DNA of 59,196 nucleotides from NCBI GenBank assembly GCA_013314855.1, contig JABUEW010000005.1:1-59196 (forward strand). The letters are read 5' to 3'. Both the position numbers and the translations under genes were made by a program. Shown here piece by piece: positions 1 to 59,196 of this stretch; the first letter of the stretch is position 1, and every line of letters begins with the position of its first letter. A model generated the notes under the pieces. The model saw only the letters and a list, made by a program, of their open reading frames with translations, did no database searches and was not told the origin of the DNA. Source of the stretch: Bacillota bacterium (GTDB lineage Bacteria; Bacillota; Clostridia; Acetivibrionales; DUMC01).

Positions 1-60
1 ATTATAATTACTCTACATTATAATTACTCTACATTATAATTACTCTACATTATAATTACA
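1..60. repeat. 16-bp tandem repeat, 3.75 copies
   Basis: The unit ATTATAATTACTCTAC is repeated three times without change and followed by a 12-base partial copy. It runs off the left edge of the window, so the full array may be longer. There are no spacers, so it is not a CRISPR. It lies beyond the 3' end of the nuclease remnant and may be simple slippage DNA. Confidence 0.95.
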
Positions 61-326
61 TTAAAAATGGTTTTTGTCAATATAGGGTAGGGTGCAAAAG
101 GGCACATTTTTCTTTTCATGAAGAAAATGCACCCCATTGGGATATACAGAAAAATACAAATTTTCAAATACTCGGTTTTTACAACACATTGCTTCTTATG
201 ATGGCTTATACCCATCAGGAGGGTTTCTTTGAAACCTTCTCCTTCAAAATCTTTGTAGTATTTCTTGTCTTTTATTTGTTTTATTGCCTCATCAGCCAAC
301 CTCTCCAGTTTTTCCTCACCGACCAT
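45..326 (-). pseudogene. C-terminal remnant of a PD-(D/E)XK nuclease of the AAA-ATPase-linked type (DUF1703-like)
   Basis: Only the tail of a protein is visible: residues reading ADEAIKQIKDKKYYKDF, then LLMGIS, then a KTEY end. This resembles the closing strand-helix of PD-(D/E)XK domains attached to AAA-ATPase-like proteins (PDDEXK_9). The ATPase part and the nuclease catalytic core are missing. The frame continues past the expected end into a hairpin repeat (90-134), so the last ~35 residues are probably not native. No convincing ribosome-binding site precedes the first Met. Family assignment is by recall of the pattern. Confidence 0.5.
90..134. repeat. Hairpin repeat, copy A
   Basis: GGGTGC at 90-95 pairs with GCACCC at 129-134, and inside it CATTTTTCTT pairs with AAGAAAATG. 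A related hairpin with the same GGTG...AAAAGGGGCACATTTTC start lies at 10844-10889. A half-copy (AAATGGTTTTTGT then GGGCGCATTTT) lies at about 59032. It is a dispersed short palindromic element of unknown origin. Confidence 0.7.
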
Positions 327-466
327 AGTTGGGTATTTTTATATTGTAGTTTATGAACCCTGTATTTTCCCCCCTAGTGTTATATACCCTAATTAACTCA
401 CCAGGATGTCATCTTTTCTTCAGCTTTTCTGGTAATATATTCCTCATGCCCTACAGTAATTTTACG

Positions 467-1744
467 CTAACCCACAATAACCCCTACCCCATCCGGTATT
501 ATAACTATACTCGCATTCTTACCTACCATATCTTCGGCCATTTTAACAGCTTCTTCCAGTGAAAAGGCGTGGAGCATTTTCATATCATGTATAAGCCCAG
601 GATCACATTTATCCGTAACCATAATTACATTAGCCTTCATAAGGACTCTTGCCAAAATCTGGGCTTCCCACTGGTCGGCCATTGTCTTATCCTGTGGAAT
701 GCATGAAATTCTCCGGGCTACCTCATCTACAGTAGCTGCATCTGCAAACCAGCGGTAAAAAGCCTCACCTCCATGCCCATCTCTGCACTCCGCAACCATT
801 ATAATCACCCCTCCATCGTTTACACAAGCTTCTGCAGCAGTCATACCCTTCACTGCCTGGTAAATATTCTGATCAAGGGGGTACCCTCCATTAGATGTAA
901 CCACTATATCAGCTTTAACTGAGCATACTTTCGCTATTCTTTCTACATATTTACAGCCACATTCATGAGCTTTTTCCGGGTGTCCTGCAAATGCTCTGGT
1001 AATTTTCTTCTCACTATCCAGTACTACATTCAATATAAATTTTAGGTTTGCCTTGCGGGCTGCAAAAAGCATATCAGTATGTATGGGATTATTTTGAAGG
1101 TTTCCTGTCCTTGCATTTCTGTTTGCAATAAACCTGGAACAATGGTTGGCAAGTACTGTTTTTTCTGATGCAATTCCCGGCAGAATACTTTTTCTTCCCC
1201 CCGAAAACCCGGCAAAGAAGTGAGGCTCAATAAAGCCTTCAGATACCACAAGGTCAGCCCAATCTATCAGTGAATTAAGCCATAACTCGCCACCCGAAGG
1301 CAGTATGCCCTTGAACACCATACTACTGCTGTTCCTGGAATCGTGGTTAATAATATCCTCTTTTTCGGCCAGTTCGGCACCAAATTTTGCAATTATTTCT
1401 TCACGGGTTGTCAACCTGTGGAAACCGGTTGCTATTAAAATCTTTACATCAACATCCGGGTTTAGCCTCCTGATTTCCTCCAGTATTAGCGGCATTGTAA
1501 TCTTGCTGGGGACAGGTCTGGTGTGGTCACTTGTAATTACAAGCACTTTTTTTGCATCTCTGGCTTTTAAGCTTAATCTCTCGGAATGAATCGGGCTTTG
1601 CAGCGCTTCCAGTATAATATCCTCCTGTGTTGCTGAAATTTCGGCGGTTCTTGCGCGCAATATTCCCTTAATCCTGCCGGATTCCATTACCAATTCCATG
1701 TATCCCGTGGAATATGGAATTTTTATTCTTACTATATCTTCCAT
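467..1744 (-). CDS. larA: LarA-like nickel-pincer 2-hydroxyacid racemase/epimerase
   Basis: LarA (DUF2088) family. Members racemise lactate or related 2-hydroxyacids with a nickel-pincer nucleotide cofactor. The motifs are in order: SDHTRPVP near residue 75, ATGFHRLTTREE near 105, EPHFFAGFSGGRKS near 175-190 (with the Lys that carries the cofactor in LarA), and LDQNIYQAVKG near 290. The length is normal for the family. The ATG at 1744 is preferred over an upstream GTG (1759) because GGGAG sits 8 bases before it. It begins 1 base after the FAD oxidase stop, so the two are co-transcribed and probably coupled. Cofactor genes larB, larC and larE are not in the window. The substrate may be lactate or another 2-hydroxyacid. 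Confidence 0.85.
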   Translation of the reverse strand: MEDIVRIKIPYSTGYMELVMESGRIKGILRARTAEISATQEDIILEALQSPIHSERLSLKARDAKKVLVITSDHTRPVPSKITMPLILEEIRRLNPDVDVKILIATGFHRLTTREEIIAKFGAELAEKEDIINHDSRNSSSMVFKGILPSGGELWLNSLIDWADLVVSEGFIEPHFFAGFSGGRKSILPGIASEKTVLANHCSRFIANRNARTGNLQNNPIHTDMLFAARKANLKFILNVVLDSEKKITRAFAGHPEKAHECGCKYVERIAKVCSVKADIVVTSNGGYPLDQNIYQAVKGMTAAEACVNDGGVIIMVAECRDGHGGEAFYRWFADAATVDEVARRISCIPQDKTMADQWEAQILARVLMKANVIMVTDKCDPGLIHDMKMLHAFSLEEAVKMAEDMVGKNASIVIIPDGVGVIVG

Positions 1745-1745
1745 T

Positions 1746-3194
1746 TTAATCACTCCCACATACTTTCCCAGGGTTTAAAATCCCTTTTGGATCAAAAACC
1801 CTCTTTATTCCCCGCATAAGGCCAATCACTGTTTCTCCGACCGATTCTTTCAAATATGGGATTTTTGCATGCCCTATTCCATGCTCCCCCGAAACTTGCC
1901 CTTCAAGCTCCAGTGCTTTATCATACATCGCTTTCATAACCTTACCGCATTTTTCTTTCCATACATCGTCGGACAAATCATCCCTGCAAACATACACATG
2001 AATGTTGCCGTCTCCTGCATGGCCAAAACTCCTTATCCTTATCCCGTACTCTCTTTCCAGGCTATTCACGTATTTGACATATTCGGCAATTCTATTCCTC
2101 GGGACAACAACATCGCATTCATCCATCTCGGTTGTTGAACTCTTTATGGCTTCAAGGAATGCTTCCCTGATACCCCAAATAGATTTCTGGCGTTCTTCGG
2201 TGTTTGATAAAAAAACATCAACTGCCCCGGCTTCAAGACAAATGGTTGCAACATCTTCGCATATCTTTTCGATTTCTTCCTCCGAGCTCCCGTCAAGAGT
2301 AAGCAGAAGATATGCATCCGATGATTTATCGGGGAACTTCTTATCAAGAAATTTTTCCGCTGCCTCAATTACTTCCCTTTGCATAAATTCAATTGCCGTA
2401 GGAATGGTTTTTGATTTGATTATCTTCGGTACCGTATCAATACACGAATCGAAATTTTCAAACGGCACAAGCAGGCTCATTACTACTTTGGGCGCAGGTA
2501 TCAGCTTTAACATTATTTCCGTTGCAATACCAAGCGTACCTTCCGAACCTACCATAATATCTATCAGGCTGTACCCGGAACTATTTTTTGCAACTTTTCC
2601 ACCGAGCTTGATTACCTCTCCGTTTGAAAGAACAACAGTCATAGCCATAACATAATCCCTTGTAACTCCATATTTTATGGCTCTCATGCCGCCCGCATTA
2701 GTCATAACATTCCCGCCGATAGTGGCACCTTTCTCTCCCGGGTCAGGAGGGTACATTAGACCTTTCTCAGCTACTTCCTTTATAAGGTCCATTAGCAGCA
2801 ATCCCGGCTGGACTGTTATTATAAGATTTTCACCATCAAAATCCAGCACCTTATTCATCCTGGCAAGAGATAAGAGTATCCCTCCGTGAATGGCAACCGC
2901 GCCCCCGCATAACCCTGTACCTGCTCCCCTTGGTGTTACGGGTATATTGTTGTCATAAGCATATTTCATAATAGCGGATACTTCCTCGGTGCTTATCGCT
3001 TCTACTGCCACTTCAGGCAAAAACTTGCCATATACGGGCATTTCGTCATGCGCATAATCATCATTAATCTCGTCTCTGCCATAAACTCTCTCAGGTGAGC
3101 ATATTCTCTTTAAATTCGCTATATCTTCACCTGTTATCTTTTTAAAACTTGCTTTGTTATTTCTTACTGTCTTGTCTTGCATTTTATCCTGCAT
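1746..3194 (-). CDS. glcD: FAD-linked 2-hydroxyacid oxidase, GlcD/D-lactate dehydrogenase family
   Basis: Oxidises a 2-hydroxyacid such as D-lactate or glycolate to the 2-oxoacid with FAD; the electron acceptor is not shown. The N-terminal FAD_binding_4 domain has PRGAGTGLCGGAV near residue 90 and a PPDPGEKGATIGGNV segment. The C-terminal FAD-oxidase cap has GHAGDGNIHVYV and SGEHGIGHAK. About 480 residues, the usual length. The start is taken as ATG 3194 with GGAG 9 bases upstream; TTG 3197 is the alternative. First gene of a two-gene operon with the LarA homologue, which would interconvert enantiomers so that one stereospecific oxidase suffices. A GntR-type operator lies in its promoter region (3279-3293). 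Confidence 0.88.
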   Translation of the reverse strand: MQDKMQDKTVRNNKASFKKITGEDIANLKRICSPERVYGRDEINDDYAHDEMPVYGKFLPEVAVEAISTEEVSAIMKYAYDNNIPVTPRGAGTGLCGGAVAIHGGILLSLARMNKVLDFDGENLIITVQPGLLLMDLIKEVAEKGLMYPPDPGEKGATIGGNVMTNAGGMRAIKYGVTRDYVMAMTVVLSNGEVIKLGGKVAKNSSGYSLIDIMVGSEGTLGIATEIMLKLIPAPKVVMSLLVPFENFDSCIDTVPKIIKSKTIPTAIEFMQREVIEAAEKFLDKKFPDKSSDAYLLLTLDGSSEEEIEKICEDVATICLEAGAVDVFLSNTEERQKSIWGIREAFLEAIKSSTTEMDECDVVVPRNRIAEYVKYVNSLEREYGIRIRSFGHAGDGNIHVYVCRDDLSDDVWKEKCGKVMKAMYDKALELEGQVSGEHGIGHAKIPYLKESVGETVIGLMRGIKRVFDPKGILNPGKVCGSD

Positions 3195-3278
3195 CAATAA
3201 TATCTCCTTTCTTTATTTTTTTATTTTTGTCTATTATTGTTTATTTTTGCGATACATTGATCTGACCTTTTGTGGTAT

Positions 3279-3293
3279 AGTGGCCTGACCACT
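3279..3293. promoter_or_regulatory. Probable GntR/FadR-family operator of the glcD-larA operon
   Basis: AGTGGCCTGACCACT has dyad symmetry (AGTGG...CCACT). The 14-mer GTGGCCTGACCACT recurs exactly in front of the divergent-side regulator gene at 4245-4258. FadR/LldR-type regulators bind TGGT...ACCA palindromes, which this resembles. On the minus strand it would fall between a TTTACT and a TATACC box, consistent with repression. Confidence 0.75.
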
Positions 3294-3365
3294 AAAAAGT
3301 AAAATCAGCGCTACAAATCACAAATCTCCATCCTCCTTTGCCCTGGTTGTCTTTTGTTCTGGTTG

Positions 3366-4163
3366 TCAGGTTGCTTCTTTTACAAAATCCAGGTGCTTAT
3401 TTGTAATTTCCGCAGCAAGTTCAGGGTTGCCATCCCTTATGGCTTCGTATATCTTCTTGTGCTGATAATAAAGGACCTTTGCATTGCTGCTGTCTTTTAA
3501 TATCTTTGCCCTATTGAATTTTACGGAACTTTCCAGTATATAAGCAATAAATTCGGCAGCCTTTATCAAAACCATATTGCCTGTGAGGGAGAATATTGTC
3601 TTGTGAAACTGTATGTCAGCCTCAGCTCCCATATTAATATCATTTCCCTCGAGGGCCTTGCGCATGTTCTCAAGATGTATTTCCAGCAGTCTGACATCAG
3701 TGCTCGGACATTTATCCGCCTCTTGCATTTTAAAATCCTTTTCTATTTTGGATTGTTCATTTGCAGCACGCGCTTTTTTCACATTTTCAAGCTGCGTTTC
3801 TAAAGCCTGTCTTCTTGCGGCAAGCTTTACTGCCTCTATCTCCAGCATTTTCCTGAAATCCAGCAGATCGGTTTCCATATTTTCATTTTGAACAAAAAGA
3901 GGCGCTATTGTATTAACAAAGGGAGCTATATTCATATCCGTAATAAATGAACCTTCGCCCTGGCGCACTTCAATAAGCCCGATTATCTCCATGGCGCTGA
4001 AAGCTTCCCTTATTGATGCCCTGCTCACATTGAACATTTCCGCAAGAGTTCTCTCCGGGGGAAGGCGGTCTCCAACTTTAAGCTTGCCTTCCTTGATCAT
4101 TAGGACAAGCTGCTCGATTATCGACTGGTATATTCTCTTTATGCTTATAGGGCTAACTTCCAT
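3366..4163 (-). CDS. GntR-family (FadR/FCD subgroup) transcriptional regulator of 2-hydroxyacid use
   Basis: An N-terminal winged helix-turn-helix (GDRLPPERTLAEMFNVSRAS, then IREAFSAMEIIGLIEVRQGEG) is followed by an all-helical FCD ligand domain with the usual metal/ligand His positions (IQFHKTIF near 195, YYQHKKIY near 235, NKHLDFVKEA at the end). The ATG at 4163 has GGGGG 5-6 bases upstream and is preferred to a longer N-terminal extension. The FCD domain holds a ~35-residue charged insert around residues 120-155 (EQSKIEKDFKMQEADKCPS). A copy of the shared operator lies ~80 bases upstream, so autoregulation together with control of glcD-larA is likely. LldR-type lactate sensing is an inference. 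Confidence 0.85.
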   Translation of the reverse strand: MEVSPISIKRIYQSIIEQLVLMIKEGKLKVGDRLPPERTLAEMFNVSRASIREAFSAMEIIGLIEVRQGEGSFITDMNIAPFVNTIAPLFVQNENMETDLLDFRKMLEIEAVKLAARRQALETQLENVKKARAANEQSKIEKDFKMQEADKCPSTDVRLLEIHLENMRKALEGNDINMGAEADIQFHKTIFSLTGNMVLIKAAEFIAYILESSVKFNRAKILKDSSNAKVLYYQHKKIYEAIRDGNPELAAEITNKHLDFVKEAT

Positions 4164-4243
4164 ATTTTCCCCCTTTTTTCTGTTTTTACGTGCTGCTGTT
4201 AACAGTTTTCTTTTTAGGTCATAAAGCATTAACTTATTTGTCC

Positions 4244-4258
4244 GGTGGCCTGACCACT
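4244..4258. promoter_or_regulatory. Second copy of the GntR operator, upstream of the regulator gene
   Basis: GGTGGCCTGACCACT shares an exact 14-mer with the site at 3279-3293. On the minus strand it lies just downstream of overlapping TATAAT-like boxes, where a bound repressor would block initiation. Confidence 0.75.
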
Positions 4259-4451
4259 TTATTATATATTATATTCGACATAGATTTGAAAAATCCTTTT
4301 TATCTTAAGAAATTTTTTGGTTTTCTATCTAACTTAGCATAACAATATTAATTTGTTAAAGCAATTGACAAATAATTATGCAACAAATATAATTAAATCA
4401 GTTAACAAATACATAAAGTAAATAAATATTTTTAAATAGAAGCGCAAAAAT

Positions 4452-4674
4452 TTGTTGAGGTACATAAAAGAAGAAGTGGAGATATTAGAAACATTACCAA
4501 GAAACATGCCGAAACTAAAAGCTGTACTCGTTGATTTCGATGGTACAATATCCACATTAAGGTATGGATGGGAAAACGTTATGGGACCTTTAAGGCGGAA
4601 AGCCGTATGCAGAAAGTGAAAGGTTGGAAATGAGAGATGCAATGTTTATAGAAGAGTCAGGGAGTGAAGTTAAT
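4452..4674 (+). pseudogene. Broken HAD-family phosphatase, N-terminal remnant
   Basis: The + strand reads LLRYIKEEVEILETLPRN, then MPKLKAVLVDFDGTISTLR, then YGWENVMGPL: a complete HAD motif I (DFDGT) with the usual lead-in. The frame then shifts and stops at 4617-4619. A second frame continues with GGKPYAESERLEMRDAMFIEES, which fits the next part of the same protein, and runs directly into the start of the following gene. Motifs II-IV are gone. The gene is therefore frameshifted and internally deleted. Intact relatives are often neighbours of sugar-phosphate genes (general recollection, not checked). Confidence 0.6.
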
Positions 4675-5649
4675 ATGAAGTGGCAGAAAACGGATTTTGA
4701 TTTTGGCGGTATAAAAACATACTCAGTCAAAGGAAGAAGGAACCTGGTTACTATAGAAAATATGGCTAAGCCGGGGATAGACCAGGTGCCTGAATGGGGA
4801 AATGAAGATTTCGATGAACTTGTATCCCGTATAGCCCATGCAAGAAAAAACGGACGTCCTGTTATTTTATTTATGGGTGCCCATGTAATTAAAAATGGAT
4901 TATCACGTTACTTAATCGATTTAACAAGAAGAGGATTGCTGACCCACATTGCAAGCAACGGGGCAGGCAGTATTCATGACTTTGAACTGGCATACAATGG
5001 GGGTACCTCTGAAGACGTCCCTACCGCCATTGAAGACGGTTCCTTCGGGATGTGGGAGGAAACAGGAAGGTGGATGAACGAAGCTTTGCAGGAAGGGTAC
5101 AAATATGGTATGGGTTACGGTGAAAGCCTGGCACAATATGTTGATAAATACCCTGAAAAGTTCCCTTACAAAGATGACTGTGTTTTTTATCAAGCTTTTA
5201 AAAATGGTGTTTATGCTACATATCATGTGGCAATTGGAACAGATATTATACATCAGCATCCTATAGTGGATTTTGCTGCAATAGGCGCAACCAGCGGAAA
5301 GGATTTTAAATATTTTTGTAAGTCTGTATCAATGCTTGACGGCGGGGTGTTTTTAAACTTTGGGTCAGGGGTTATCGGGCCTGAAGTTTTTCTTAAAGCC
5401 CTTTCCATATCAAGAAATTTAGGTTTTCCTACATTTAATATTACTACCGGAAATTTTGATATTCTCGACCTTGGAGATTACCGTTCAAAACTGGGTTATG
5501 ACCACCCACACTATTACTATAGGCCAAGGAAAAATATTGTAAATAGGCCTACAAGCAAAGGAGGAAAAGGTTGGCATTTTTGCGGAGACCACAAGGTAAC
5601 AATTCCTAATCTTTATAATAAGCTTATAAAGATATTGCCACAGGCTTAA
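4675..5649 (+). CDS. Deoxyhypusine synthase-like family protein of unknown substrate
   Basis: About 324 residues of Rossmann-like fold matching the deoxyhypusine synthase family: RPVILFMGAHVIKNGLSRYL near 60-80, HIASNGAGSIHDFELAYNG near 95-115, DGGVFLNFGSGVIGPEVFLK near 220-245, and GDHKVTIPNLY near the end. Bacteria lack the eIF5A target, and bacterial relatives act on polyamines or unknown substrates. The canonical catalytic Lys context (WGK) is not evident; the nearest candidate is TSKGGKGWHF. The ATG at 4675 has GGAG ~10 bases upstream; in-frame TTG 4624 would add residues that belong to the HAD remnant. The setting beside aminotransferases and a dehydrogenase suggests small-molecule sugar or amine metabolism. 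Confidence 0.7.
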   Translation: MKWQKTDFDFGGIKTYSVKGRRNLVTIENMAKPGIDQVPEWGNEDFDELVSRIAHARKNGRPVILFMGAHVIKNGLSRYLIDLTRRGLLTHIASNGAGSIHDFELAYNGGTSEDVPTAIEDGSFGMWEETGRWMNEALQEGYKYGMGYGESLAQYVDKYPEKFPYKDDCVFYQAFKNGVYATYHVAIGTDIIHQHPIVDFAAIGATSGKDFKYFCKSVSMLDGGVFLNFGSGVIGPEVFLKALSISRNLGFPTFNITTGNFDILDLGDYRSKLGYDHPHYYYRPRKNIVNRPTSKGGKGWHFCGDHKVTIPNLYNKLIKILPQA

Positions 5650-5674
5650 AAGCAGCTATCATATTTACTATTTT

Positions 5675-5871
5675 CTATAATACTTATAATAGGCAATTAC
5701 TGTGAAATTTTCTCCTGTATACTCATCTTCGTATCTGAAGTTTACTCCTTCAAGGCTCATTAGTTCATCAATCACTAGATTTTCAAGGGAATGTCTAAAG
5801 ACAGTCTTATTGTTACATAATATAGCAACTTCATTATTGTCTATAATGTTTATAATTCCATCCTTGTTAAA
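5675..5871 (-). pseudogene. Orphan 65-codon C-terminal coding fragment
   Basis: The minus strand is open without a start codon and ends at 5675. It reads FNKDGIINIIDNNEVAILC, then KTVFRHSLENLVIDELMS, then GVNFRYEDEYTGENFTVIAYY. The composition and periodicity look like a genuine protein tail, but I do not recognise the family. The frame is closed on the upstream side by a TAG inside the hairpin repeat at 5872-5899, as if the hairpin replaced the 5' part of the gene. Confidence 0.4.
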
Positions 5872-5899
5872 CTACCCCTGCAGTAAATTGCAGGGGTAG
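5872..5899. terminator. Hairpin between convergent genes, likely bidirectional terminator
   Basis: CTACCCCTGCA (5872-5882) pairs perfectly with TGCAGGGGTAG (5889-5899) across a 6-base loop. It lies between the DHS-like gene (+) and the DegT gene (-). There is no strong T-run on either side. It belongs to a hairpin group with related palindromes at 15513 and 39705. Confidence 0.6.
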
Positions 5900-5938
5900 C
5901 TATTAAATACTCTTATCTCTTAAGCCGTACCTTAATTG

Positions 5939-7270
5939 TTAACGGTGCCTGAAGAAGTGCCATCCTCCCAATCTGGGTGGATTACCCGGGTCATCCTTAA
6001 GTAATTCCTTGTAATTCTCTGAAGCTTTCCTGAATGCCTTTGCATACTGTTCTATTATTTCAGGCCTGTAGTGTTTAAACCAGGGTATAGAATAAACCAT
6101 GGAACCTATTTTCTCGCTTATAGGCAAGCTCTTGTCAAACTCCCTGACATCCCTCTCTGAATTAGCTATCCTTGTAGGTTTGCCATGCCCATATACGTCG
6201 CAGGTATTAAACAAGGCATGCGTATGCAATGCAGCATTGCATCCCGGATAACAGTCACTGACGCCTTCAGCCCTTACAGCTTCTGTAAACCTGGTTACTG
6301 AAAGGCCTTCCAGCTCTTCTGGCCTGTATAAGCCATGAGGTGCATACCAACCTGCCATATTGCTGTTGGAATCCTTCGGTGTACGGTGAGGCTTTATTCC
6401 CGGCACCCCTTCTAAAAGGTCCCAGAAATAATTCATTGCTTTACGGATCTCTTCGCAGCGCCGGTCATAATATTTAAGTTGTACACGGCCAACAGCAGAG
6501 CTCATTTGATGCATACGGTATTTATATCCGCCTAATGGTAATCCTGCGTAAGGCTTCAAATACTCTGTTTCAATTTCATTTGCATTAAACCTTTCATAAT
6601 GTCCGAAAGCTATTGCTCTTTCATAAATTTCCCTGTCATTTGTTACAAGCATACCTGCTTCGCCCACTGCAAAGGATTTCCCACTCATAAGGGACATTGC
6701 TCCAACATCACCTATTGTTCCAAGCTTGCGGCCTTTATAAAGCCCGCCCTGGGCATGGGAAACGTCCTCAATAACTTTAATATTATGACGGCGTGCAATC
6801 TCCATAATAGGATCCATATCTGCAGGATGGCCTAAATAGTGTACTACAATTATAGCCTTTGTCCTGTCGGTAATTCTATGCTCAATATCCTTTGGATCCA
6901 GGCAAAGAGTATCAGGATCTATTTCTGCAAACACGGGTGTACCACCAAGAGAATATACCTGCGCCACAGAACCCCAATAAGTTACACTCTGGCATATAAC
7001 TTCATCTCCAACTCCAACCTTGCAGGCATACATAGCAGTCTGTATTGCTGCAGTCCCGCTGCTGAAGCCAAGAGCGTATTTCGTTCCCTGCCACTCTGCG
7101 AATTCCTTCTCAAACTGCCTTGTAACATCCGTACCCGACATAGCTCCTCTATGGAGAACTTCCAATACTGCGTCTTCATCTTCTTTCGTAACTATAGGCC
7201 ACTTAAAAATATCACCGGGATCACTCTGTACTGCTTTTGGCCCACCAAACAATGCAAGTTTCTCCGCCAT
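5939..7270 (-). CDS. DegT/DnrJ/EryC1/StrS family PLP-dependent aminotransferase
   Basis: Fold type I sugar aminotransferase family. FSSGTAAIQTAMYA (near 75) binds the cofactor phosphate, EDVSHAQGG (near 170) carries the PLP-ring Asp and His, and SLMSGKSFAVGEAGML (near 195) carries the Schiff-base Lys. 443 residues, slightly long for the family. The start is ATG 7270 with a GGGGGG ribosome site. Members aminate keto-sugars or cyclitols or, in some cases, dehydrate sugars. It is transcribed away from the AraC gene upstream and shares the locus with a second DegT protein (9575-10825) and a Gfo/Idh dehydrogenase. Such pairs make an amino group from a sugar alcohol in two steps; the substrate is unknown. 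Confidence 0.85.
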   Translation of the reverse strand: MAEKLALFGGPKAVQSDPGDIFKWPIVTKEDEDAVLEVLHRGAMSGTDVTRQFEKEFAEWQGTKYALGFSSGTAAIQTAMYACKVGVGDEVICQSVTYWGSVAQVYSLGGTPVFAEIDPDTLCLDPKDIEHRITDRTKAIIVVHYLGHPADMDPIMEIARRHNIKVIEDVSHAQGGLYKGRKLGTIGDVGAMSLMSGKSFAVGEAGMLVTNDREIYERAIAFGHYERFNANEIETEYLKPYAGLPLGGYKYRMHQMSSAVGRVQLKYYDRRCEEIRKAMNYFWDLLEGVPGIKPHRTPKDSNSNMAGWYAPHGLYRPEELEGLSVTRFTEAVRAEGVSDCYPGCNAALHTHALFNTCDVYGHGKPTRIANSERDVREFDKSLPISEKIGSMVYSIPWFKHYRPEIIEQYAKAFRKASENYKELLKDDPGNPPRLGGWHFFRHR

Positions 7271-7408
7271 TTATAATAACCCCCCTAATCTTTTATAAGA
7301 GTATTAATTATACTTCTGTATTTATACTTCTGGTTGTATTATAGAATATTGCCGATATGTTATCTTTGCAGATTCCACTTATTAATTGACATATTTTACG
7401 AAGCATTC

Positions 7409-8365
7409 TCAAGTATTGTGGCGGCGGTATATCATTGGTGATATCCCGGTCTTCTGTCTAAATAACCTGTTAAAATGATTAACATTATTGAAACCGGCTT
7501 CGTAACAAATATCCAGCACTCTTTTATCAGTGCTTCTTAGAAGTTCCATTGCCTTTGATATTCTTAAATCATTCAAATATTCAGTAAATGTTTTTGTAGT
7601 TATGCTTTTAAATAAATAGCTAAAATATGATTGAGATAGCATAAACCTTCTGGCAACCTCTTCAACACTCAAATCCTCTGCATAGTGTTGGTCAATATAT
7701 TTAATTGCTCCAAATATGGAGTCCCTGTGTCTTTCAAAAGCAGAATGGGATTCTGAATTTTGAAGTTCCCTGGTAAACTCCCGGCCCACCATAACAAGCA
7801 GTTTTAGCAGTAAAGATTTTATTACCAGCAGGTATCCGGACTTTCTCTCATTATACTCCATTAAAACTTCATTTAAAATGTTTTCGACTTCAACCTGGAT
7901 TTTACCTACCAGGTTAAGGCGGGGCTTTACCCTGCTTTCCCCCACAAGAAAAGGCTCAATATATGCAAAGTCAAAAAAAGATTCTACATTCTCAATGCTC
8001 CCGAAATTTTGGTTTATAAACTCGGGTATAAACTCAAATTCGAATATTTGTATAGTTGACCCCTCTCCTGTATTAATTTTATGGGGTATATAGGGAGGTA
8101 TTACAAATATGTCTCCTTTAATAATTTTAAATTCCTGTTTATTAATGTAATGCCCTCCCTTTCCATGGCAAACATAATTGATTTGCATAAACTCATGCCT
8201 GTGCAATTGACCCGCAGTATTCGGCTGTACAGTATATTTACGCACAAAAATAGGCAATCCCCCGTGGTTGTTATCTGACATTTTCAGCAGTAGTATATCT
8301 CTATACTCTTCCTTATCAAGATATTCCAGATATTCCAAAGTTGAAGAAGTTGAAATCTTTTCCAT
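7409..8365 (-). CDS. AraC-family regulator with N-terminal cupin domain
   Basis: The N-terminal cupin (HRHEFMQINYVCHGKG, then GDIFVIPPYIPHKI, residues 55-105) should bind a sugar-like ligand. The C-terminal two-helix AraC DNA-binding domain occupies residues ~220-318 (LSVEEVARRFMLSQSYFSYL, then DICYEAGFNNVNHFNRLFRQ). 318 residues, typical. GGGAGAG precedes the ATG. It sits between a DegT gene on the same strand and the divergent Gfo/Idh-DegT pair, so it probably controls the divergent unit and perhaps both. The 248-base gap to 8614 is A/T-rich and should hold its targets, but I see no clear palindrome. Confidence 0.88.
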   Translation of the reverse strand: MEKISTSSTLEYLEYLDKEEYRDILLLKMSDNNHGGLPIFVRKYTVQPNTAGQLHRHEFMQINYVCHGKGGHYINKQEFKIIKGDIFVIPPYIPHKINTGEGSTIQIFEFEFIPEFINQNFGSIENVESFFDFAYIEPFLVGESRVKPRLNLVGKIQVEVENILNEVLMEYNERKSGYLLVIKSLLLKLLVMVGREFTRELQNSESHSAFERHRDSIFGAIKYIDQHYAEDLSVEEVARRFMLSQSYFSYLFKSITTKTFTEYLNDLRISKAMELLRSTDKRVLDICYEAGFNNVNHFNRLFRQKTGISPMIYRRHNT

Positions 8366-8613
8366 AACACTCTCCCGACAACCGGTAGTTTAACATGGCG
8401 CTTTTAATTTAAATTTTAATATACATTATAATAGAAATAACTGATTTTGTGAAGCAGTTAGCTTATTGTTGATTTATTAGCAAATTCTTTATTAAAAATG
8501 TTAATGAAAAAATCAAAAAAGTTTAGAAATTTATTATAGTAACTCTTATAATTAAATTGTACAATAGGTGGGCAGAGGATAAAAAATTATAAAATTAAAA
8601 GGACGGTGGTTTT

Positions 8614-9498
8614 ATGTTCCGCATTGGAATTATAGGTTCAGATAACAGTCATGCAGATGCTTTTTCAAAGTTAGTGAATATTCCTGATCCCAAAACAGGC
8701 GAGTTTTTATTTCCTGATTGTAAAATAACAGGGATATTCGGGCTGGAAAAAAAACGTACCGAAGAAGTTGCAGCTAACGGAAAAATTGATTTTATTGCAG
8801 AAAAGCCTGAAGACCTTATGGATAAGGTAGATGCCGTAATGGTGGTATTCCGCCATGGGGATTTGCATGCTCAATATGCTCTTCCGTTTATAAAGGCTGG
8901 AATACCCACGTGGATAGATAAGCCATTTACAATAAAAAATGAAGACGCACTCAGCCTCATTAATGCAGCAAGGGAACACAATACTCTTCTTACGGGAGGT
9001 TCCACCTGTAAATACGCTTATGATGTGCTAATGTTAAAAAATGCGGTGGAAGCTGGAAGCAGAATAGGGAAAATAAAATCGGCAGTTTTGAATTTCCCCG
9101 CAACCCTGGAAAATGAATATGGGGGAATATATTTCTATGGGGCACACCTGGCAGAAATGACCATGGCAGCTTTCGGATATAATGCAAAATCAGTAGTTGC
9201 CAATGAAAATAACGGCTCTGTAATTGCAACAGTAAATTATGAAAACTATCAAGTTGTTATGAACTTTATACCCGATTCAAAAGAATACTATGCAATAGTT
9301 TACGGTGAAAAAGGTACAATGTTCAGAGAAATTGATATATCTTTCGTTTATCGCCTTGGATTCGAAAAGTTTGTTGAAATGTTAAGGACTAAGAAACTGC
9401 CTATGCCTCTTGAACATCTGTATGCACCCGTGGCACTACTTAACGCTGTAGCAGAATCTTATAAATCTAAGAAGGAAGTAGCTCTGAAGCTAATATAA
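8614..9498 (+). CDS. Gfo/Idh/MocA family NAD(P)-dependent dehydrogenase
   Basis: An N-terminal Rossmann domain (FRIGIIGSDNSHADAF at the start) is followed by the family's substrate Lys motif as WIDKPFT (residues ~105-110, normally EKP) and a C-terminal alpha/beta domain. 294 residues is short for the family (usually 330-370), mainly in the C-terminal sheet. The ribosome site AAGGACGGTGG precedes ATG 8614. It is followed 76 bases later by a DegT aminotransferase, suggesting oxidation of a sugar or cyclitol hydroxyl and then transamination. The reaction is inferred from the pairing, not seen. Confidence 0.85.
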   Translation: MFRIGIIGSDNSHADAFSKLVNIPDPKTGEFLFPDCKITGIFGLEKKRTEEVAANGKIDFIAEKPEDLMDKVDAVMVVFRHGDLHAQYALPFIKAGIPTWIDKPFTIKNEDALSLINAAREHNTLLTGGSTCKYAYDVLMLKNAVEAGSRIGKIKSAVLNFPATLENEYGGIYFYGAHLAEMTMAAFGYNAKSVVANENNGSVIATVNYENYQVVMNFIPDSKEYYAIVYGEKGTMFREIDISFVYRLGFEKFVEMLRTKKLPMPLEHLYAPVALLNAVAESYKSKKEVALKLI

Positions 9499-9574
9499 AC
9501 TAATATGATAAATGCTGTTAAATAATACAATTAACAAATATTTACAATAAATATTTAAATGGTAGGTGAATTGT

Positions 9575-10825
9575 ATGGGTGAACTTGCATTATTCGGAGG
9601 AGAAAAGGTTAAAACCACTCCTTTTGGAACCGGTAAAAGATTCGGGGAAGAAGAGCTCCAACAACTAAAGGAAGCATTAGATCAAAACACTCTTTTCTAT
9701 TGGGCAGGTAATAAAGTTAAAGACTTCACAAAGAAATTTGCAAATCTTTACGGAGTAAAGCATTGTGTTGCTACATCTTCAGGTACCGCTTCCCTGCATG
9801 TTGCTCTTGGCGCAATAGGAGTTACCTGCGGGGACGAGATAATTACATCTCCTATAACAGACATGGGAACTGTAATTGGAATTCTTTATCAAAATGCCAT
9901 ACCGGTATTTGCTGACCTGGACCCGCATACTTATAATCTGGATCCGAAGTCTGTAGAAGAAAAGATATCCGACAAGACAAAAGCAATCATTGTCGTACAC
10001 CTGGCCGGTAACGCTGCAGATATGGATGCTATTATGGATATAGCAAAAAAACATAATCTTAAGGTTATTGAAGACTGTGCTCAAAGCTACATGTGCTATT
10101 ATAAAGGAAGGCTTGCCGGGACAATAGGTGACATAGGGTGTTTCAGCCTTAACGATTTTAAACATATTTCCGTTGGTGATGGCGGAATGTTGATTATGAA
10201 TGACGATGAACTATATGAAAAAGCCTTCAGATTTGCAGACAAGAATTACAATAGGCTTGCAACAGATCCTGTAGCCACAAGGGCTATACAGTACCTTGCT
10301 CCAAATTACAGGATGAATGAACTTATGGGTGCGGTAGCCATTGCACAACTGGATAGAGTTGAGTCAATATGTGAAAGAAGAAATGCATACGGCGATGCCC
10401 TTACAAAAGGAATAACAGGCTTACCGGGCATATATCCTCATAAAGTACTTGAAGGGTGTAAATCTTCCTATTGGTTCTATATGTTCCGGGTAGATGAAAA
10501 TATATTAGGTGTAAGCAGGAATGATTTTTCTAAAGCCCTTGCTGCTGAAGGCATACCTAATGGAGCAGGTTATATACCTATATGTGTTTATGAATATGAT
10601 ATCTTTACAAAGAAAAATGCCTATCCAGGAACAGATTGCCCCTTTGGCTGCAAATATTATGGAAAGAATATTGAGTATCATAAGGGATTATGTCCAACCG
10701 CTGAAGAAATTTTGAAGACGGCAATAACAATCCCTGTAAAGGAATACTATACCCAACAGGATTTAGCAGATGTCATTGCCGGGATAAGGAAAGTTGCCGA
10801 GTATTATTATAACATGAAAAAGTAG
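9575..10825 (+). CDS. DegT/DnrJ/EryC1/StrS family aminotransferase (second copy)
   Basis: Same family as 5939-7270 but clearly diverged. ATSSGTASLHVAL (near 70), IEDCAQSYMCYYKG (near 160) and FSLNDFKHISVGDGGML (near 190, Schiff-base Lys in NDFK) are all intact. About 416 residues. ATG 9575 is chosen because GGTAGGTG lies ~7 bases upstream; GTG 9566 is inside that site. The C-terminal third is Cys-rich (DCPFGCKYYG). It follows the Gfo/Idh gene and is likely its co-transcribed partner. Confidence 0.87.
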   Translation: MGELALFGGEKVKTTPFGTGKRFGEEELQQLKEALDQNTLFYWAGNKVKDFTKKFANLYGVKHCVATSSGTASLHVALGAIGVTCGDEIITSPITDMGTVIGILYQNAIPVFADLDPHTYNLDPKSVEEKISDKTKAIIVVHLAGNAADMDAIMDIAKKHNLKVIEDCAQSYMCYYKGRLAGTIGDIGCFSLNDFKHISVGDGGMLIMNDDELYEKAFRFADKNYNRLATDPVATRAIQYLAPNYRMNELMGAVAIAQLDRVESICERRNAYGDALTKGITGLPGIYPHKVLEGCKSSYWFYMFRVDENILGVSRNDFSKALAAEGIPNGAGYIPICVYEYDIFTKKNAYPGTDCPFGCKYYGKNIEYHKGLCPTAEEILKTAITIPVKEYYTQQDLADVIAGIRKVAEYYYNMKK

Positions 10826-10843
10826 TTTAGCAAAATGTTGAAA

Positions 10844-10889
10844 GGTGTAAAAGGGGCACATTTTCTTCAAACTTCCGAAAATGCAACCC
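10844..10889. repeat. Hairpin repeat, copy B
   Basis: GGTGTAAAAGGGGCACATTTTC leads into a stem CATTTTC...GAAAATG and closes with CAACCC. It has the same architecture as the copy at 90-134. It sits directly after the DegT stop and could also act in 3'-end formation. Confidence 0.6.
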
Positions 10890-10897
10890 AAAACATA

Positions 10898-10926
10898 TTG
10901 CAATAGACTCTTGATTATATTATAAT
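10898..10926 (+). promoter_or_regulatory. Sigma-A promoter of the Mn2+ riboswitch/ATPase transcript
   Basis: TTGCAA (10898-10903), a 17-base spacer and a perfect TATAAT (10921-10926), ~35-40 bases before the riboswitch core. Confidence 0.75.
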
Positions 10927-10963
10927 TGTAACAAGCACTCAAGAAATGATGACGTAAAATTGT

Positions 10964-11042
10964 TAAGAGGGAGTAGCTTTAAATTATAAAGTCAACAACC
11001 GGCAATTTTTTGCCTGGCTTTATAATCCCACGTGGAAAGCAA
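10964..11042 (+). ncRNA. yybP-ykoY (manganese) riboswitch aptamer
   Basis: The leader contains AGAGGGAGTAGC near its 5' end (consensus GGGGAGUAGC), the three-way-junction segment GTCAACAACCGGC, GCCTGGC, and the closing GCAAGACTTTT, which are the conserved landmarks of the yybP-ykoY class. This class binds Mn2+ and commonly precedes cation-export P-type ATPases. The 3' strand of the aptamer leads directly into the terminator stem at 11043. Identification is by motif recall; a covariance-model scan was not run. Confidence 0.8.
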
Positions 11043-11090
11043 GACTTTTAACATAATTCAGTTTAAGGATTATGTTAAAAGTCTTTTTTT
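11043..11090 (+). terminator. Riboswitch-controlled intrinsic terminator
   Basis: GACTTTTAACATAA (11043-11056) pairs perfectly with TTATGTTAAAAGTC (11070-11083), followed by a run of seven T. It lies between the Mn2+ aptamer and the ATPase gene, the standard position for a metal-released attenuator. Confidence 0.9.
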
Positions 11091-11151
11091 GTTGTATTAT
11101 TTGTTTAAAAGTATTTTAAAAAGAATATAATGTAAATAAGAGGGAGAGAGG

Positions 11152-11172
11152 ATGGATAAATACTATGGATAA
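11152..11172 (+). CDS. Possible 6-codon leader ORF overlapping the ATPase start
   Basis: ATG GAT AAA TAC TAT GGA TAA. It begins 5-7 bases after GGGAGAGAGG, a better-placed ribosome site than the one available to the ATPase ATG (11165), which lies ~18 bases from the same site. Its stop overlaps the first codons of the ATPase. Termination-reinitiation coupling is possible, or the ribosome site may simply serve the downstream start inefficiently. Confidence 0.3.
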   Translation: MDKYYG

Positions 11173-13834
11173 AGATAAACTTCAAGAAACACGTTCAAAG
11201 GAAATTAAGGAAATTCTTTTTCATACAATTTCGGTAGAAAAAACGCTTCAATATTTAAACACGGATTTAAACGGCTTAACGGAAGAAGAAGCCCTTAAAA
11301 GAAAATCTATATATGGCAGCAATCTTCTTGAGGAAGGGGAACGTAAAACCCTTTTCCTCATGTTCTTGGAGCAATTTAAGAATGTAATGGTTCTTGTCCT
11401 TCTTGTGGCTGCTGCTATATCGGGGTTTTTAAAAGAGATTACCGATACAATAATAATCTTAGCTGTTGTAATAATAAATGCTATCCTTGGAGTAATCCAG
11501 GAAAGTAAAGCTGAACGAGCCCTGGAAGCTTTGAAGAAAATGTCTTCTCCATACTCAAAAGTAAAAAGAAACGGTAATGTAACCTTATTAAAAACTGAAG
11601 AAATAGTTCCCGGTGATATAGTTTTACTTGAAGCAGGAGACTTCGTACCTGCCGATATGAGATTGGTAGAATCAGTAAATTTAAAGGTTGAAGAAGCGGC
11701 CCTTACAGGGGAATCGGTACCTGTCGAAAAGTTTACCCGGGAAATAAATGATAGGGATATTGTTATTGGAGATAGGAAAAATCTGGTTTTTTCCGGCAGC
11801 AGTGTTACATACGGCAGGGGTATGGGCGTTGTTACACATACAGGTATGAATACACAGGTAGGTAAAATAGCAGGATATATTACCAAAAGCAAGCCTGATG
11901 AGACCCCTCTCCAGAAAAAACTTGCCGAAATAGGGAAATATATCAGTATAGGTGTAATAGTTGTAGCTGTGATAATATTTATAACCGGGATGCTTAAAGG
12001 AAGAGAATTTCTCGAAATGTTCCTTATTTCAGTAAGCCTTGCTGTTGCAGCAATACCTGAAGGTCTTCCTGCTGTAGTAACCATAGTGCTTGCCATAGGT
12101 GTACAGAAAATGTCAAAGCGGAATGCAATAATAAGGAAACTACCCGCAGTTGAAACCCTGGGCAGTACAGATATTATATGCTCCGACAAAACAGGCACCC
12201 TTACACAAAATAAAATGACCGTAACTGAAGTTTATTTAGATGGAGGTTTAAAATTTGCCCATACTGTCACTTTACATGATAAGAATTTTAATATCTTTGC
12301 CCAAATTATGGCTCTTTGTAATGATTCCAGGGTAAAAAAGAAAGACGGGGAAGAAATTGAAGCTATTGGAGACCCTACAGAAACAGCACTGGTAAATTTT
12401 ATAATGAGCAAAGGACTCAATAAAGAAGAAATGGAGAGATCCATGCCAAGGGTAAATGAAATTCCTTTTGACTCTGAAAGAAAGCTTATGACTACTATCA
12501 ATCAACATGGCGAAAGATATAGAGTGCTGACTAAAGGTGCTCCCGATATGTTGTTAAAGTATTGTAGTAAAATATTAATAAATGATGAAATTTTACCTCT
12601 CTCTCAATCGCACCTTAAAGAAATTGAAAAGGCAAACAGCCTGATGGCGGGCAAGGCTTTAAGGGTACTTGCTATGGCTTTCAAAGATATAGATATTATA
12701 CCTGAAAATATATCCTCAGAAAATATTGAAAATGATTTGGTATTTGTTGGCCTAACCGGTATGATAGACCCCCCCAGGGTTGAAGTAAAAAACGCAGTGA
12801 AAGTATGCAGACAGGCAGGTATTAAACCCATAATGATAACAGGGGATCACAAAGACACCGCCATAGCAATAGCAAAAGAACTTGGTATAATAGCTGATAA
12901 CAGCCAAGTCATTACAGGCAGTGAACTTGATAAAATCAGCGACGATATATTTGAAGATCAAGTGGAGAAATATTTAGTATACGCCAGGGTATCTCCTGAA
13001 CATAAAGTAAGGATAGTTAAAGCATGGAAGAAAAAGGGAATGATTGTAGCCATGACCGGGGACGGAGTAAACGATGCCCCGGCTCTAAAAAGTGCTGACA
13101 TTGGCGTAGGAATGGGAATTACCGGTACTGATGTTTCTAAAAGTGTTTCAGATATGGTCCTGGCAGACGATAACTTTGCCACTATTGTAACAGCAGTTGA
13201 AGAGGGTAGGAGGATATACAGCAATATAAGGAAGGTTATACAGTTTCTTTTATCTGCCAACATGGGGGAAGTTATAACATTATTTATTGCTACCATGCTG
13301 AATTGGACCATCCTTTTCCCCATACATATATTGTGGATTAATCTGGTTACGGATACATTTCCTGCCCTTGCCCTGGGTGTCGAAAAGGCTGATAAGGATA
13401 TCATGACCCGCAAACCTGTAAAATCCAACAGTAGCATTTTTTCCGGCAATCTTGGAGTGAATATACTTTACCAGGGCATTCTAGAGGGTTTTATAACACT
13501 TGCCGTATATTATATAGGTTTTAAGAAGTATTCATCAAGTACTGCAATCACTATGGCTTTTGCTACATTGGGACTTATACAATTAGTACATTCTTTTAAT
13601 GTACGTTCAGGTATAAAATCAGCCTTTAATATAAGTTTTACATCAAATAAATACCTGGTATGGGCTTTTTTGTTGTCTGCTTTTCTCCAGATTTCTGTTA
13701 TTGCAGTACCATATTTGAATAACATTTTTAGGATAAGTCCCCTAAACTTTACCCAGTGGCTCATAGTAGCTACTGCATCATTATCAATTATACCTTTTGT
13801 AGAATTAGTAAAACTTATACAGAGGCATAAATAA
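11165..13834 (+). CDS. P-type (type II) Ca2+/Mn2+-transporting ATPase
   Basis: 889-residue membrane pump with the full P2 layout: N-terminal cation_ATPase_N domain, actuator loop with TGES near residue 180, PEGLP in the fourth membrane helix (near 298-302), phosphorylation motif DKTGTLT with Asp341, hinge TGDGVNDAP near 631-639, and six C-terminal helices. PEGLP and the absence of a heavy-metal domain place it with SERCA/PMCA-like bacterial pumps. The Mn2+ riboswitch upstream implies induction by manganese, so export of Mn2+ (with or without Ca2+) is the best guess. The start is ATG 11165 because the upstream ATG runs into a stop after six codons. Confidence 0.9.
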   Translation: MDKDKLQETRSKEIKEILFHTISVEKTLQYLNTDLNGLTEEEALKRKSIYGSNLLEEGERKTLFLMFLEQFKNVMVLVLLVAAAISGFLKEITDTIIILAVVIINAILGVIQESKAERALEALKKMSSPYSKVKRNGNVTLLKTEEIVPGDIVLLEAGDFVPADMRLVESVNLKVEEAALTGESVPVEKFTREINDRDIVIGDRKNLVFSGSSVTYGRGMGVVTHTGMNTQVGKIAGYITKSKPDETPLQKKLAEIGKYISIGVIVVAVIIFITGMLKGREFLEMFLISVSLAVAAIPEGLPAVVTIVLAIGVQKMSKRNAIIRKLPAVETLGSTDIICSDKTGTLTQNKMTVTEVYLDGGLKFAHTVTLHDKNFNIFAQIMALCNDSRVKKKDGEEIEAIGDPTETALVNFIMSKGLNKEEMERSMPRVNEIPFDSERKLMTTINQHGERYRVLTKGAPDMLLKYCSKILINDEILPLSQSHLKEIEKANSLMAGKALRVLAMAFKDIDIIPENISSENIENDLVFVGLTGMIDPPRVEVKNAVKVCRQAGIKPIMITGDHKDTAIAIAKELGIIADNSQVITGSELDKISDDIFEDQVEKYLVYARVSPEHKVRIVKAWKKKGMIVAMTGDGVNDAPALKSADIGVGMGITGTDVSKSVSDMVLADDNFATIVTAVEEGRRIYSNIRKVIQFLLSANMGEVITLFIATMLNWTILFPIHILWINLVTDTFPALALGVEKADKDIMTRKPVKSNSSIFSGNLGVNILYQGILEGFITLAVYYIGFKKYSSSTAITMAFATLGLIQLVHSFNVRSGIKSAFNISFTSNKYLVWAFLLSAFLQISVIAVPYLNNIFRISPLNFTQWLIVATASLSIIPFVELVKLIQRHK

Positions 13835-14086
13835 ATAGGCGCATTTTCTTTCCATGACCCATTATATTCCATAAACGGTGCTCCAGGCCTCTAGAGCCTG
13901 TAAATTCACTTCGGGGCAAATCAAACTCGCAAAATAATTTGACTGGAATTTAATAATATTTCAATGTAATTATTTTGCTCATACAGTTGATTTGCTTATC
14001 CCTCGTCGGATTAACAGGCTCTACGAGGCCTTGCGCAATGTTTCTGTCATTATATGGGTCATACATAGAAATGCGCATAAATAAAT
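13829..14086. mobile_element. MITE-like 258-bp element with long imperfect inverted arms
   Basis: The left half (13829 to ~13950) reads AAATAAATAGGCGCATTTTC, TGACCCAT, AGGCCTCTAGAGCCTG, GCAAATCAA, GCAAAATAATT. The reverse complement of the right half (~13960-14086) repeats the same blocks in the same order (TATGCGCATTT, TGACCCAT, AGGCCTCGTAGAGCCTG, GCAAATCAA, GCAAAATAATT). The whole forms one long hairpin with no ORF, which fits a non-autonomous transposable element or its relic. Its left end overlaps the ATPase stop codon. I see no clear target-site duplication. It fills the gap between the ATPase and the carboxypeptidase-like gene. Confidence 0.7.
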
Positions 14087-14153
14087 CCACAGGTTGACTT
14101 ATTACCCGGCAAATAACTATAATATAAGGTATAAGCTAAATGGAGGGTTAGGT

Positions 14154-15476
14154 ATGTTAAATATTTTAAAAAAGTTATTGTGTCAGGCTAATAGGGTATT
14201 TGTTTTTATAATATTGGCATGTATTTTACTATTACAAGCGGTACATGTAGCAGCAGTAAATAATATTCCTGATAACACAATCCCTCTTTATATTAACGGC
14301 GATAGCAATGACCTCAAAGATGACGGCCCTGAAATAAAAGCACCCTCCGCAATACTTATAGAAGCCGAAAGGGGCCAGATTCTTTATAAGAAGCAAGCTG
14401 ATAAAAAACTCCATATATCCACTGCCAATAAAATAATGACAGCCGTACTTGTTATTGAAAAAGGAGACCTTGAGTCAAAAGTTACAATCAGTAAGGAGTC
14501 TACTGCGTCAGAAGGTTCCGTTTTATTTCTTACTGTAGGAGAAAAATACACCGTAGAAGACTTGCTTAATGCAATAATACTTACAAATGCCAATGACGCA
14601 GCAAATGCACTGGCAGAATATATTGGCGGGGATATAAATAAATTTGTTGAAATTATGAACACTAAAGCTAAAGAATTGAATATGCAAAACACCTATTTTA
14701 CCAATCCTACGGGCCTATATGACAGTGCCCAGTATACCACTGCCAATGATATTGGCATCCTTATGAAATATGCCCTTGGTCTTCCCACGTTCAACAGGAT
14801 TTTTTCATACAGGGCTGTACCCTGGGTAGATAAAAAAGGTACGGATTTATTAACAAATTCAAATAGATTGTTCTGGGAATATGAAGGTGTTGATGGAGGA
14901 AAAACCGGATATATTCAAAAGGAACTGCAAACAGCTATTACTACTGCAACACGAAATGACAGAAGGCTTATAGCTATAGTTTTAGATGCCCCTGAAAATA
15001 GCGTCCTTCAAGATTCTGTCAAACTTCTGGATTATGGCTTTAATAATTTTAAAAAAGGTGTCCTGGTATCCAAAAATCAACCTTTAACAAGTATAACTAT
15101 TGGAGATAAAGAAATAAACTTAATTAGTACAAGTGATATTTATTACACATACCCTATTGGTGAAACTTATGTAAAAAGCTTTAGTTTTAACATATCTAAG
15201 AACCTCAAACCTCCAATAACAAAAAGCATGATTATAGGTATAGCCCGTTATACTTTACAGGACGGCACAATCATTGATGTTAACCTTTATCCGGAAACAG
15301 AAATACTGCCTCCAGATAATTTCTATACAACATTGGTGAAAAGGCTTAAGGAGAACAGGGATATTTTCATCCTGTTGATTTTCCTTATATGTATTGAAGT
15401 TTTAATTATACTTTATAAGATATTAAAAGCAATCGTAAAACTTATACAGTTTTTTAAAAGCAGGCGCAGCCTCTAA
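14154..15476 (+). CDS. D-alanyl-D-alanine carboxypeptidase-like (PBP5/DacF family) with altered active site
   Basis: 440 residues: a hydrophobic signal/anchor segment (residues ~12-34), a peptidase S11 domain, a PBP5-type C-terminal beta domain, then a C-terminal membrane helix (near 402-425) and basic tail. ATG 14154 follows GGAGGG. The family nucleophile motif SxxK appears as T90-A-N-K93, and SxN as N145-A-N147, while KTG (K250) is intact. Both catalytic Ser positions are therefore replaced, so D,D-carboxypeptidase activity and beta-lactam binding are doubtful. It may be a pseudoenzyme or use Thr as nucleophile. It stands alone, facing the activase operon tail to tail. Confidence 0.85.
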   Translation: MLNILKKLLCQANRVFVFIILACILLLQAVHVAAVNNIPDNTIPLYINGDSNDLKDDGPEIKAPSAILIEAERGQILYKKQADKKLHISTANKIMTAVLVIEKGDLESKVTISKESTASEGSVLFLTVGEKYTVEDLLNAIILTNANDAANALAEYIGGDINKFVEIMNTKAKELNMQNTYFTNPTGLYDSAQYTTANDIGILMKYALGLPTFNRIFSYRAVPWVDKKGTDLLTNSNRLFWEYEGVDGGKTGYIQKELQTAITTATRNDRRLIAIVLDAPENSVLQDSVKLLDYGFNNFKKGVLVSKNQPLTSITIGDKEINLISTSDIYYTYPIGETYVKSFSFNISKNLKPPITKSMIIGIARYTLQDGTIIDVNLYPETEILPPDNFYTTLVKRLKENRDIFILLIFLICIEVLIILYKILKAIVKLIQFFKSRRSL

Positions 15477-15512
15477 TCCCTTACATCCAGCTTTCCATAT
15501 ATTCCTCCTCCG

Positions 15513-15528
15513 CTGCACTAAAGTGCAG
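15513..15528. terminator. Palindrome between convergent genes
   Basis: CTGCACTAAAGTGCAG, a 6-bp stem with a TAAA loop, flanked by C/G runs that extend it. The identical 16-mer occurs at 39705-39720, also between convergent genes. Terminator function is inferred from position; the T-run is weak. Confidence 0.5.
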
Positions 15529-15559
15529 GGGGTACACCCCATTTTAATGGTGGGTAATT

Positions 15560-16534
15560 TTAAATACTAAATGCCCATTTTCCGCATCTGTCTCCCCACC
15601 TGGCAATTGCATTTCCATTAGATGATATTTCCACAACCTCACACATATTGGAACATCCGTTACATTCAATGCTTTTTGCCTCATAATTATCCTCTGCCGA
15701 CTTGAATCCTCTGAATTTAGTGCTGTTTTTTTGCGTCTTTTCCTTTGTCTTCTGCTTTGCAATCAATGCTGCACCATACGCCCCCATCACATCATAGTAC
15801 TTGGGAATTATTATATCCTTCTGTAGTGCTTTCTTAAAAGCAGCAACTATACCCACATTAGCTGCAACTCCGCCCTGAAACATTACCGGTTCTGATATAT
15901 CTTTACCTTTAGCCAGATTATTTAAATAGTTTCGGACCAGTCCTTCGCATAAGCCGCAAATAATGTCTTCAAGACTATGCCCCGCTTGCTGTTTGTGTAT
16001 CATATCCGATTCAGCAAAAACAGCACACCTTCCTGCTATTCTCACTGGTGATTTTGAACGCAATGCATATCCGCCAAACTCTTCTATCGGTATTCCCAGC
16101 CTGGCTGCCTGCCTGTCAAGAAAAGAACCGGTACCTGCAGCACATACTGTATTCATTGCAAAATCACATATTATTCCATTTTTTAGAAAAATAATTTTTG
16201 AATCCTGCCCCCCAATTTCCAGGATCGTCCTTACATCCGGTACAATTCTTTGAGCAGCAACAGCATGAGCGGTAATTTCGTTTTTAATTATATCTGCACC
16301 TGTAATAACGGCTGCAAGCTGTCTTCCACTTCCGGTAGCACCTACGCCGCAAATATTTACATTTCTACCCAAATGGTCTCCAAGAAGTTTCAAGCCCTCG
16401 CAAAGTACTTTTATTGGCTGACCGCTTGTTTTCAAATAGAGTTTCTCAATTATTTTATCATTTGTATCTATAACAACTAAATTCGTGCTTACTGAACCAA
16501 CATCAATCCCCAGATAATATGTATCTAAAGTCAA
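15560..16534 (-). CDS. Acyl-CoA dehydratase activase (BadF/BadG/HgdC-type ATPase)
   Basis: ASKHA-fold ATPase that in known systems passes an electron to 2-hydroxyacyl-CoA dehydratases from a bridging [4Fe-4S] cluster. Visible motifs: GIDVGSVSTNLVVID at the start, LEIGGQDSK, NTVCAAGTGSFLDRQA and GRCAVFAESDM (the two cluster Cys), and MFQGGVAANVG. A C-terminal extension has a CNGCSNMC motif and DRCGKW, potentially binding a second metal site. The start is taken as TTG 16534, preceded by GGAGAAAGG, overlapping the upstream gene by 32 bases. Last gene of a three-gene operon; no classical dehydratase alpha/beta pair follows. Confidence 0.85.
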   Translation of the reverse strand: MTLDTYYLGIDVGSVSTNLVVIDTNDKIIEKLYLKTSGQPIKVLCEGLKLLGDHLGRNVNICGVGATGSGRQLAAVITGADIIKNEITAHAVAAQRIVPDVRTILEIGGQDSKIIFLKNGIICDFAMNTVCAAGTGSFLDRQAARLGIPIEEFGGYALRSKSPVRIAGRCAVFAESDMIHKQQAGHSLEDIICGLCEGLVRNYLNNLAKGKDISEPVMFQGGVAANVGIVAAFKKALQKDIIIPKYYDVMGAYGAALIAKQKTKEKTQKNSTKFRGFKSAEDNYEAKSIECNGCSNMCEVVEISSNGNAIARWGDRCGKWAFSI

Positions 16535-17618
16535 CTGTTCCTTTCTCCTTCCTTCTGTGAAGTAAATCAACAAATGCTTCTATCCGTGTAAAATACCCTG
16601 CTTCTCCCGTCATTTCATCAATTATTAATGTTAGGACAGGAATATCAAAATCTCTTTCAACAGCAGGCAGTATACTTTCAGCCACAATTTCAGGCATGCA
16701 TGTAAAGGGATAAATCTGAATAACACCATCATATCCTTGTTGTGCATACAATATAGTATTTCCTATTGTCTCCCTGGCATGGCCGCCTATCATTTTCCCC
16801 AAATAAGGCTTTGCTGCGTGGGCATAACTTAAATTCCTGGGAAGTCTGAGAGCATTTTTGACGATATGCTCTGTTATCCAATCACTAATGGTTACGTAAC
16901 GGTGTGTCTCAACCCCTATAGCTCCAAGCTTCGATTGAATATCAAAATTCGTGTAATAGTCAATAGTAGTATAAATCTCTCCTACTATTCCTATCTTCAA
17001 AGGATTTGCTTTTTCATCGGTTTTTACTTTCAAGAGATTATTCTTGGCGTCTCTTATCAGTTTTTTAATTTGTTCTATACCTTTTGCTGCTATAACATCC
17101 TTTTGAAATTTTTTGTATATTTTATCTACATCCCCTTTTTCCAGTTCACGTGGACGTATTTTAGATGCCAAGCACTCAACTTCATCAACTTCTATGGCAA
17201 CTTGAGTGGTATTTTTTATTGCTTTCAGTATTTTGTATAAATTAAATCCTCCCAATAGATTCTTTATTCTCTGTAAAAGTTTCACCATATTTCCATTAGG
17301 TGGTTCCAGTGTTATAACATTCATATTATAATTTAAATCTTTTAAAATCTCCCTGTACATTTCACAATAGTAACCAAACCTGCAAGGCCCGCACCCACCG
17401 GCCATTAATACAGTGTCAGCTCCCACCTGGTAAGCTTCAATCAAATTCCCCGTAGTAATCTTAAGAGGAAGGCACGCACATTCAGGTACATGCCTGGTCC
17501 CGATTTCTAAAGTTCTTTTACTTGTAAAAGGAGGAATTACATAGTCTATACCTAATTCCTCCATTAAAACTTTAATACAAATATATAGATTCCCCATATG
17601 GGGAAAAGTTACTTTCAT
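16503..17618 (-). CDS. HgdB/DUF2229-like protein (2-hydroxyglutaryl-CoA dehydratase component family), B
   Basis: 371 residues. It starts KVTFPHMGNLYICIKVLMEE and carries PECACLPLKITTGN and AGGCGPCRFGYYCEMYRE, a Cys pattern likely to hold an iron-sulfur cluster, then VQIYPFTCMPEIVAES and an ending LTLIIDEMTGEAGYFTRIEA that recurs in its neighbour. ATG 17618 has GGTGGAGG upstream. It overlaps the preceding gene by 47 bases and the next by 32, so the three are made together. Relatives exist as one long activase-DUF2229 polypeptide; here the functions are split. The reaction is unknown. Confidence 0.75.
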   Translation of the reverse strand: MKVTFPHMGNLYICIKVLMEELGIDYVIPPFTSKRTLEIGTRHVPECACLPLKITTGNLIEAYQVGADTVLMAGGCGPCRFGYYCEMYREILKDLNYNMNVITLEPPNGNMVKLLQRIKNLLGGFNLYKILKAIKNTTQVAIEVDEVECLASKIRPRELEKGDVDKIYKKFQKDVIAAKGIEQIKKLIRDAKNNLLKVKTDEKANPLKIGIVGEIYTTIDYYTNFDIQSKLGAIGVETHRYVTISDWITEHIVKNALRLPRNLSYAHAAKPYLGKMIGGHARETIGNTILYAQQGYDGVIQIYPFTCMPEIVAESILPAVERDFDIPVLTLIIDEMTGEAGYFTRIEAFVDLLHRRKEKGTVDFRYILSGD

Positions 17619-18636
17619 TACTATTCCTCCACCTTATCATATCTATAAATGCTTCAATCCTTGTATTCAGTCCCGCCTCCCCCGAGTGTTCGTCAATTGT
17701 CAGCACAATAAAGGGAATATCCTTATTTCTTCTAATTTTTCTTTCTGCTAAATCGCATACAAAAGAGTCTATTCCACAACCAAAACTCATAACATATATA
17801 ATCCCGCTTATATCATTCCTATCCAGCAGGTGATATATACTTCCCATAACTTTTGTGCCGAAATACCAAAATATTTTCTTATTAAGAAGATTAGACTTTT
17901 CATGGATTGTACGCCCATCTATCATATCAATTGTAATGATATTGGCTCCAAGCCTTTTGAGTTTTGGAATAATATCCATATTTACATAGTTATCATAAAG
18001 GTTATAGCTATGCCCTATTAGTGCTATATTAAGTATATTTTTTTCACATTGATTACTTTTACTACTCTTATGTCCATAACTTATATAGCCACTCTCATTG
18101 CTTTCTTCATACTGCTCCCGGCAACCATCCAATATCTCACTCGGTAATATTCCTTTTTTCACTTTTAGTCTAAAATGCTTATATTCCATCAGAGCTTTTT
18201 TGTATGCCTTTTTTATTTTTCTAATATCGTCTGTTAAGTATTTTCCAACCTCTATAGCTGCTTTTGCAGCATTTACCTTTGACTTCCTCAAATTAACTTC
18301 TACATCAATTATTTGAGGTAATTCAGTAAAAGTATGCCTTATCATATCAGGCAGGCCGCCAAATTTAGGACATACATATTCCCTCTTTGATACGCTGGTA
18401 TACCTTGGAATAAATAAATAATCCACTCTGTCTTTTAGGTTCATCACATGCCCATGATATATTTTTACCGGCAGACAGGCTTCATCTACACACTTTTTAA
18501 CACCATCATTCATGATTCTTTTATTCGTGTTATCAGATACAATAATTTCCGCACCAAGTTCCTCCAAAAAAGTCTTCCAGAGGGGATAATATTGGTAATA
18601 AAACAATCCCCGTGGAATCCCAACTTTTTTTCCCAT
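17572..18636 (-). CDS. HgdB/DUF2229-like protein, A
   Basis: 354 residues. It starts GKKVGIPRGLFYYQYYPLWK, the standard DUF2229 opening, with DEACLPVKIYHGH and the Cys near KREYVCPKFGG. Later come IIYVMSFGCGIDSFVCD and FIVLTIDEHSGEAGLNTRIE, parallel to the partner protein, so A and B are paralogous. ATG 18636 follows GAGGTG at a spacing of 7. First gene of the operon. A and B probably form a heterodimer that holds an [Fe-S] cluster and is reduced by the activase; this is inferred from the dehydratase analogy. Confidence 0.75.
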   Translation of the reverse strand: MGKKVGIPRGLFYYQYYPLWKTFLEELGAEIIVSDNTNKRIMNDGVKKCVDEACLPVKIYHGHVMNLKDRVDYLFIPRYTSVSKREYVCPKFGGLPDMIRHTFTELPQIIDVEVNLRKSKVNAAKAAIEVGKYLTDDIRKIKKAYKKALMEYKHFRLKVKKGILPSEILDGCREQYEESNESGYISYGHKSSKSNQCEKNILNIALIGHSYNLYDNYVNMDIIPKLKRLGANIITIDMIDGRTIHEKSNLLNKKIFWYFGTKVMGSIYHLLDRNDISGIIYVMSFGCGIDSFVCDLAERKIRRNKDIPFIVLTIDEHSGEAGLNTRIEAFIDMIRWRNSNESNFSPYGESIYLY

Positions 18637-18720
18637 TGGTCAACACCTCGGAAAATAGTATTGGCTTATATTTTTTTAATTATACAGCTGACTATATATC
18701 CGGTGCAAAAAGGGTTTTAT

Positions 18721-18764
18721 AAAAAAGGCGTAAAAAAGGCGTAAAAAAGGCGTAAAAAAGGCGT
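18721..18764. repeat. 11-bp tandem repeat, four copies, abutting the IS tandem
   Basis: AAAAAAGGCGT is repeated four times exactly, and its last base coincides with the end of the first IS copy. The IS terminus begins TAAAAAAAGCGC, similar to this unit, so the array may have arisen from repeated end processing at this border, or may have been the target. Confidence 0.9.
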
Positions 18765-18813
18765 AAAAAAAGCGCTAACGCGCACCGCTTCGCGTAACTA
18801 ATTCAAGTACCTG

Positions 18814-19083
18814 CTAATACTCGTACTGAATACCATGGACACCTTTATACTTTTTTGGTATCATCTCACCGCCGCAGTTTTCACAAGAGAATCGTGGCGG
18901 TACATCTATATCTCCATCATCCATTGCATCACAATATTCTACAACTTCCCTTGGTATATCCTCTTCAACATTACATTGCAAGCAAATGAATCTGACCGTC
19001 GATTTGCTGCTGTTTTGGGTTGATTTTAACCATTTTCTCTTTTCTTCTTCCCTTTGCAATCTTCTTTTTTCTTGGCGGTTCAT
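18814..19083 (-). CDS. Small zinc-ribbon ORF of the IS91-like element, copy 1
   Basis: 89 residues: a basic N-terminal half (NRQEKRRLQREEEKRKW) and a zinc-ribbon pattern CLQC...C...CENCGGEMIP. It overlaps the 3' end of the transposase gene by 113 bases in another frame. The ribosome site is weak, so translational coupling is plausible. An accessory role in transposition is inferred from position alone. Confidence 0.6.
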   Translation of the reverse strand: MNRQEKRRLQREEEKRKWLKSTQNSSKSTVRFICLQCNVEEDIPREVVEYCDAMDDGDIDVPPRFSCENCGGEMIPKKYKGVHGIQYEY

Positions 19084-20257
19084 ATCCTATCAATCCCTCC
19101 AAACATCGTCGGGCCTTCGCACACTTTGCATATGTTATCACTAATTTACCATTCTTCAAACATACCTCGCCCTTATATTCCATTTCTACTTCACATCTTG
19201 GACACATCAGCGGATTCTTCCCTGTTCCCGCCTCAACTTTTTCCTTCCAGCTCTTTTTGGGTATTTTATTCTTTTTTACTTTGAGTATTTTATCTACTTT
19301 TGCCTTGTTTCTCCTTGAATATAACCCATAATACCTTATCGTTTTAAAATTCCTGTCCGGTATATGCCTTATTATCCTTGCTATAAATTCCATTACATCT
19401 ATTGTCTCTGTTTTCTCCTTATTTTCTTTTTTATCAAAATATTTGAATGTTACTGTCTTGCCATCATATGACAATATCCTTCTTAAAGCTATTGCCGGCC
19501 TCCTTATATATCTGCCTATATAACCAATCTGCTCCTTTATCCCTACTTTCCTTTTGTTTGGCGGTCCATATACCACAAACCCCTCATCATTATTACTGTA
19601 TGTCTTGCCTAATACCTTCCCGTATCTTTCTTTGTCACGGCCCGATAACTTCTTTCTTAGCATTTTTATTACGCAGTACTGCCATCTTTTTCTCAACATT
19701 TCATATGGGATGAAACCAACTCGTTTCATCCTACCATCATTTGTTAACCCACCCTCTGTAAGTAATACATGTACATGAGGATTAAAATTCATTGTAGCTC
19801 CAAACGTGTGAAGCCCCACCATCATACCAACTTCTACTTTTTCTCTTTTTTTAAACCAGTCCTGCAATAAGTCAACTGATATATCCATTAAGTCTTTTAG
19901 CAGATCTCGACGTCTTAGAAATATTTCCCACATCTCCTCAGGAAGTGTGAACATGATATGCCTATGTGGAATGTCATACATATTCTCTGCCGTTTTCCTG
20001 CTCCATTCCTGCATATATCCTGTTGCACAAACACTGCAAAATCTTCCCTTACAACGATGGGGCACTACTTTTGTCTCACCACAACAATCACACGCAAACA
20101 GGCTGAACCCTGCTTCTTTCTCACCACACAACCGGAATTTCTCTACTTCTTCAATTACTACCTCCCTTATGTTTTTACCGTGCAGTTTTACAAATCTGTC
20201 CCAGTTTTTATTCTCATCAAAAAATATTTGCTTTAATATATTTTCTTTCGTATCCAT
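18971..20257 (-). CDS. IS91-family transposase (Y2/HUH type), copy 1
   Basis: 428 residues. The N-terminal zinc finger is CDCCGETKVVPHRCKGRFCS (residues ~55-75). Then come PHRHIMFTLP, the HUH motif as NPHVHVLLTEGG (near 158-170), and the catalytic Tyr region GYIGRYIRRPAIALRR (near 245-260) with two Tyr. The C-terminal CPRCEVEMEYKGEV resembles a second zinc ribbon. Such enzymes nick at oriIS and move the element by rolling-circle replication. The protein is identical to the one in copy 2. Confidence 0.92.
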   Translation of the reverse strand: MDTKENILKQIFFDENKNWDRFVKLHGKNIREVVIEEVEKFRLCGEKEAGFSLFACDCCGETKVVPHRCKGRFCSVCATGYMQEWSRKTAENMYDIPHRHIMFTLPEEMWEIFLRRRDLLKDLMDISVDLLQDWFKKREKVEVGMMVGLHTFGATMNFNPHVHVLLTEGGLTNDGRMKRVGFIPYEMLRKRWQYCVIKMLRKKLSGRDKERYGKVLGKTYSNNDEGFVVYGPPNKRKVGIKEQIGYIGRYIRRPAIALRRILSYDGKTVTFKYFDKKENKEKTETIDVMEFIARIIRHIPDRNFKTIRYYGLYSRRNKAKVDKILKVKKNKIPKKSWKEKVEAGTGKNPLMCPRCEVEMEYKGEVCLKNGKLVITYAKCAKARRCLEGLIGYEPPRKKKIAKGRRKEKMVKINPKQQQIDGQIHLLAM

Positions 20258-20438
20258 ATCCCTAATTCTATCATTTTCTCTTCAGTTTTAACAGACATTT
20301 ATTACCATGTAAATTGTTGGTGTATTGCTTCAAACCCACTTGCATCAACTGCTTAAACCTGAGCAAAAATATATAAATTCTTATACTTTAAAAAAAGCGC
20401 TAACGCGCACCGCTTCGCGTAACTAATTCAAGTACCTG

Positions 20439-20708
20439 CTAATACTCGTACTGAATACCATGGACACCTTTATACTTTTTTGGTATCATCTCACCGCCGC
20501 AGTTTTCACAAGAGAATCGTGGCGGTACATCTATATCTCCATCATCCATTGCATCACAATATTCTACAACTTCCCTTGGTATATCCTCTTCAACATTACA
20601 TTGCAAGCAAATGAATCTGACCGTCGATTTGCTGCTGTTTTGGGTTGATTTTAACCATTTTCTCTTTTCTTCTTCCCTTTGCAATCTTCTTTTTTCTTGG
20701 CGGTTCAT
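20439..20708 (-). CDS. Small zinc-ribbon ORF of the IS91-like element, copy 2
   Basis: Identical in sequence to 18814-19083 and in the same overlapping arrangement with its transposase. Confidence 0.6.
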   Translation of the reverse strand: MNRQEKRRLQREEEKRKWLKSTQNSSKSTVRFICLQCNVEEDIPREVVEYCDAMDDGDIDVPPRFSCENCGGEMIPKKYKGVHGIQYEY

Positions 20709-21882
20709 ATCCTATCAATCCCTCCAAACATCGTCGGGCCTTCGCACACTTTGCATATGTTATCACTAATTTACCATTCTTCAAACATACCTCGCCCTTA
20801 TATTCCATTTCTACTTCACATCTTGGACACATCAGCGGATTCTTCCCTGTTCCCGCCTCAACTTTTTCCTTCCAGCTCTTTTTGGGTATTTTATTCTTTT
20901 TTACTTTGAGTATTTTATCTACTTTTGCCTTGTTTCTCCTTGAATATAACCCATAATACCTTATCGTTTTAAAATTCCTGTCCGGTATATGCCTTATTAT
21001 CCTTGCTATAAATTCCATTACATCTATTGTCTCTGTTTTCTCCTTATTTTCTTTTTTATCAAAATATTTGAATGTTACTGTCTTGCCATCATATGACAAT
21101 ATCCTTCTTAAAGCTATTGCCGGCCTCCTTATATATCTGCCTATATAACCAATCTGCTCCTTTATCCCTACTTTCCTTTTGTTTGGCGGTCCATATACCA
21201 CAAACCCCTCATCATTATTACTGTATGTCTTGCCTAATACCTTCCCGTATCTTTCTTTGTCACGGCCCGATAACTTCTTTCTTAGCATTTTTATTACGCA
21301 GTACTGCCATCTTTTTCTCAACATTTCATATGGGATGAAACCAACTCGTTTCATCCTACCATCATTTGTTAACCCACCCTCTGTAAGTAATACATGTACA
21401 TGAGGATTAAAATTCATTGTAGCTCCAAACGTGTGAAGCCCCACCATCATACCAACTTCTACTTTTTCTCTTTTTTTAAACCAGTCCTGCAATAAGTCAA
21501 CTGATATATCCATTAAGTCTTTTAGCAGATCTCGACGTCTTAGAAATATTTCCCACATCTCCTCAGGAAGTGTGAACATGATATGCCTATGTGGAATGTC
21601 ATACATATTCTCTGCCGTTTTCCTGCTCCATTCCTGCATATATCCTGTTGCACAAACACTGCAAAATCTTCCCTTACAACGATGGGGCACTACTTTTGTC
21701 TCACCACAACAATCACACGCAAACAGGCTGAACCCTGCTTCTTTCTCACCACACAACCGGAATTTCTCTACTTCTTCAATTACTACCTCCCTTATGTTTT
21801 TACCGTGCAGTTTTACAAATCTGTCCCAGTTTTTATTCTCATCAAAAAATATTTGCTTTAATATATTTTCTTTCGTATCCAT
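20596..21882 (-). CDS. IS91-family transposase (Y2/HUH type), copy 2
   Basis: Identical to the copy 1 transposase: zinc finger, NPHVHVLL HUH motif and GYIGRYIRRP Tyr motif all intact. Both copies therefore look able to act. Identity points to a very recent duplication, or to one transposition event that delivered a dimer. Confidence 0.92.
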   Translation of the reverse strand: MDTKENILKQIFFDENKNWDRFVKLHGKNIREVVIEEVEKFRLCGEKEAGFSLFACDCCGETKVVPHRCKGRFCSVCATGYMQEWSRKTAENMYDIPHRHIMFTLPEEMWEIFLRRRDLLKDLMDISVDLLQDWFKKREKVEVGMMVGLHTFGATMNFNPHVHVLLTEGGLTNDGRMKRVGFIPYEMLRKRWQYCVIKMLRKKLSGRDKERYGKVLGKTYSNNDEGFVVYGPPNKRKVGIKEQIGYIGRYIRRPAIALRRILSYDGKTVTFKYFDKKENKEKTETIDVMEFIARIIRHIPDRNFKTIRYYGLYSRRNKAKVDKILKVKKNKIPKKSWKEKVEAGTGKNPLMCPRCEVEMEYKGEVCLKNGKLVITYAKCAKARRCLEGLIGYEPPRKKKIAKGRRKEKMVKINPKQQQIDGQIHLLAM

Positions 21883-22096
21883 ATCCCTAATTCTATCATT
21901 TTCTCTTCAGTTTTAACAGACATTTATTACCATGTAAATTGTTGGTGTATTGCTTCAAACCCACTTGCATCAACTGCTTAAACCTGAGCAAAAATATATA
22001 AATTCTTATACTTCAAGAAAACCATCATTGCTTGTCTTAGGAGGTAGTTCACTCAGAAAGAGAACATTTGCAAAAAGAGTAATATGTAAAGATAAA

Positions 22097-22139
22097 AAGA
22101 CTGCCCTAAATTTTAATTTGTTTTTTGAAGGGCAGTCTT
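22097..22139 (-). terminator. Intrinsic terminator of the aldolase gene
   Basis: AAGACTGCCCT (22097-22107) pairs perfectly with AGGGCAGTCTT (22129-22139). On the minus strand the stem is followed by a T-run (22093-22098). It lies 40 bases beyond the aldolase stop codon. Confidence 0.85.
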
Positions 22140-22178
22140 AGCCGGTGCAACACGCGGGCACTGGTACCACATGCAAGT

Positions 22179-23108
22179 TTACGCCTTGCCGGCGCAACCC
22201 AATACATTAATAAGTTTATGTTTTACCAATTCTTTTATAGCTGCTCTAGCAGGACCTAAATATTTCCTGGGGTCAAAGTCTTCAGGGTGTTCTGCAAAAT
22301 GTTTTCTAATAGAAGCAGTCATAGCAAGGCGGAGGTCTGAGTCAATATTTATCTTGCATACAGCCATTGAAGCTGCTTTTCTTAACATCTCTTCCGGAAC
22401 ACCTTTTGCTCCGGGCATTTTTCCGCCATATTTATTAATATCATCAATAAGTTCCGGAATAACTGATGATGCCCCATGAAGCACTATAGGGAAACCAGGA
22501 AGCCTTTTTTGTACTTCTTCCAGGATATCAAATCTCAACCTGGGCTCACCCTTGAATTTATAAGCACCATGACTGGTTCCAATAGCAATTGCCAGTGAAT
22601 CAACGCCTGTTGCTTTAACAAATTCCTCAACTTCTTCAGGTTTTGTGAAAGCAGCATCCGCTTCAGATACATTGATTGCATCTTCTATTCCTGAAAGCCT
22701 TCCCAGCTCACCTTCGACAACAACTCCCTTGCTGTGGGCATAGTCTACCACCTGTTTTGTCAACCTTATATTTTCCCCTAGAGGATACTTTGAACCGTCA
22801 ATCATAACCGAGGTAAATCCTCCATCAATACATGCCTTGCATATTTCAAAGTCTTCACCATGATCTAAGTGGAGACAAATAGGAAGTCCTGTATCTTCCA
22901 ACGCTGCTTCAACAAGTTTCATAAGGTATATATGTTTTGCATATTTTCTGGCTCCTGCAGATACCTGTAAGATAAGGGGAGCATTTACTTCTTTAGCTGC
23001 TTCGGTAATCCCTTGTATAATCTCCATATTGTTTACATTGAATGCACCAATTGCATAACCACCCTCATAGGCTTTTTTAAACATTTCTTTTGATGTAACC
23101 AACGGCAT
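22179..23108 (-). CDS. fba: Class II fructose-1,6-bisphosphate aldolase
   Basis: Zinc-dependent cleavage of fructose-1,6-bisphosphate to glyceraldehyde-3-phosphate and DHAP in the cytosol. 309 residues. LHLDHGEDFE (near 80-90) carries the catalytic Asp and a zinc His; VEGELGRLSG, AIAIGTSHGAYK (zinc His), and VLHGASSVIP with INIDSDLRLA phosphate contacts follow. ATG 23108 follows AAGGAGAG. Single gene with its own terminator. Together with the PPi-PFK at 34.3 kb it gives the upper Embden-Meyerhof steps. The GatY/KbaY-like tagatose role is less likely given the length and motifs. Confidence 0.93.
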   Translation of the reverse strand: MPLVTSKEMFKKAYEGGYAIGAFNVNNMEIIQGITEAAKEVNAPLILQVSAGARKYAKHIYLMKLVEAALEDTGLPICLHLDHGEDFEICKACIDGGFTSVMIDGSKYPLGENIRLTKQVVDYAHSKGVVVEGELGRLSGIEDAINVSEADAAFTKPEEVEEFVKATGVDSLAIAIGTSHGAYKFKGEPRLRFDILEEVQKRLPGFPIVLHGASSVIPELIDDINKYGGKMPGAKGVPEEMLRKAASMAVCKINIDSDLRLAMTASIRKHFAEHPEDFDPRKYLGPARAAIKELVKHKLINVLGCAGKA

Positions 23109-23439
23109 ATATAATCTCTCCTTGTTAACTTTTTGTCATGTTTAATATAATTTTAACATATTGTGGTTTAAAATCAAGGAGTTTTGAAAATTTAGCTCTG
23201 ATCTTAATATTGAAAAAAAGTTAAGGTATTCTAATTTTATTATAGCAGAGCAGTTATATACGTGATACGTGCATGATACTTGCGGGTCTTTGTGCAGAAT
23301 AAGCATTATTTATATGCTCTTTATTTTTATTAAACGGCAAGATATAATATAATTGATTTATATAATGCACCAATTTCTTTTTTAATTTCAAAGAAGGAAA
23401 ATAGTTTTTGCAAAAGCACTGAGAAAGGAAGTGCAGATA
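23109..23439. other. Intergenic region upstream of fba
   Basis: A/T-rich, non-coding. On the minus strand, TTGATT and TAAAAT boxes 16 bases apart (around 23148-23175) could form the fba promoter. Nothing else is recognisable. Confidence 0.4.
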
Positions 23440-23586
23440 TTGACTAAAACAAAAGCAGACAAAGAAGCTATATTCTGGAATAAATTTGCAAAATATTATG
23501 ACTGCTTTATGAACTGTATTTATAAAACTAAATATAAAGACATATTGAAAATGATGAATGATGAGCTTAGCATGGATACATTGTAA
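23440..23586 (+). pseudogene. N-terminal remnant of a SAM-dependent methyltransferase
   Basis: TTG 23440 follows AAAGGAAGTG and opens a 48-residue frame: TKTKADKEAIFWNKFAKYYD, then CFMNCIYKTKYKDILKMMND, then ELSMDTL and two stops. The FWNKFAKYYD lead-in is typical of class I methyltransferases just before the SAM motif, which is missing. The gene is truncated before its cofactor site. Confidence 0.5.
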
Positions 23587-23688
23587 TAAAAAATTCCTTG
23601 TTAAAGTCAACACCGTCTCTGCTTTATATTGTTTGCAAAAAGATGTGATTTATTTATGCGCAATGGTTCTTTTGTCCATTTATCCATT

Positions 23689-24156
23689 CTACCTATTGTT
23701 GCTTTCATAGAGTCTTCTTTCAGCATCAATCATGTGCTTTAGCATAATGTCGATCTTTTTGTAAAGCGTCTCAACGAAATTAGGACCAAGAACAAAGACA
23801 TCCTCGTTTTCTTGAGATTCGGTGACAGGAAGGTATTTGTCAACCTCTCCTTTTATTAGATCAATAAGCTGATAAGTATTGTCTATTTCGTTTCTTGCTG
23901 TTTCATTCATGGAAAGAAGCCTCTTGTCACCATCTGTCTTGTTGAATGTGAGAGTGGCCATTCTTGTTCCGGAAAAACCCTTTATGAAGTCCATCCCCTG
24001 CATATTCATCATGTCTTTCAAGGCAACTTCTTCGCTAAGCACTTGAAATATATAAGGTCTGAATTGCTTTATTTCTTCATCAATTTTGAAAAGAGGAGTC
24101 AGCTTCGATTCTCTGTCAATAGCTGATTCTATGTCAATAGTCAATTCTATGTGCAA
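23689..24156 (-). CDS. Hypothetical protein, mostly helical
   Basis: 155 residues, acidic, predicted largely alpha-helical (IDEEIKQFRPYIFQVLSEEV, then NFVETLYKKIDIMLKHMIDA). No family recognised, no signal peptide or membrane helix. The only start in frame is TTG (24156) without a good ribosome site, and the first ~20 residues are a repetitive IDIESAIDRES stretch, so the true N-terminus may lie further in or be lost. Nearby remnants suggest an accessory patch. Confidence 0.45.
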   Translation of the reverse strand: MHIELTIDIESAIDRESKLTPLFKIDEEIKQFRPYIFQVLSEEVALKDMMNMQGMDFIKGFSGTRMATLTFNKTDGDKRLLSMNETARNEIDNTYQLIDLIKGEVDKYLPVTESQENEDVFVLGPNFVETLYKKIDIMLKHMIDAERRLYESNNR

Positions 24157-24463
24157 CTATACTCTTTCTTGGAATCTCTAAATGGCGCCGCTTGGCGAGT
24201 CCGCTTAGTGGGTAGCTCGTTCCGCGCTCAGTCCGCATAGTAAAGCGTGAAGCATGGGTGTATGAAAAATTCCGGAGTCATTTATAAATACACCAAGCAA
24301 AAACCATCCTCCTCTCCTGTGACTCCTTCTCCCACTTGCGAAACAGTTGACAAAAAATGTGACAAAATGTGTACGTCCCCATTAGACACATTCTTTTAAA
24401 TTCGTGCTTCATCTCTGTTGACACAGGAATTTGTTTATTTTGCGATAATATTGTCTTTCTACT
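24157..24463. other. Gene-free stretch
   Basis: No ORF with coding character, no tRNA fold, no clear terminator. The left part (24180-24260) is less A/T-rich than its surroundings and has short GCG/CGC inverted bits. Nothing can be named. Confidence 0.5.
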
Positions 24464-25690
24464 CTATATCATCCATATTGGAACAATCAGATTATCTCTA
24501 TCAATAGCAGATAATTCCTGCTTCATGCAAAGAATTGCTCCTTGTCCTCTTTCTACGGAAGCTTTTTCAAGCAATTTAAAAACTTCTGTTAATTGTCTTC
24601 CTGGGGTTGCTGTCTTCTTAATCTCCATAGGCATTAATTTACCATCTATCTCAAGTATTACATCAATTTCTTTTGTATCTTTATCCCGATAATAATAGAT
24701 AAACGGTTGCTTAGCTGAGTTATAATAACTCTTTACAATTTCGGAAACAACATAATTCTCTAATATTGCTCCGCTCATCGCACCCCGTTCCAATGTTTCC
24801 GGACTGCTCCATTTCGTAAGATAGGTAACTAATCCTGTATCAAAGAAATATAGTTTTGGCGATTTAATAGTTCGTTTGAGCATATTGTTTGAATATGGAT
24901 GCAGATAAAAAATAACTCCCAGTGTCTCCAATATGGTTAACCACCTTTTGGCTGTTACCTGATTTATATCCGCATCTCTTGCAATTTCTGCCACATTAAG
25001 CATCTGACTGCATCTACAAGCAGTTGCCGTAATGAAATTAAAAAATTTTAAAGAATCTATCGTTCCCGATATTTCTTTTATATCCCGATCCAAATATGTA
25101 TTCAGATAGCTACTATAAAATATGCTTGTATTGGTATACTTTCCACTAATTATAGCAGGCATGGAACCATTAAAAATTCTTCTGAACATTTCAGGAGTAT
25201 CCGCAGGTTTTCTAGTGTTTTTTCTTCTTAGCAGTGAATCCAAATCAATTGTAAATGGTTCATTGCTGCCTTCTCCATATATTTCATGTTGTGATAAGGA
25301 TGACATGGAAAGTATAGCAACCCTCCCTGCTAAAGATTCCTGTACTCCCTTCATTAGTTTGAAAATTTGGGAGCCTGTAAGCCAGAAATCACCAGCATTG
25401 TGGTTTTTATCAATTAGTATTTTAATATATCTGAAAAGTCCCGGAGCATACTGCACTTCGTCTACCAATACAGGGGGCTTATTAATCTGAAAAAACATTG
25501 CCGGATCATTTTCTGCCAAATTTCTATTATTTAAATCATCCAAACTTACATATATACGACTGGTTCCTTCCATTAACTTCCGGAGCATTGTAGTTTTACC
25601 AACCTGTCTCGGACCTGTTATGAGTATAGCCGGATATTCCTTAGATAATCCCAGCACTATATCTTCTAAATCACGTTTTATATAGTTCAT
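24464..25690 (-). CDS. AAA-family ATPase with C-terminal DUF4143 nuclease-like domain
   Basis: 408 residues. Walker A GPRQVGKTTML near 27-36, Walker B PPVLVDEVQYA near 72-82, sensor FWLTGSQ. A winged helix (NVAEIARDADINQVTAKRWL) follows, then DUF4143 with a PD-(D/E)XK-like core (TKEIDVILEIDGKLMPMEIK). Such orphan ATPases are common in anaerobes and of unknown function; defence or mobile-element links are speculative. It has a strong promoter with an overlapping palindrome, and stands alone. Confidence 0.85.
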   Translation of the reverse strand: MNYIKRDLEDIVLGLSKEYPAILITGPRQVGKTTMLRKLMEGTSRIYVSLDDLNNRNLAENDPAMFFQINKPPVLVDEVQYAPGLFRYIKILIDKNHNAGDFWLTGSQIFKLMKGVQESLAGRVAILSMSSLSQHEIYGEGSNEPFTIDLDSLLRRKNTRKPADTPEMFRRIFNGSMPAIISGKYTNTSIFYSSYLNTYLDRDIKEISGTIDSLKFFNFITATACRCSQMLNVAEIARDADINQVTAKRWLTILETLGVIFYLHPYSNNMLKRTIKSPKLYFFDTGLVTYLTKWSSPETLERGAMSGAILENYVVSEIVKSYYNSAKQPFIYYYRDKDTKEIDVILEIDGKLMPMEIKKTATPGRQLTEVFKLLEKASVERGQGAILCMKQELSAIDRDNLIVPIWMI

Positions 25691-25703
25691 AGCAACACGC
25701 CCT

Positions 25704-25740
25704 TTCGGCTAAAATACAACTTGCATATATTATAGCCGAA
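25704..25740. promoter_or_regulatory. Inverted repeat overlapping the ATPase promoter (operator candidate)
   Basis: TTCGGCTA (25704-25711) and TAGCCGAA (25733-25740) form a perfect 8-bp inverted repeat centred 21 bases apart. The right arm covers the upstream edge of the -10 box and the left arm lies in the 5' leader. This could be an operator, or an RNA hairpin if transcription starts early. Confidence 0.5.
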
Positions 25741-25757
25741 TTTATATATTTTGTCAA
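25729..25757 (-). promoter_or_regulatory. Consensus sigma-A promoter of the AAA/DUF4143 gene
   Basis: On the minus strand: perfect TTGACA (25757-25752), 17-base spacer, perfect TATAAT (25734-25729), 39 bases upstream of the ATG. An unusually ideal promoter for this window. Confidence 0.88.
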
Positions 25758-25940
25758 CACGATATAATATGTATTCCTTGGCATTGTCTTCTCACAAAAT
25801 TCCAACACCTATAATCGTCAAATAGTGATAATATAGCTCCGGACGATGTCTTGCCATCATAGATTTATCGCCGCAGCTGCCGCAATTTACACATACACTT
25901 CGTTTATGCAAGTTATTATGAGTTTAACACCTCCAACAAT

Positions 25941-26444
25941 TCATCCGGTAAGAGTATCAGGAATTTTAGGTATTGTTATGGTTACTTCCGTGCCTTCCCC
26001 TTTTTTGCTCTGTATTGCAAGCCCGAACCTTTTTCCAAAATAAAGCCGCAATCTTGACTGGACATTATAAATACCAATCCTGTTGCCCAAACCGGGTTCA
26101 CTCAAGCTCTTCCTTAAAAGCTGCAAAGCGTCTTCACTTATACCCGCGCCGTTATCTTTAACTCTGTATTCAATGTTTTCACCGGCATCAATGCATGATA
26201 TTTCAATAACACCGTGCCGTTCCACTTTATTTACGCCATGGTATATTGAGTTTTCTATAACGGGTTGAAGTATCAGCTTTACAGTTTTGTAATCCAAAAT
26301 CTTCTCATCTATATTCCATTTAAACTCAATATTTTCGGGATCCAAACTTGTTTTCTGGCGGAATTTATTGGATGCGACGAGATTTCCCGCGGCATCGTAT
26401 ATACTGATATAATCCTTGTCAAGTCCAAGATATATTGATTTCAA
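25941..26444 (-). pseudogene. Internally deleted sensor histidine kinase (YesM-type)
   Basis: The C-terminal part is a HATPase_c domain: LILQPVIENSIYHGVNKVER (N box), VKDNGAGI (G1) and GNRIGIYNVQSRLRLYFG (G2). The first ~35 residues ([20 protein letters not shown]) look like part of an extracytoplasmic sensor domain. Membrane helices, HAMP and the His box are missing between them. There is no proper start codon or ribosome site. The gene is a fusion of two ends after an in-frame deletion and cannot be a working kinase. It probably once controlled the ABC importer at 30.5-34 kb. Confidence 0.75.
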
Positions 26445-26535
26445 AAAGGAGAATTTTGGCTTTTTCTACTTTCACTTTGTTTACATAATCGACAAAATTC
26501 TGACCTGTAAGTTTTTTAAAAACCACACTGAAATA
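26419..26535 (-). pseudogene. Fragment of a YesN-type AraC response regulator
   Basis: A frame different from its neighbours reads [20 protein letters not shown], then [11 protein letters not shown], and stops at 26419. This is the second recognition helix region of an AraC DNA-binding domain of the YesN type. It overlaps the PIG-L 3' end on one side and the kinase fragment on the other, so ~39 codons are all that remain of the regulator. Confidence 0.75.
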
Positions 26536-27196
26536 TGCGGGCAAAATCTCCGCTATATCCCTGGCTTATGAACTGGTCCATGGCTTCTATCTTTTTTCCT
26601 ATAATACTGCTTATATCAATAAATAAATCGTTCCTTAATCCGTTGAGACTTATTCCATCTCTCGCATTTACCGGCAACTTGGTTAAAAATATTTGTTTTA
26701 CATGAAGCTCCGGTCTGCCATCAAGATTTTTCACAAATAAATTTACCCTGTTTATAGCGTTGAAGATCATTATACTTGCAAGGGTGTGAGGATCCGGGAA
26801 AGCCGCATTAACAGGATAATCCATTATAATAATATCCGGCCTTGTCCTGGCAATTTCCTCCGCAGTTTTATTCACAATATCTTCTTCAATTTTAATATAG
26901 TTATCCTCAAAGTCATAAGATATTAAATTATGAATACCTATTATTTCAGCCGCTTTCTCAAGTTCTTTCCTTTTCTTCATTATCACTTCGCTTTTCTTTG
27001 CATTGATTATTGATTGGTCCGGGTTTTTCTTCCTCCATTCCTCAGCAAACAGGTTAGGATGAATTCTGCCTCCATGAGTTAATGTTAATACGGTTATTTC
27101 ATCTCCTCTTTCGGCATGCAATGCAAGCGTACCGCCACAATCGGTAATCGGGTCGGCAGGATGAGCATATATTGCCATAATTTTTAATTTCTTCAT
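26516..27196 (-). CDS. PIG-L/LmbE family deacetylase, 3' end probably replaced
   Basis: About 226 residues. Family members are zinc-dependent deacetylases of N-acetylated sugars. The signature reads [20 protein letters not shown] instead of AHPDDE: the second Asp (metal ligand) is kept, but the first, the usual general base, is Ala. FPDPHTLAS supplies the distal His. ATG 27196 follows GGGGAG at a spacing of 7. The last ~9 residues (ARIFQCGF) are out-of-frame reading of the YesN fragment, so the native C-terminus was lost in a deletion. Confidence 0.75.
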
Positions 27197-27308
27197 AAAG
27201 GATCTCCCCATAATGATAATATTTATAATAATAATACTACTACTGTCATTTGCCGTATGCGGCTTTCTGGGAGTCTGCCCGAAAATAGCAGGTTATCCGG
27301 GCAGGCTC

Positions 27309-29291
27309 CTAGCAACAGCTGCATTTTATATAATACCCAATCCCCGGTTCTCCCCCGGCAAAAACAATTTCTGCCATCCCATCTCCGTCTATATCCAGAA
27401 GATGCTCTATATGGCGCATTCCTGGCACTTTGAAACCTGTATATTGTAATCCTATTTCATCTTTTTTTACTTTAAAGACTCTGTTCAAATATTTTTCTTC
27501 CCTTATCCCTATTATGACTTCCTTTTCTCCATCATTATCAATATCCAGGGTTTGCATGTTAATCATGCTGTTTAAACCGATTTTTGGCTCCCAGCCTTCT
27601 ATGGGGAGTTTCATAACCTCTGCCAGCAGAGGCAGTCCGTCAGCGCCAATACCCTTATTAATCAAATAATATAAACCTCCACCGGGATTAGGATCGGTTT
27701 TTATCCCCAGTTGATACGTTGCGGCACCCAAAATCAGATCTTCATACCCGTCGTTGTTTAAATCCGCAGGTACCGCGCACAGCCTGTTATGCACCTTGAT
27801 TATATTTCCGTGAATATCCTTCAGGGGACCTGCCGATTTGAATTTTATTTCTTTGTTATTCCATATCCGGCCTTCATCAATTAAAATATACAAAAACCCT
27901 TTATCGGTGCCTACTATCATATGCTGCCTGCCGCTATTGTCGAAATCCCATTTAAACATTCTATTAAATCCCCAGTTTTTCCCCCCTATTGAATCCGTTT
28001 CGCCTTCTACGGCAAATATGCCGTTTTGATCTTTTATGGGAATTTTTTCTTTTGATAACCTTATCTCGCCATTTTTTGCCAATATTTCTCTGCAACTCCA
28101 GTTATTATTCCCGGAGTCAATTATGAATCTTTTTTTCTTGTCCTTATCTTCCAGGATCTCAGTAAAATTATATCCTGAAGTAATTGCATCATTGCTGCTT
28201 ATCCACCTGTCAAATTTAAATTCGGGCACTATATTGCTGACTCTTTTATTCTTAAGCAAAGCCAGTTCATTTCCATTGGATATGAAAATATCAGTCCACC
28301 CCTCATTATAAATGTCAATAAGTGTTGAATGAAATCCGAATCCTGATATATCCAGCCCTTCAACAGGCACTTCTCCCATATTTTTAAACATGGGGACATC
28401 CTGGCTATTGCTGCCAATCCTATGAAGGAAGAAAAGTTTCCTGGTTTTTGTACCTGCCAATACTAAAAGGTCATATGTATCCGTAACAGGATTTCCATAC
28501 AATTCCGGGCATGTATTGCTTCCCGTGAAGTATTTTTCTCCATCGACCCCTTCTCCAAGCAAAAACGGGATATCATTTTCATCCACCAGTTTATAACAGG
28601 GCATTACATATTCATCACCGTATCTTTCTATAAATTCCATGCCATATTGTGTTACCAGCTGTGACTTATCTTTTCTGTATTTTCGGCCCTTATAAACAGG
28701 TTTCTCCTTTCCGTCCCCCAGGTCGGGAAGCCACCATAAATTGCCCGAAAAATCCCCAATAACAAGGTTCAGCCGGCTGCCTTCTCCTTCGGGATAGATT
28801 GATGGATAGGTATAATTATGAAATTGCGGTTCTATATATTTATTTTGATCATTCAACTGATGTCCGGGATTATCATACGGTATATTAAATGTAAGGCCGC
28901 TATCGTAATCTTTTAAAACACCCATAAAATCAAAAGATAAATCCGGGTACTCCCCTCTTCTCTCTGAATAATATAAAAATCCTCTTCTATCCGATATTAT
29001 GAGATCATCAAGGCCATCTCCATTCCAATCGGCAGGAATAGCCAAAGTTGGTTGAACAAGAGATGGAAAAACTTTTATGGGTTCGGTATTTAGCTCTGTA
29101 TCATTAAGGCTTTTGGATGGATATAGGTAAATCCCTTCCCAGCACCTGCTAATAAGCAAATCCCTGGCACCCCTGCCGGACCACTCCACTACCGAACCCC
29201 TTAGCACTAATCCAAAAGATATTGGTCCGTATTCGCTTCTAATAAAAACTTTTTTATCCGGGGTAAGAATGTCTTTCTCCAAGTATTTCAC
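27309..29291 (-). CDS. FG-GAP/VCBS-repeat beta-propeller protein without export signal
   Basis: 660 residues with repeated FG-GAP blades, several holding Ca2+-binding loops: DWNGDGLDDLI (near 90), DLNNDGYEDLI (near 515), DIDNDGEKEVI (near 600), DIDGDGMAEIV (near 640). Trp/Gly/Asp-rich throughout, ending YYIKCSCC. The N-terminus (MKYLEKDILTPDKKVF) is hydrophilic, so no signal peptide or anchor is visible although most such proteins are secreted. It sits between the PIG-L and DapA-like genes on one strand and is likely co-transcribed. Possibly a glycan-binding or lyase-like propeller; activity not assigned. Confidence 0.7.
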   Translation of the reverse strand: MKYLEKDILTPDKKVFIRSEYGPISFGLVLRGSVVEWSGRGARDLLISRCWEGIYLYPSKSLNDTELNTEPIKVFPSLVQPTLAIPADWNGDGLDDLIISDRRGFLYYSERRGEYPDLSFDFMGVLKDYDSGLTFNIPYDNPGHQLNDQNKYIEPQFHNYTYPSIYPEGEGSRLNLVIGDFSGNLWWLPDLGDGKEKPVYKGRKYRKDKSQLVTQYGMEFIERYGDEYVMPCYKLVDENDIPFLLGEGVDGEKYFTGSNTCPELYGNPVTDTYDLLVLAGTKTRKLFFLHRIGSNSQDVPMFKNMGEVPVEGLDISGFGFHSTLIDIYNEGWTDIFISNGNELALLKNKRVSNIVPEFKFDRWISSNDAITSGYNFTEILEDKDKKKRFIIDSGNNNWSCREILAKNGEIRLSKEKIPIKDQNGIFAVEGETDSIGGKNWGFNRMFKWDFDNSGRQHMIVGTDKGFLYILIDEGRIWNNKEIKFKSAGPLKDIHGNIIKVHNRLCAVPADLNNDGYEDLILGAATYQLGIKTDPNPGGGLYYLINKGIGADGLPLLAEVMKLPIEGWEPKIGLNSMINMQTLDIDNDGEKEVIIGIREEKYLNRVFKVKKDEIGLQYTGFKVPGMRHIEHLLDIDGDGMAEIVFAGGEPGIGYYIKCSCC

Positions 29292-29301
29292 TCCTTTTTC
29301 C

Positions 29302-29343
29302 TATTTATATATCAAATTTACATATTTATATATCAAATTTACA
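29302..29343. repeat. 21-bp tandem duplication
   Basis: Two exact copies of a 21-base A/T-rich unit (starting TATTTATATATC) lie between the DapA-like and FG-GAP genes, just upstream of the latter's ribosome site. Probably a slippage product. Confidence 0.9.
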
Positions 29344-29399
29344 TATTAATTATGTTTATATTGATTCTGTAATAAAACTATTTCTGTTTATCCCCTGTA

Positions 29400-30329
29400 T
29401 TATTTACCTGCATTACTAATTCCTGCTTCAAGAACGGCTTCTTTGATCCGCTCCCAATCTCTATCGCATAGTTCATACCCTAACTGGGAACCATGGATTT
29501 CACATATCCCTTTTAGCTTTAAACCAGCTTTTATCCCGATGGAAAAATTCGAAAAACTTTCCTGGCTTCCTCCTTTTACTGCATTGAAAATCCCGGAAAG
29601 TTTATTTATCTTATCCTGAAGCATCTGTATTCCACCTGTGTCTTTTTCTTTCCCAAGCCTGAGCATTTCCTTGAAAAGCTTCGGTCCCAGCGCTGCAAGC
29701 GCATAGACAAAACTGCCTCCGAACAGGGCTGTGTAAGCGGCAAACCTTTCAGACCCACTATATACAACAAAATCTTCTCTGCCTTTAAATATGCAAAGAA
29801 GCTTGAAAAGCCTTTCGGCATCCAAGCTCGTTTCTTTTATTCCTATAATATTCGAGTGCCGGCTTAAGGATTCGACGAGATCCGGTTCAAGATTATTCGG
29901 AAGCCTGAGAGGAACATTGTACAGTATTAATGGTATGGGACTGCAATCAGCTGCCTTTGTAAAAAACCTGTAAAGCTCATCCTGTGAATACCTGTAATAG
30001 TATGGAGGAGTAAGCACAAATGCGTTCACTCCACTTTCCGAGTAGCATTTTATATTTTCCATTACAACTTCCAGCGAGGCATCGCTAACCATAAGCATTA
30101 ACGGCACCCTCCCGGAAACACAATCAACAGATACTTTGACAAACTCCTTTCTTTTTTGGGGATGCATGGAAAAATACTCCCCTGTGGAAGACAGCAGGAA
30201 TATTCCATCTGCTTCATTCTCAATAAAATAGTTGTGCATTCTTTCAGTTGCTTCTCTATCAATACCGCCTTTACTGTCAAAAGGAGTAGGAGAAGCTATA
30301 ATAAGACCTCTCATGTTATTGATATTCAT
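29400..30329 (-). CDS. DapA/NanA-family class I aldolase/dehydratase
   Basis: TIM-barrel Schiff-base enzyme of the dihydrodipicolinate synthase/N-acetylneuraminate lyase superfamily, 309 residues. LSSTGEYFSMHP (near 45, pyruvate carboxylate binding), ILYNVPLRLPNN (catalytic Tyr near 135) and IIGIKETS (Schiff-base Lys near 163) are all present. The locus (PIG-L, sugar ABC importer) favours cleavage of a keto-sugar acid over lysine synthesis. Co-directional with neighbours; the upstream importer genes are broken. Confidence 0.85.
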   Translation of the reverse strand: MNINNMRGLIIASPTPFDSKGGIDREATERMHNYFIENEADGIFLLSSTGEYFSMHPQKRKEFVKVSVDCVSGRVPLMLMVSDASLEVVMENIKCYSESGVNAFVLTPPYYYRYSQDELYRFFTKAADCSPIPLILYNVPLRLPNNLEPDLVESLSRHSNIIGIKETSLDAERLFKLLCIFKGREDFVVYSGSERFAAYTALFGGSFVYALAALGPKLFKEMLRLGKEKDTGGIQMLQDKINKLSGIFNAVKGGSQESFSNFSIGIKAGLKLKGICEIHGSQLGYELCDRDWERIKEAVLEAGISNAGK

Positions 30330-30377
30330 GTTTTATTCTCCTTTGCCCTTGCCTTCAAATGCATTGTTAATATCCGG

Positions 30378-30520
30378 GAGACAACCGGAAGATAACCGGA
30401 AGATAAACAATTGATGATTTCCGGATGCGTAGCTTCCTATATCCGGCTTCGCATATCTACCGGGCTATCCACCGCCGGTTTCGCTTATACGCTCTCCCGG
30501 ACTACCTAACCTTACGTTAA
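30378..30520. other. CCGG-rich spacer with an 11-bp tandem repeat
   Basis: AACCGGAAGAT occurs in tandem (around 30383-30405), followed by a series of CCGG-containing short blocks and alternating GC-rich/AT-rich segments. No coding frame. It separates the solute-binding gene from the DapA-like gene and may form secondary structure. Confidence 0.4.
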
Positions 30521-30529
30521 ACCAAAAAA

Positions 30530-32098
30530 CTAAAAATCGCCTTTCAATACATCTTCATAAAGGGGCGCCTTGTTTAATTCTTCTTGTATCTTGGAATATC
30601 CTGCGTCGTTGATTCTTTTAATGTAATTTTCCCATCTTGTAAGGTTTTAAAAGATGTTTCTGCCATTCATTCCATGCATATTTTTGAGCTTTTGCCGTAG
30701 TCTCCTCCCACGAAAGCTTTTTAATATCCAGGTCCGTAATATAATTTGAATTGTATGACCCCAATCCTGTATTCGAACCGGTTTTAATTCCTTCTTTTAA
30801 TATGGGAGCCGATTCATAAGGTTTCCCTGACCATTCAAAGTGAACCCCTTCCTCTCCGTATCTTAAAAAGAATTTCGCATCCTTGTCAAAGTTTGCGTAA
30901 TCAAACAACTGAAGTATTCGAACCAGTTTTTCATCGTCTACCTCTTTTGCCACATAAAAGTAATAAGCATAGTTCATAAAGCTATAAGGCCTTGTTCCAC
31001 CTTTTCCGTTTAAACCGGTTTCAGGCGGAGTTATCAAAATTTTTGCCCCTTCATTTTGCAGCATGTTAAGAGGAGGCCTTGTTTTAAAGCCGCTATTAAG
31101 CCATCCAACCGTAATACCGCTATATCCGGCTTTATTGGATGCAATCTTTTCCCATGCTTTTTGCCGGTTTAGTGTTGCAAATTCAGTATCAAGAAAACCC
31201 TCCTTGTATAAATTGTTTGCAAACTTAAGAAATTCTTTATAACGATTTGTTACATAAAACTCTGCAGCATTTCCATTTTCCTCAACTATCCCGGTATCCT
31301 GAAAACCAAACATGCCAAAAATAGGATTCCAGTAAAAAGCATCTCTTCCCGCCGCCGTCATGCCGTATGTGTCATCTTTGCCATTCTTGTCAGGATCATT
31401 CTTGGTAAATGCCTCCATTATGCTTACGAACTGTTCCTGGGTAAACGGATTTTGAACAATAAATATCCTGCCATCATTATCTATTTGTTCCAGGGAACCA
31501 TTAGGGCTTATGCCAACATTCTCTAGCCAGTCAAGACGATAAACCGAAGTAAAGGATAATACATCTTTGTCTCCTGCCCTGTAGCCCGAAAGACAAAGAT
31601 ATTCGTCTTCTTTGCCTTCTGCAAGGTTTAATTTCCAGCCAATCGGGTCGCTGTCAAGAAGCCTGACGTAATTTGGCGCATACCTGGTTATCAAGTCTTT
31701 GGGTATAGTCCTTATCAAACCTTGTTCATCCATCTTTTCAGGGCTTCTGCCTATCCATCCGCAATCAGGCATTTCTCCCGAGGCTAACATTAGATCAACC
31801 TGTTGACTTTGGGCAAGATCGACCTTTTTGGTTACAAGCTTTATGTTAAGCTTTTCTTCCAATTTTTTAGCTGCCCAGTTATCCTGTTCGATATCTCCGC
31901 AAGCCCATGATACCCATGATATTTCAAACTTCTTGGCGTATGGATCTTCCGGGATCGCACCGGTCTGACTGGCCTCTTCCTCCTTTCCATCATCCTGCTC
32001 TTTTTCACTGATGGTTTTTACACACCCGGCAAGCCCTACTATCATGAATAGAGCAATTGCCAGGCATAAATATTTGATAATTTTTTTGACATGTACAT
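30530..32098 (-). pseudogene. Sugar ABC transporter solute-binding lipoprotein (LplA-type), two frameshifts
   Basis: The central frame (30618-32045) encodes most of a family 1 solute-binding protein, starting MIVGLAGC with a lipobox Cys and including ISWVSWACGD, SGEMPDCGWIGR and MNYAYYFYVAKE. Upstream, an in-frame signal peptide (KKIIKYLCLAIALF) has no start codon; the proper ATGs (32098/32092, behind AAGGAGGG) reach it only if the A7 run at 32083-32089 had one more A. At the 3' end, the frame closes as KMGKLH, but another frame continues TRWENYIKRINDAGYSKIQE to 30530 if the A4 run near 30648 had one less A. Two homopolymer shifts mean a pseudogene, or sequencing errors. Confidence 0.8.
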
Positions 32099-32197
32099 TT
32101 ACCCTCCTTTATCTATTTTTATTTGTATATATTTTGTATATATTTAAAAACCCACCAGAACTATAAAATACTAACGTTAAAATCCGGCGCTTCCTGT

Positions 32198-32935
32198 TTA
32201 ACTTCTACCTTGCGTGATACAATAATCGATCATTCTCCTAAGTATCATCTGCATAACGATTTTGCGTTCATCCCTTATATATATAAGGCAATCCATCCAT
32301 GCATTCCAATGACCTACCGCGCTCCAGAGCGCAATCGTAGCTATTATTGGTTTTGCCAGGGGCATGGTTATTTTAAATAGTATAGTAATATATCCCGCTC
32401 CGTCTATAAACGCAGACTCTTCAAGGGCATTGTCCATTGACATAAGATAGTTGCGCACCAGGATTATTACATATGAGCCAACTGCCCCAGGAATTATATA
32501 GACAAGAAGGCTGTCTACAAATCCCAGTTTCCTGTTGATAATATACGACGGTATAAGCCCTCCGGAAAAAAACATGGGCAGCAATATATATATCATTAGC
32601 CATTTCCTTAAAGGAAGATTTCTTTTTGATAAAGGATATGCTGCGAACAGGGTCAACACGATATGAAGCAATGTGCCTGCAACTGTCCTGTATATTGTTA
32701 TGGCGTATGCATTTATGATTTTGTTGTCGGAAAAAACAAATTCATATGCGTCAAAGCACCACCTTTCCGGCCAGAGCCTTAAAGTTAGCGAAGTGGTATT
32801 GTCAGGATGAGTAAATGAAAGAACTATCATATCCCAGAAAGGAAATAGTATTGAGATGCAAAATACTACCATAAAAGTATAATTGAATATATCAAATACA
32901 AATCCTCCTATTGACTTCTGTTTTAGAAAACTCAC
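32198..32935 (-). CDS. Sugar ABC transporter permease (LplC/YtcP-type), C-terminally truncated
   Basis: 245 residues with about five membrane helices and the ATPase-contact EAA loop (EESAFIDGAGYITILFKITM near 175). Relatives run to ~290 residues and end in a YPFVQKYFVKGVMVGS-like tail; here the frame ends RRMIDYCITQGRS and no such tail exists in any frame downstream. The last helix is missing, probably by a deletion joining it to the solute-binding gene's upstream region. Function is unlikely. Confidence 0.75.
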   Translation of the reverse strand: MSFLKQKSIGGFVFDIFNYTFMVVFCISILFPFWDMIVLSFTHPDNTTSLTLRLWPERWCFDAYEFVFSDNKIINAYAITIYRTVAGTLLHIVLTLFAAYPLSKRNLPLRKWLMIYILLPMFFSGGLIPSYIINRKLGFVDSLLVYIIPGAVGSYVIILVRNYLMSMDNALEESAFIDGAGYITILFKITMPLAKPIIATIALWSAVGHWNAWMDCLIYIRDERKIVMQMILRRMIDYCITQGRS

Positions 32936-32952
32936 TTTTCAAGCACTTCCTC

Positions 32953-33944
32953 TCACCATATTCCATAATCATTTATTTTTTTTATTATACTGTTTGTAAT
33001 CAATATTAGTAATAGTCCAACAACATTTTGGAATAGTCCTACAGCAGCAGCATAATCGTATTTCGCTTCAAAAAGTCCTTTCCTGAAAGTGTAAGTTTCA
33101 ATAACATCCGCAACATCGTAAATAAGGGGGTTGTATAAGTTAAAAATCGGGTCAAAACTCGCCTTCAATATATTGCGAAGGCTAAGAATAAATAATATTG
33201 TTATTGTTGGAGTAATAGAAGGCAATGTAATATGAATGGCTTTCTGGAACCTGTTTGCACCGTCTAGAACTGCTGATTCATACATATTTATGTCTATTGC
33301 AGATATTGATGCAAGATATACTATGGATCCCCATCCAACTCCCGCCCAAAAAGTTGTTACCAGATATATTGGAATAAAGTACGAGCTTTTTATCATGAAA
33401 TAAACAGGTTCTTTTCCGAATAAAGTCCTCAAATAATTAATTATACCTACTTCAGGGGAAAGAAGCTGATACACGAAACCTGCTATAACTACCCATGACA
33501 AGAAATGGGGGAGATACGAAATAGTCTGGACTACTCTTTTAAACTTCATTTTCGTTATTTCATTCAAAAGCAGTGCAAATATTATCGGGAGAGGAAAGCA
33601 AGCTATCCGCAATACACTTAATCTTAATGTATTCCAGAACACCCGTTTAAACAATATATCTCCAAATAAGTCTTTGTAATGCTTGAAATTGTTCCATTTA
33701 CTCCCTAGTATACCATCCGCATATTTAAAGTTCTTAAATGATATTAATACTCCGTACATTGGAAGATAATCAAATACTAGCATGTGAATCAAGGGAATGA
33801 GAAAAATAATGTAGAGCGCTTTCATTCTCTTAAATTTACTCCACTCAATCCTGCTTTTTTTCTGTTGAGCAACGTCCCGAATTTACCTATCCTGCCATTG
33901 GATAATAATCCGGATTTGTTTAGCCGCAAAGTTGCATTTCCCAT
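32953..33944 (-). pseudogene. Sugar ABC transporter permease (LplB-type) with N-terminal frameshift
   Basis: From 33825 down, a permease frame is intact (LIPLIHMLVFDYLPMYGVLI at the start; EAA loop YESAVLDGANRFQKAIHITL; ending KKINDYGIW). Upstream of that Met the same frame continues as QQKKSRIEWSKFKR with no start codon. The well-placed ATG (33944, behind AAAGGGG) reads MGNATLRLNKSG in another frame. The two join if one base is added at the GGG run 33876-33878. First gene of the importer operon. A shorter product from Met 33825 might still be made. Confidence 0.75.
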
Positions 33945-34311
33945 GAAAATTCCCCTTTCACAAACTTTAGCCAACTATAATCTCTTGCCTTTATTAAATT
34001 TGAGTTTATATAAATAGTAATTATATCTGCTTTCAGTATATACAATATTCATAACTTTTTGATGCAAAATCTATAGATGTTTTATGGAATTTCTATAGAT
34101 ATTTTTGTTCATAATCTCTTCGGAATATATATGTGGGTATATGTGAGGATTTTTGTGTCCGAAGTCTGACAACGCGATGCGACGCTTGTCACTCTTTTCA
34201 TATCAAAGCAGATTGCAATTAAACAAGTATTATGTTATATTTTTATGTAGATTAAAACTTAGTTTAATGCTTTAATATACTTAACTATACACATTTTAAG
34301 GAGGTTTTTAC
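33945..34311. other. Divergent intergenic region between the importer operon and pfp
   Basis: A/T-rich, holding the outward promoters of both units; I could not pick a convincing -35/-10 pair. A short inverted run around 34163-34192 (GACAACGCGATGCGACGC) is the only GC-richer block. No RNA gene seen. Confidence 0.4.
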
Positions 34312-35559
34312 ATGAGTAAGTTAAAAGGTGCATGTGTGTTTGGCCAATCAGGCGGGCCGACATCGGTTATTAATGCCAGTGCCGCCGGTGTAATAGAGGA
34401 AGCATTAAAACAAGACTGCATTACTGAAGTTTATGGAGCAGCTCATGGAATTAAAGGAATTTTAAATGAGGTCCTCTATGATATGAGCAAGGAAGACCCT
34501 TATGAATTGGAATTGCTCAAGACAACGCCATCTTCCGCCCTGGGTTCTGTCCGTTACAAACTTAAAAAGGCTGAAGAAGACGAAACAGATTATAAAAGAA
34601 TTCTTGAAGTATTTAAAAAATATAACATAAGGTATTTCTTCTACAATGGCGGAAACGATTCCATGGATACCTGCAATAAAGTCAGCAAATATATGCAAAA
34701 AGCTGGTTATGAATGCAGAGTGATGGGCGTACCCAAAACCATAGACAATGACCTTTGGGGTACCGACCATTGTCCTGGGTATGGCAGTGCAGCAAAGTAT
34801 ATTGCTACATCAATAATGGAAATATACCATGATGCAAGGGTATATGACAAGGGGATGATAACCATACTGGAAATTATGGGAAGAAATGCAGGATGGCTTA
34901 CTGCCGCATCTGCTCTTGCGTCATATAAAGGTTACGGACCAGATTTGATTTATCTGCCTGAACTTCCTTTTGACCTTGACAAATTTATTGAAAATGTCAG
35001 CAGAATATACAAAGAAAACGGGAATGTTATAGTTGCCGTTTCCGAAGGCATTAAAGATAAAGAAGGCACATATATTTCGGAATATGGTACCGACCTTGCC
35101 AAACATAAAGATGCCTTTGGTCATGCGCAACTTGGGGGACTTGCTGCAACCCTTGCAAATATAGTAAAGGAGAAAACGGGGGCAAAGGTACGCGGCATTG
35201 AATTCAGCTTGCTCCAAAGATGTGCTGCTCATCTCGCTTCACTTACTGATGTAAATGAGGCTTACATGGCTGGACAGGCTGCAGTCCAACATGCTGTACA
35301 GGGAGTTACGGACAAGATGGTAGCTTTTGAAAGGGCTGAACAACCTGAATACAAGTGTAATATTAAACTTATTAATCTTACTGATGTAGCCAATACTGAA
35401 AAGAAAGTGCCTCTTGAATGGATTATTAATGATGGGACGGGAGTTTCAGATGAGTTTGCAAAATATGCCCTTCCGTTAATTCAAGGTGAATCAAGGCCTC
35501 CTATTGAGGATGGCCTACCAAGGTTTGCCAAATTAAAAAAGGTGCTTGCTAAGAAATAA
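34312..35559 (+). CDS. pfp: Pyrophosphate-dependent 6-phosphofructokinase
   Basis: Converts fructose-6-phosphate and PPi to fructose-1,6-bisphosphate and Pi, reversibly. 415 residues. Phosphoryl-donor motif FGQSGGPTSVINAS at the start; YNGGNDSMDT near 118, where Asp replaces the Gly of ATP enzymes; and GVPKTIDNDLWGTDH, where PKTIDND replaces the ATP-type PGTIDND. Both changes mark PPi specificity. EIMGRNAGWL and a substrate His/Arg segment follow. AAGGAGG precedes ATG 34312. Single gene, feeding the class II aldolase found at 22 kb. Confidence 0.9.
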   Translation: MSKLKGACVFGQSGGPTSVINASAAGVIEEALKQDCITEVYGAAHGIKGILNEVLYDMSKEDPYELELLKTTPSSALGSVRYKLKKAEEDETDYKRILEVFKKYNIRYFFYNGGNDSMDTCNKVSKYMQKAGYECRVMGVPKTIDNDLWGTDHCPGYGSAAKYIATSIMEIYHDARVYDKGMITILEIMGRNAGWLTAASALASYKGYGPDLIYLPELPFDLDKFIENVSRIYKENGNVIVAVSEGIKDKEGTYISEYGTDLAKHKDAFGHAQLGGLAATLANIVKEKTGAKVRGIEFSLLQRCAAHLASLTDVNEAYMAGQAAVQHAVQGVTDKMVAFERAEQPEYKCNIKLINLTDVANTEKKVPLEWIINDGTGVSDEFAKYALPLIQGESRPPIEDGLPRFAKLKKVLAKK

Positions 35560-35668
35560 GCAGGCAGTAGCCGGATAAAGCAGATATAGATGCAGAGCTA
35601 TCTGGTTTTGCAAGTTAGTAATAAAAATCCTGCATTTTTAAAAATTTATAAAATTTTATTATAAACTA

Positions 35669-35697
35669 TTGCATCAATATAATTATTATGCTATAAT
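35669..35697 (+). promoter_or_regulatory. Sigma-A promoter of glnA
   Basis: TTGCAT (35669-35674), a 17-base spacer and TATAAT (35692-35697), placing the start near 35704 and giving a ~185-nt leader that includes the ANTAR element and terminator. Confidence 0.75.
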
Positions 35698-35737
35698 AAA
35701 AAATAGTTAAACATTTTTTAGTAATATAAAATTTAAT

Positions 35738-35798
35738 ACCTATTTGATTGTGCAATGAAGCATACAGGTAATTGCAAGACGTACTCAACGAAGGGTAT
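35738..35798 (+). ncRNA. ANTAR dual-hexaloop antiterminator element in the glnA leader
   Basis: Two stem-loops, each with a six-base loop having A at position 1 and G at position 4: P1 TGTGC-AATGAA-GCATA (35749-35764, extendable with ACCT/AGGT at 35738 and 35766) and P2 GTACTC-AACGAA-GGGTAT (35781-35798). This is the target recognised by ANTAR-domain proteins such as EutV/NasR. P2 shares bases with the terminator stem, so protein binding would favour antitermination. An ANTAR regulator is encoded at 44800-45381. Confidence 0.8.
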
Positions 35799-35826
35799 TT
35801 ATCATTCGTCAAGTACGTCTTTTTAT
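35778..35826 (+). terminator. Regulated intrinsic terminator before glnA
   Basis: GACGTACT (35778-35785) pairs with AGTACGTC (35812-35819), followed by TTTTT. The 5' arm overlaps hairpin P2 of the ANTAR element (35781-35798), so the two structures exclude each other. Confidence 0.85.
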
Positions 35827-35888
35827 TTATTATAAAGGTTTAAAAACTATAAATTTAAACTACAAATTTTATGAAAGGGGAGTATTAC

Positions 35889-37223
35889 ATGTCAAGATAT
35901 GGAAAAGAAGATGTTTTAAAGCTTGTAGAAGAACTAGATGTAAAATTTATACGCCTTCAGTTTACTGACATATTTGGTATGCTGAAAAATGTTGCTATTA
36001 CATCAGAACAGCTTGAGAAGGCGTTGAATAACAAGTGCATGTTTGACGGATCATCAATTGAAGGGTTTGTAAGAATTGAAGAATCAGATATGTATTTAGC
36101 ACCGGATCCCAATTCATTTGCAGTATTTCCGTGGAGGCCACAAACCGGTAAAGTAGCAAGGCTTATATGTGATGTACTTAACCCTGATGGTACTCCATTT
36201 GAAGGAGATCCAAGGTATGTTTTGAAAAAAGCCTTGAAAAAAGCCGCCGATATGGGTTATGAAAAGTTTAATGTCGGTCCCGAATGTGAATTCTTTTTGT
36301 TTCTTACCGATAACGAAGGAAACCCAACAATAAAAACCCACGACAATGCCGGATATTTTGACCTTGGACCAGTGGACTTAGGCGAAAATTCAAGAAGGGA
36401 TATTTGCCTTGCTCTTGAGGAAATGGGCTTCGAAATAGAAGCTTCTCACCATGAAGTTGCACCCGGCCAGCATGAAATTGATTTCAAATATCAGGAAGCT
36501 CTTACTACAGCAGACAATATAATGACATTCAAGATGGTTGTTAAAACTATAGCCCAAAAGAATAGTTTGCATGCTACATTCATGCCAAAACCCATTTTTG
36601 GAATTAACGGTTCAGGTATGCACACAAATATTTCGTTGTTTAAGGATGGCAAAAATGCATTTTATGATGAAACCGACTCCCTGCAATTAAGCCAGGAAGC
36701 TTATTGGTTTATCGGAGGACTTATTAAAAACATAAGATCAATTACAGCAATAACAAACCCCACTGTAAATTCTTATAAGCGCCTTGTGCCTGGCTATGAA
36801 GCACCTGTATATATCGCCTGGTCTGCAAGGAACAGAAGTCCTCTTATCAGAATACCGGCTGCTAGAGGAGAAGCTACAAGGCTTGAATTAAGGTGCCCTG
36901 ATCCATCCTGTAACCCGTATCTGGCTTTAGCTGTAATCTTAATTGCAGGTCTTGATGGAATAGAAAACAAAATTCAGCCTCCATTACCAATTGATAAAAA
37001 TATATTCGAAATGACAGAAGAACAAAGGCTGAAAGAAGGCATTCTTTCACTTCCCGGAAGCCTTGAAGAAGCCATCAATGAATTAGAAAAGAGCAAACTT
37101 GCCGAGGAGATTTTGGGAAAGCATATTTTTGTTAAATATATTGAAGCCAAAAGAAAAGAATGGGATGATTACAGGACCAAAATAACCAAATGGGAACTTG
37201 AACACTATTTAACAAAGTATTGA
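35889..37223 (+). CDS. glnA: Glutamine synthetase, type I
   Basis: Makes glutamine from glutamate, ammonia and ATP as a cytosolic dodecamer. 444 residues. [18 protein letters not shown] near 50, [11 protein letters not shown] near 125 (metal Glu), [12 protein letters not shown] near 195, [12 protein letters not shown] near 245, and the Arg loop [12 protein letters not shown] near 320 are all intact. The adenylylation-type Tyr loop is not evident, in line with the GSI-alpha form of Firmicutes. ATG 35889 follows AAAGGGGAG; an in-frame ATG 18 bases upstream lies before that site. Expression is likely gated by the ANTAR/terminator leader. Confidence 0.95.
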
Positions 37224-37366
37224 TATAATGAATGCTATGTATGTTATGCTGTACACTATCAATTAAAATTAAACTTATATAATTAACACATATTAACTAT
37301 AACAATATGTTATAATAAAATATACTGTATATTTGTCCAATCCGTTTTATTTTTATGGTGGTTTTT

Positions 37367-38272
37367 ATGGATGTTAATCTGGAACTATATAAAGTTTTTT
37401 ATTATGTTGTAAAGACAGGTAGCATCTCCAAAGCTTCCCAGGAGCTTTTTATCTCACAACCTGCAGTAAGTCAGGCCATAAAAAAGCTTGAATCCAAGCT
37501 TGGAGGGCAATTGTTCACCCGGGCACCTAAAGGAATTGTCCTTACACCTGAAGGAGAAGTCTTGTTTAAATATATTGAACAAGGCTATAATACGATATTG
37601 TTAGCAGAAAGCAAGTTTATGGAAGCTATTAATCTTGATTTGGGCAATATACGTATTGGTGCAAGCGACATGACTTTAAAATATTTTTTACTTCCTTACC
37701 TTGAAGAATTTCACAAGCAATTCCCTAAAATTAGAATAAAAGTTACAAACGGTCCGTCTCCCGAAACTGTGAATTCCCTGAAAATGGGTTCCATTGACTT
37801 TGGGGTAGTAAGCCTTCCTTTAACTAATGATGAAACAATCGATGTATCTGAAGTAATGGAAATTCAGGACTGTTTTGTTGCAAATTACCGTTTTAGCGAC
37901 CTTACTTCAAGGGAAGTCTCAATAAAGGAGCTCGTCAAGTATCCTATAATTATGCTTGAAAAAAATACGAGCACAAGGCAGTATATAGATGATTACCTGT
38001 CTCAGCATTCGGTATCACTGGTTCCTGAGTTTGAGCTTGCAACAAGCGACCTTATTGTTCAATTCGCTTGCAGAGGTTTGGGCATATCCTGTGTTGTCAG
38101 GAATTTTGCAGAAGAAAGCATAAAAAGTGGTATATTATTTGAAATTGCCTTGGAGGAAAAAATACCTCCAAGGCATATTGGCATAATTAAATTACGTAAC
38201 GTGCCGTTGACTGCTGCAGCCAAAAAGTTTATGGAGTTGATTCAAAACAAGACCAGTATTGGAAAATTTTAA
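37367..38272 (+). CDS. LysR-family transcriptional regulator
   Basis: About 301 residues. N-terminal winged helix-turn-helix (YVVKTGSISKASQELFISQP, then AVSQAIKKLESKLGGQLFTR) and a periplasmic-binding-like effector domain (GNIRIGASDMTLKYFLLPYL onward). ATG 37367 follows GGTGG; ATG 37355 is the alternative. It lies between glnA and purA on the same strand. CysB/CysL/CidR-like relatives sense small acids; the ligand here cannot be read. A nitrogen link is only contextual. Confidence 0.88.
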   Translation: MDVNLELYKVFYYVVKTGSISKASQELFISQPAVSQAIKKLESKLGGQLFTRAPKGIVLTPEGEVLFKYIEQGYNTILLAESKFMEAINLDLGNIRIGASDMTLKYFLLPYLEEFHKQFPKIRIKVTNGPSPETVNSLKMGSIDFGVVSLPLTNDETIDVSEVMEIQDCFVANYRFSDLTSREVSIKELVKYPIIMLEKNTSTRQYIDDYLSQHSVSLVPEFELATSDLIVQFACRGLGISCVVRNFAEESIKSGILFEIALEEKIPPRHIGIIKLRNVPLTAAAKKFMELIQNKTSIGKF

Positions 38273-38398
38273 AGTGTATAACTTCATCTTATGATTTAAA
38301 TAAGTAATATGAATTTTACTTATTCCCTAAAAACAAATATAATAGCAGTAGAGATAAAATAAACATAATAGACGTACATTGTTTTAGGGGGTTTTTAG

Positions 38399-39673
38399 AT
38401 GGTAAGAGCTGTAGTAGGAGCCAATTGGGGTGACGAGGGTAAAGGTAAAATGACCGACATGCTTGCATTTGAGTCAGATATTGTTGTAAGATTCCAGGGG
38501 GGCAGTAATGCAGGCCATACTATAATAAATAATTACGGAAAATTTGCTTTGCACCTACTTCCGTCAGGTGTATTCTACAATCACGTAACTAATATCTTGG
38601 GGCCCGGCACTGCGCTGAATATAAAAATTCTTCTCGATGAATTAAAGAATTTAGAAGATAAAGGTATTCCAAAACCAAAACTACTTATATCCGAACGGGC
38701 ACAGGTTGTAATGCCATGGCATATTCTATTTGACAAATACGAAGAAGAAAGGCTAGGCAGCAGGCAGTTTGGCTCCACGAAAGCAGGTATTGCTCCTTTT
38801 TATTCAGATAAGTATTATAAAATTGGTATACAGGTATGTGACCTTTACGATAGGGAGATACTTAAAGATAAAATAACTTCTATATGCGAGGTAAAAAACC
38901 TATTGCTTAAAACGCTGTACAACGTGCCACCTATAGACCAAGACATGGTTTATAATGAACTGTTGTCTCTGGGCGAAAAAATATCATCCATGGTTTGTGA
39001 TACTACAAGCTTCCTGCATAAGTCACTGAAAGAAGGGAAAAGGATTCTCCTTGAGGGGCAACTGGGTGCATTAAAAGATCCTGACCACGGGATTTATCCT
39101 TTTACTACATCTTCCTCACCGCTGGCAGGATTTGCCGCTATAGGCGCAGGTATTCCCCCTTATGAGATCAAAGACATCATTGCTGTCATCAAGGCCTATT
39201 CCAGTTGTGTAGGCGCTGGCCCTTTTGTAACCGAACTACACGGCGCAGAGGCTTCTGAGCTCCGCGAAAGGGGTGGTGATGCAGGCGAATATGGAGCTAC
39301 CACTGGCCGTCCACGCAGGATGGGCTGGTTTGATGCTGTAGCTACCAGATATGGTTGTATGGTTCAAGGTGCTACGGAAGCTGCGTTGACTTTACTTGAC
39401 GTTCTTGGTTATCTCGATGAGATTCCGGTTTGTATAGGCTATGAAATTGATGGACATGTAACGGAAAACTTTCCGGTTACTTCTCTACTTGAAAAGGCCA
39501 AACCGGTATATAAGATATTCCCCGGTTGGAAATGTAACATATCAGGAATCCGAAAATATGATGATTTGCCAGGGAATGCGAAAAAATATGTTGAGTTTAT
39601 TGAAAACTTTATAGGTATTCCAATAAAATGGATATCCAATGGCCCCAGGAGGGAGAATATTATAATGCGTTGA
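38399..39673 (+). CDS. purA: Adenylosuccinate synthetase
   Basis: GTP-dependent condensation of IMP with aspartate, first step to AMP. 424 residues. The P-loop-like GANWGDEGKGKMTD at the start (with catalytic Asp and His in NAGHTI), the IMP-binding GSTKAGIAPFYSD near 120, and GATTGRPRRMGWFD near 300 are clear. Some segments are shorter or diverged compared with E. coli PurA (STKAGI where STGRGIGP is common), suggesting a divergent clostridial subgroup. ATG 38399 follows AGGGGG. It ends at a shared palindromic terminator. Confidence 0.92.
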   Translation: MVRAVVGANWGDEGKGKMTDMLAFESDIVVRFQGGSNAGHTIINNYGKFALHLLPSGVFYNHVTNILGPGTALNIKILLDELKNLEDKGIPKPKLLISERAQVVMPWHILFDKYEEERLGSRQFGSTKAGIAPFYSDKYYKIGIQVCDLYDREILKDKITSICEVKNLLLKTLYNVPPIDQDMVYNELLSLGEKISSMVCDTTSFLHKSLKEGKRILLEGQLGALKDPDHGIYPFTTSSSPLAGFAAIGAGIPPYEIKDIIAVIKAYSSCVGAGPFVTELHGAEASELRERGGDAGEYGATTGRPRRMGWFDAVATRYGCMVQGATEAALTLLDVLGYLDEIPVCIGYEIDGHVTENFPVTSLLEKAKPVYKIFPGWKCNISGIRKYDDLPGNAKKYVEFIENFIGIPIKWISNGPRRENIIMR

Positions 39674-39703
39674 CTATAATGCGTTGACGATGATTTAACA
39701 CCG

Positions 39704-39735
39704 CCTGCACTAAAGTGCAGGGGCTCCATTTTTAT
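39704..39735. terminator. Terminator hairpin between purA and gatB
   Basis: CCTGCACTAAAGTGCAGG (39704-39721), followed on the + strand by CTCCATTTTTATTTTTC. It sits between convergent genes and contains the same 16-mer as 15513-15528. Confidence 0.75.
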
Positions 39736-41162
39736 TTTTCTAATTCTTTTAATAATAACCCATTTATAATTTGAGGGTTGGCTTTGCCTTTTGTTTCCTT
39801 CATTGCCTGCCCCATGAGAAAACCCAATGCTTTCTTCTTTCCGTTCCTATAATCAGCCACTGAAGCAGGGTTATCCTTTATTACTTTCCTCACAACATCA
39901 AAGAGGGCCTCCTCGTCGTTTAAAATCTCCAGTCCTTTCTCTTTTACTATAACTTCAGGCTCCCTTCCAGTATCAAACATTTCCTCAAAAACCTTTTTAG
40001 CTGTTGTCCCGTTAATAATACCTTTGTCAATTAAGGATACTAGCTTTGCAAGATATTCCGGCGGAAACTGTATATCCTCTACCCCCATATTCCTATCTTT
40101 AAGTATACGCATTAAATCTCCCATAATCCAATTGCTCACGGCCTTAACATTTGTACTTTTCCTTGCTGCCTCTTCAAAGAAGTCTGATAACTCTTTTGAA
40201 GATGTAAGAATCTCAGCATCATATGCAGGCAGTCCATATTCGGATATATACCTTTCTCTTCTGTCACTGGGAAGCTCAGGTAGTGTAGTTTTCATTCCTT
40301 CTACCAGTTCCTTTTTGATTGTTAAAGGCGGTAAATCAGGTTCAGGAAAATACCTGTAATCCTGCGCATCTTCTTTGCTCCTCATCGGATAACTTTCTCC
40401 TCTGTTATCATCCCAACGTCTTGTTTCTCTGAGAATTACCCCCCCGGCTTTAATTACGTTTATCTGCCTTGCAACCTCAGCTTCAATAGCCCTGAAAATA
40501 GCTCTGAACGAGTTTAAGTTTTTCATTTCGGTCCTTTCTCCAAGCTCTTTTCTTCCTTGTGGTCTGATAGAAATATTCACATCAGCACGCAAGGAGCCTT
40601 CCTCCATTTTGCAATCTGAAACACCTATAAACTGAAGTATGGATTTAAGTTTTTCAAGGTAGGCCCTTGCTTCTTCGGCAGATGCTATATCAGGTTCACT
40701 CACAATTTCAATCAAAGGTACTCCTGCCCTATTGTAATCTACAAAAGAATAAGTGCCATCCTCGCTATGCAAAAGCTTCCCTGCATCTTCTTCTATATGA
40801 ATCCTTTGAATTCTTATTTTCTTTTTTCGTCCTCCTGCTTCAATTTCTATATATCCATTTTTACAAATAGGCAAATCATATTGAGATATTTGGTAACCTT
40901 TTGGAAGATCCGGATAAAAGTAGTTTTTCCTGTCCTGCTTGGTAAAGACGGAAATTGTACAATTTGTAGCAAGTCCTGCCTTTATTGCATATTCAACAAC
41001 ACGCCTGTTTAAAACAGGCAATACTCCCGGCATGCCTATACAAATAGGACAACAATGGGTATTTGGAAGGCCACCGAACTCAGTGGTACAGGAGCAAAAA
41101 ATTTTTGTTTTTGTAGATAATTCCGCATGTACTTCCAGGCCAATTACTGCTTCATAAACCAT
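39732..41162 (-). CDS. gatB: Asp-tRNA(Asn)/Glu-tRNA(Gln) amidotransferase subunit B
   Basis: The tRNA-binding/kinase subunit of GatCAB, which turns Glu-tRNA(Gln) or Asp-tRNA(Asn) into the amide form. 476 residues. [18 protein letters not shown] at the start, then the zinc Cys set (FCSCTTEFG and [11 protein letters not shown]), EDAGKLLH near 120, and a C-terminal YqeY-like tail ([18 protein letters not shown]). ATG 41162 follows GAGGTG. Last gene of the purF-gatCAB run. The 66-base gap to gatA is an imperfect array of ATCATATC-like repeats. Confidence 0.95.
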
Positions 41163-41228
41163 TTTTTCACCTCAAATCATATCGAATCACATCGAATCAT
41201 ATCATATCAATAAATCAATCATATCAAA

Positions 41229-42704
41229 TCATATATTTGATCCGTTTAACACAGGCCTATTCTTATGAAACTCAGTATTTTGTTCAAAGGTATAAGCCGC
41301 TCTAAGGATTGTTGTTTCATCAAAACGCTTTCCTATGAGCTGAAGCCCTATCGGCATAGACTTACTGTCCATACCACAGGGGATAGACATAGCTGGAAGT
41401 CCGGCAATATTAACGGGAACTGTAAATATATCTCCCATATACATTTTAAGCGGATCATTAATTTTTTCACCTATTTTAAAAGCTGTTGTAGGTGTTACAG
41501 GCCCGATAATTATATCACATTTTTCAAAAGCTCTGTTAAACTCCTGGGTTATAACTGTCCTTGCTTTAAGTGCTTTTTTATAATACGCATCATAATAACC
41601 GGAACTTAATACATAAGTTCCTAAAAGGATACGCCTCTTTACTTCAGTTCCAAAACCTTCACTCCTGGTTCGCTTGCAAAAGTCTATCAAATCTTTGCAG
41701 CCTGAAGCCCTATATCCGAATTTAATTCCATCATACCTGGCAAGGTTGGAACTGGCTTCTGCAAGAGCTATAATATAATAAGCCGGAACAACATATTCCA
41801 TTACCGGAATGGAAATTTCCTCACATTCAGCACCTAAACCTGTAAATATCCGAACAGCATTAAGTACAGCATCTCTGACATCCTTTTCCACACTATCGTC
41901 TATGAATTCTCTCGGTATACCGATTTTCATGCCTTTAACATCATCTATAAGGGTTTTTGTATAGTCAGGATGCTCTCTTCTTAAAGAAGTAGAATCCATA
42001 GGGTCATAGCCTGCTATTGCGTTAAGCACTATGGCACAATCAGCAACAGTTTTGGTCAAAGGCCCAATCTGGTCAAAAGAAGACGCATAAGCTATAAGCC
42101 CAAACCTTGAAATTAAACCATAGGTTGGTTTTAAGCCTACACACCCACAGAATGAAGCCGGTTGCCTTATAGAACCTCCTGTGTCCGACCCAAGGCAATA
42201 CACTGCTTCTCCTGCAACTACAGCAGCTGCTGAGCCTCCGCTTGAACCTCCCGGCACTCTTTCGGTATCCCAGGGGTTTTTTGTCTTTTTGAAATAAGAG
42301 CTTTCTGTAGAGCTTCCCATGGCAAACTCATCCATATTAATTTTTCCTAAAAGCACTGCCCCGCTATCATAAAGTTTTTTTACTACATGAGCGTCATATG
42401 GAGGAACAAAATTACTCAGCATTTTAGAAGCACATGTAGTAGGTATACCTTTGGTACAAATATTGTCTTTAACAGCCATAGGGATTCCTGCCAAGGGAGA
42501 ATTCAAAGCACCTTTATCCAACTTCTCCTGGACCTTAACTGCTTGTTCCATGGCCTGTTCTTCGACAACACTTATATAACACCCGAATTCTGAATCCAGT
42601 TTCCCTATCCTATCCAGCATGTACCTTGTTAATTCAGGCACGCTAATCTCTTTTTTATTTATAAGGCTGCTTAAACTACTTATTGTGAGTTCATGAAATT
42701 CCAC
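41229..42704 (-). CDS. gatA: Asp-tRNA(Asn)/Glu-tRNA(Gln) amidotransferase subunit A
   Basis: Amidase-signature glutaminase subunit that releases ammonia from glutamine for GatB. 491 residues. The Ser-cisSer-Lys triad: Lys in AVKDNICTKG near 79, cisSer in GGSSGGSAAAV near 152-162, and Ser in GSDTGGSIRQPASFCG near 173-188. The start is GTG 42704 with GGAGG 8-12 bases upstream. It is 30 bases downstream of gatC. Confidence 0.95.
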   Translation of the reverse strand: MEFHELTISSLSSLINKKEISVPELTRYMLDRIGKLDSEFGCYISVVEEQAMEQAVKVQEKLDKGALNSPLAGIPMAVKDNICTKGIPTTCASKMLSNFVPPYDAHVVKKLYDSGAVLLGKINMDEFAMGSSTESSYFKKTKNPWDTERVPGGSSGGSAAAVVAGEAVYCLGSDTGGSIRQPASFCGCVGLKPTYGLISRFGLIAYASSFDQIGPLTKTVADCAIVLNAIAGYDPMDSTSLRREHPDYTKTLIDDVKGMKIGIPREFIDDSVEKDVRDAVLNAVRIFTGLGAECEEISIPVMEYVVPAYYIIALAEASSNLARYDGIKFGYRASGCKDLIDFCKRTRSEGFGTEVKRRILLGTYVLSSGYYDAYYKKALKARTVITQEFNRAFEKCDIIIGPVTPTTAFKIGEKINDPLKMYMGDIFTVPVNIAGLPAMSIPCGMDSKSMPIGLQLIGKRFDETTILRAAYTFEQNTEFHKNRPVLNGSNI

Positions 42705-42734
42705 AACTCTTCCTCCATTCTCGCAGAGTAACTA

Positions 42735-43034
42735 TTATTCTACAACCCTAGGAACAATAAAGTATCCCAATTCCTCTTCTTCAGCCCCACAAAGTAAATC
42801 TTTTCTATCATAAGACTCAGTAATCACATCATCTCTTAAAACATTTCCATCCATATCTTCATCCATACTCAGATATTCCATTGCATCTATGTTTGATGTA
42901 TCCATCTCTTTAAGTTTATCAAAATATGCGATAATTTTGCTTATTTCAATAACCATTTCTTCCTTATCCTTTTCGTCAAGCTGCAATCTTGCCAGTCCGG
43001 CAATATATTCTATAATTTCTCTTGTTATTGCCAT
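42735..43034 (-). CDS. gatC: Asp-tRNA(Asn)/Glu-tRNA(Gln) amidotransferase subunit C
   Basis: 99 residues. A small helical subunit that wraps GatA and GatB: ITREIIEYIAGLARLQLDEK at the N-terminus, MDTSNIDAMEY in the middle and the PRVVE end. ATG 43034 follows GGGGAGGTG; it starts 15 bases after the purF stop, so the four genes form one operon. Confidence 0.93.
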   Translation of the reverse strand: MAITREIIEYIAGLARLQLDEKDKEEMVIEISKIIAYFDKLKEMDTSNIDAMEYLSMDEDMDGNVLRDDVITESYDRKDLLCGAEEEELGYFIVPRVVE

Positions 43035-43049
43035 TCTATACACCTCCCC

Positions 43050-44441
43050 TCACACTTCCACGGGATATTGGTTATTAAAACATCCGGTGCACAAACCACA
43101 TTTCACACCTACCGGTGTTTTAAGCAACCCTTCAAGGCTTAAGTAACCCAGGCTGTCAGCACCTATCATTTCCCTGATTTCCTCCACGGAGCAGGACGAC
43201 GCAACAAGTTGTTTCTTTGACGGAGTGTCTATGCCCAAATAACACGGATACCTTACCGGAGGAGAACTCACTCTCATATGGACTTTCTTAGCTCCCGCAT
43301 TTTTAAGCATTTGAACTATTCTCCTTGTAGTAGTCCCCCTCACAATGGAGTCATCTACCATAACAATACTTTTCCCTTCCACAGCTTTTTTTATAGCATT
43401 AAATTTTATTGATACACCCATTTCCCGCTGTTTCTGAGCTGGTTGTATAAAAGTTCTTCCAACATATCTGTTTTTCAAAAGCCCTTGCCCATAAGGAATA
43501 CCTGACTGGATTGAAAAACCTAAGGCTGCAGTCAATCCTGAATCAGGCGCACCTATTACTAAATCCGCTTCTGCCGGATGTTCTATTGCAAGCTGCTTTC
43601 CTGCTTCAATCCTTGCCCGGTAAACACTTGCCCCATCAATTATACTGTCCGGCCTTGCAAAATAAACGTATTCAAAAATACACAATCCTGTCCTTTCCGG
43701 AGCTTTCATCCGGATAGATTCAATGCCGTTATTTCCTATTAATACAACCTCTCCCGGGTTTATGTCCCGTATAAATTCAGCACCAACCGCATCCAGTGCA
43801 CAGGATTCGGATGCTATCACGTGTGAGTTTTGTAACCTTCCTAAACATAAGGGCCTGATTCCATATGGATCCCTTATTCCAATAAGCCCCTCGCCAGTAA
43901 GTATTGCTAGTGAATACGCTCCCTTTACTTCCCTCATCACTTTCTCTATTGCCTCTTCAATAGTCCCACTTTCAATGCTGTACATAGAAATTAGGCTTGC
44001 AATAATCTCTGAATCACACGTTGTGTGAAATATGGCACCTTTTTCTTCAAGTTCTTTTCTCAACTGCAATGTATTTAATAGGTTGCCGTTATGTGAAAGT
44101 GCCATCTGTCCACTTATATACTTTATAACCAGTGGTTGCACATTTTCTTTTATACTGGCTCCTGTAGTAGAGTACCGCACATGTCCTACCGCTGAGTTAC
44201 CTTTGAGGCCATTTAATACTGTATCATTGAAAACCTCCGGCACAAGCCCCATATCTTTATAGTAAATTATTTCTCCATTGCGATTAACTGCAATCCCGGC
44301 ACTTTCCTGTCCACGGTGTTGAAGAGCATAAAGTGCATAATAGGTAAGCCTGGCAGTATCATGGCCATCTCTGCTGTATATACCAAATACTCCACATTCT
44401 TCTTTTAATTTATCCATTAAAACAACTTTTTTACCAGTCAT
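43050..44441 (-). CDS. purF: Amidophosphoribosyltransferase
   Basis: First committed step of purine synthesis: PRPP plus glutamine to phosphoribosylamine. 463 residues. A short propeptide ending KLKEE is cut before the Ntn nucleophile Cys in CGVFGIYS (residue 16). ALQHRGQESAGIAV and SHNGNL belong to the glutaminase domain; MVDDSIVRGTTTRRIV is the PRPP loop. The C-terminal CGLCTGCF, with earlier Cys, fits the Bacillus-type [4Fe-4S] enzyme. The promoter is at 44542-44569; no purine riboswitch is seen in the ~95-nt leader. It leads gatCAB, an unusual operon partner. Confidence 0.95.
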   Translation of the reverse strand: MTGKKVVLMDKLKEECGVFGIYSRDGHDTARLTYYALYALQHRGQESAGIAVNRNGEIIYYKDMGLVPEVFNDTVLNGLKGNSAVGHVRYSTTGASIKENVQPLVIKYISGQMALSHNGNLLNTLQLRKELEEKGAIFHTTCDSEIIASLISMYSIESGTIEEAIEKVMREVKGAYSLAILTGEGLIGIRDPYGIRPLCLGRLQNSHVIASESCALDAVGAEFIRDINPGEVVLIGNNGIESIRMKAPERTGLCIFEYVYFARPDSIIDGASVYRARIEAGKQLAIEHPAEADLVIGAPDSGLTAALGFSIQSGIPYGQGLLKNRYVGRTFIQPAQKQREMGVSIKFNAIKKAVEGKSIVMVDDSIVRGTTTRRIVQMLKNAGAKKVHMRVSSPPVRYPCYLGIDTPSKKQLVASSCSVEEIREMIGADSLGYLSLEGLLKTPVGVKCGLCTGCFNNQYPVEV

Positions 44442-44541
44442 TTTTTCCCTTCTTAAGTTTAGTTTCTCTTTTGGTACTGCTATCCTGATTCTTGCAGAAT
44501 TTTAGCTTAATTTTCTCTTTCCTACCCTTTTTTACTAATAC

Positions 44542-44569
44542 ATTATACTATAGCATGGTGTATTGTCAA
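44542..44569 (-). promoter_or_regulatory. Sigma-A promoter of the purF-gatCAB operon
   Basis: Minus strand: perfect TTGACA (44569-44564), 16-base spacer, perfect TATAAT (44547-44542), ~100 bases before the purF ATG. Confidence 0.8.
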
Positions 44570-44717
44570 AATTAATAATTGTGATACTATAAATAAGCTA
44601 AACTTATAAATAAGCAAACTGTAATCTACCATGCTACTTTTACATCTACTTACTTATAATATCATAATGTCCTAATTTAGCAATACATTTTCAAATAAGC
44701 GCATTTTCAAATTCCTA

Positions 44718-44746
44718 TTGCAAAGCAGATTATAAAACAGTATAAT
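44718..44746 (+). promoter_or_regulatory. Sigma-A promoter of the ANTAR regulator gene
   Basis: TTGCAA (44718-44723), 17-base spacer, TATAAT (44741-44746), 54 bases before the start codon. Confidence 0.75.
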
Positions 44747-44799
44747 AAATTGAAAATTATTTTATATTCAAGCTATTGGCATATTAAAGGAAATTTTAT

Positions 44800-45381
44800 A
44801 TGGTTGGAATTAGAATATGTCTTGCTCTTGGTCAAATTGAAGAGATGAAAAAAATTAAATCTTTTTTAGTACATTATGGGTTTACTGTCATAGATGAATC
44901 TACTGATGGGGCATCAGCCATAAGGCGTATAAGAACCCTTCGCCCTGACTTAATTATTGCAGATAGTGACCTTCCGGGAATAAACGGTGTTCGGATTGCA
45001 GAAATCGCGGAAGAAGATGGTATTGCCCCGGTTATCGTAATAACTAACTCAGATAAAGACAGTCTATGGATCGATGTTGAACATCCTAAGGGCATTGCGT
45101 TTCTTCAACGCCCAATCACTAAATCCGCATTGCTGCAAACTATTCAGCTATCCTTGATAAGCTACCATAAAATAATGAGCCTTAAAGAAGAAATAAAAAA
45201 ACTAAAGGAAACATTAGAAGACAGAAAGCTTATCGAGAAGGCTAAGGGTATTATAATGGAAAAAAATAACCTGTCGGAAAGCGAAGCCTACAGGTTGTTA
45301 CAAAAACAGAGTATGGATAGAGGTATACCCTTGCGTGAATTAGCAAGAGCAATCATTCTAGCTCATCAAATAGATAATTAG
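44800..45381 (+). CDS. ANTAR-domain response regulator (RNA-binding antiterminator)
   Basis: 193 residues. The N-terminal receiver has the phospho-acceptor position Asp55 in IIADSDLPG, but the conserved Lys is replaced (FLQRPIT), so signalling may differ from standard receivers. A coiled-coil linker (LKEEIKKLKETLEDRKLIEK) leads to the ANTAR domain (AKGIIMEKNNLSESEAYRLL, then RGIPLRELARAII). ANTAR proteins bind dual-hexaloop RNA and prevent termination; a fitting site precedes glnA in this window (35738-35798). Ribosome site AAAGGAA before ATG 44800. No partner kinase is adjacent. Confidence 0.92.
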   Translation: MVGIRICLALGQIEEMKKIKSFLVHYGFTVIDESTDGASAIRRIRTLRPDLIIADSDLPGINGVRIAEIAEEDGIAPVIVITNSDKDSLWIDVEHPKGIAFLQRPITKSALLQTIQLSLISYHKIMSLKEEIKKLKETLEDRKLIEKAKGIIMEKNNLSESEAYRLLQKQSMDRGIPLRELARAIILAHQIDN

Positions 45382-45394
45382 ACTTACAGTTTCT

Positions 45395-46174
45395 TTATTT
45401 ATCGAGAATTTTTATGTCTGGTATGGATGGCATCCTGATTTTATGCTTGCTAATAATCCTTCGTCTTTTCACCTCTTCAACAATTCTTTCATCACCAGTT
45501 CCCGTAAGAAGAACTTCGTCCAGTTGTTTATATGTGAAGCCCAATTCACCCTCATCAGTCTGACCAGCCCATAAACCAGCAGTTGGAGGCTTACGTATTA
45601 TTTCATCAGGTATGCCAAGATGCTTTGCCAGTTCCCACACCTGGGTTTTGACAAGTCCACCTAAAGGCAGTATATCAACCCCTCCATCCCCATACTTTGT
45701 GAAATAACCAATTTCCAGCTCACTCCTGTTGCCTGTTCCCACAACAAGATAATTATAGAGGTTAGCATAATAGTATAGCGTAATCATTCTAAGCCTGGGT
45801 TTTATATTGCTTGATGCAAGCTTCTCTGCGTCGCCTGTAGGCCGGGATTCTCCCCCAGGCATTTTGGATTCCTCACCTGTTCTGATTGTAGTCAACGCTT
45901 CCATCATACAATCATAAACCTTCTCAAGGCTAATTTCTTTATAGTTGAGTTTAATGTGTTGTGCAATAAGCCTCGCATCAACAGTATCTTGGGGTGCACT
46001 ATAACAGGTCATGTGAAGTCCCAGAACGTTGTCAGGAAAAGCTTTCATGCATAAAGCTGCCACTACTGCAGAATCCACCCCTCCACTTATTCCTAACACA
46101 CAACCTTTAGCACCGGCCTCCTTTACCTGGTTGTATATCCACTTTATAAGCTGTTCCGATAATTTTTTATACAT
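45395..46174 (-). CDS. nadE: NH3-dependent NAD+ synthetase
   Basis: Last step of NAD synthesis, amidating deamido-NAD with ammonia and ATP. 259 residues; the N-terminal glutaminase domain of larger forms is absent. PP-loop GISGGVDSAVVAAL near 29-42; GTGNRSELEIGYFTKYGDGG near 145-165 (substrate binding); and KPPTAGLWAGQTDEGELG near 195. The start is ATG 46174. It follows carB by 57 bases on the same strand and may be the end of the guaA-carAB run. Confidence 0.93.
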   Translation of the reverse strand: MYKKLSEQLIKWIYNQVKEAGAKGCVLGISGGVDSAVVAALCMKAFPDNVLGLHMTCYSAPQDTVDARLIAQHIKLNYKEISLEKVYDCMMEALTTIRTGEESKMPGGESRPTGDAEKLASSNIKPRLRMITLYYYANLYNYLVVGTGNRSELEIGYFTKYGDGGVDILPLGGLVKTQVWELAKHLGIPDEIIRKPPTAGLWAGQTDEGELGFTYKQLDEVLLTGTGDERIVEEVKRRRIISKHKIRMPSIPDIKILDK

Positions 46175-46231
46175 ACATTATCACTCCATTCTGTTTTATT
46201 TTGATTAAAATAGACTTTATATAGGTTAAAA

Positions 46232-49200
46232 TCAGATGTCATTTAAACAAATCACATCCTGGTTTTTACCTTCCATATGCAATTTAAAAGAGTTAATAAA
46301 AGCTCGCGCCGTGTCCAATGATGTCAAGCATGGTATTGAGTTTTCCACCGCCAACCTCCTTATTTTGAATCCATCCCTTTGAGGAACTCTTCCACGAGTA
46401 GGAGTATTAACTATTATGTTTATTTCTCTTTTCCTTATTGCATCACTAATGTTAGGTCCGGATTGGCTCACCTTATTGATAGCTTCAGCCTTTATTCCAT
46501 TCAAGTTTAAAACCCTGGCAGTACCTTCAGTTGCAAGTATATGGAAGCCTATTTTTTGAAATTCTTCAGCAACGGAAATAGCTTCCTGTTTGTAAATATC
46601 TGCAACTGTAATCAAAACAGTCCCTTTTTCAGGGAAGGCATATCCTGCTGCCGTTAATCCCTTATATAATGCTTCGTACAGGCTTCTGCCAATACCCAAT
46701 ACTTCACCTGTAGACTTCATTTCAGGACCTAAGCTCACTTCAACCATAGGCAGCTTATCAAAAGAGAACACCGGCACTTTTACAGCCACCATACCCTTCG
46801 AAGGATAAAGGCCTGTCATGTAACCCATGTCTCTTAATTTTTCTCCCAGCATTGCCCTGGTTGCCAGCTCAACCATCGGTATTCCCGTTACTTTGCTGAT
46901 ATAGGGCACTGTACGGCTTGAACGGGGATTTACCTCAATTACGTATAGTTTTCCATTATGTTCTATAAACTGTATATTTATAAGGCCTTTTACCTGCAGA
47001 GATATCATGAGCTTTTTAGTCCATTCCACAATTTGCTCTATAATATGATTAGGTATATTTACGGAAGGATATACAGATATGCTGTCACCCGAATGTATTC
47101 CCGCCTTCTCAATATGCTCCATTATTCCTGGAATAAGGATGTCTTCACCGTCACAAATGGCATCTACTTCCACTTCTCTGCCAATAATATATTTGTCAAT
47201 TAATATAGGATGTTCCTGCCTGGTCCTGTTGATTATCTCCATATATTCAATTATATCCTCCATATTATAGGCAATTTCCATTCCCTGTCCTCCAAGTACA
47301 TATGAAGGTCTTACCAGTACCGGATACCCCAACCTTTCAGCAGTATTGACCGCTTCTTCAACGGTAAATACCGTATCTCCCGCAGGCCTTGTTATTCCAA
47401 GCTCACCAAGCAGTGTATCAAATTCTTCCCTGTCCTCAGCCTTGTTAATGTATTCCATCTGAGTGCCCAGAATTTTATAACCTGCTTCATGAACTGCTTT
47501 TGCAAGTTTAATGGCACTCTGGCCTCCAAACTGGACCATTACACCATCAGGCTTTTCTTTATCAAGTATATTCAGTACATATTCCGGTGTCAAGGGCTCA
47601 AAATACAGACGGTCTGAAACATCAAAATCTGTGCTGACAGTTTCGGGATTATTGTTTATTATGACAGCTTCATAACCTAGTTTCTTTAATGCCCAGATGC
47701 AATGAACAGAACAGTAGTCAAATTCAATTCCCTGGCCGATTCTAATAGGTCCTGAACCTATTACCACCACCTTTCCCTTTGTTCCCGGATTTACTTCATT
47801 TTCTTGCCCGTAGGAAGAATAGTAATAGGGACTTACTGCTTCAAACTCCGCAGCACACGTATCCACCACTTTATAGGCAGGTATTACTCCCCACTCTTCT
47901 CTATTTTTACGGATGTCTTTTGTTTTTGCTTTCAAAAACCTGGCAATTGCCTCATCTGAAAAGCCTTTATCTTTGCAAGATTTCAGGGTTTCTCTGTCAA
48001 GCTGCTCAAATGATAATTTTTTCAATTTTTCTTCCAATTCTACTATATTTAAAAATTTATAAAGAAAGAAGGGGTCAATCTGAGTTTTCCGGTTTACTTC
48101 ATCCACCGGAATTCCTCTCCGTAAAGCTTCCGCAACTACAAATAAGCGTTCATGAGTTTTTTCTTCCAACTTTTTGGCTATTTCTTCTTTACTTAAATTT
48201 GACAGGTGTACCATTTCCAGCGAGTCAATACCAAGTTCCAAGGAGTGTACTGCTTTCATCAAGGCCATCTCAAAGGTTGTTCCTATAGCCATCACTTCTC
48301 CTGTAGCCTTCATTCTGGTTCCCAGTGAGGTATCCGCTTTAACAAATTTGTCAAAAGGCCATCTAGGGATTTTTACCACTACATAATCAAGGGCCGGTTC
48401 AAAACAGGCAAAAGTTTTACCTGTTACATTATTTTGTATCTCATCCAGACTATAGCCCAGGGCAATTTTTGTAGCCACTTTTGCGATAGGATACCCTGTA
48501 GCTTTAGAAGCTAGGGCACTTGACCGGCTTACTCTTGGATTTACTTCGATAACATAGTATTTCATACTTTCCGGATCTAGTGCAAACTGTATGTTACATC
48601 CGCCTTCAATTCCAAGTGCACTGATAATCTTGATAGAAGCCGTCCTTAGCATTTGGTATTCCCTATCCCGTAGGGTCAGCGAAGGTGCCACAACAATACT
48701 GTCTCCTGTGTGTATACCTACAGGATCAATGTTTTCCATGTTGCAAACCGTTATGCAATTGCCTTTACTGTCGCGGATAACCTCATATTCTATCTCCTTC
48801 CATCCTGCCACGGATTTTTCTATTAAAACCTGATTAACCCGGCTTGACCTGATTCCATCAGCAGCAATTCTTTCTAGTTCCTCTGCATTTTTTGCAATAC
48901 CTCCCCCGGTCCCACCCAAGGTGTAGGCAGGACGTACAATAACCGGGTATCCTGCCTCGTCAGCAAATTCAAGGGCTTTTTCCACATTACTGGCAACAAC
49001 ACTTTGTATAACAGGTTCCCCTATTTCTTCCATGGTTTTTTTGAACATTTCTCTGTCTTCAGCCTTTCTGATTGAATCAGCTAAAGTCCCAAGTAGTTTT
49101 ACATTTTGCTCGTCAAGAAACCCGCTTTCTGCAAGCTCCATTGCCAAATTCAGTCCCGTTTGCCCTCCAAGGGTAGGAAGTATGCTGTCTGGTTTTTCCT

Positions 49201-49438
49201 TTATTATAATGTTCTTGATTACCCTTGCTGTTAAAGGCTCTATATACACCCTGTCAGCCATATGCATATCCGTCATTATAGTGGCAGGATTGCTGTTGGC
49301 CAGGATTACACGCACACCTTCCTCTTTTAATGCCCGGCATGCTTGGGTTCCGGCATAGTCAAATTCTGCTGCCTGTCCAATTATTATTGGTCCTGACCCA
49401 ATAACTAATACTGTATTAATATCTTTTTTCTTTGGCAC
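46232..49438 (-). CDS. carB: Carbamoyl-phosphate synthase large subunit
   Basis: 1068 residues. Two homologous ATP-grasp halves ([20 protein letters not shown] at the start, [20 protein letters not shown] near 560), an oligomerisation domain between them, and a C-terminal MGS-like allosteric domain ([20 protein letters not shown]). Makes carbamoyl phosphate from bicarbonate, 2 ATP and ammonia supplied by CarA, for pyrimidines and arginine. Start GTG 49438 with GGAG 8 bases upstream. Separated from carA by 139 bases holding a small palindrome. Confidence 0.96.
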
Positions 49439-49489
49439 GTATAATCTCCTCTCTACTTAATTAACTATTCCCGTTATTTAACGACACCA

Positions 49490-49501
49490 GCACTATAGTG
49501 C
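49490..49501. repeat. Short palindrome between carA and carB
   Basis: GCACTATAGTGC, a perfect 12-base palindrome with imperfect flanks. It resembles the CTGCACTAAAGTGCAG hairpins elsewhere in the window. It could be an intercistronic processing or attenuation site. Confidence 0.5.
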
Positions 49502-49577
49502 GGCGATTATATTAAGGCGGTTTATTTTTAAAGCAATAAAACTTACCGGCTGAAAGCCTCTAGTTTACTACAATTAT

Positions 49578-50633
49578 TTAACCACCTACCAACTTCAAGA
49601 ATTCATCGAAAAGAAAATTTGTATCGTTAGGACCCGGGCAGGCTTCCGGGTGGAACTGAACGCTGAAAACCGGCCTACTTTTATACTTCATCCCTTCGAT
49701 TGTGCCATCATTAAGATTTCGATGAGTTATTTCAATCTTTTTAGTGTCAACGGACCCATCCTTTACCGTATAGCCATGATTTTGGGATGTAATATATGTG
49801 CGCCCACTTGTTAAATCCTTTACAGGATGGTTGCAGCCTCTGTGGCCATATTTCAATTTCTCCGTATCTGCACCTGATGCCAGTGCCAGCAGCTGGTGCC
49901 CCAAGCAAATTCCAAAAATCGGTTTACAATCTATAAGTTTCTTTATAGTCTCTACCGCTTCCATATTATCTTTCGGGTCACCGGGGCCATTAGTCAGTAC
50001 AATAGCATCAGGTTCGCAGCCAAGAATTTCCTCGGCTCCTGCCCTTGCCGGAAATACCGTTATATGACAGTTTCTGTGCTGAAGAGATACGAGAATGTTT
50101 TTCTTGACTCCAAAGTCCATTACTGCTATGTGATATCCTTCTCCTGGAATTGTATATGCATGTTTTGTAGTAACCTGCTCAACAGGATGTCGGAAGCTGT
50201 AATTCCTGAGCTGAAAAATATCTTCCTCTGTAGGAATATCAGGCGTGAGAAGTCCCACCATGGTCCCCCTGTCTCTTATCTTTTTAGTCAAGGTCCTCGT
50301 ATCGACCCCTTCAACAGCTGCTATGTTATTCTTGCGAAGATACTCTTCTAGAGTTCCCCCTGACATCCAGTTACTAGGTTTTCTACAAGCTTCCCGGACA
50401 ATAAATCCTTTCACTTTGGGCCCTTCAGATTCAACGTCAAGCTCATTTATACCATAATTTCCTATTAGCGGAAAGGTCATTACTACTATCTGTCCACAAT
50501 AGGACGGATCTGTCAAAACCTCCTGGTAGCCAGTCATACCTGTATTAAATACCACTTCGCCGATTACTTTGTTTTCAGCCCCAAAAAAAACTGCATTAAA
50601 TGCAGTTCCATCTTCTAATATTAAAAATCCCAC
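49578..50633 (-). CDS. carA: Carbamoyl-phosphate synthase small subunit
   Basis: Glutaminase subunit for CarB, 351 residues. The N-terminal CPSase_sm domain has FNTGMTGYQEVLTDPSY. The class I amidotransferase triad is Cys in FGICLGHQLLALA near 235, with His and Glu in VQFHPEACPGPND near 325. Start GTG 50633 with GGAGAAAATTAA upstream. 93 bases after guaA, same strand. Confidence 0.96.
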   Translation of the reverse strand: MGFLILEDGTAFNAVFFGAENKVIGEVVFNTGMTGYQEVLTDPSYCGQIVVMTFPLIGNYGINELDVESEGPKVKGFIVREACRKPSNWMSGGTLEEYLRKNNIAAVEGVDTRTLTKKIRDRGTMVGLLTPDIPTEEDIFQLRNYSFRHPVEQVTTKHAYTIPGEGYHIAVMDFGVKKNILVSLQHRNCHITVFPARAGAEEILGCEPDAIVLTNGPGDPKDNMEAVETIKKLIDCKPIFGICLGHQLLALASGADTEKLKYGHRGCNHPVKDLTSGRTYITSQNHGYTVKDGSVDTKKIEITHRNLNDGTIEGMKYKSRPVFSVQFHPEACPGPNDTNFLFDEFLKLVGG

Positions 50634-50726
50634 TTAATTTTCTCCTTTCTTAACTGTACTATTGTTAGCTTAATAACATATTTCTCAGCAATATACATTT
50701 TCATGCTTTAATACATATCCGGTACT

Positions 50727-52262
50727 TTACTCCCATTCTATAGTAGCGGGAGGTTTGCTTGTTATATCGTATAATACCCTATTTACGTTTTTAATCTCAT
50801 TCACAATTCTGTTGGATACCCTTTCTAATACTTCATATGGAATTTTTGCCCAGTTTGCCGTCATAAAATCCGTAGTGGTAACTGCCCTTAAAGCAACGAC
50901 ATAGTCGTATGTCCTCTCATCCCCCATAACACCTACAGTTTTTATGCCTGTCAGGACAGTAAAATACTGGTTTATGTCACTTGAAAGTCCGGCTTTGGCA
51001 ATTTCTTCTCGGAAAATGTAATCTGATTCTCTCACAATCTCAAGTTTATCCCTGGTTACCTCCCCCATTACCCTTATTGCAAGGCCTGGTCCTGGGAAAG
51101 GCTGTCTTAACACTATCTCATCCGGAATGCCAAGCTCCCTTCCAACCTTTCTGACCTCATCTTTAAAAAGATTTCTTAACGGTTCTATAATTTCTTTAAA
51201 CTCTATATTGGTGGGCAGACCACCCACGTTATGATGGCTTTTTATTACTGCTGCGTCTCCTAAGCCGCTTTCAACAACATCGGGGTATATGGTTCCCTGC
51301 ACCAGGTAATCAACTTTTCCTATCTTTTTAGCTTCTTCTTCAAACACCCGGATAAATTCCTCACCAATTATTTTTCTTTTCATTTCAGGCTCTATAACTC
51401 CTTTAAGTCTGCCAAGAAATCTCTCTCCTGCATCCACCCTTACAAGGTTAATATTGAATTGGTTCCTAAATACCTTTTCAACCTGGTCACCTTCAAATTT
51501 TCTAAGCAGGCCGTTATCCACAAATATACAGATAAGCTGCTCACCTACTGCCTTATGCACCAGCACAGCTGCCACAGATGAATCCACTCCTCCTGAAAGG
51601 GCACAAAGCACCGATTTATTACCTACTTTTTTTCTTATGTCGCTTATTGCACTTTCAACGAAGGATAACATTTTCCAATCGCCCGAGCAGCGGCATATTC
51701 TGAAGAGAAAATTCTCCAGCATGGCTTTACCTGCCGGGGTATGCACGACTTCGGGATGAAACTGCACTCCGTAAAATTTGTTTTTTTCATCTTCCATGGC
51801 TGCCACTGGACAATTTGCCGAACCGGCTATAACTCTGAAGCCCTCCGGCAGCCTGCTTACATAATATGTGTGGCTCATCCAGCAGGTGGTTTTCTCTTCT
51901 ATACCGGAAAAAAGCCGGCTTAATGAATTTAAGTTTATTTCCGTGCTTCCGTATTCCCTTTGTTCGGCCATGGCAACTTCCCCGCCCAGCATAACGCTCA
52001 TAAGCTGCATACCGTAGCATATTCCAAGGATTGGAATGCCCAGTTTAAAAACTTCTGCATTACAAAAAGGAGCCCCTTTATCAGTAACTGATGCAGGGCC
52101 CCCTGTAAAAATAATTCCTTTCGGATTTAAATTTTTAATTTTATCAATTGAAATATTATAAGGAAATATCTCGCAATAAACGTTAGACTCTCTTACTCTT
52201 CTTGCAATTAACTGGTTGTATTGACCTCCAAAATCAAGAATTAACACAAGCTCATTATTCAA
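50727..52262 (-). CDS. guaA: GMP synthase (glutamine-hydrolysing)
   Basis: Aminates XMP to GMP. About 511 residues. N-terminal class I glutaminase with [15 protein letters not shown] (Cys nucleophile near 80) and [16 protein letters not shown]-pyrophosphatase with [18 protein letters not shown] near 225; C-terminal dimerisation domain ending [14 protein letters not shown]. The start is TTG 52262 (LNNELVLIL), with AAAGGGG 8 bases upstream; ATG 52280 is the alternative. Heads the guaA-carA-carB-(nadE) run, all glutamine or ammonia users. No purine aptamer seen upstream. Confidence 0.95.
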
Positions 52263-52584
52263 GTATAAAACCCCTTTCATTTTCCCATATATTATACTAT
52301 AGGGTAACATAATAGTAAAATCATCAATTGTAATATGGTAGATAAGTATTATTTATATGGGGTTATTCATTACTACATTCAAGTAAATTTACTATCATCA
52401 ATGATATTATTCCTTCCCCTATCTCAATAAATTAGATTTATCTTTAAATAGCTTCAATTCTTATAGAATTTTATAGCTCGTATTATATTTTACATGGTTT
52501 TAAACCTTTTTTCACTGGTAATGCAAGGTAAAGGTTATTGGTAAATCAACATAGTAGTATTAGAATAAAATAATTAATTCGTAA
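52263..52584. other. Gene-free A/T-rich spacer upstream of guaA
   Basis: No coding frame and no recognised RNA. On the minus strand, TATACT-like boxes at about 52290-52296 could serve guaA. Confidence 0.4.
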
Positions 52585-52613
52585 TTACAATATTCATTAA
52601 TTTGTGCTATAAT
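52585..52613 (+). promoter_or_regulatory. Sigma-A promoter of the retropepsin module
   Basis: TTACAA (52585-52590), 17-base spacer, TATAAT (52608-52613), 35 bases before the first gene's ATG. Confidence 0.7.
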
Positions 52614-52647
52614 AAAAACAGGTAATTTAATAAAAGAGGTGTTAGTA

Positions 52648-52905
52648 ATGAAGTGGGAACAGGTAAGAGACAATTATCCTAACACTTGGGTGTTATTTGA
52701 AGCAATAGTTGCTCATTCGGAACAGGGTAAAAGAATCATTGAGGATATGGCTGTACTAAATACTTTCGAGTCAGGAACAGAGGCAATGAGAAAGTACATT
52801 GAACTGCATAAGCAAAATCCTGAAAGAGAGCTATTTATTTTTAGCACCAGTAATAAAGAGCTAGAGATAAAGGAAAAGCTTTGGATGGGGGTTCGTAGAG
52901 CATGA
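52648..52905 (+). CDS. Small conserved-looking protein paired with a retropepsin-like protease
   Basis: 85 residues. MKWEQVRDNYPNTWVLFEAI, then SEQGKRIIEDMAVLNTFESG, then NPERELFIFSTSNKEL. A short alpha/beta protein with no signal peptide and no recognised catalytic motif; family not named. ATG 52648 follows GAGGTG; the ORF extends upstream only by a weak TTG. Its stop overlaps the start of the next gene (ATGA), so the two are translationally coupled and probably interact. Confidence 0.75.
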   Translation: MKWEQVRDNYPNTWVLFEAIVAHSEQGKRIIEDMAVLNTFESGTEAMRKYIELHKQNPERELFIFSTSNKELEIKEKLWMGVRRA

Positions 52906-53285
52906 GCAGGATGCAGATTATTGATGGACTCCCGTTTGTTAATCTTCAAGTAACTTATAAACAAGCTGTTACTATTCTTTCAAAAGTCTTAGTTGATACA
53001 GGTTCGGCCGGAACTATATTGAGCTTTGATAAATTAGCGGAGATAGGTCTCGAGATTGATGAACGTGATACTGTAGAAACCATTAGAGGCGTAGGCGGGA
53101 CCGAACTTGTGATAACTAAAACAGTTGATAGAATACAGATAGGGGATTTGTTTGTAGAAGACTTTACCATAGAAGTTGGCGGGATGAACTATGGGTTTGA
53201 TATCAATGGAATTATTGGTATGGATTTTCTGCTTCAAAATAAAGCTGTTTTAGACATGGAAAATTTAACTATTAAAAAGAAATGA
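52902..53285 (+). CDS. Retropepsin-like aspartic protease, single domain
   Basis: 127 residues, the size of one retroviral protease monomer. The catalytic motif is VLVDTGSAGTILS near 30-43 (DTGS); the flap-like segment GVGGTELVITKTVD follows, and the C-terminal hydrophobic-hydrophobic-Gly motif is IIGMDFLL near 105-112. A homodimer would be needed to supply two Asp. No signal peptide or membrane anchor, so cytosolic. Coupled to the small upstream gene by a 4-base overlap. Targets of bacterial cytosolic retropepsins are mostly unknown. Confidence 0.82.
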   Translation: MSRMQIIDGLPFVNLQVTYKQAVTILSKVLVDTGSAGTILSFDKLAEIGLEIDERDTVETIRGVGGTELVITKTVDRIQIGDLFVEDFTIEVGGMNYGFDINGIIGMDFLLQNKAVLDMENLTIKKK

Positions 53286-53431
53286 AAATTCATTAGCATT
53301 AGGGGATAAGCATCTGATCCCATACCTTTACCGATTGTTAACAAAATCTTTCCATCACACCTATTTTAAGTTGCTTTCCGGGTTAGGTTATTTTATTAGC
53401 TTATGTTATTTCCAGGACTGATTCGATCAGA

Positions 53432-54193
53432 TTATTTCCTTACCGGAATTCCGCGCCCTTCAAGGTAGTGCTTCACCTGGGCTATTGAAAGCTCACCATA
53501 GTGGAAAAGTGACGCAGCCAGCACAGCATCAGCTCCGCCTTCTACAATTACGTCATAAAAATGTTCAAGCTTTCCAGCACCACCCGATGCAATAACAGGA
53601 ATGTTTACAGCTTCAGATACTGCCTTGGTTAAAGCTATGTCGTACCCGTTTTTTGTACCGTCGGTATCCATGCTTGTAAGAAGTATCTCCCCCGCTCCTC
53701 TTCGTTCCGCTTCCATGGCCCACTCTACTGCATCTTTACTAGTATTTATCCTTCCTCCGTTAATATAGACATCCCAACCTTTTTTATGCTGGCGAAGTTT
53801 TGCATCAATGGCAACCACTACACACTGGCTGCCGAATCGCCAAGCTGCCTGGTTTATTAATTCCGGATTGCGTATGGCTGCAGAATTGATAGAGATTTTG
53901 TCGGCCCCGGCCTTCAAAATATCGCGGAAGTCCGATAATTCCCGTATACCGCCACCCACCGTCAAGGGGATAAAAACCTGTTCGGCAGTCCTTTCAACCA
54001 CATCCAGCATAATCTTTCGTTCTTGCGCTGATGCAGTTATATCAAGGAAAACCAGCTCATCAGCACCGGCCTCATTGTATGTTTTTGCAATTTCCACAGG
54101 GTCTCCTGCATCCCGCAGATTAACAAAATTAACACCTTTTACAACCCTTCCTTCATTAACATCCAGGCAAGGGATAACACGTTTTGTAAGCAT
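53432..54193 (-). CDS. hisF: Imidazole glycerol phosphate synthase, cyclase subunit
   Basis: TIM barrel that takes ammonia from HisH to form IGP and AICAR. 253 residues. [17 protein letters not shown] (catalytic Asp11), [18 protein letters not shown] (Asp near 130) and [14 protein letters not shown] are all present. ATG 54193 follows GGGGGG; TTG 54196 is adjacent. It is downstream of hisH by 81 bases; hisA and the rest of the his genes are not in the window. Confidence 0.95.
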
Positions 54194-54274
54194 CAAATTC
54201 CCCCCTTATAGTTAATACTCTGCCGATATTTTCAGCAAGTCAATATGTCGATAAGTCCAAAGGTCTATATGTTC

Positions 54275-54883
54275 CTAATACTTAAGCTTTGCAAAATTCA
54301 CCAGTATTTTAAGTCCTTCATTTCCGCTCTTTTCAGGATGGAACTGAAGTCCATATATATTTTCCCTGTTAACCGCCACCGAAATATCCATGCCATAAAA
54401 GGTAGTTCCAATAACATGCTCCTGATTTTCCGGTTTTACATAATAGGAATGGACAAAATAAACATAAGAGGGATTTTCCAGGTTGTTAAAAATGGGATTT
54501 TCCTTATATTTTAACTCGTTCCACCCCATGTGGGGTATCTTTATATTAAGATTTTTCGGGAGCCTTTTTACTTCTCCAGGTAAAAGCGAAAGCCCTCCAA
54601 ATAGTCCTCCCTCATGGCTTTTCTCAAACAAAAGCTGCAATCCCAGGCATATGCCTAAGAAAGGTTTCCCACTCTCTACAGCTTTATATATGCTCTCAAG
54701 CAAGCCTGTTTTTTCTAAGTTTTCAAAAGCATCTGCAAAAGCGCCCACTCCAGGCAGTACAACATGGCTTGCATCGGAAATCCTGCGTGGGTCTTTAGTA
54801 ACTACCGCTTCATAACCTGTATACTCAAATGCTTTCTGAACACTGCGCAAGTTTCCCATACCATAGTCTATAATAGCAATCAT
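54275..54883 (-). CDS. hisH: Imidazole glycerol phosphate synthase, glutaminase subunit
   Basis: Class I amidotransferase partner of HisF, 202 residues. IIDYGMGNLRSVQKAFEYTG at the start; Cys nucleophile in FLGICLGLQLLFE near 80; His-x-Glu in LQFHPEKSGNEG near 183. The ATG 54883 start has a GGAGG-like site upstream. It lies between purL and hisF on the same strand. HisHF yields AICAR, which re-enters purine synthesis, so the position after purL is metabolically coherent. Confidence 0.95.
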   Translation of the reverse strand: MIAIIDYGMGNLRSVQKAFEYTGYEAVVTKDPRRISDASHVVLPGVGAFADAFENLEKTGLLESIYKAVESGKPFLGICLGLQLLFEKSHEGGLFGGLSLLPGEVKRLPKNLNIKIPHMGWNELKYKENPIFNNLENPSYVYFVHSYYVKPENQEHVIGTTFYGMDISVAVNRENIYGLQFHPEKSGNEGLKILVNFAKLKY

Positions 54884-55008
54884 TTGTACCTCCGTAAAAA
54901 ACTCAAACCATTAAATCCAATTAAATCAAATATTAATTATTTGGTCTTTAAAAATATATCCTTAACATATCCCTGAATATATCATAATATCATAAATTCC
55001 TGCAAACC

Positions 55009-58000
55009 TTACAGGAAATACTCCACTCCAGCCTCAAACAGCTTCTGGTCCTTTTCACCCGGCACGTTTTTTGCAACATTGCTCCCTATTCTTTCAGAGT
55101 GGCCCATTTTTCCAAATACCCTGCCGTCAGGGCTTGTAATGCCTTCAATAGCCATAACGGAACCATTGGGGTTGAAACGGATATCATAAGAAGGCTTCCC
55201 ATCAAAATCCACGTACTGGGTTGCTACCTGTCCTTTTTTAAACATATCGGAAACTTGTTCCGGTGAAGCAATAAACCTGCCTTCTCCATGGGATACGGCA
55301 ATAGTATGGACATCACCCGGTTTCACTTTGGCAAGCCAGGGCGAAAGGGTTGATACTACTTTTGTATAAACCATCCGCGAAACATGGCGTCCAATAGTAT
55401 TAAATGTAAGGGTTGGACTGTCCTCCGTCATATCCCTGATTTCCCCGTAGGGTACCAGTCCAAGCTTTATAAGTGCCTGGAAACCGTTACATATTCCAAG
55501 TATAAGCCCGTCCCGCTCCTTTAAAAGATCCATCACCGCTTCCTTTATATAAGGATTTCTGAAAGCAGTAGCGATAAACTTGCCTGAACCATCAGGCTCA
55601 TCTCCCCCGCTGAACCCCCCTGGAAGCATAATAATCTGGGAGTTACTTATCTTCTTTGCCATCATCTCAATGGATTCTTCAATGTCTTTAGAGGTAATAT
55701 TCCTTATTACCATTATATCAACAAGTCCACCGGCTTTTTCAAAAGCCCTTGTGGTATCATATTCACAATTAGTTCCAGGGAATACGGGCATAAACACCCT
55801 GGGTTTTGCCACTCTAATCCTTGAAGTTATCTTATTAAGCCCTGTATTCCGGCTTAAACACTGATTTGCAAACCATTCCGTATCATTATTTATCCGGACC
55901 TCATTAATTTCCTTGCAATTTATTCCATCACTTTTTATTTCTAAATTACTATTGTCCTTAAATTTTTCTGCCCCTATTTTCTCTTCTGTCCCTATCTTTG
56001 TGGGAAATATCTCCTCAAGGGGCTTCTCCCAACTGTGCAATGCCTCTTTAAGACTTATGACCACACCATTTATGATTATTTCCGCTTTTCTGTTTGTATG
56101 GCCTAGCAAGCGGTATTCCAGTCCATCCAATAAGGCATCAGAATCTTCATTCCCCGGAATCTCAAGAATAATAGAGCCATATTCAGGAACAAACAGCTGC
56201 CCCAAATCCCCTATATTTTCAAAGGTAAAACCAATCATATTGCCAAAACACATTTTGCTTATGGTTTCAGCAATACCACCGGCTTTTACAGTAGAAGAAG
56301 CCAGGACCTTCCCCTCTTTTATAAGGGAATGGATTCTTGTATAGTTTCTATCTAATTGTTCAAAATCAGGCAATTCATTATTATCCCTATTTAGAGGAAG
56401 GATAACAACCTTGCTCCCCACTTCTTTAAACTCTGTGGAAACTATGCAATTTACATCTGCAACATCCACTGCAAAAGCAACCAATGTAGGGGGAACATCC
56501 ATATCCTTGAAGGTTCCGGACATACTGTCCTTCCCCCCTATGGAGGGTATGCCAAGCCTTATTTGTGTGTAATATGCCCCCAGTAAAGCTGACAATGGTT
56601 TCCCCCACTTTTCGGGCACTTTGCCCAGCTTCTCAAAATACTCCTGCAAGGTCAACCTTATTCTCCGGTAGTCTCCTCCAATGGCACAAACTTTTGATAT
56701 TGCTTCGATAATAGCGTAAACCGCCCCATGAAACGGACTCCATTTTGATAATACCGGATTATACCCAAAAGTCATGATAGTCCCTGTAGATGTGTCACCT
56801 TCGAGGAGAGGAATTTTCGCGACCATGCCCTCTGAAGGACTTAGCTGACATTTCCCTCCAAAAGGCATCAGTACCGTTCCTGCACCTATAGTACTATCAA
56901 ACCTTTCAACAAGTCCTTTCTGGCTACAAACATTAAGCCTTCCGAGGTTATTCAACCAGGCACTCTTAATGTCGTCCTTATACATTGATACCTCATCAGG
57001 CAACATACTAAAGAAGTTTTTTGCTTCATCAGGCGCAACTATAACTGCATTGCTCTTTTTCTTCACTCCATTAGTATTCAAAAACTCCCTGCTGATATCT
57101 ACAATTAATTTTCCTCTCCATCTTATTCTAACCCTGGGCACTTCAGTAACATAAGCGACCGGCGTAGCTTCAAGGTTCTCTAAAGCCGCTTCAGAAATAA
57201 ACTGGTTTACATTTTCAGGAGAGACCACAACTGCCATTCTCTCCTGGGATTCTGATATTGCCAGCTCTGTACCGTCAAGCCCCTCGTACTTTTTAGGTAT
57301 AGCATCCAAGTTTATCTCAAGGCCATCAGCCAGCTCCCCGATAGCAACTAACACACCGCCTGCACCAAAATCATTACATTTCTTTATCAATCTACTTACT
57401 GAAGGATTCCTAAACAACCTTTGTATTTTTCTCTCGGTCGGAGGATTGCCTTTTTGGACTTCCGCCCCGCATTTTAATAATGATTGCTCATCATGTTCCT
57501 TGGAAGAGCCTGTAGCTCCTCCGCATCCGTCACGGCCTGTCCTTCCTCCAAGCAATATTACAACATCGCCCGGCAACGGTTTTCCCCTCACCACGTTTTG
57601 CCTTGGAGCTGCACCGATAACCGCCCCTATCTCCATCCTTTTTGCCACATAACCTTCATCATACATCTCCACTACCTGACCTGTAGCAAGTCCTACCTGG
57701 TTACCATAGGAACTAAAACCTTGAGCAGCACCGATAGTTATTTTACGCTGGGGAAGTTTGCCCGGTAAAGTTTTTTCAACTGGTGCCCTAGGGTCTCCGC
57801 TTCCTGTAACTCTCATTGCCTGGTATACATAAGCCCTTCCCGACAACGGGTCCCTGATAGCTCCTCCAAGGCATGTAGCGGCACCACCGAAAGGTTCTAT
57901 CTCTGTCGGATGGTTATGTGTTTCATTCTTGAACATAACCACCCATTCCTCGTCTTTTCCGTCCACATCAACATTTACAACAATACTGCAGGCATTTATC

Positions 58001-58905
58001 TCCTCCGATTCGTCCAAGTCATTCAGAAGCCCCTTCATTTTAATCTCCTTCATGGCTATTGTGGCAATATCCATCAGGCAAATGTCCTTATCCTGTTCCA
58101 TTGCCTTGTATACCAACTGCCTTGATTTCATATAATTCTCGAAGGCCGTTTTTATTGGTCCTGTATATTTCCCATCCTTAATCTCTACATTTTCTATTCT
58201 TGTTAAAAAGGTAGTGTGGCGGCAATGGTCAGACCAATAGGTATCCAGCATGCGCAGTTCAGTTATTGTAGGATCTCTTTTTTCTGTATTTTTAAAGTAG
58301 TTTTGGCAAAATTCCATGTCATCCAGGGACATGGCAAATCCCCTATCCTCTATAAGTCTAAGAAGTTCTTCTTTTGCCATCATCGTAAAGCCCTCCAAAG
58401 TTTCTACATCCGCCGGAGGCTCAATATCGATATCAAGTGATTCTGGTTTTTCAAAAGATGCTTCCCTTGCTTCAATAGGGTTTATACAGTAATTTTTTAT
58501 CCTATCGAATTCTTGTTGCGATACATCACCGCTAATCACAATAAGCTTTGCAGTGCGGCATAAGGGTCTTTCACCCCTGGTCATTATCTGTATGCATTGG
58601 GCTGCCGAATCAGCCCTCTGGTCATATTGACCAGGTAAGTATTCAACAGCAAATGCTTTCTCATTCTCCTTAAGTGTAAATACTTCATCATATATTATAT
58701 CTACAGGCGGTTCAGAGAATATTGTATTTCTGGATGCCTCATATTCTTCTTCAGAAATTCCTTCAACATCATACCTGTTTATTATCCTCACATATTCAAG
58801 GCTTTTTATCCCAAGGTTATATTTTAAATCCTTATACAGTGCCTGTGCCTCTATATCAAAACCTTTTTTCTTTTCAACAAAAATACGTCTCACTTTTGAA
58901 TTCAT
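55009..58905 (-). CDS. purL: Phosphoribosylformylglycinamidine synthase, large single-chain form
   Basis: 1298 residues fusing what most Firmicutes split into PurS, PurL and PurQ. The N-terminal region is PurS-like. FGAM-synthase domains with TYWSDHCRHTTF near 230 and MFKNETHNHPTEIEPFGGAA near 330 follow, then a second AIRS half (GGKDSMSG near 795). The C-terminal glutaminase has VFPGTNCEYDTTRAF, LPGGFSGGDEPDGSGKF and GICNGFQALIKLG (Cys near 1145). ATG 58905 follows GAGAGG. Converts FGAR to FGAM with glutamine and ATP. The single-chain form resembles other clostridial lgPurL. Confidence 0.95.
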   Translation of the reverse strand: MNSKVRRIFVEKKKGFDIEAQALYKDLKYNLGIKSLEYVRIINRYDVEGISEEEYEASRNTIFSEPPVDIIYDEVFTLKENEKAFAVEYLPGQYDQRADSAAQCIQIMTRGERPLCRTAKLIVISGDVSQQEFDRIKNYCINPIEAREASFEKPESLDIDIEPPADVETLEGFTMMAKEELLRLIEDRGFAMSLDDMEFCQNYFKNTEKRDPTITELRMLDTYWSDHCRHTTFLTRIENVEIKDGKYTGPIKTAFENYMKSRQLVYKAMEQDKDICLMDIATIAMKEIKMKGLLNDLDESEEINACSIVVNVDVDGKDEEWVVMFKNETHNHPTEIEPFGGAATCLGGAIRDPLSGRAYVYQAMRVTGSGDPRAPVEKTLPGKLPQRKITIGAAQGFSSYGNQVGLATGQVVEMYDEGYVAKRMEIGAVIGAAPRQNVVRGKPLPGDVVILLGGRTGRDGCGGATGSSKEHDEQSLLKCGAEVQKGNPPTERKIQRLFRNPSVSRLIKKCNDFGAGGVLVAIGELADGLEINLDAIPKKYEGLDGTELAISESQERMAVVVSPENVNQFISEAALENLEATPVAYVTEVPRVRIRWRGKLIVDISREFLNTNGVKKKSNAVIVAPDEAKNFFSMLPDEVSMYKDDIKSAWLNNLGRLNVCSQKGLVERFDSTIGAGTVLMPFGGKCQLSPSEGMVAKIPLLEGDTSTGTIMTFGYNPVLSKWSPFHGAVYAIIEAISKVCAIGGDYRRIRLTLQEYFEKLGKVPEKWGKPLSALLGAYYTQIRLGIPSIGGKDSMSGTFKDMDVPPTLVAFAVDVADVNCIVSTEFKEVGSKVVILPLNRDNNELPDFEQLDRNYTRIHSLIKEGKVLASSTVKAGGIAETISKMCFGNMIGFTFENIGDLGQLFVPEYGSIILEIPGNEDSDALLDGLEYRLLGHTNRKAEIIINGVVISLKEALHSWEKPLEEIFPTKIGTEEKIGAEKFKDNSNLEIKSDGINCKEINEVRINNDTEWFANQCLSRNTGLNKITSRIRVAKPRVFMPVFPGTNCEYDTTRAFEKAGGLVDIMVIRNITSKDIEESIEMMAKKISNSQIIMLPGGFSGGDEPDGSGKFIATAFRNPYIKEAVMDLLKERDGLILGICNGFQALIKLGLVPYGEIRDMTEDSPTLTFNTIGRHVSRMVYTKVVSTLSPWLAKVKPGDVHTIAVSHGEGRFIASPEQVSDMFKKGQVATQYVDFDGKPSYDIRFNPNGSVMAIEGITSPDGRVFGKMGHSERIGSNVAKNVPGEKDQKLFEAGVEYFL

Positions 58906-59196
58906 AGCAAATACCTCTCAAAAACATAAATACTTAATCTTACTACTACTTAATCATATCAAGCTTAAAACTTGCAAATATTCTGATATAAGGTTTTCCT
59001 ATAAATAATAACATAAATATGCTCATAAATAAATGGTTTTTGTAAAAAAGGGCGCATTTTATTTTCTTAACTCAATTGCAAAAGTAAATTCCACCCCTAC
59101 GATATCCGACAGTGGAAATTACTCTTACAAATTTAAGGGTGGAATTTAACAGTGCAAACTTTAACAGTGCAAACTTTATCAGTGGAAATGTCAGAA
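58906..59196. repeat. purL upstream region with direct repeats, possible end of an insertion element
   Basis: After ~120 bases of A/T-rich DNA comes AAATGGTTTTTGT, then GGGCGCATTTT (also found at the left window edge). AACAGTGCAAACTTT is then repeated twice (around 59147-59176), with CAGTGGAAAT occurring at about 59109 and 59180, and ATTCCACCC / GGGTGGAAT as inverted copies (about 59085 and 59143). Multiple short direct and inverted repeats of this kind occur at IS21-type ends, but no transposase is in view before the edge. Confidence 0.45.

What the first reader, a model, noticed from the sequence alone, without database searches (positions are those of the whole stretch)
35738..35826. ANTAR dual-hexaloop antiterminator controlling glnA, with a candidate cognate regulator 9 kb away
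The glnA leader has two hairpins whose hexaloops (AATGAA, AACGAA) both obey the A1/G4 rule of ANTAR targets. The second hairpin shares bases with a perfect 8-bp terminator stem and T-run. An ANTAR response regulator with its own promoter lies at 44800. This suggests nitrogen assimilation is controlled at RNA level here. The regulator's receiver lacks the usual conserved Lys, so the signal may not be simple phosphorylation.
Basis: partly seen in the sequence, partly recalled or inferred. Interest (0 to 1): 0.62.

Follow-up and report, generated by a model that had tools for sequence, protein, structure and literature searches.

The report
RNA switch controlling nitrogen-assimilation genes
The start of the glutamine synthetase message in this uncultured Clostridia bacterium carries a two-hairpin RNA switch of a known kind, probably flipped by the one ANTAR protein found in the genome; relatives use what looks like a stripped-down one-hairpin version, which would test how such switches work.

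Summary
Confirmed and largely explained. The glnA leader holds two hexaloop hairpins (AATGAA, AACGAA); the second shares bases with a strong terminator. Related glnA leaders have the same layout. A covariance model finds two credible sites in the genome: glnA and a complete split-GOGAT operon. One ANTAR gene was found, the one at 44800, with the seven RNA-contact residues of EutV. Most likely it antiterminates GS and GOGAT together. Its receiver lacks the acidic pair and the Lys, so phosphorylation is unlikely. ANTAR control of GS/GOGAT is in print (Ramesh 2012): a new member of a known kind.

The surprise lies in relatives. Many glnA leaders there have one hexaloop only; in 14 it begins 3-16 nt after a good predicted -10 box, so no first hairpin would be transcribed. 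Of 14 genomes with single-hexaloop leaders that were searched (11 of them from that set), all have exactly one ANTAR gene and none a convincing dual site. That is a candidate for single-hexaloop antitermination. Nothing was tested at the bench.

The parts
35669..35697 (+). probable glnA promoter TTGCAT-17-TATAAT with TGC before the -10
   Evidence: read by eye; not listed by the scan (first hexamer matches 3 of 6)
35749..35764 (+). P1 hairpin, loop AATGAA
   Evidence: in 11 leaders 3 of the 5 P1 pairs change on both sides, the outermost pair is unpaired in 5 of 11
35781..35798 (+). P2 hairpin (antiterminator), loop AACGAA
   Evidence: closing pair at probability 0.93 in the prefix that ends just after it
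35778..35819 (+). intrinsic terminator stem GACGTACT/AGTACGTC, overlapping P2
35820..35824 (+). T-run of the terminator
35871..37223 (+). glnA, type I glutamine synthetase
   Evidence: Pfam PF00120/PF03951; NCBIfam TIGR00653 over its cut-off
44718..44746 (+). promoter-like site before the ANTAR gene, TTGCAA-17-TATAAT (10 of 12)
   Evidence: weak, since 7 such sites were found against 2.0 expected
44800..45381 (+). ANTAR response-regulator-like protein, the only ANTAR gene found in the genome; pseudo-receiver
   Evidence: PF03861 84 bits, PF00072 50 bits; single genome hit; EutV alignment; receiver residues

Best explanation
The glnA leader is a transcription attenuator with an ANTAR-dependent dual-hexaloop antiterminator. 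As RNA polymerase leaves the promoter, P1 and then P2 fold (computed here by prefix folding). If nothing holds P2, its 5' arm and its loop are taken into the more stable terminator hairpin and transcription stops before glnA (inferred from energies). A dimer of the ANTAR protein encoded at 44800 binds the hexaloops through their G4 bases, holds P2 and lets polymerase read into glnA; the same protein acts on an equivalent leader before the split-GOGAT operon elsewhere in the genome, so that both halves of the GS/GOGAT cycle rise together (inferred). The receiver lacks the acidic pair and the Lys of working receivers, so the nitrogen signal probably arrives by protein contact or ligand binding, as in AmiR, not by phosphorylation (inferred; partner unknown).
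For: Structure and overlap. Prefix folding: P1+P2 is the minimum-energy fold (-11.5 to -11.9) until the 3' terminator arm appears, then the terminator at -27.4; P1+P2 alone scores -8.9. The loop signature without asking for it: of 137 GS upstream regions, 59 have a C-G-closed hexaloop hairpin over a terminator (20 of 2740 shuffles), with A at position 1 in 51 and G at position 4 in 53. P1 covaries in 11 aligned leaders. Regulon: model R1 finds glnA (2.3e-11) and a second leader (5.0e-6) in the genome, the next hit being E 4.07 (150 of 2143 first-look candidates were scored); behind the second leader lie a class-II amidotransferase gene, a glutamate synthase/4Fe-4S gene, a pyridine-nucleotide oxidoreductase gene and a GXGXG gene, a complete split GOGAT. 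In 58 genomes of the order the 21 hits at E<=0.01 precede glnA (7) or GOGAT genes (14, read from translations, Pfam-checked for three). One ANTAR gene. R142, K143, K147, K149, E160, Y164 and M172 of EutV (named in passages and a legend of PMC8934654) all have the same residue in the window protein (alignment; chain numbering offset of 2 inferred). Dual sites: 17 of 48 genomes with an ANTAR gene, 0 of 10 without.
Against: No binding or readthrough data. G4 looks invariant in the 11-leader alignment partly because several rows were picked with patterns that asked for it; in the count that asked for no loop letter it is 53 of 59, and positions 2, 5 and 6 are conserved too (A 53, G 47, C 42 of 59). 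P1 and P2 are 16 nt apart as drawn (15-21 in 11 leaders), longer than the 5-12 nt of the E. faecalis eut leaders, where 14 nt was already harmful (PMC3369931 passages); in the fold P1 extends 3' and leaves 10 nt. A1 is not universal. Of the whole-structure covariation measures two are weak (pairs with double change 51 of 500 shuffles as high, pair types 84 of 500). The link between sites and ANTAR presence weakens when only genomes with a type I GS hit are counted: any dual or single site in 36 of 47 with ANTAR against 2 of 5 without, Fisher p 0.11; 12 of 48 genomes with ANTAR show no site. The ANTAR gene is 9 kb from glnA here. The genome is a 252-contig draft (96.6% complete, 3.3% contamination), so a second ANTAR gene could be missing.
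Confidence: 0.85

Rival explanations
1. The hairpin and T-run are a constitutive attenuator, or the terminator of read-through from the upstream phosphofructokinase gene, and the hexaloops are incidental.
For: The terminator is strong by itself and lies between two genes on the same strand.
Against: 59 of 137 GS upstream regions have a C-G-closed hexaloop over a terminator against 20 of 2740 shuffles, with G at position 4 in 53 of 59 although no loop letter was required; P1, which the terminator does not need, covaries; the genome's only other strong site of this kind precedes GOGAT.
Confidence: 0.05
2. The leader is an ANTAR target but the ANTAR protein is switched by a histidine kinase through phosphorylation, as EutV is by EutW.
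For: Asp55 is kept and the protein aligns with EutV over residues 18-187.
Against: The acidic-pair positions are Leu-Gly and the Lys is Arg104 (positions assigned from the usual receiver pattern, recalled). In the wider set Asp55 itself is often lost (Asp in 12 of 57 ANTAR proteins near glnA). The two genes that flank it are no kinases. No genome-wide kinase search was made.
Confidence: 0.12
3. glnA is controlled mainly by the LysR-type regulator encoded just downstream (37355-38272), and the leader only tunes it.
For: A LysR gene follows glnA directly; its NCBIfam score for GltC is 103 bits, far below the 350 cut-off.
Against: Does not explain the hexaloops or the shared GOGAT element; in 53 of 80 named loci an ANTAR reading frame lies at that place instead. 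The two controls are not exclusive.
Confidence: 0.08
4. The leader is a ligand-binding riboswitch.
For: Structured leader before a biosynthetic gene.
Against: No Rfam family reaches its gathering score in the window or in 13 glnA loci of the order; the conserved core is two short hexaloop hairpins.
Confidence: 0.02

Closest known systems
Dual-hexaloop ANTAR target RNAs (EutV/eut leaders; Ramesh et al. 2012, PMC3369931)
   Same: Two hexaloop hairpins with A1/G4, the second embedded in an intrinsic terminator; targets in nitrogen genes, glutamine and glutamate synthases named among them (passages and part 1 of section 10 read).
   Different: 15-21 nt between hairpins as drawn rather than 5-12 nt; the regulator has a pseudo-receiver instead of a phosphorylated receiver.
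NitR-type antiterminators linked to glnA in clostridia (C. acetobutylicum nitR; C. thermocellum Clo1313_2030)
   Same: ANTAR protein tied to GS/GOGAT genes; PMC4676874 proposes an antiterminator role for the C. thermocellum ANTAR protein in the GS-GOGAT cluster (passages read).
   Different: Here the ANTAR gene is 9 kb from glnA, and the leader elements of both operons are located. The C. acetobutylicum paper is not held, so its leader was not compared.
AmiR (pseudo-receiver ANTAR regulator)
   Same: Receiver-like domain that is not phosphorylated (PMC3369936 passages).
   Different: AmiR answers to a partner protein (AmiC, recalled); no partner is known here.
Single-hexaloop binding model of Walshe et al. 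2022 (PMC8934654)
   Same: EutV contacts one hexaloop at a time and G4 is the only base-specific contact (passages read), in line with G4 being the commonest loop letter here (53 of 59, with A2).
   Different: That paper still needs both hexaloops for antitermination; the single-hexaloop glnA leaders of relatives described here would do with one.

Membership tests
Dual-hexaloop ANTAR target RNA | two hairpins of at least 3 bp with six-base loops | tested here: met
Dual-hexaloop ANTAR target RNA | A at loop position 1 and G at position 4 in both loops | tested here: met
   met in the window (AATGAA, AACGAA). In 11 aligned leaders G4 is 11/11 in both loops (partly by selection), A1 is 9/11 in P1 and 10/11 in P2
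Dual-hexaloop ANTAR target RNA | second hairpin overlaps an intrinsic terminator | tested here: met
Dual-hexaloop ANTAR target RNA | linker of the eut range (5-12 nt) | tested here: inconclusive
   16 nt as drawn, 10 nt if P1 extends as in the fold
Dual-hexaloop ANTAR target RNA | genome encodes an ANTAR protein | tested here: met
   one found, in the window
Dual-hexaloop ANTAR target RNA | bound by the ANTAR protein and antiterminates | not testable with these tools
   needs gel shift and in vitro transcription
ANTAR response regulator of the EutV kind | C-terminal ANTAR domain with the RNA-contact residues | tested here: met
   PF03861 84 bits; all seven EutV contact residues present
ANTAR response regulator of the EutV kind | phosphorylation-competent receiver (acidic pair, Asp, Lys) | tested here: not met
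   Asp55 present; acidic-pair positions are Leu10-Gly11 and the Lys position is Arg104
ANTAR response regulator of the EutV kind | cognate histidine kinase | not tested
   the two flanking genes are no kinases; genome-wide kinases not searched
NitR of C. acetobutylicum | sequence relation to NitR and a NitR-like leader | not tested
   NitR sequence not fetched and its paper not held

The most novel reading that the evidence does not exclude
In many Clostridia (Lachnospiraceae and much of the window's order) glnA is antiterminated by an ANTAR protein through one hexaloop only, in part of them placed at or close to the first bases of the transcript, with no P1 hairpin; the dual-hexaloop rule is then not general, and the degenerate receivers of these glnA-linked ANTAR proteins mean that the nitrogen signal arrives without phosphorylation. 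The window's dual-hexaloop glnA leader would be one of two interchangeable architectures serving the same gene.
Probability: 0.5. Interest if true: 0.66.

Novelty: new member of a known kind. Interest (0 to 1): 0.45.

Why it matters
It puts both halves of ammonium assimilation (GS and GOGAT) of an uncultured Clostridia lineage under one RNA-level switch and names its probable protein. The comparison also gives a natural series of glnA leaders with two hexaloops and with one. That series makes directly testable the question left open by the EutV structure paper (Walshe 2022): what single hexaloops can do. It also shows glnA-linked ANTAR proteins whose receivers have lost phosphorylation residues, so how they sense nitrogen is an open and approachable question.

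Tried and rejected
Orientation error: read loci of minus-strand matches in the wrong orientation and found only 3 of 67 leaders with a dual motif; one search corrected this (4 of 67 strict; 7 of 67 relaxed, three of these by weak chance-like pairs). The strict motif misses window-type leaders with G or T at loop position 1 or a degraded P1, so one search used a P2 pattern (7 of 67), which itself asks for G4.

Rejected as chance: model R1 hits at E 4-9 in the genome and at E 0.05-0.26 in five of the 14 single-hexaloop genomes: two lie over what look like ribosome-binding sites, one inside a gene, two could not be judged, and none is followed by a run of five T in the 60 bases printed. R1 was built from glnA leaders, so a very different dual site could escape it. 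Model R2 (single hexaloop) gave nothing credible in the window's genome (best E 0.60). Rfam: no match.

Dropped or unfollowed rows: L057, L126 and L128 were left out of the dual alignment A2 (P1 degenerate, noticed late, or not detected). From 43 single leaders, L057 and L128 (window-type P2) and L130, L140, L108 (same or near-same sequences) were left out, leaving 38. A stem of at least 4 bp with a C-G closing pair was part of the selection, so the percentage of paired cells is inflated, and its count of pairs with double change does not exceed shuffles (338 of 500 as high); the score and the number of cells do. The 137 upstream regions (147 less 10) still hold at least two duplicate pairs. 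Of the 39 R2 rows in the order the downstream gene was assigned for 32; 7 were not followed. The named loci are the best 80 of 266.

Literature: searches, whose long listings were seen only in part (for example 20 of 485 and 20 of 599). ANTAR plus 'single hexaloop' gave one paper, PMC8934654. I saw no paper on single-hexaloop ANTAR leaders of glnA in these listings.

Full report
1. What is there. The leader of glnA (window 35738-35826) contains P1 (35749-35764, loop AATGAA), P2 (35781-35798, loop AACGAA) and an intrinsic terminator whose 8-bp stem GACGTACT/AGTACGTC shares its 5' arm with P2. The folded leader is at -27.4 kcal/mol, z -5.03 against shuffles. In that fold five of the six P2 loop bases are paired inside the terminator, so the terminator hides the second hexaloop. 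Prefix folding gives the order of events: when P2 has just been made, P1 and P2 are the minimum-energy fold (closing pairs at probability 0.87 and 0.93), and the terminator wins only as its 3' arm comes out (-27.4 against -8.9 for P1+P2 alone). Default termination with a time window for an antiterminator is the natural reading. A promoter TTGCAT-17-TATAAT can be read by eye at 35669-35697; the scan does not list it.

2. More than chance. The dual A1/G4 motif appeared in 0 of 50 shuffles of this upstream region, and one IUPAC form of it occurs once in 4.43 Mb with a control count of 0. Among 137 GS upstream regions of the order and of named relatives, 59 have a C-G-closed hexaloop hairpin overlapping a terminator, against 20 of 2740 shuffles. 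No loop letter was asked for in that count, yet position 1 is A in 51 and position 4 is G in 53 of the 59. Position 2 (A in 53), 5 (G in 47) and 6 (C in 42) are also conserved; position 3 is mixed. A1 and G4 are the published ANTAR signature.

3. Conservation. Eleven leaders of the window's type (from the order and from named relatives, among them Caldicoprobacter algeriensis and Clostridium bovifaecis) align with A1 in 9 of 11 (P1) and 10 of 11 (P2) and G4 in 11 of 11 in both loops; G4 was partly a condition of picking them. P1 covaries: three of its five pairs change on both sides, and the covariation score of the whole structure is 0.258 against 0.159 in shuffles (0 of 500 as high), while two other measures are not striking. 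P2 hardly varies, as expected if it serves two structures.

4. Regulon. Model R1, built from those eleven, finds two credible sites in the window's genome: glnA (E 2.3e-11) and C66:5483-5538 (E 5.0e-6), the next being E 4.07. The second has its own terminator-like hairpin and T-run (sequence). Behind it lie, in a row on the same strand, a class-II glutamine amidotransferase gene, a 4Fe-4S/glutamate synthase gene (PF01645, 477 bits), a pyridine-nucleotide oxidoreductase gene and a GXGXG gene, that is a complete split GOGAT. Across 58 genomes of the order, the 21 hits at E<=0.01 precede glnA (7) or GOGAT genes (14). The regulon is therefore the GS/GOGAT cycle. In the relative G002 a two-hexaloop leader precedes type III glutamine synthetase. 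Neither the window nor 13 glnA loci of the order match an Rfam family.

5. The protein. The genome search found a single ANTAR domain, in the ORF at 44800-45381. Aligned to EutV (6wsh/6ww6) it has the residues R142, K143, K147, K149, E160, Y164 and M172 (contacts from passages and a legend of PMC8934654). K149 and E160 are invariant in all 87 rows compared (30 loci from the order, 57 from named glnA loci, some organisms in both), whereas R142, K143 and K147 vary in the named set. The receiver is not a canonical one: the acidic-pair positions are Leu-Gly and the Lys is Arg104, though Asp55 is present. None of the 87 rows has an acidic residue at the first of the two positions. Asp55 is Asp in 17 of 30 and 12 of 57, the Lys is Lys in 26 of 30 and 12 of 57. 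Pseudo-receivers are known in ANTAR proteins (AmiR; PMC3369936 passages). The partner or ligand is unknown. Linkage is common: in 53 of 80 named glnA loci the ANTAR reading frame starts 1.2-1.7 kb after the glnA start. In the window they are 9 kb apart, with a LysR gene, an adenylosuccinate synthetase gene and three genes on the other strand between.

6. The single-hexaloop class. Most glnA leaders with the signature have no P1 by the rule: 43 of 53 are single and 10 dual (two of the 43, L057 and L128, are window-type by their P2, and a few are duplicates). A set of 38 single leaders covaries in the stem (29 cells with changes on both sides against 9.5 in shuffles, score 0.566 against 0.310, 0 of 500 as high for both, with the selection caveat under Tried and rejected). 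In 14 of them a promoter that matches the consensus at 10 or more of 12 positions has its -10 box only 3-16 nt before the hairpin, so the hairpin would sit at or near the first base of the RNA and a P1 could not be transcribed. These are predicted promoters, not mapped starts. Eleven of 38 have some further NNNGNN hexaloop nearby, upstream or downstream; these are short, A+U-rich or inside the terminator or promoter. Fourteen genomes with single-hexaloop leaders were searched, 11 of them from the set of 14 just named and three others (L145, L160, L163): each has exactly one ANTAR gene, in 11 of 14 within the DNA held around glnA, and none has a convincing dual site. Their completeness is not known. 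In EutV the deletion of P1 ablated eutP induction (PMC3369931 passages), and the two published searches read here asked for two stem-loops. A lone-hexaloop antiterminator is thus a variant that those searches would have missed; Walshe 2022 asks for work on single hexaloops.

7. Presence and absence. Dual sites occur in 17 of 48 genomes of the order with an ANTAR gene and 0 of 10 without. Any site (dual or single) occurs in 36 of 48 against 2 of 10 (Fisher p 0.0018). Restricted to genomes with a type I GS hit it is 36 of 47 against 2 of 5 (p 0.11), so the association is not independent of GS content. Of the two exceptions, G037 has a weakened hairpin (closing pair T-G) and G042 an intact one in an 87% complete draft; in G038 the hairpin is broken while a hairpin and T-run remain (read by eye).

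8. Known or new. ANTAR control of glutamine and glutamate synthase genes is in print (Ramesh 2012; commentary PMC3369936), and an ANTAR protein in the C. thermocellum GS-GOGAT cluster has been proposed as an antiterminator (PMC4676874). The window element is a new member of that kind. What may be new is the single-hexaloop class and the loss of phosphorylation residues in these glnA-linked ANTAR proteins.

9. The organism. Its order holds Pseudobacteroides cellulosolvens (contig of identical length in G031 and L130), and the same-genus genome G001 corresponds to a Clostridiaceae assembly, isolate AS09scLD_118 (contig and gene position identical in L055 and L124).

Noticed in passing
18971-20257 and 20596-21882 (- strand): Two 428-aa ORFs 1625 bases apart with the same pattern of overlapping ORFs on both strands, which looks like a recent tandem duplication.
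   Followed up: no
37355-38272 (+): LysR-family regulator directly downstream of glnA; distant to GltC by NCBIfam (103 bits, cut-off 350).
   Followed up: partly
G000:C74 (L085), L086, L088: A second glnA in this genome (the only type I hit in G002) follows closely on a gene whose product ends like a PP2C/SpoIIE-type phosphatase (recalled resemblance), with no hexaloop leader found.
   Followed up: no
L120 about 3345-3440: In relative G002 a leader with two hexaloops of the single-class type (AATGGC, AAAGGC) and a terminator precedes a type III glutamine synthetase gene.
   Followed up: partly
L256, L258: In G004 and G003 weaker single-class model hits with a T-run precede a peptidase C26 gene; the hexaloop hairpin is imperfect (Pfam for L256 only).
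   Followed up: partly
L090, L092: In two genomes with no ANTAR gene found the glnA leader keeps a T-run hairpin while the hexaloop hairpin is broken (G038) or weakened (G037) (by eye).
   Followed up: partly
L123, L125, L126: ANTAR proteins sharing the window protein's QRP motif (Lys to Arg) are encoded on the opposite strand upstream of glnA.
   Followed up: no
57 ANTAR proteins of named glnA loci: The Tyr164 that stacks on G4 in EutV is His in 41 of 57.
   Followed up: no
L084 (G047, second glnA): A single-class leader with A at loop position 4 (AATAGC) in a genome whose other glnA has a dual leader.
   Followed up: no
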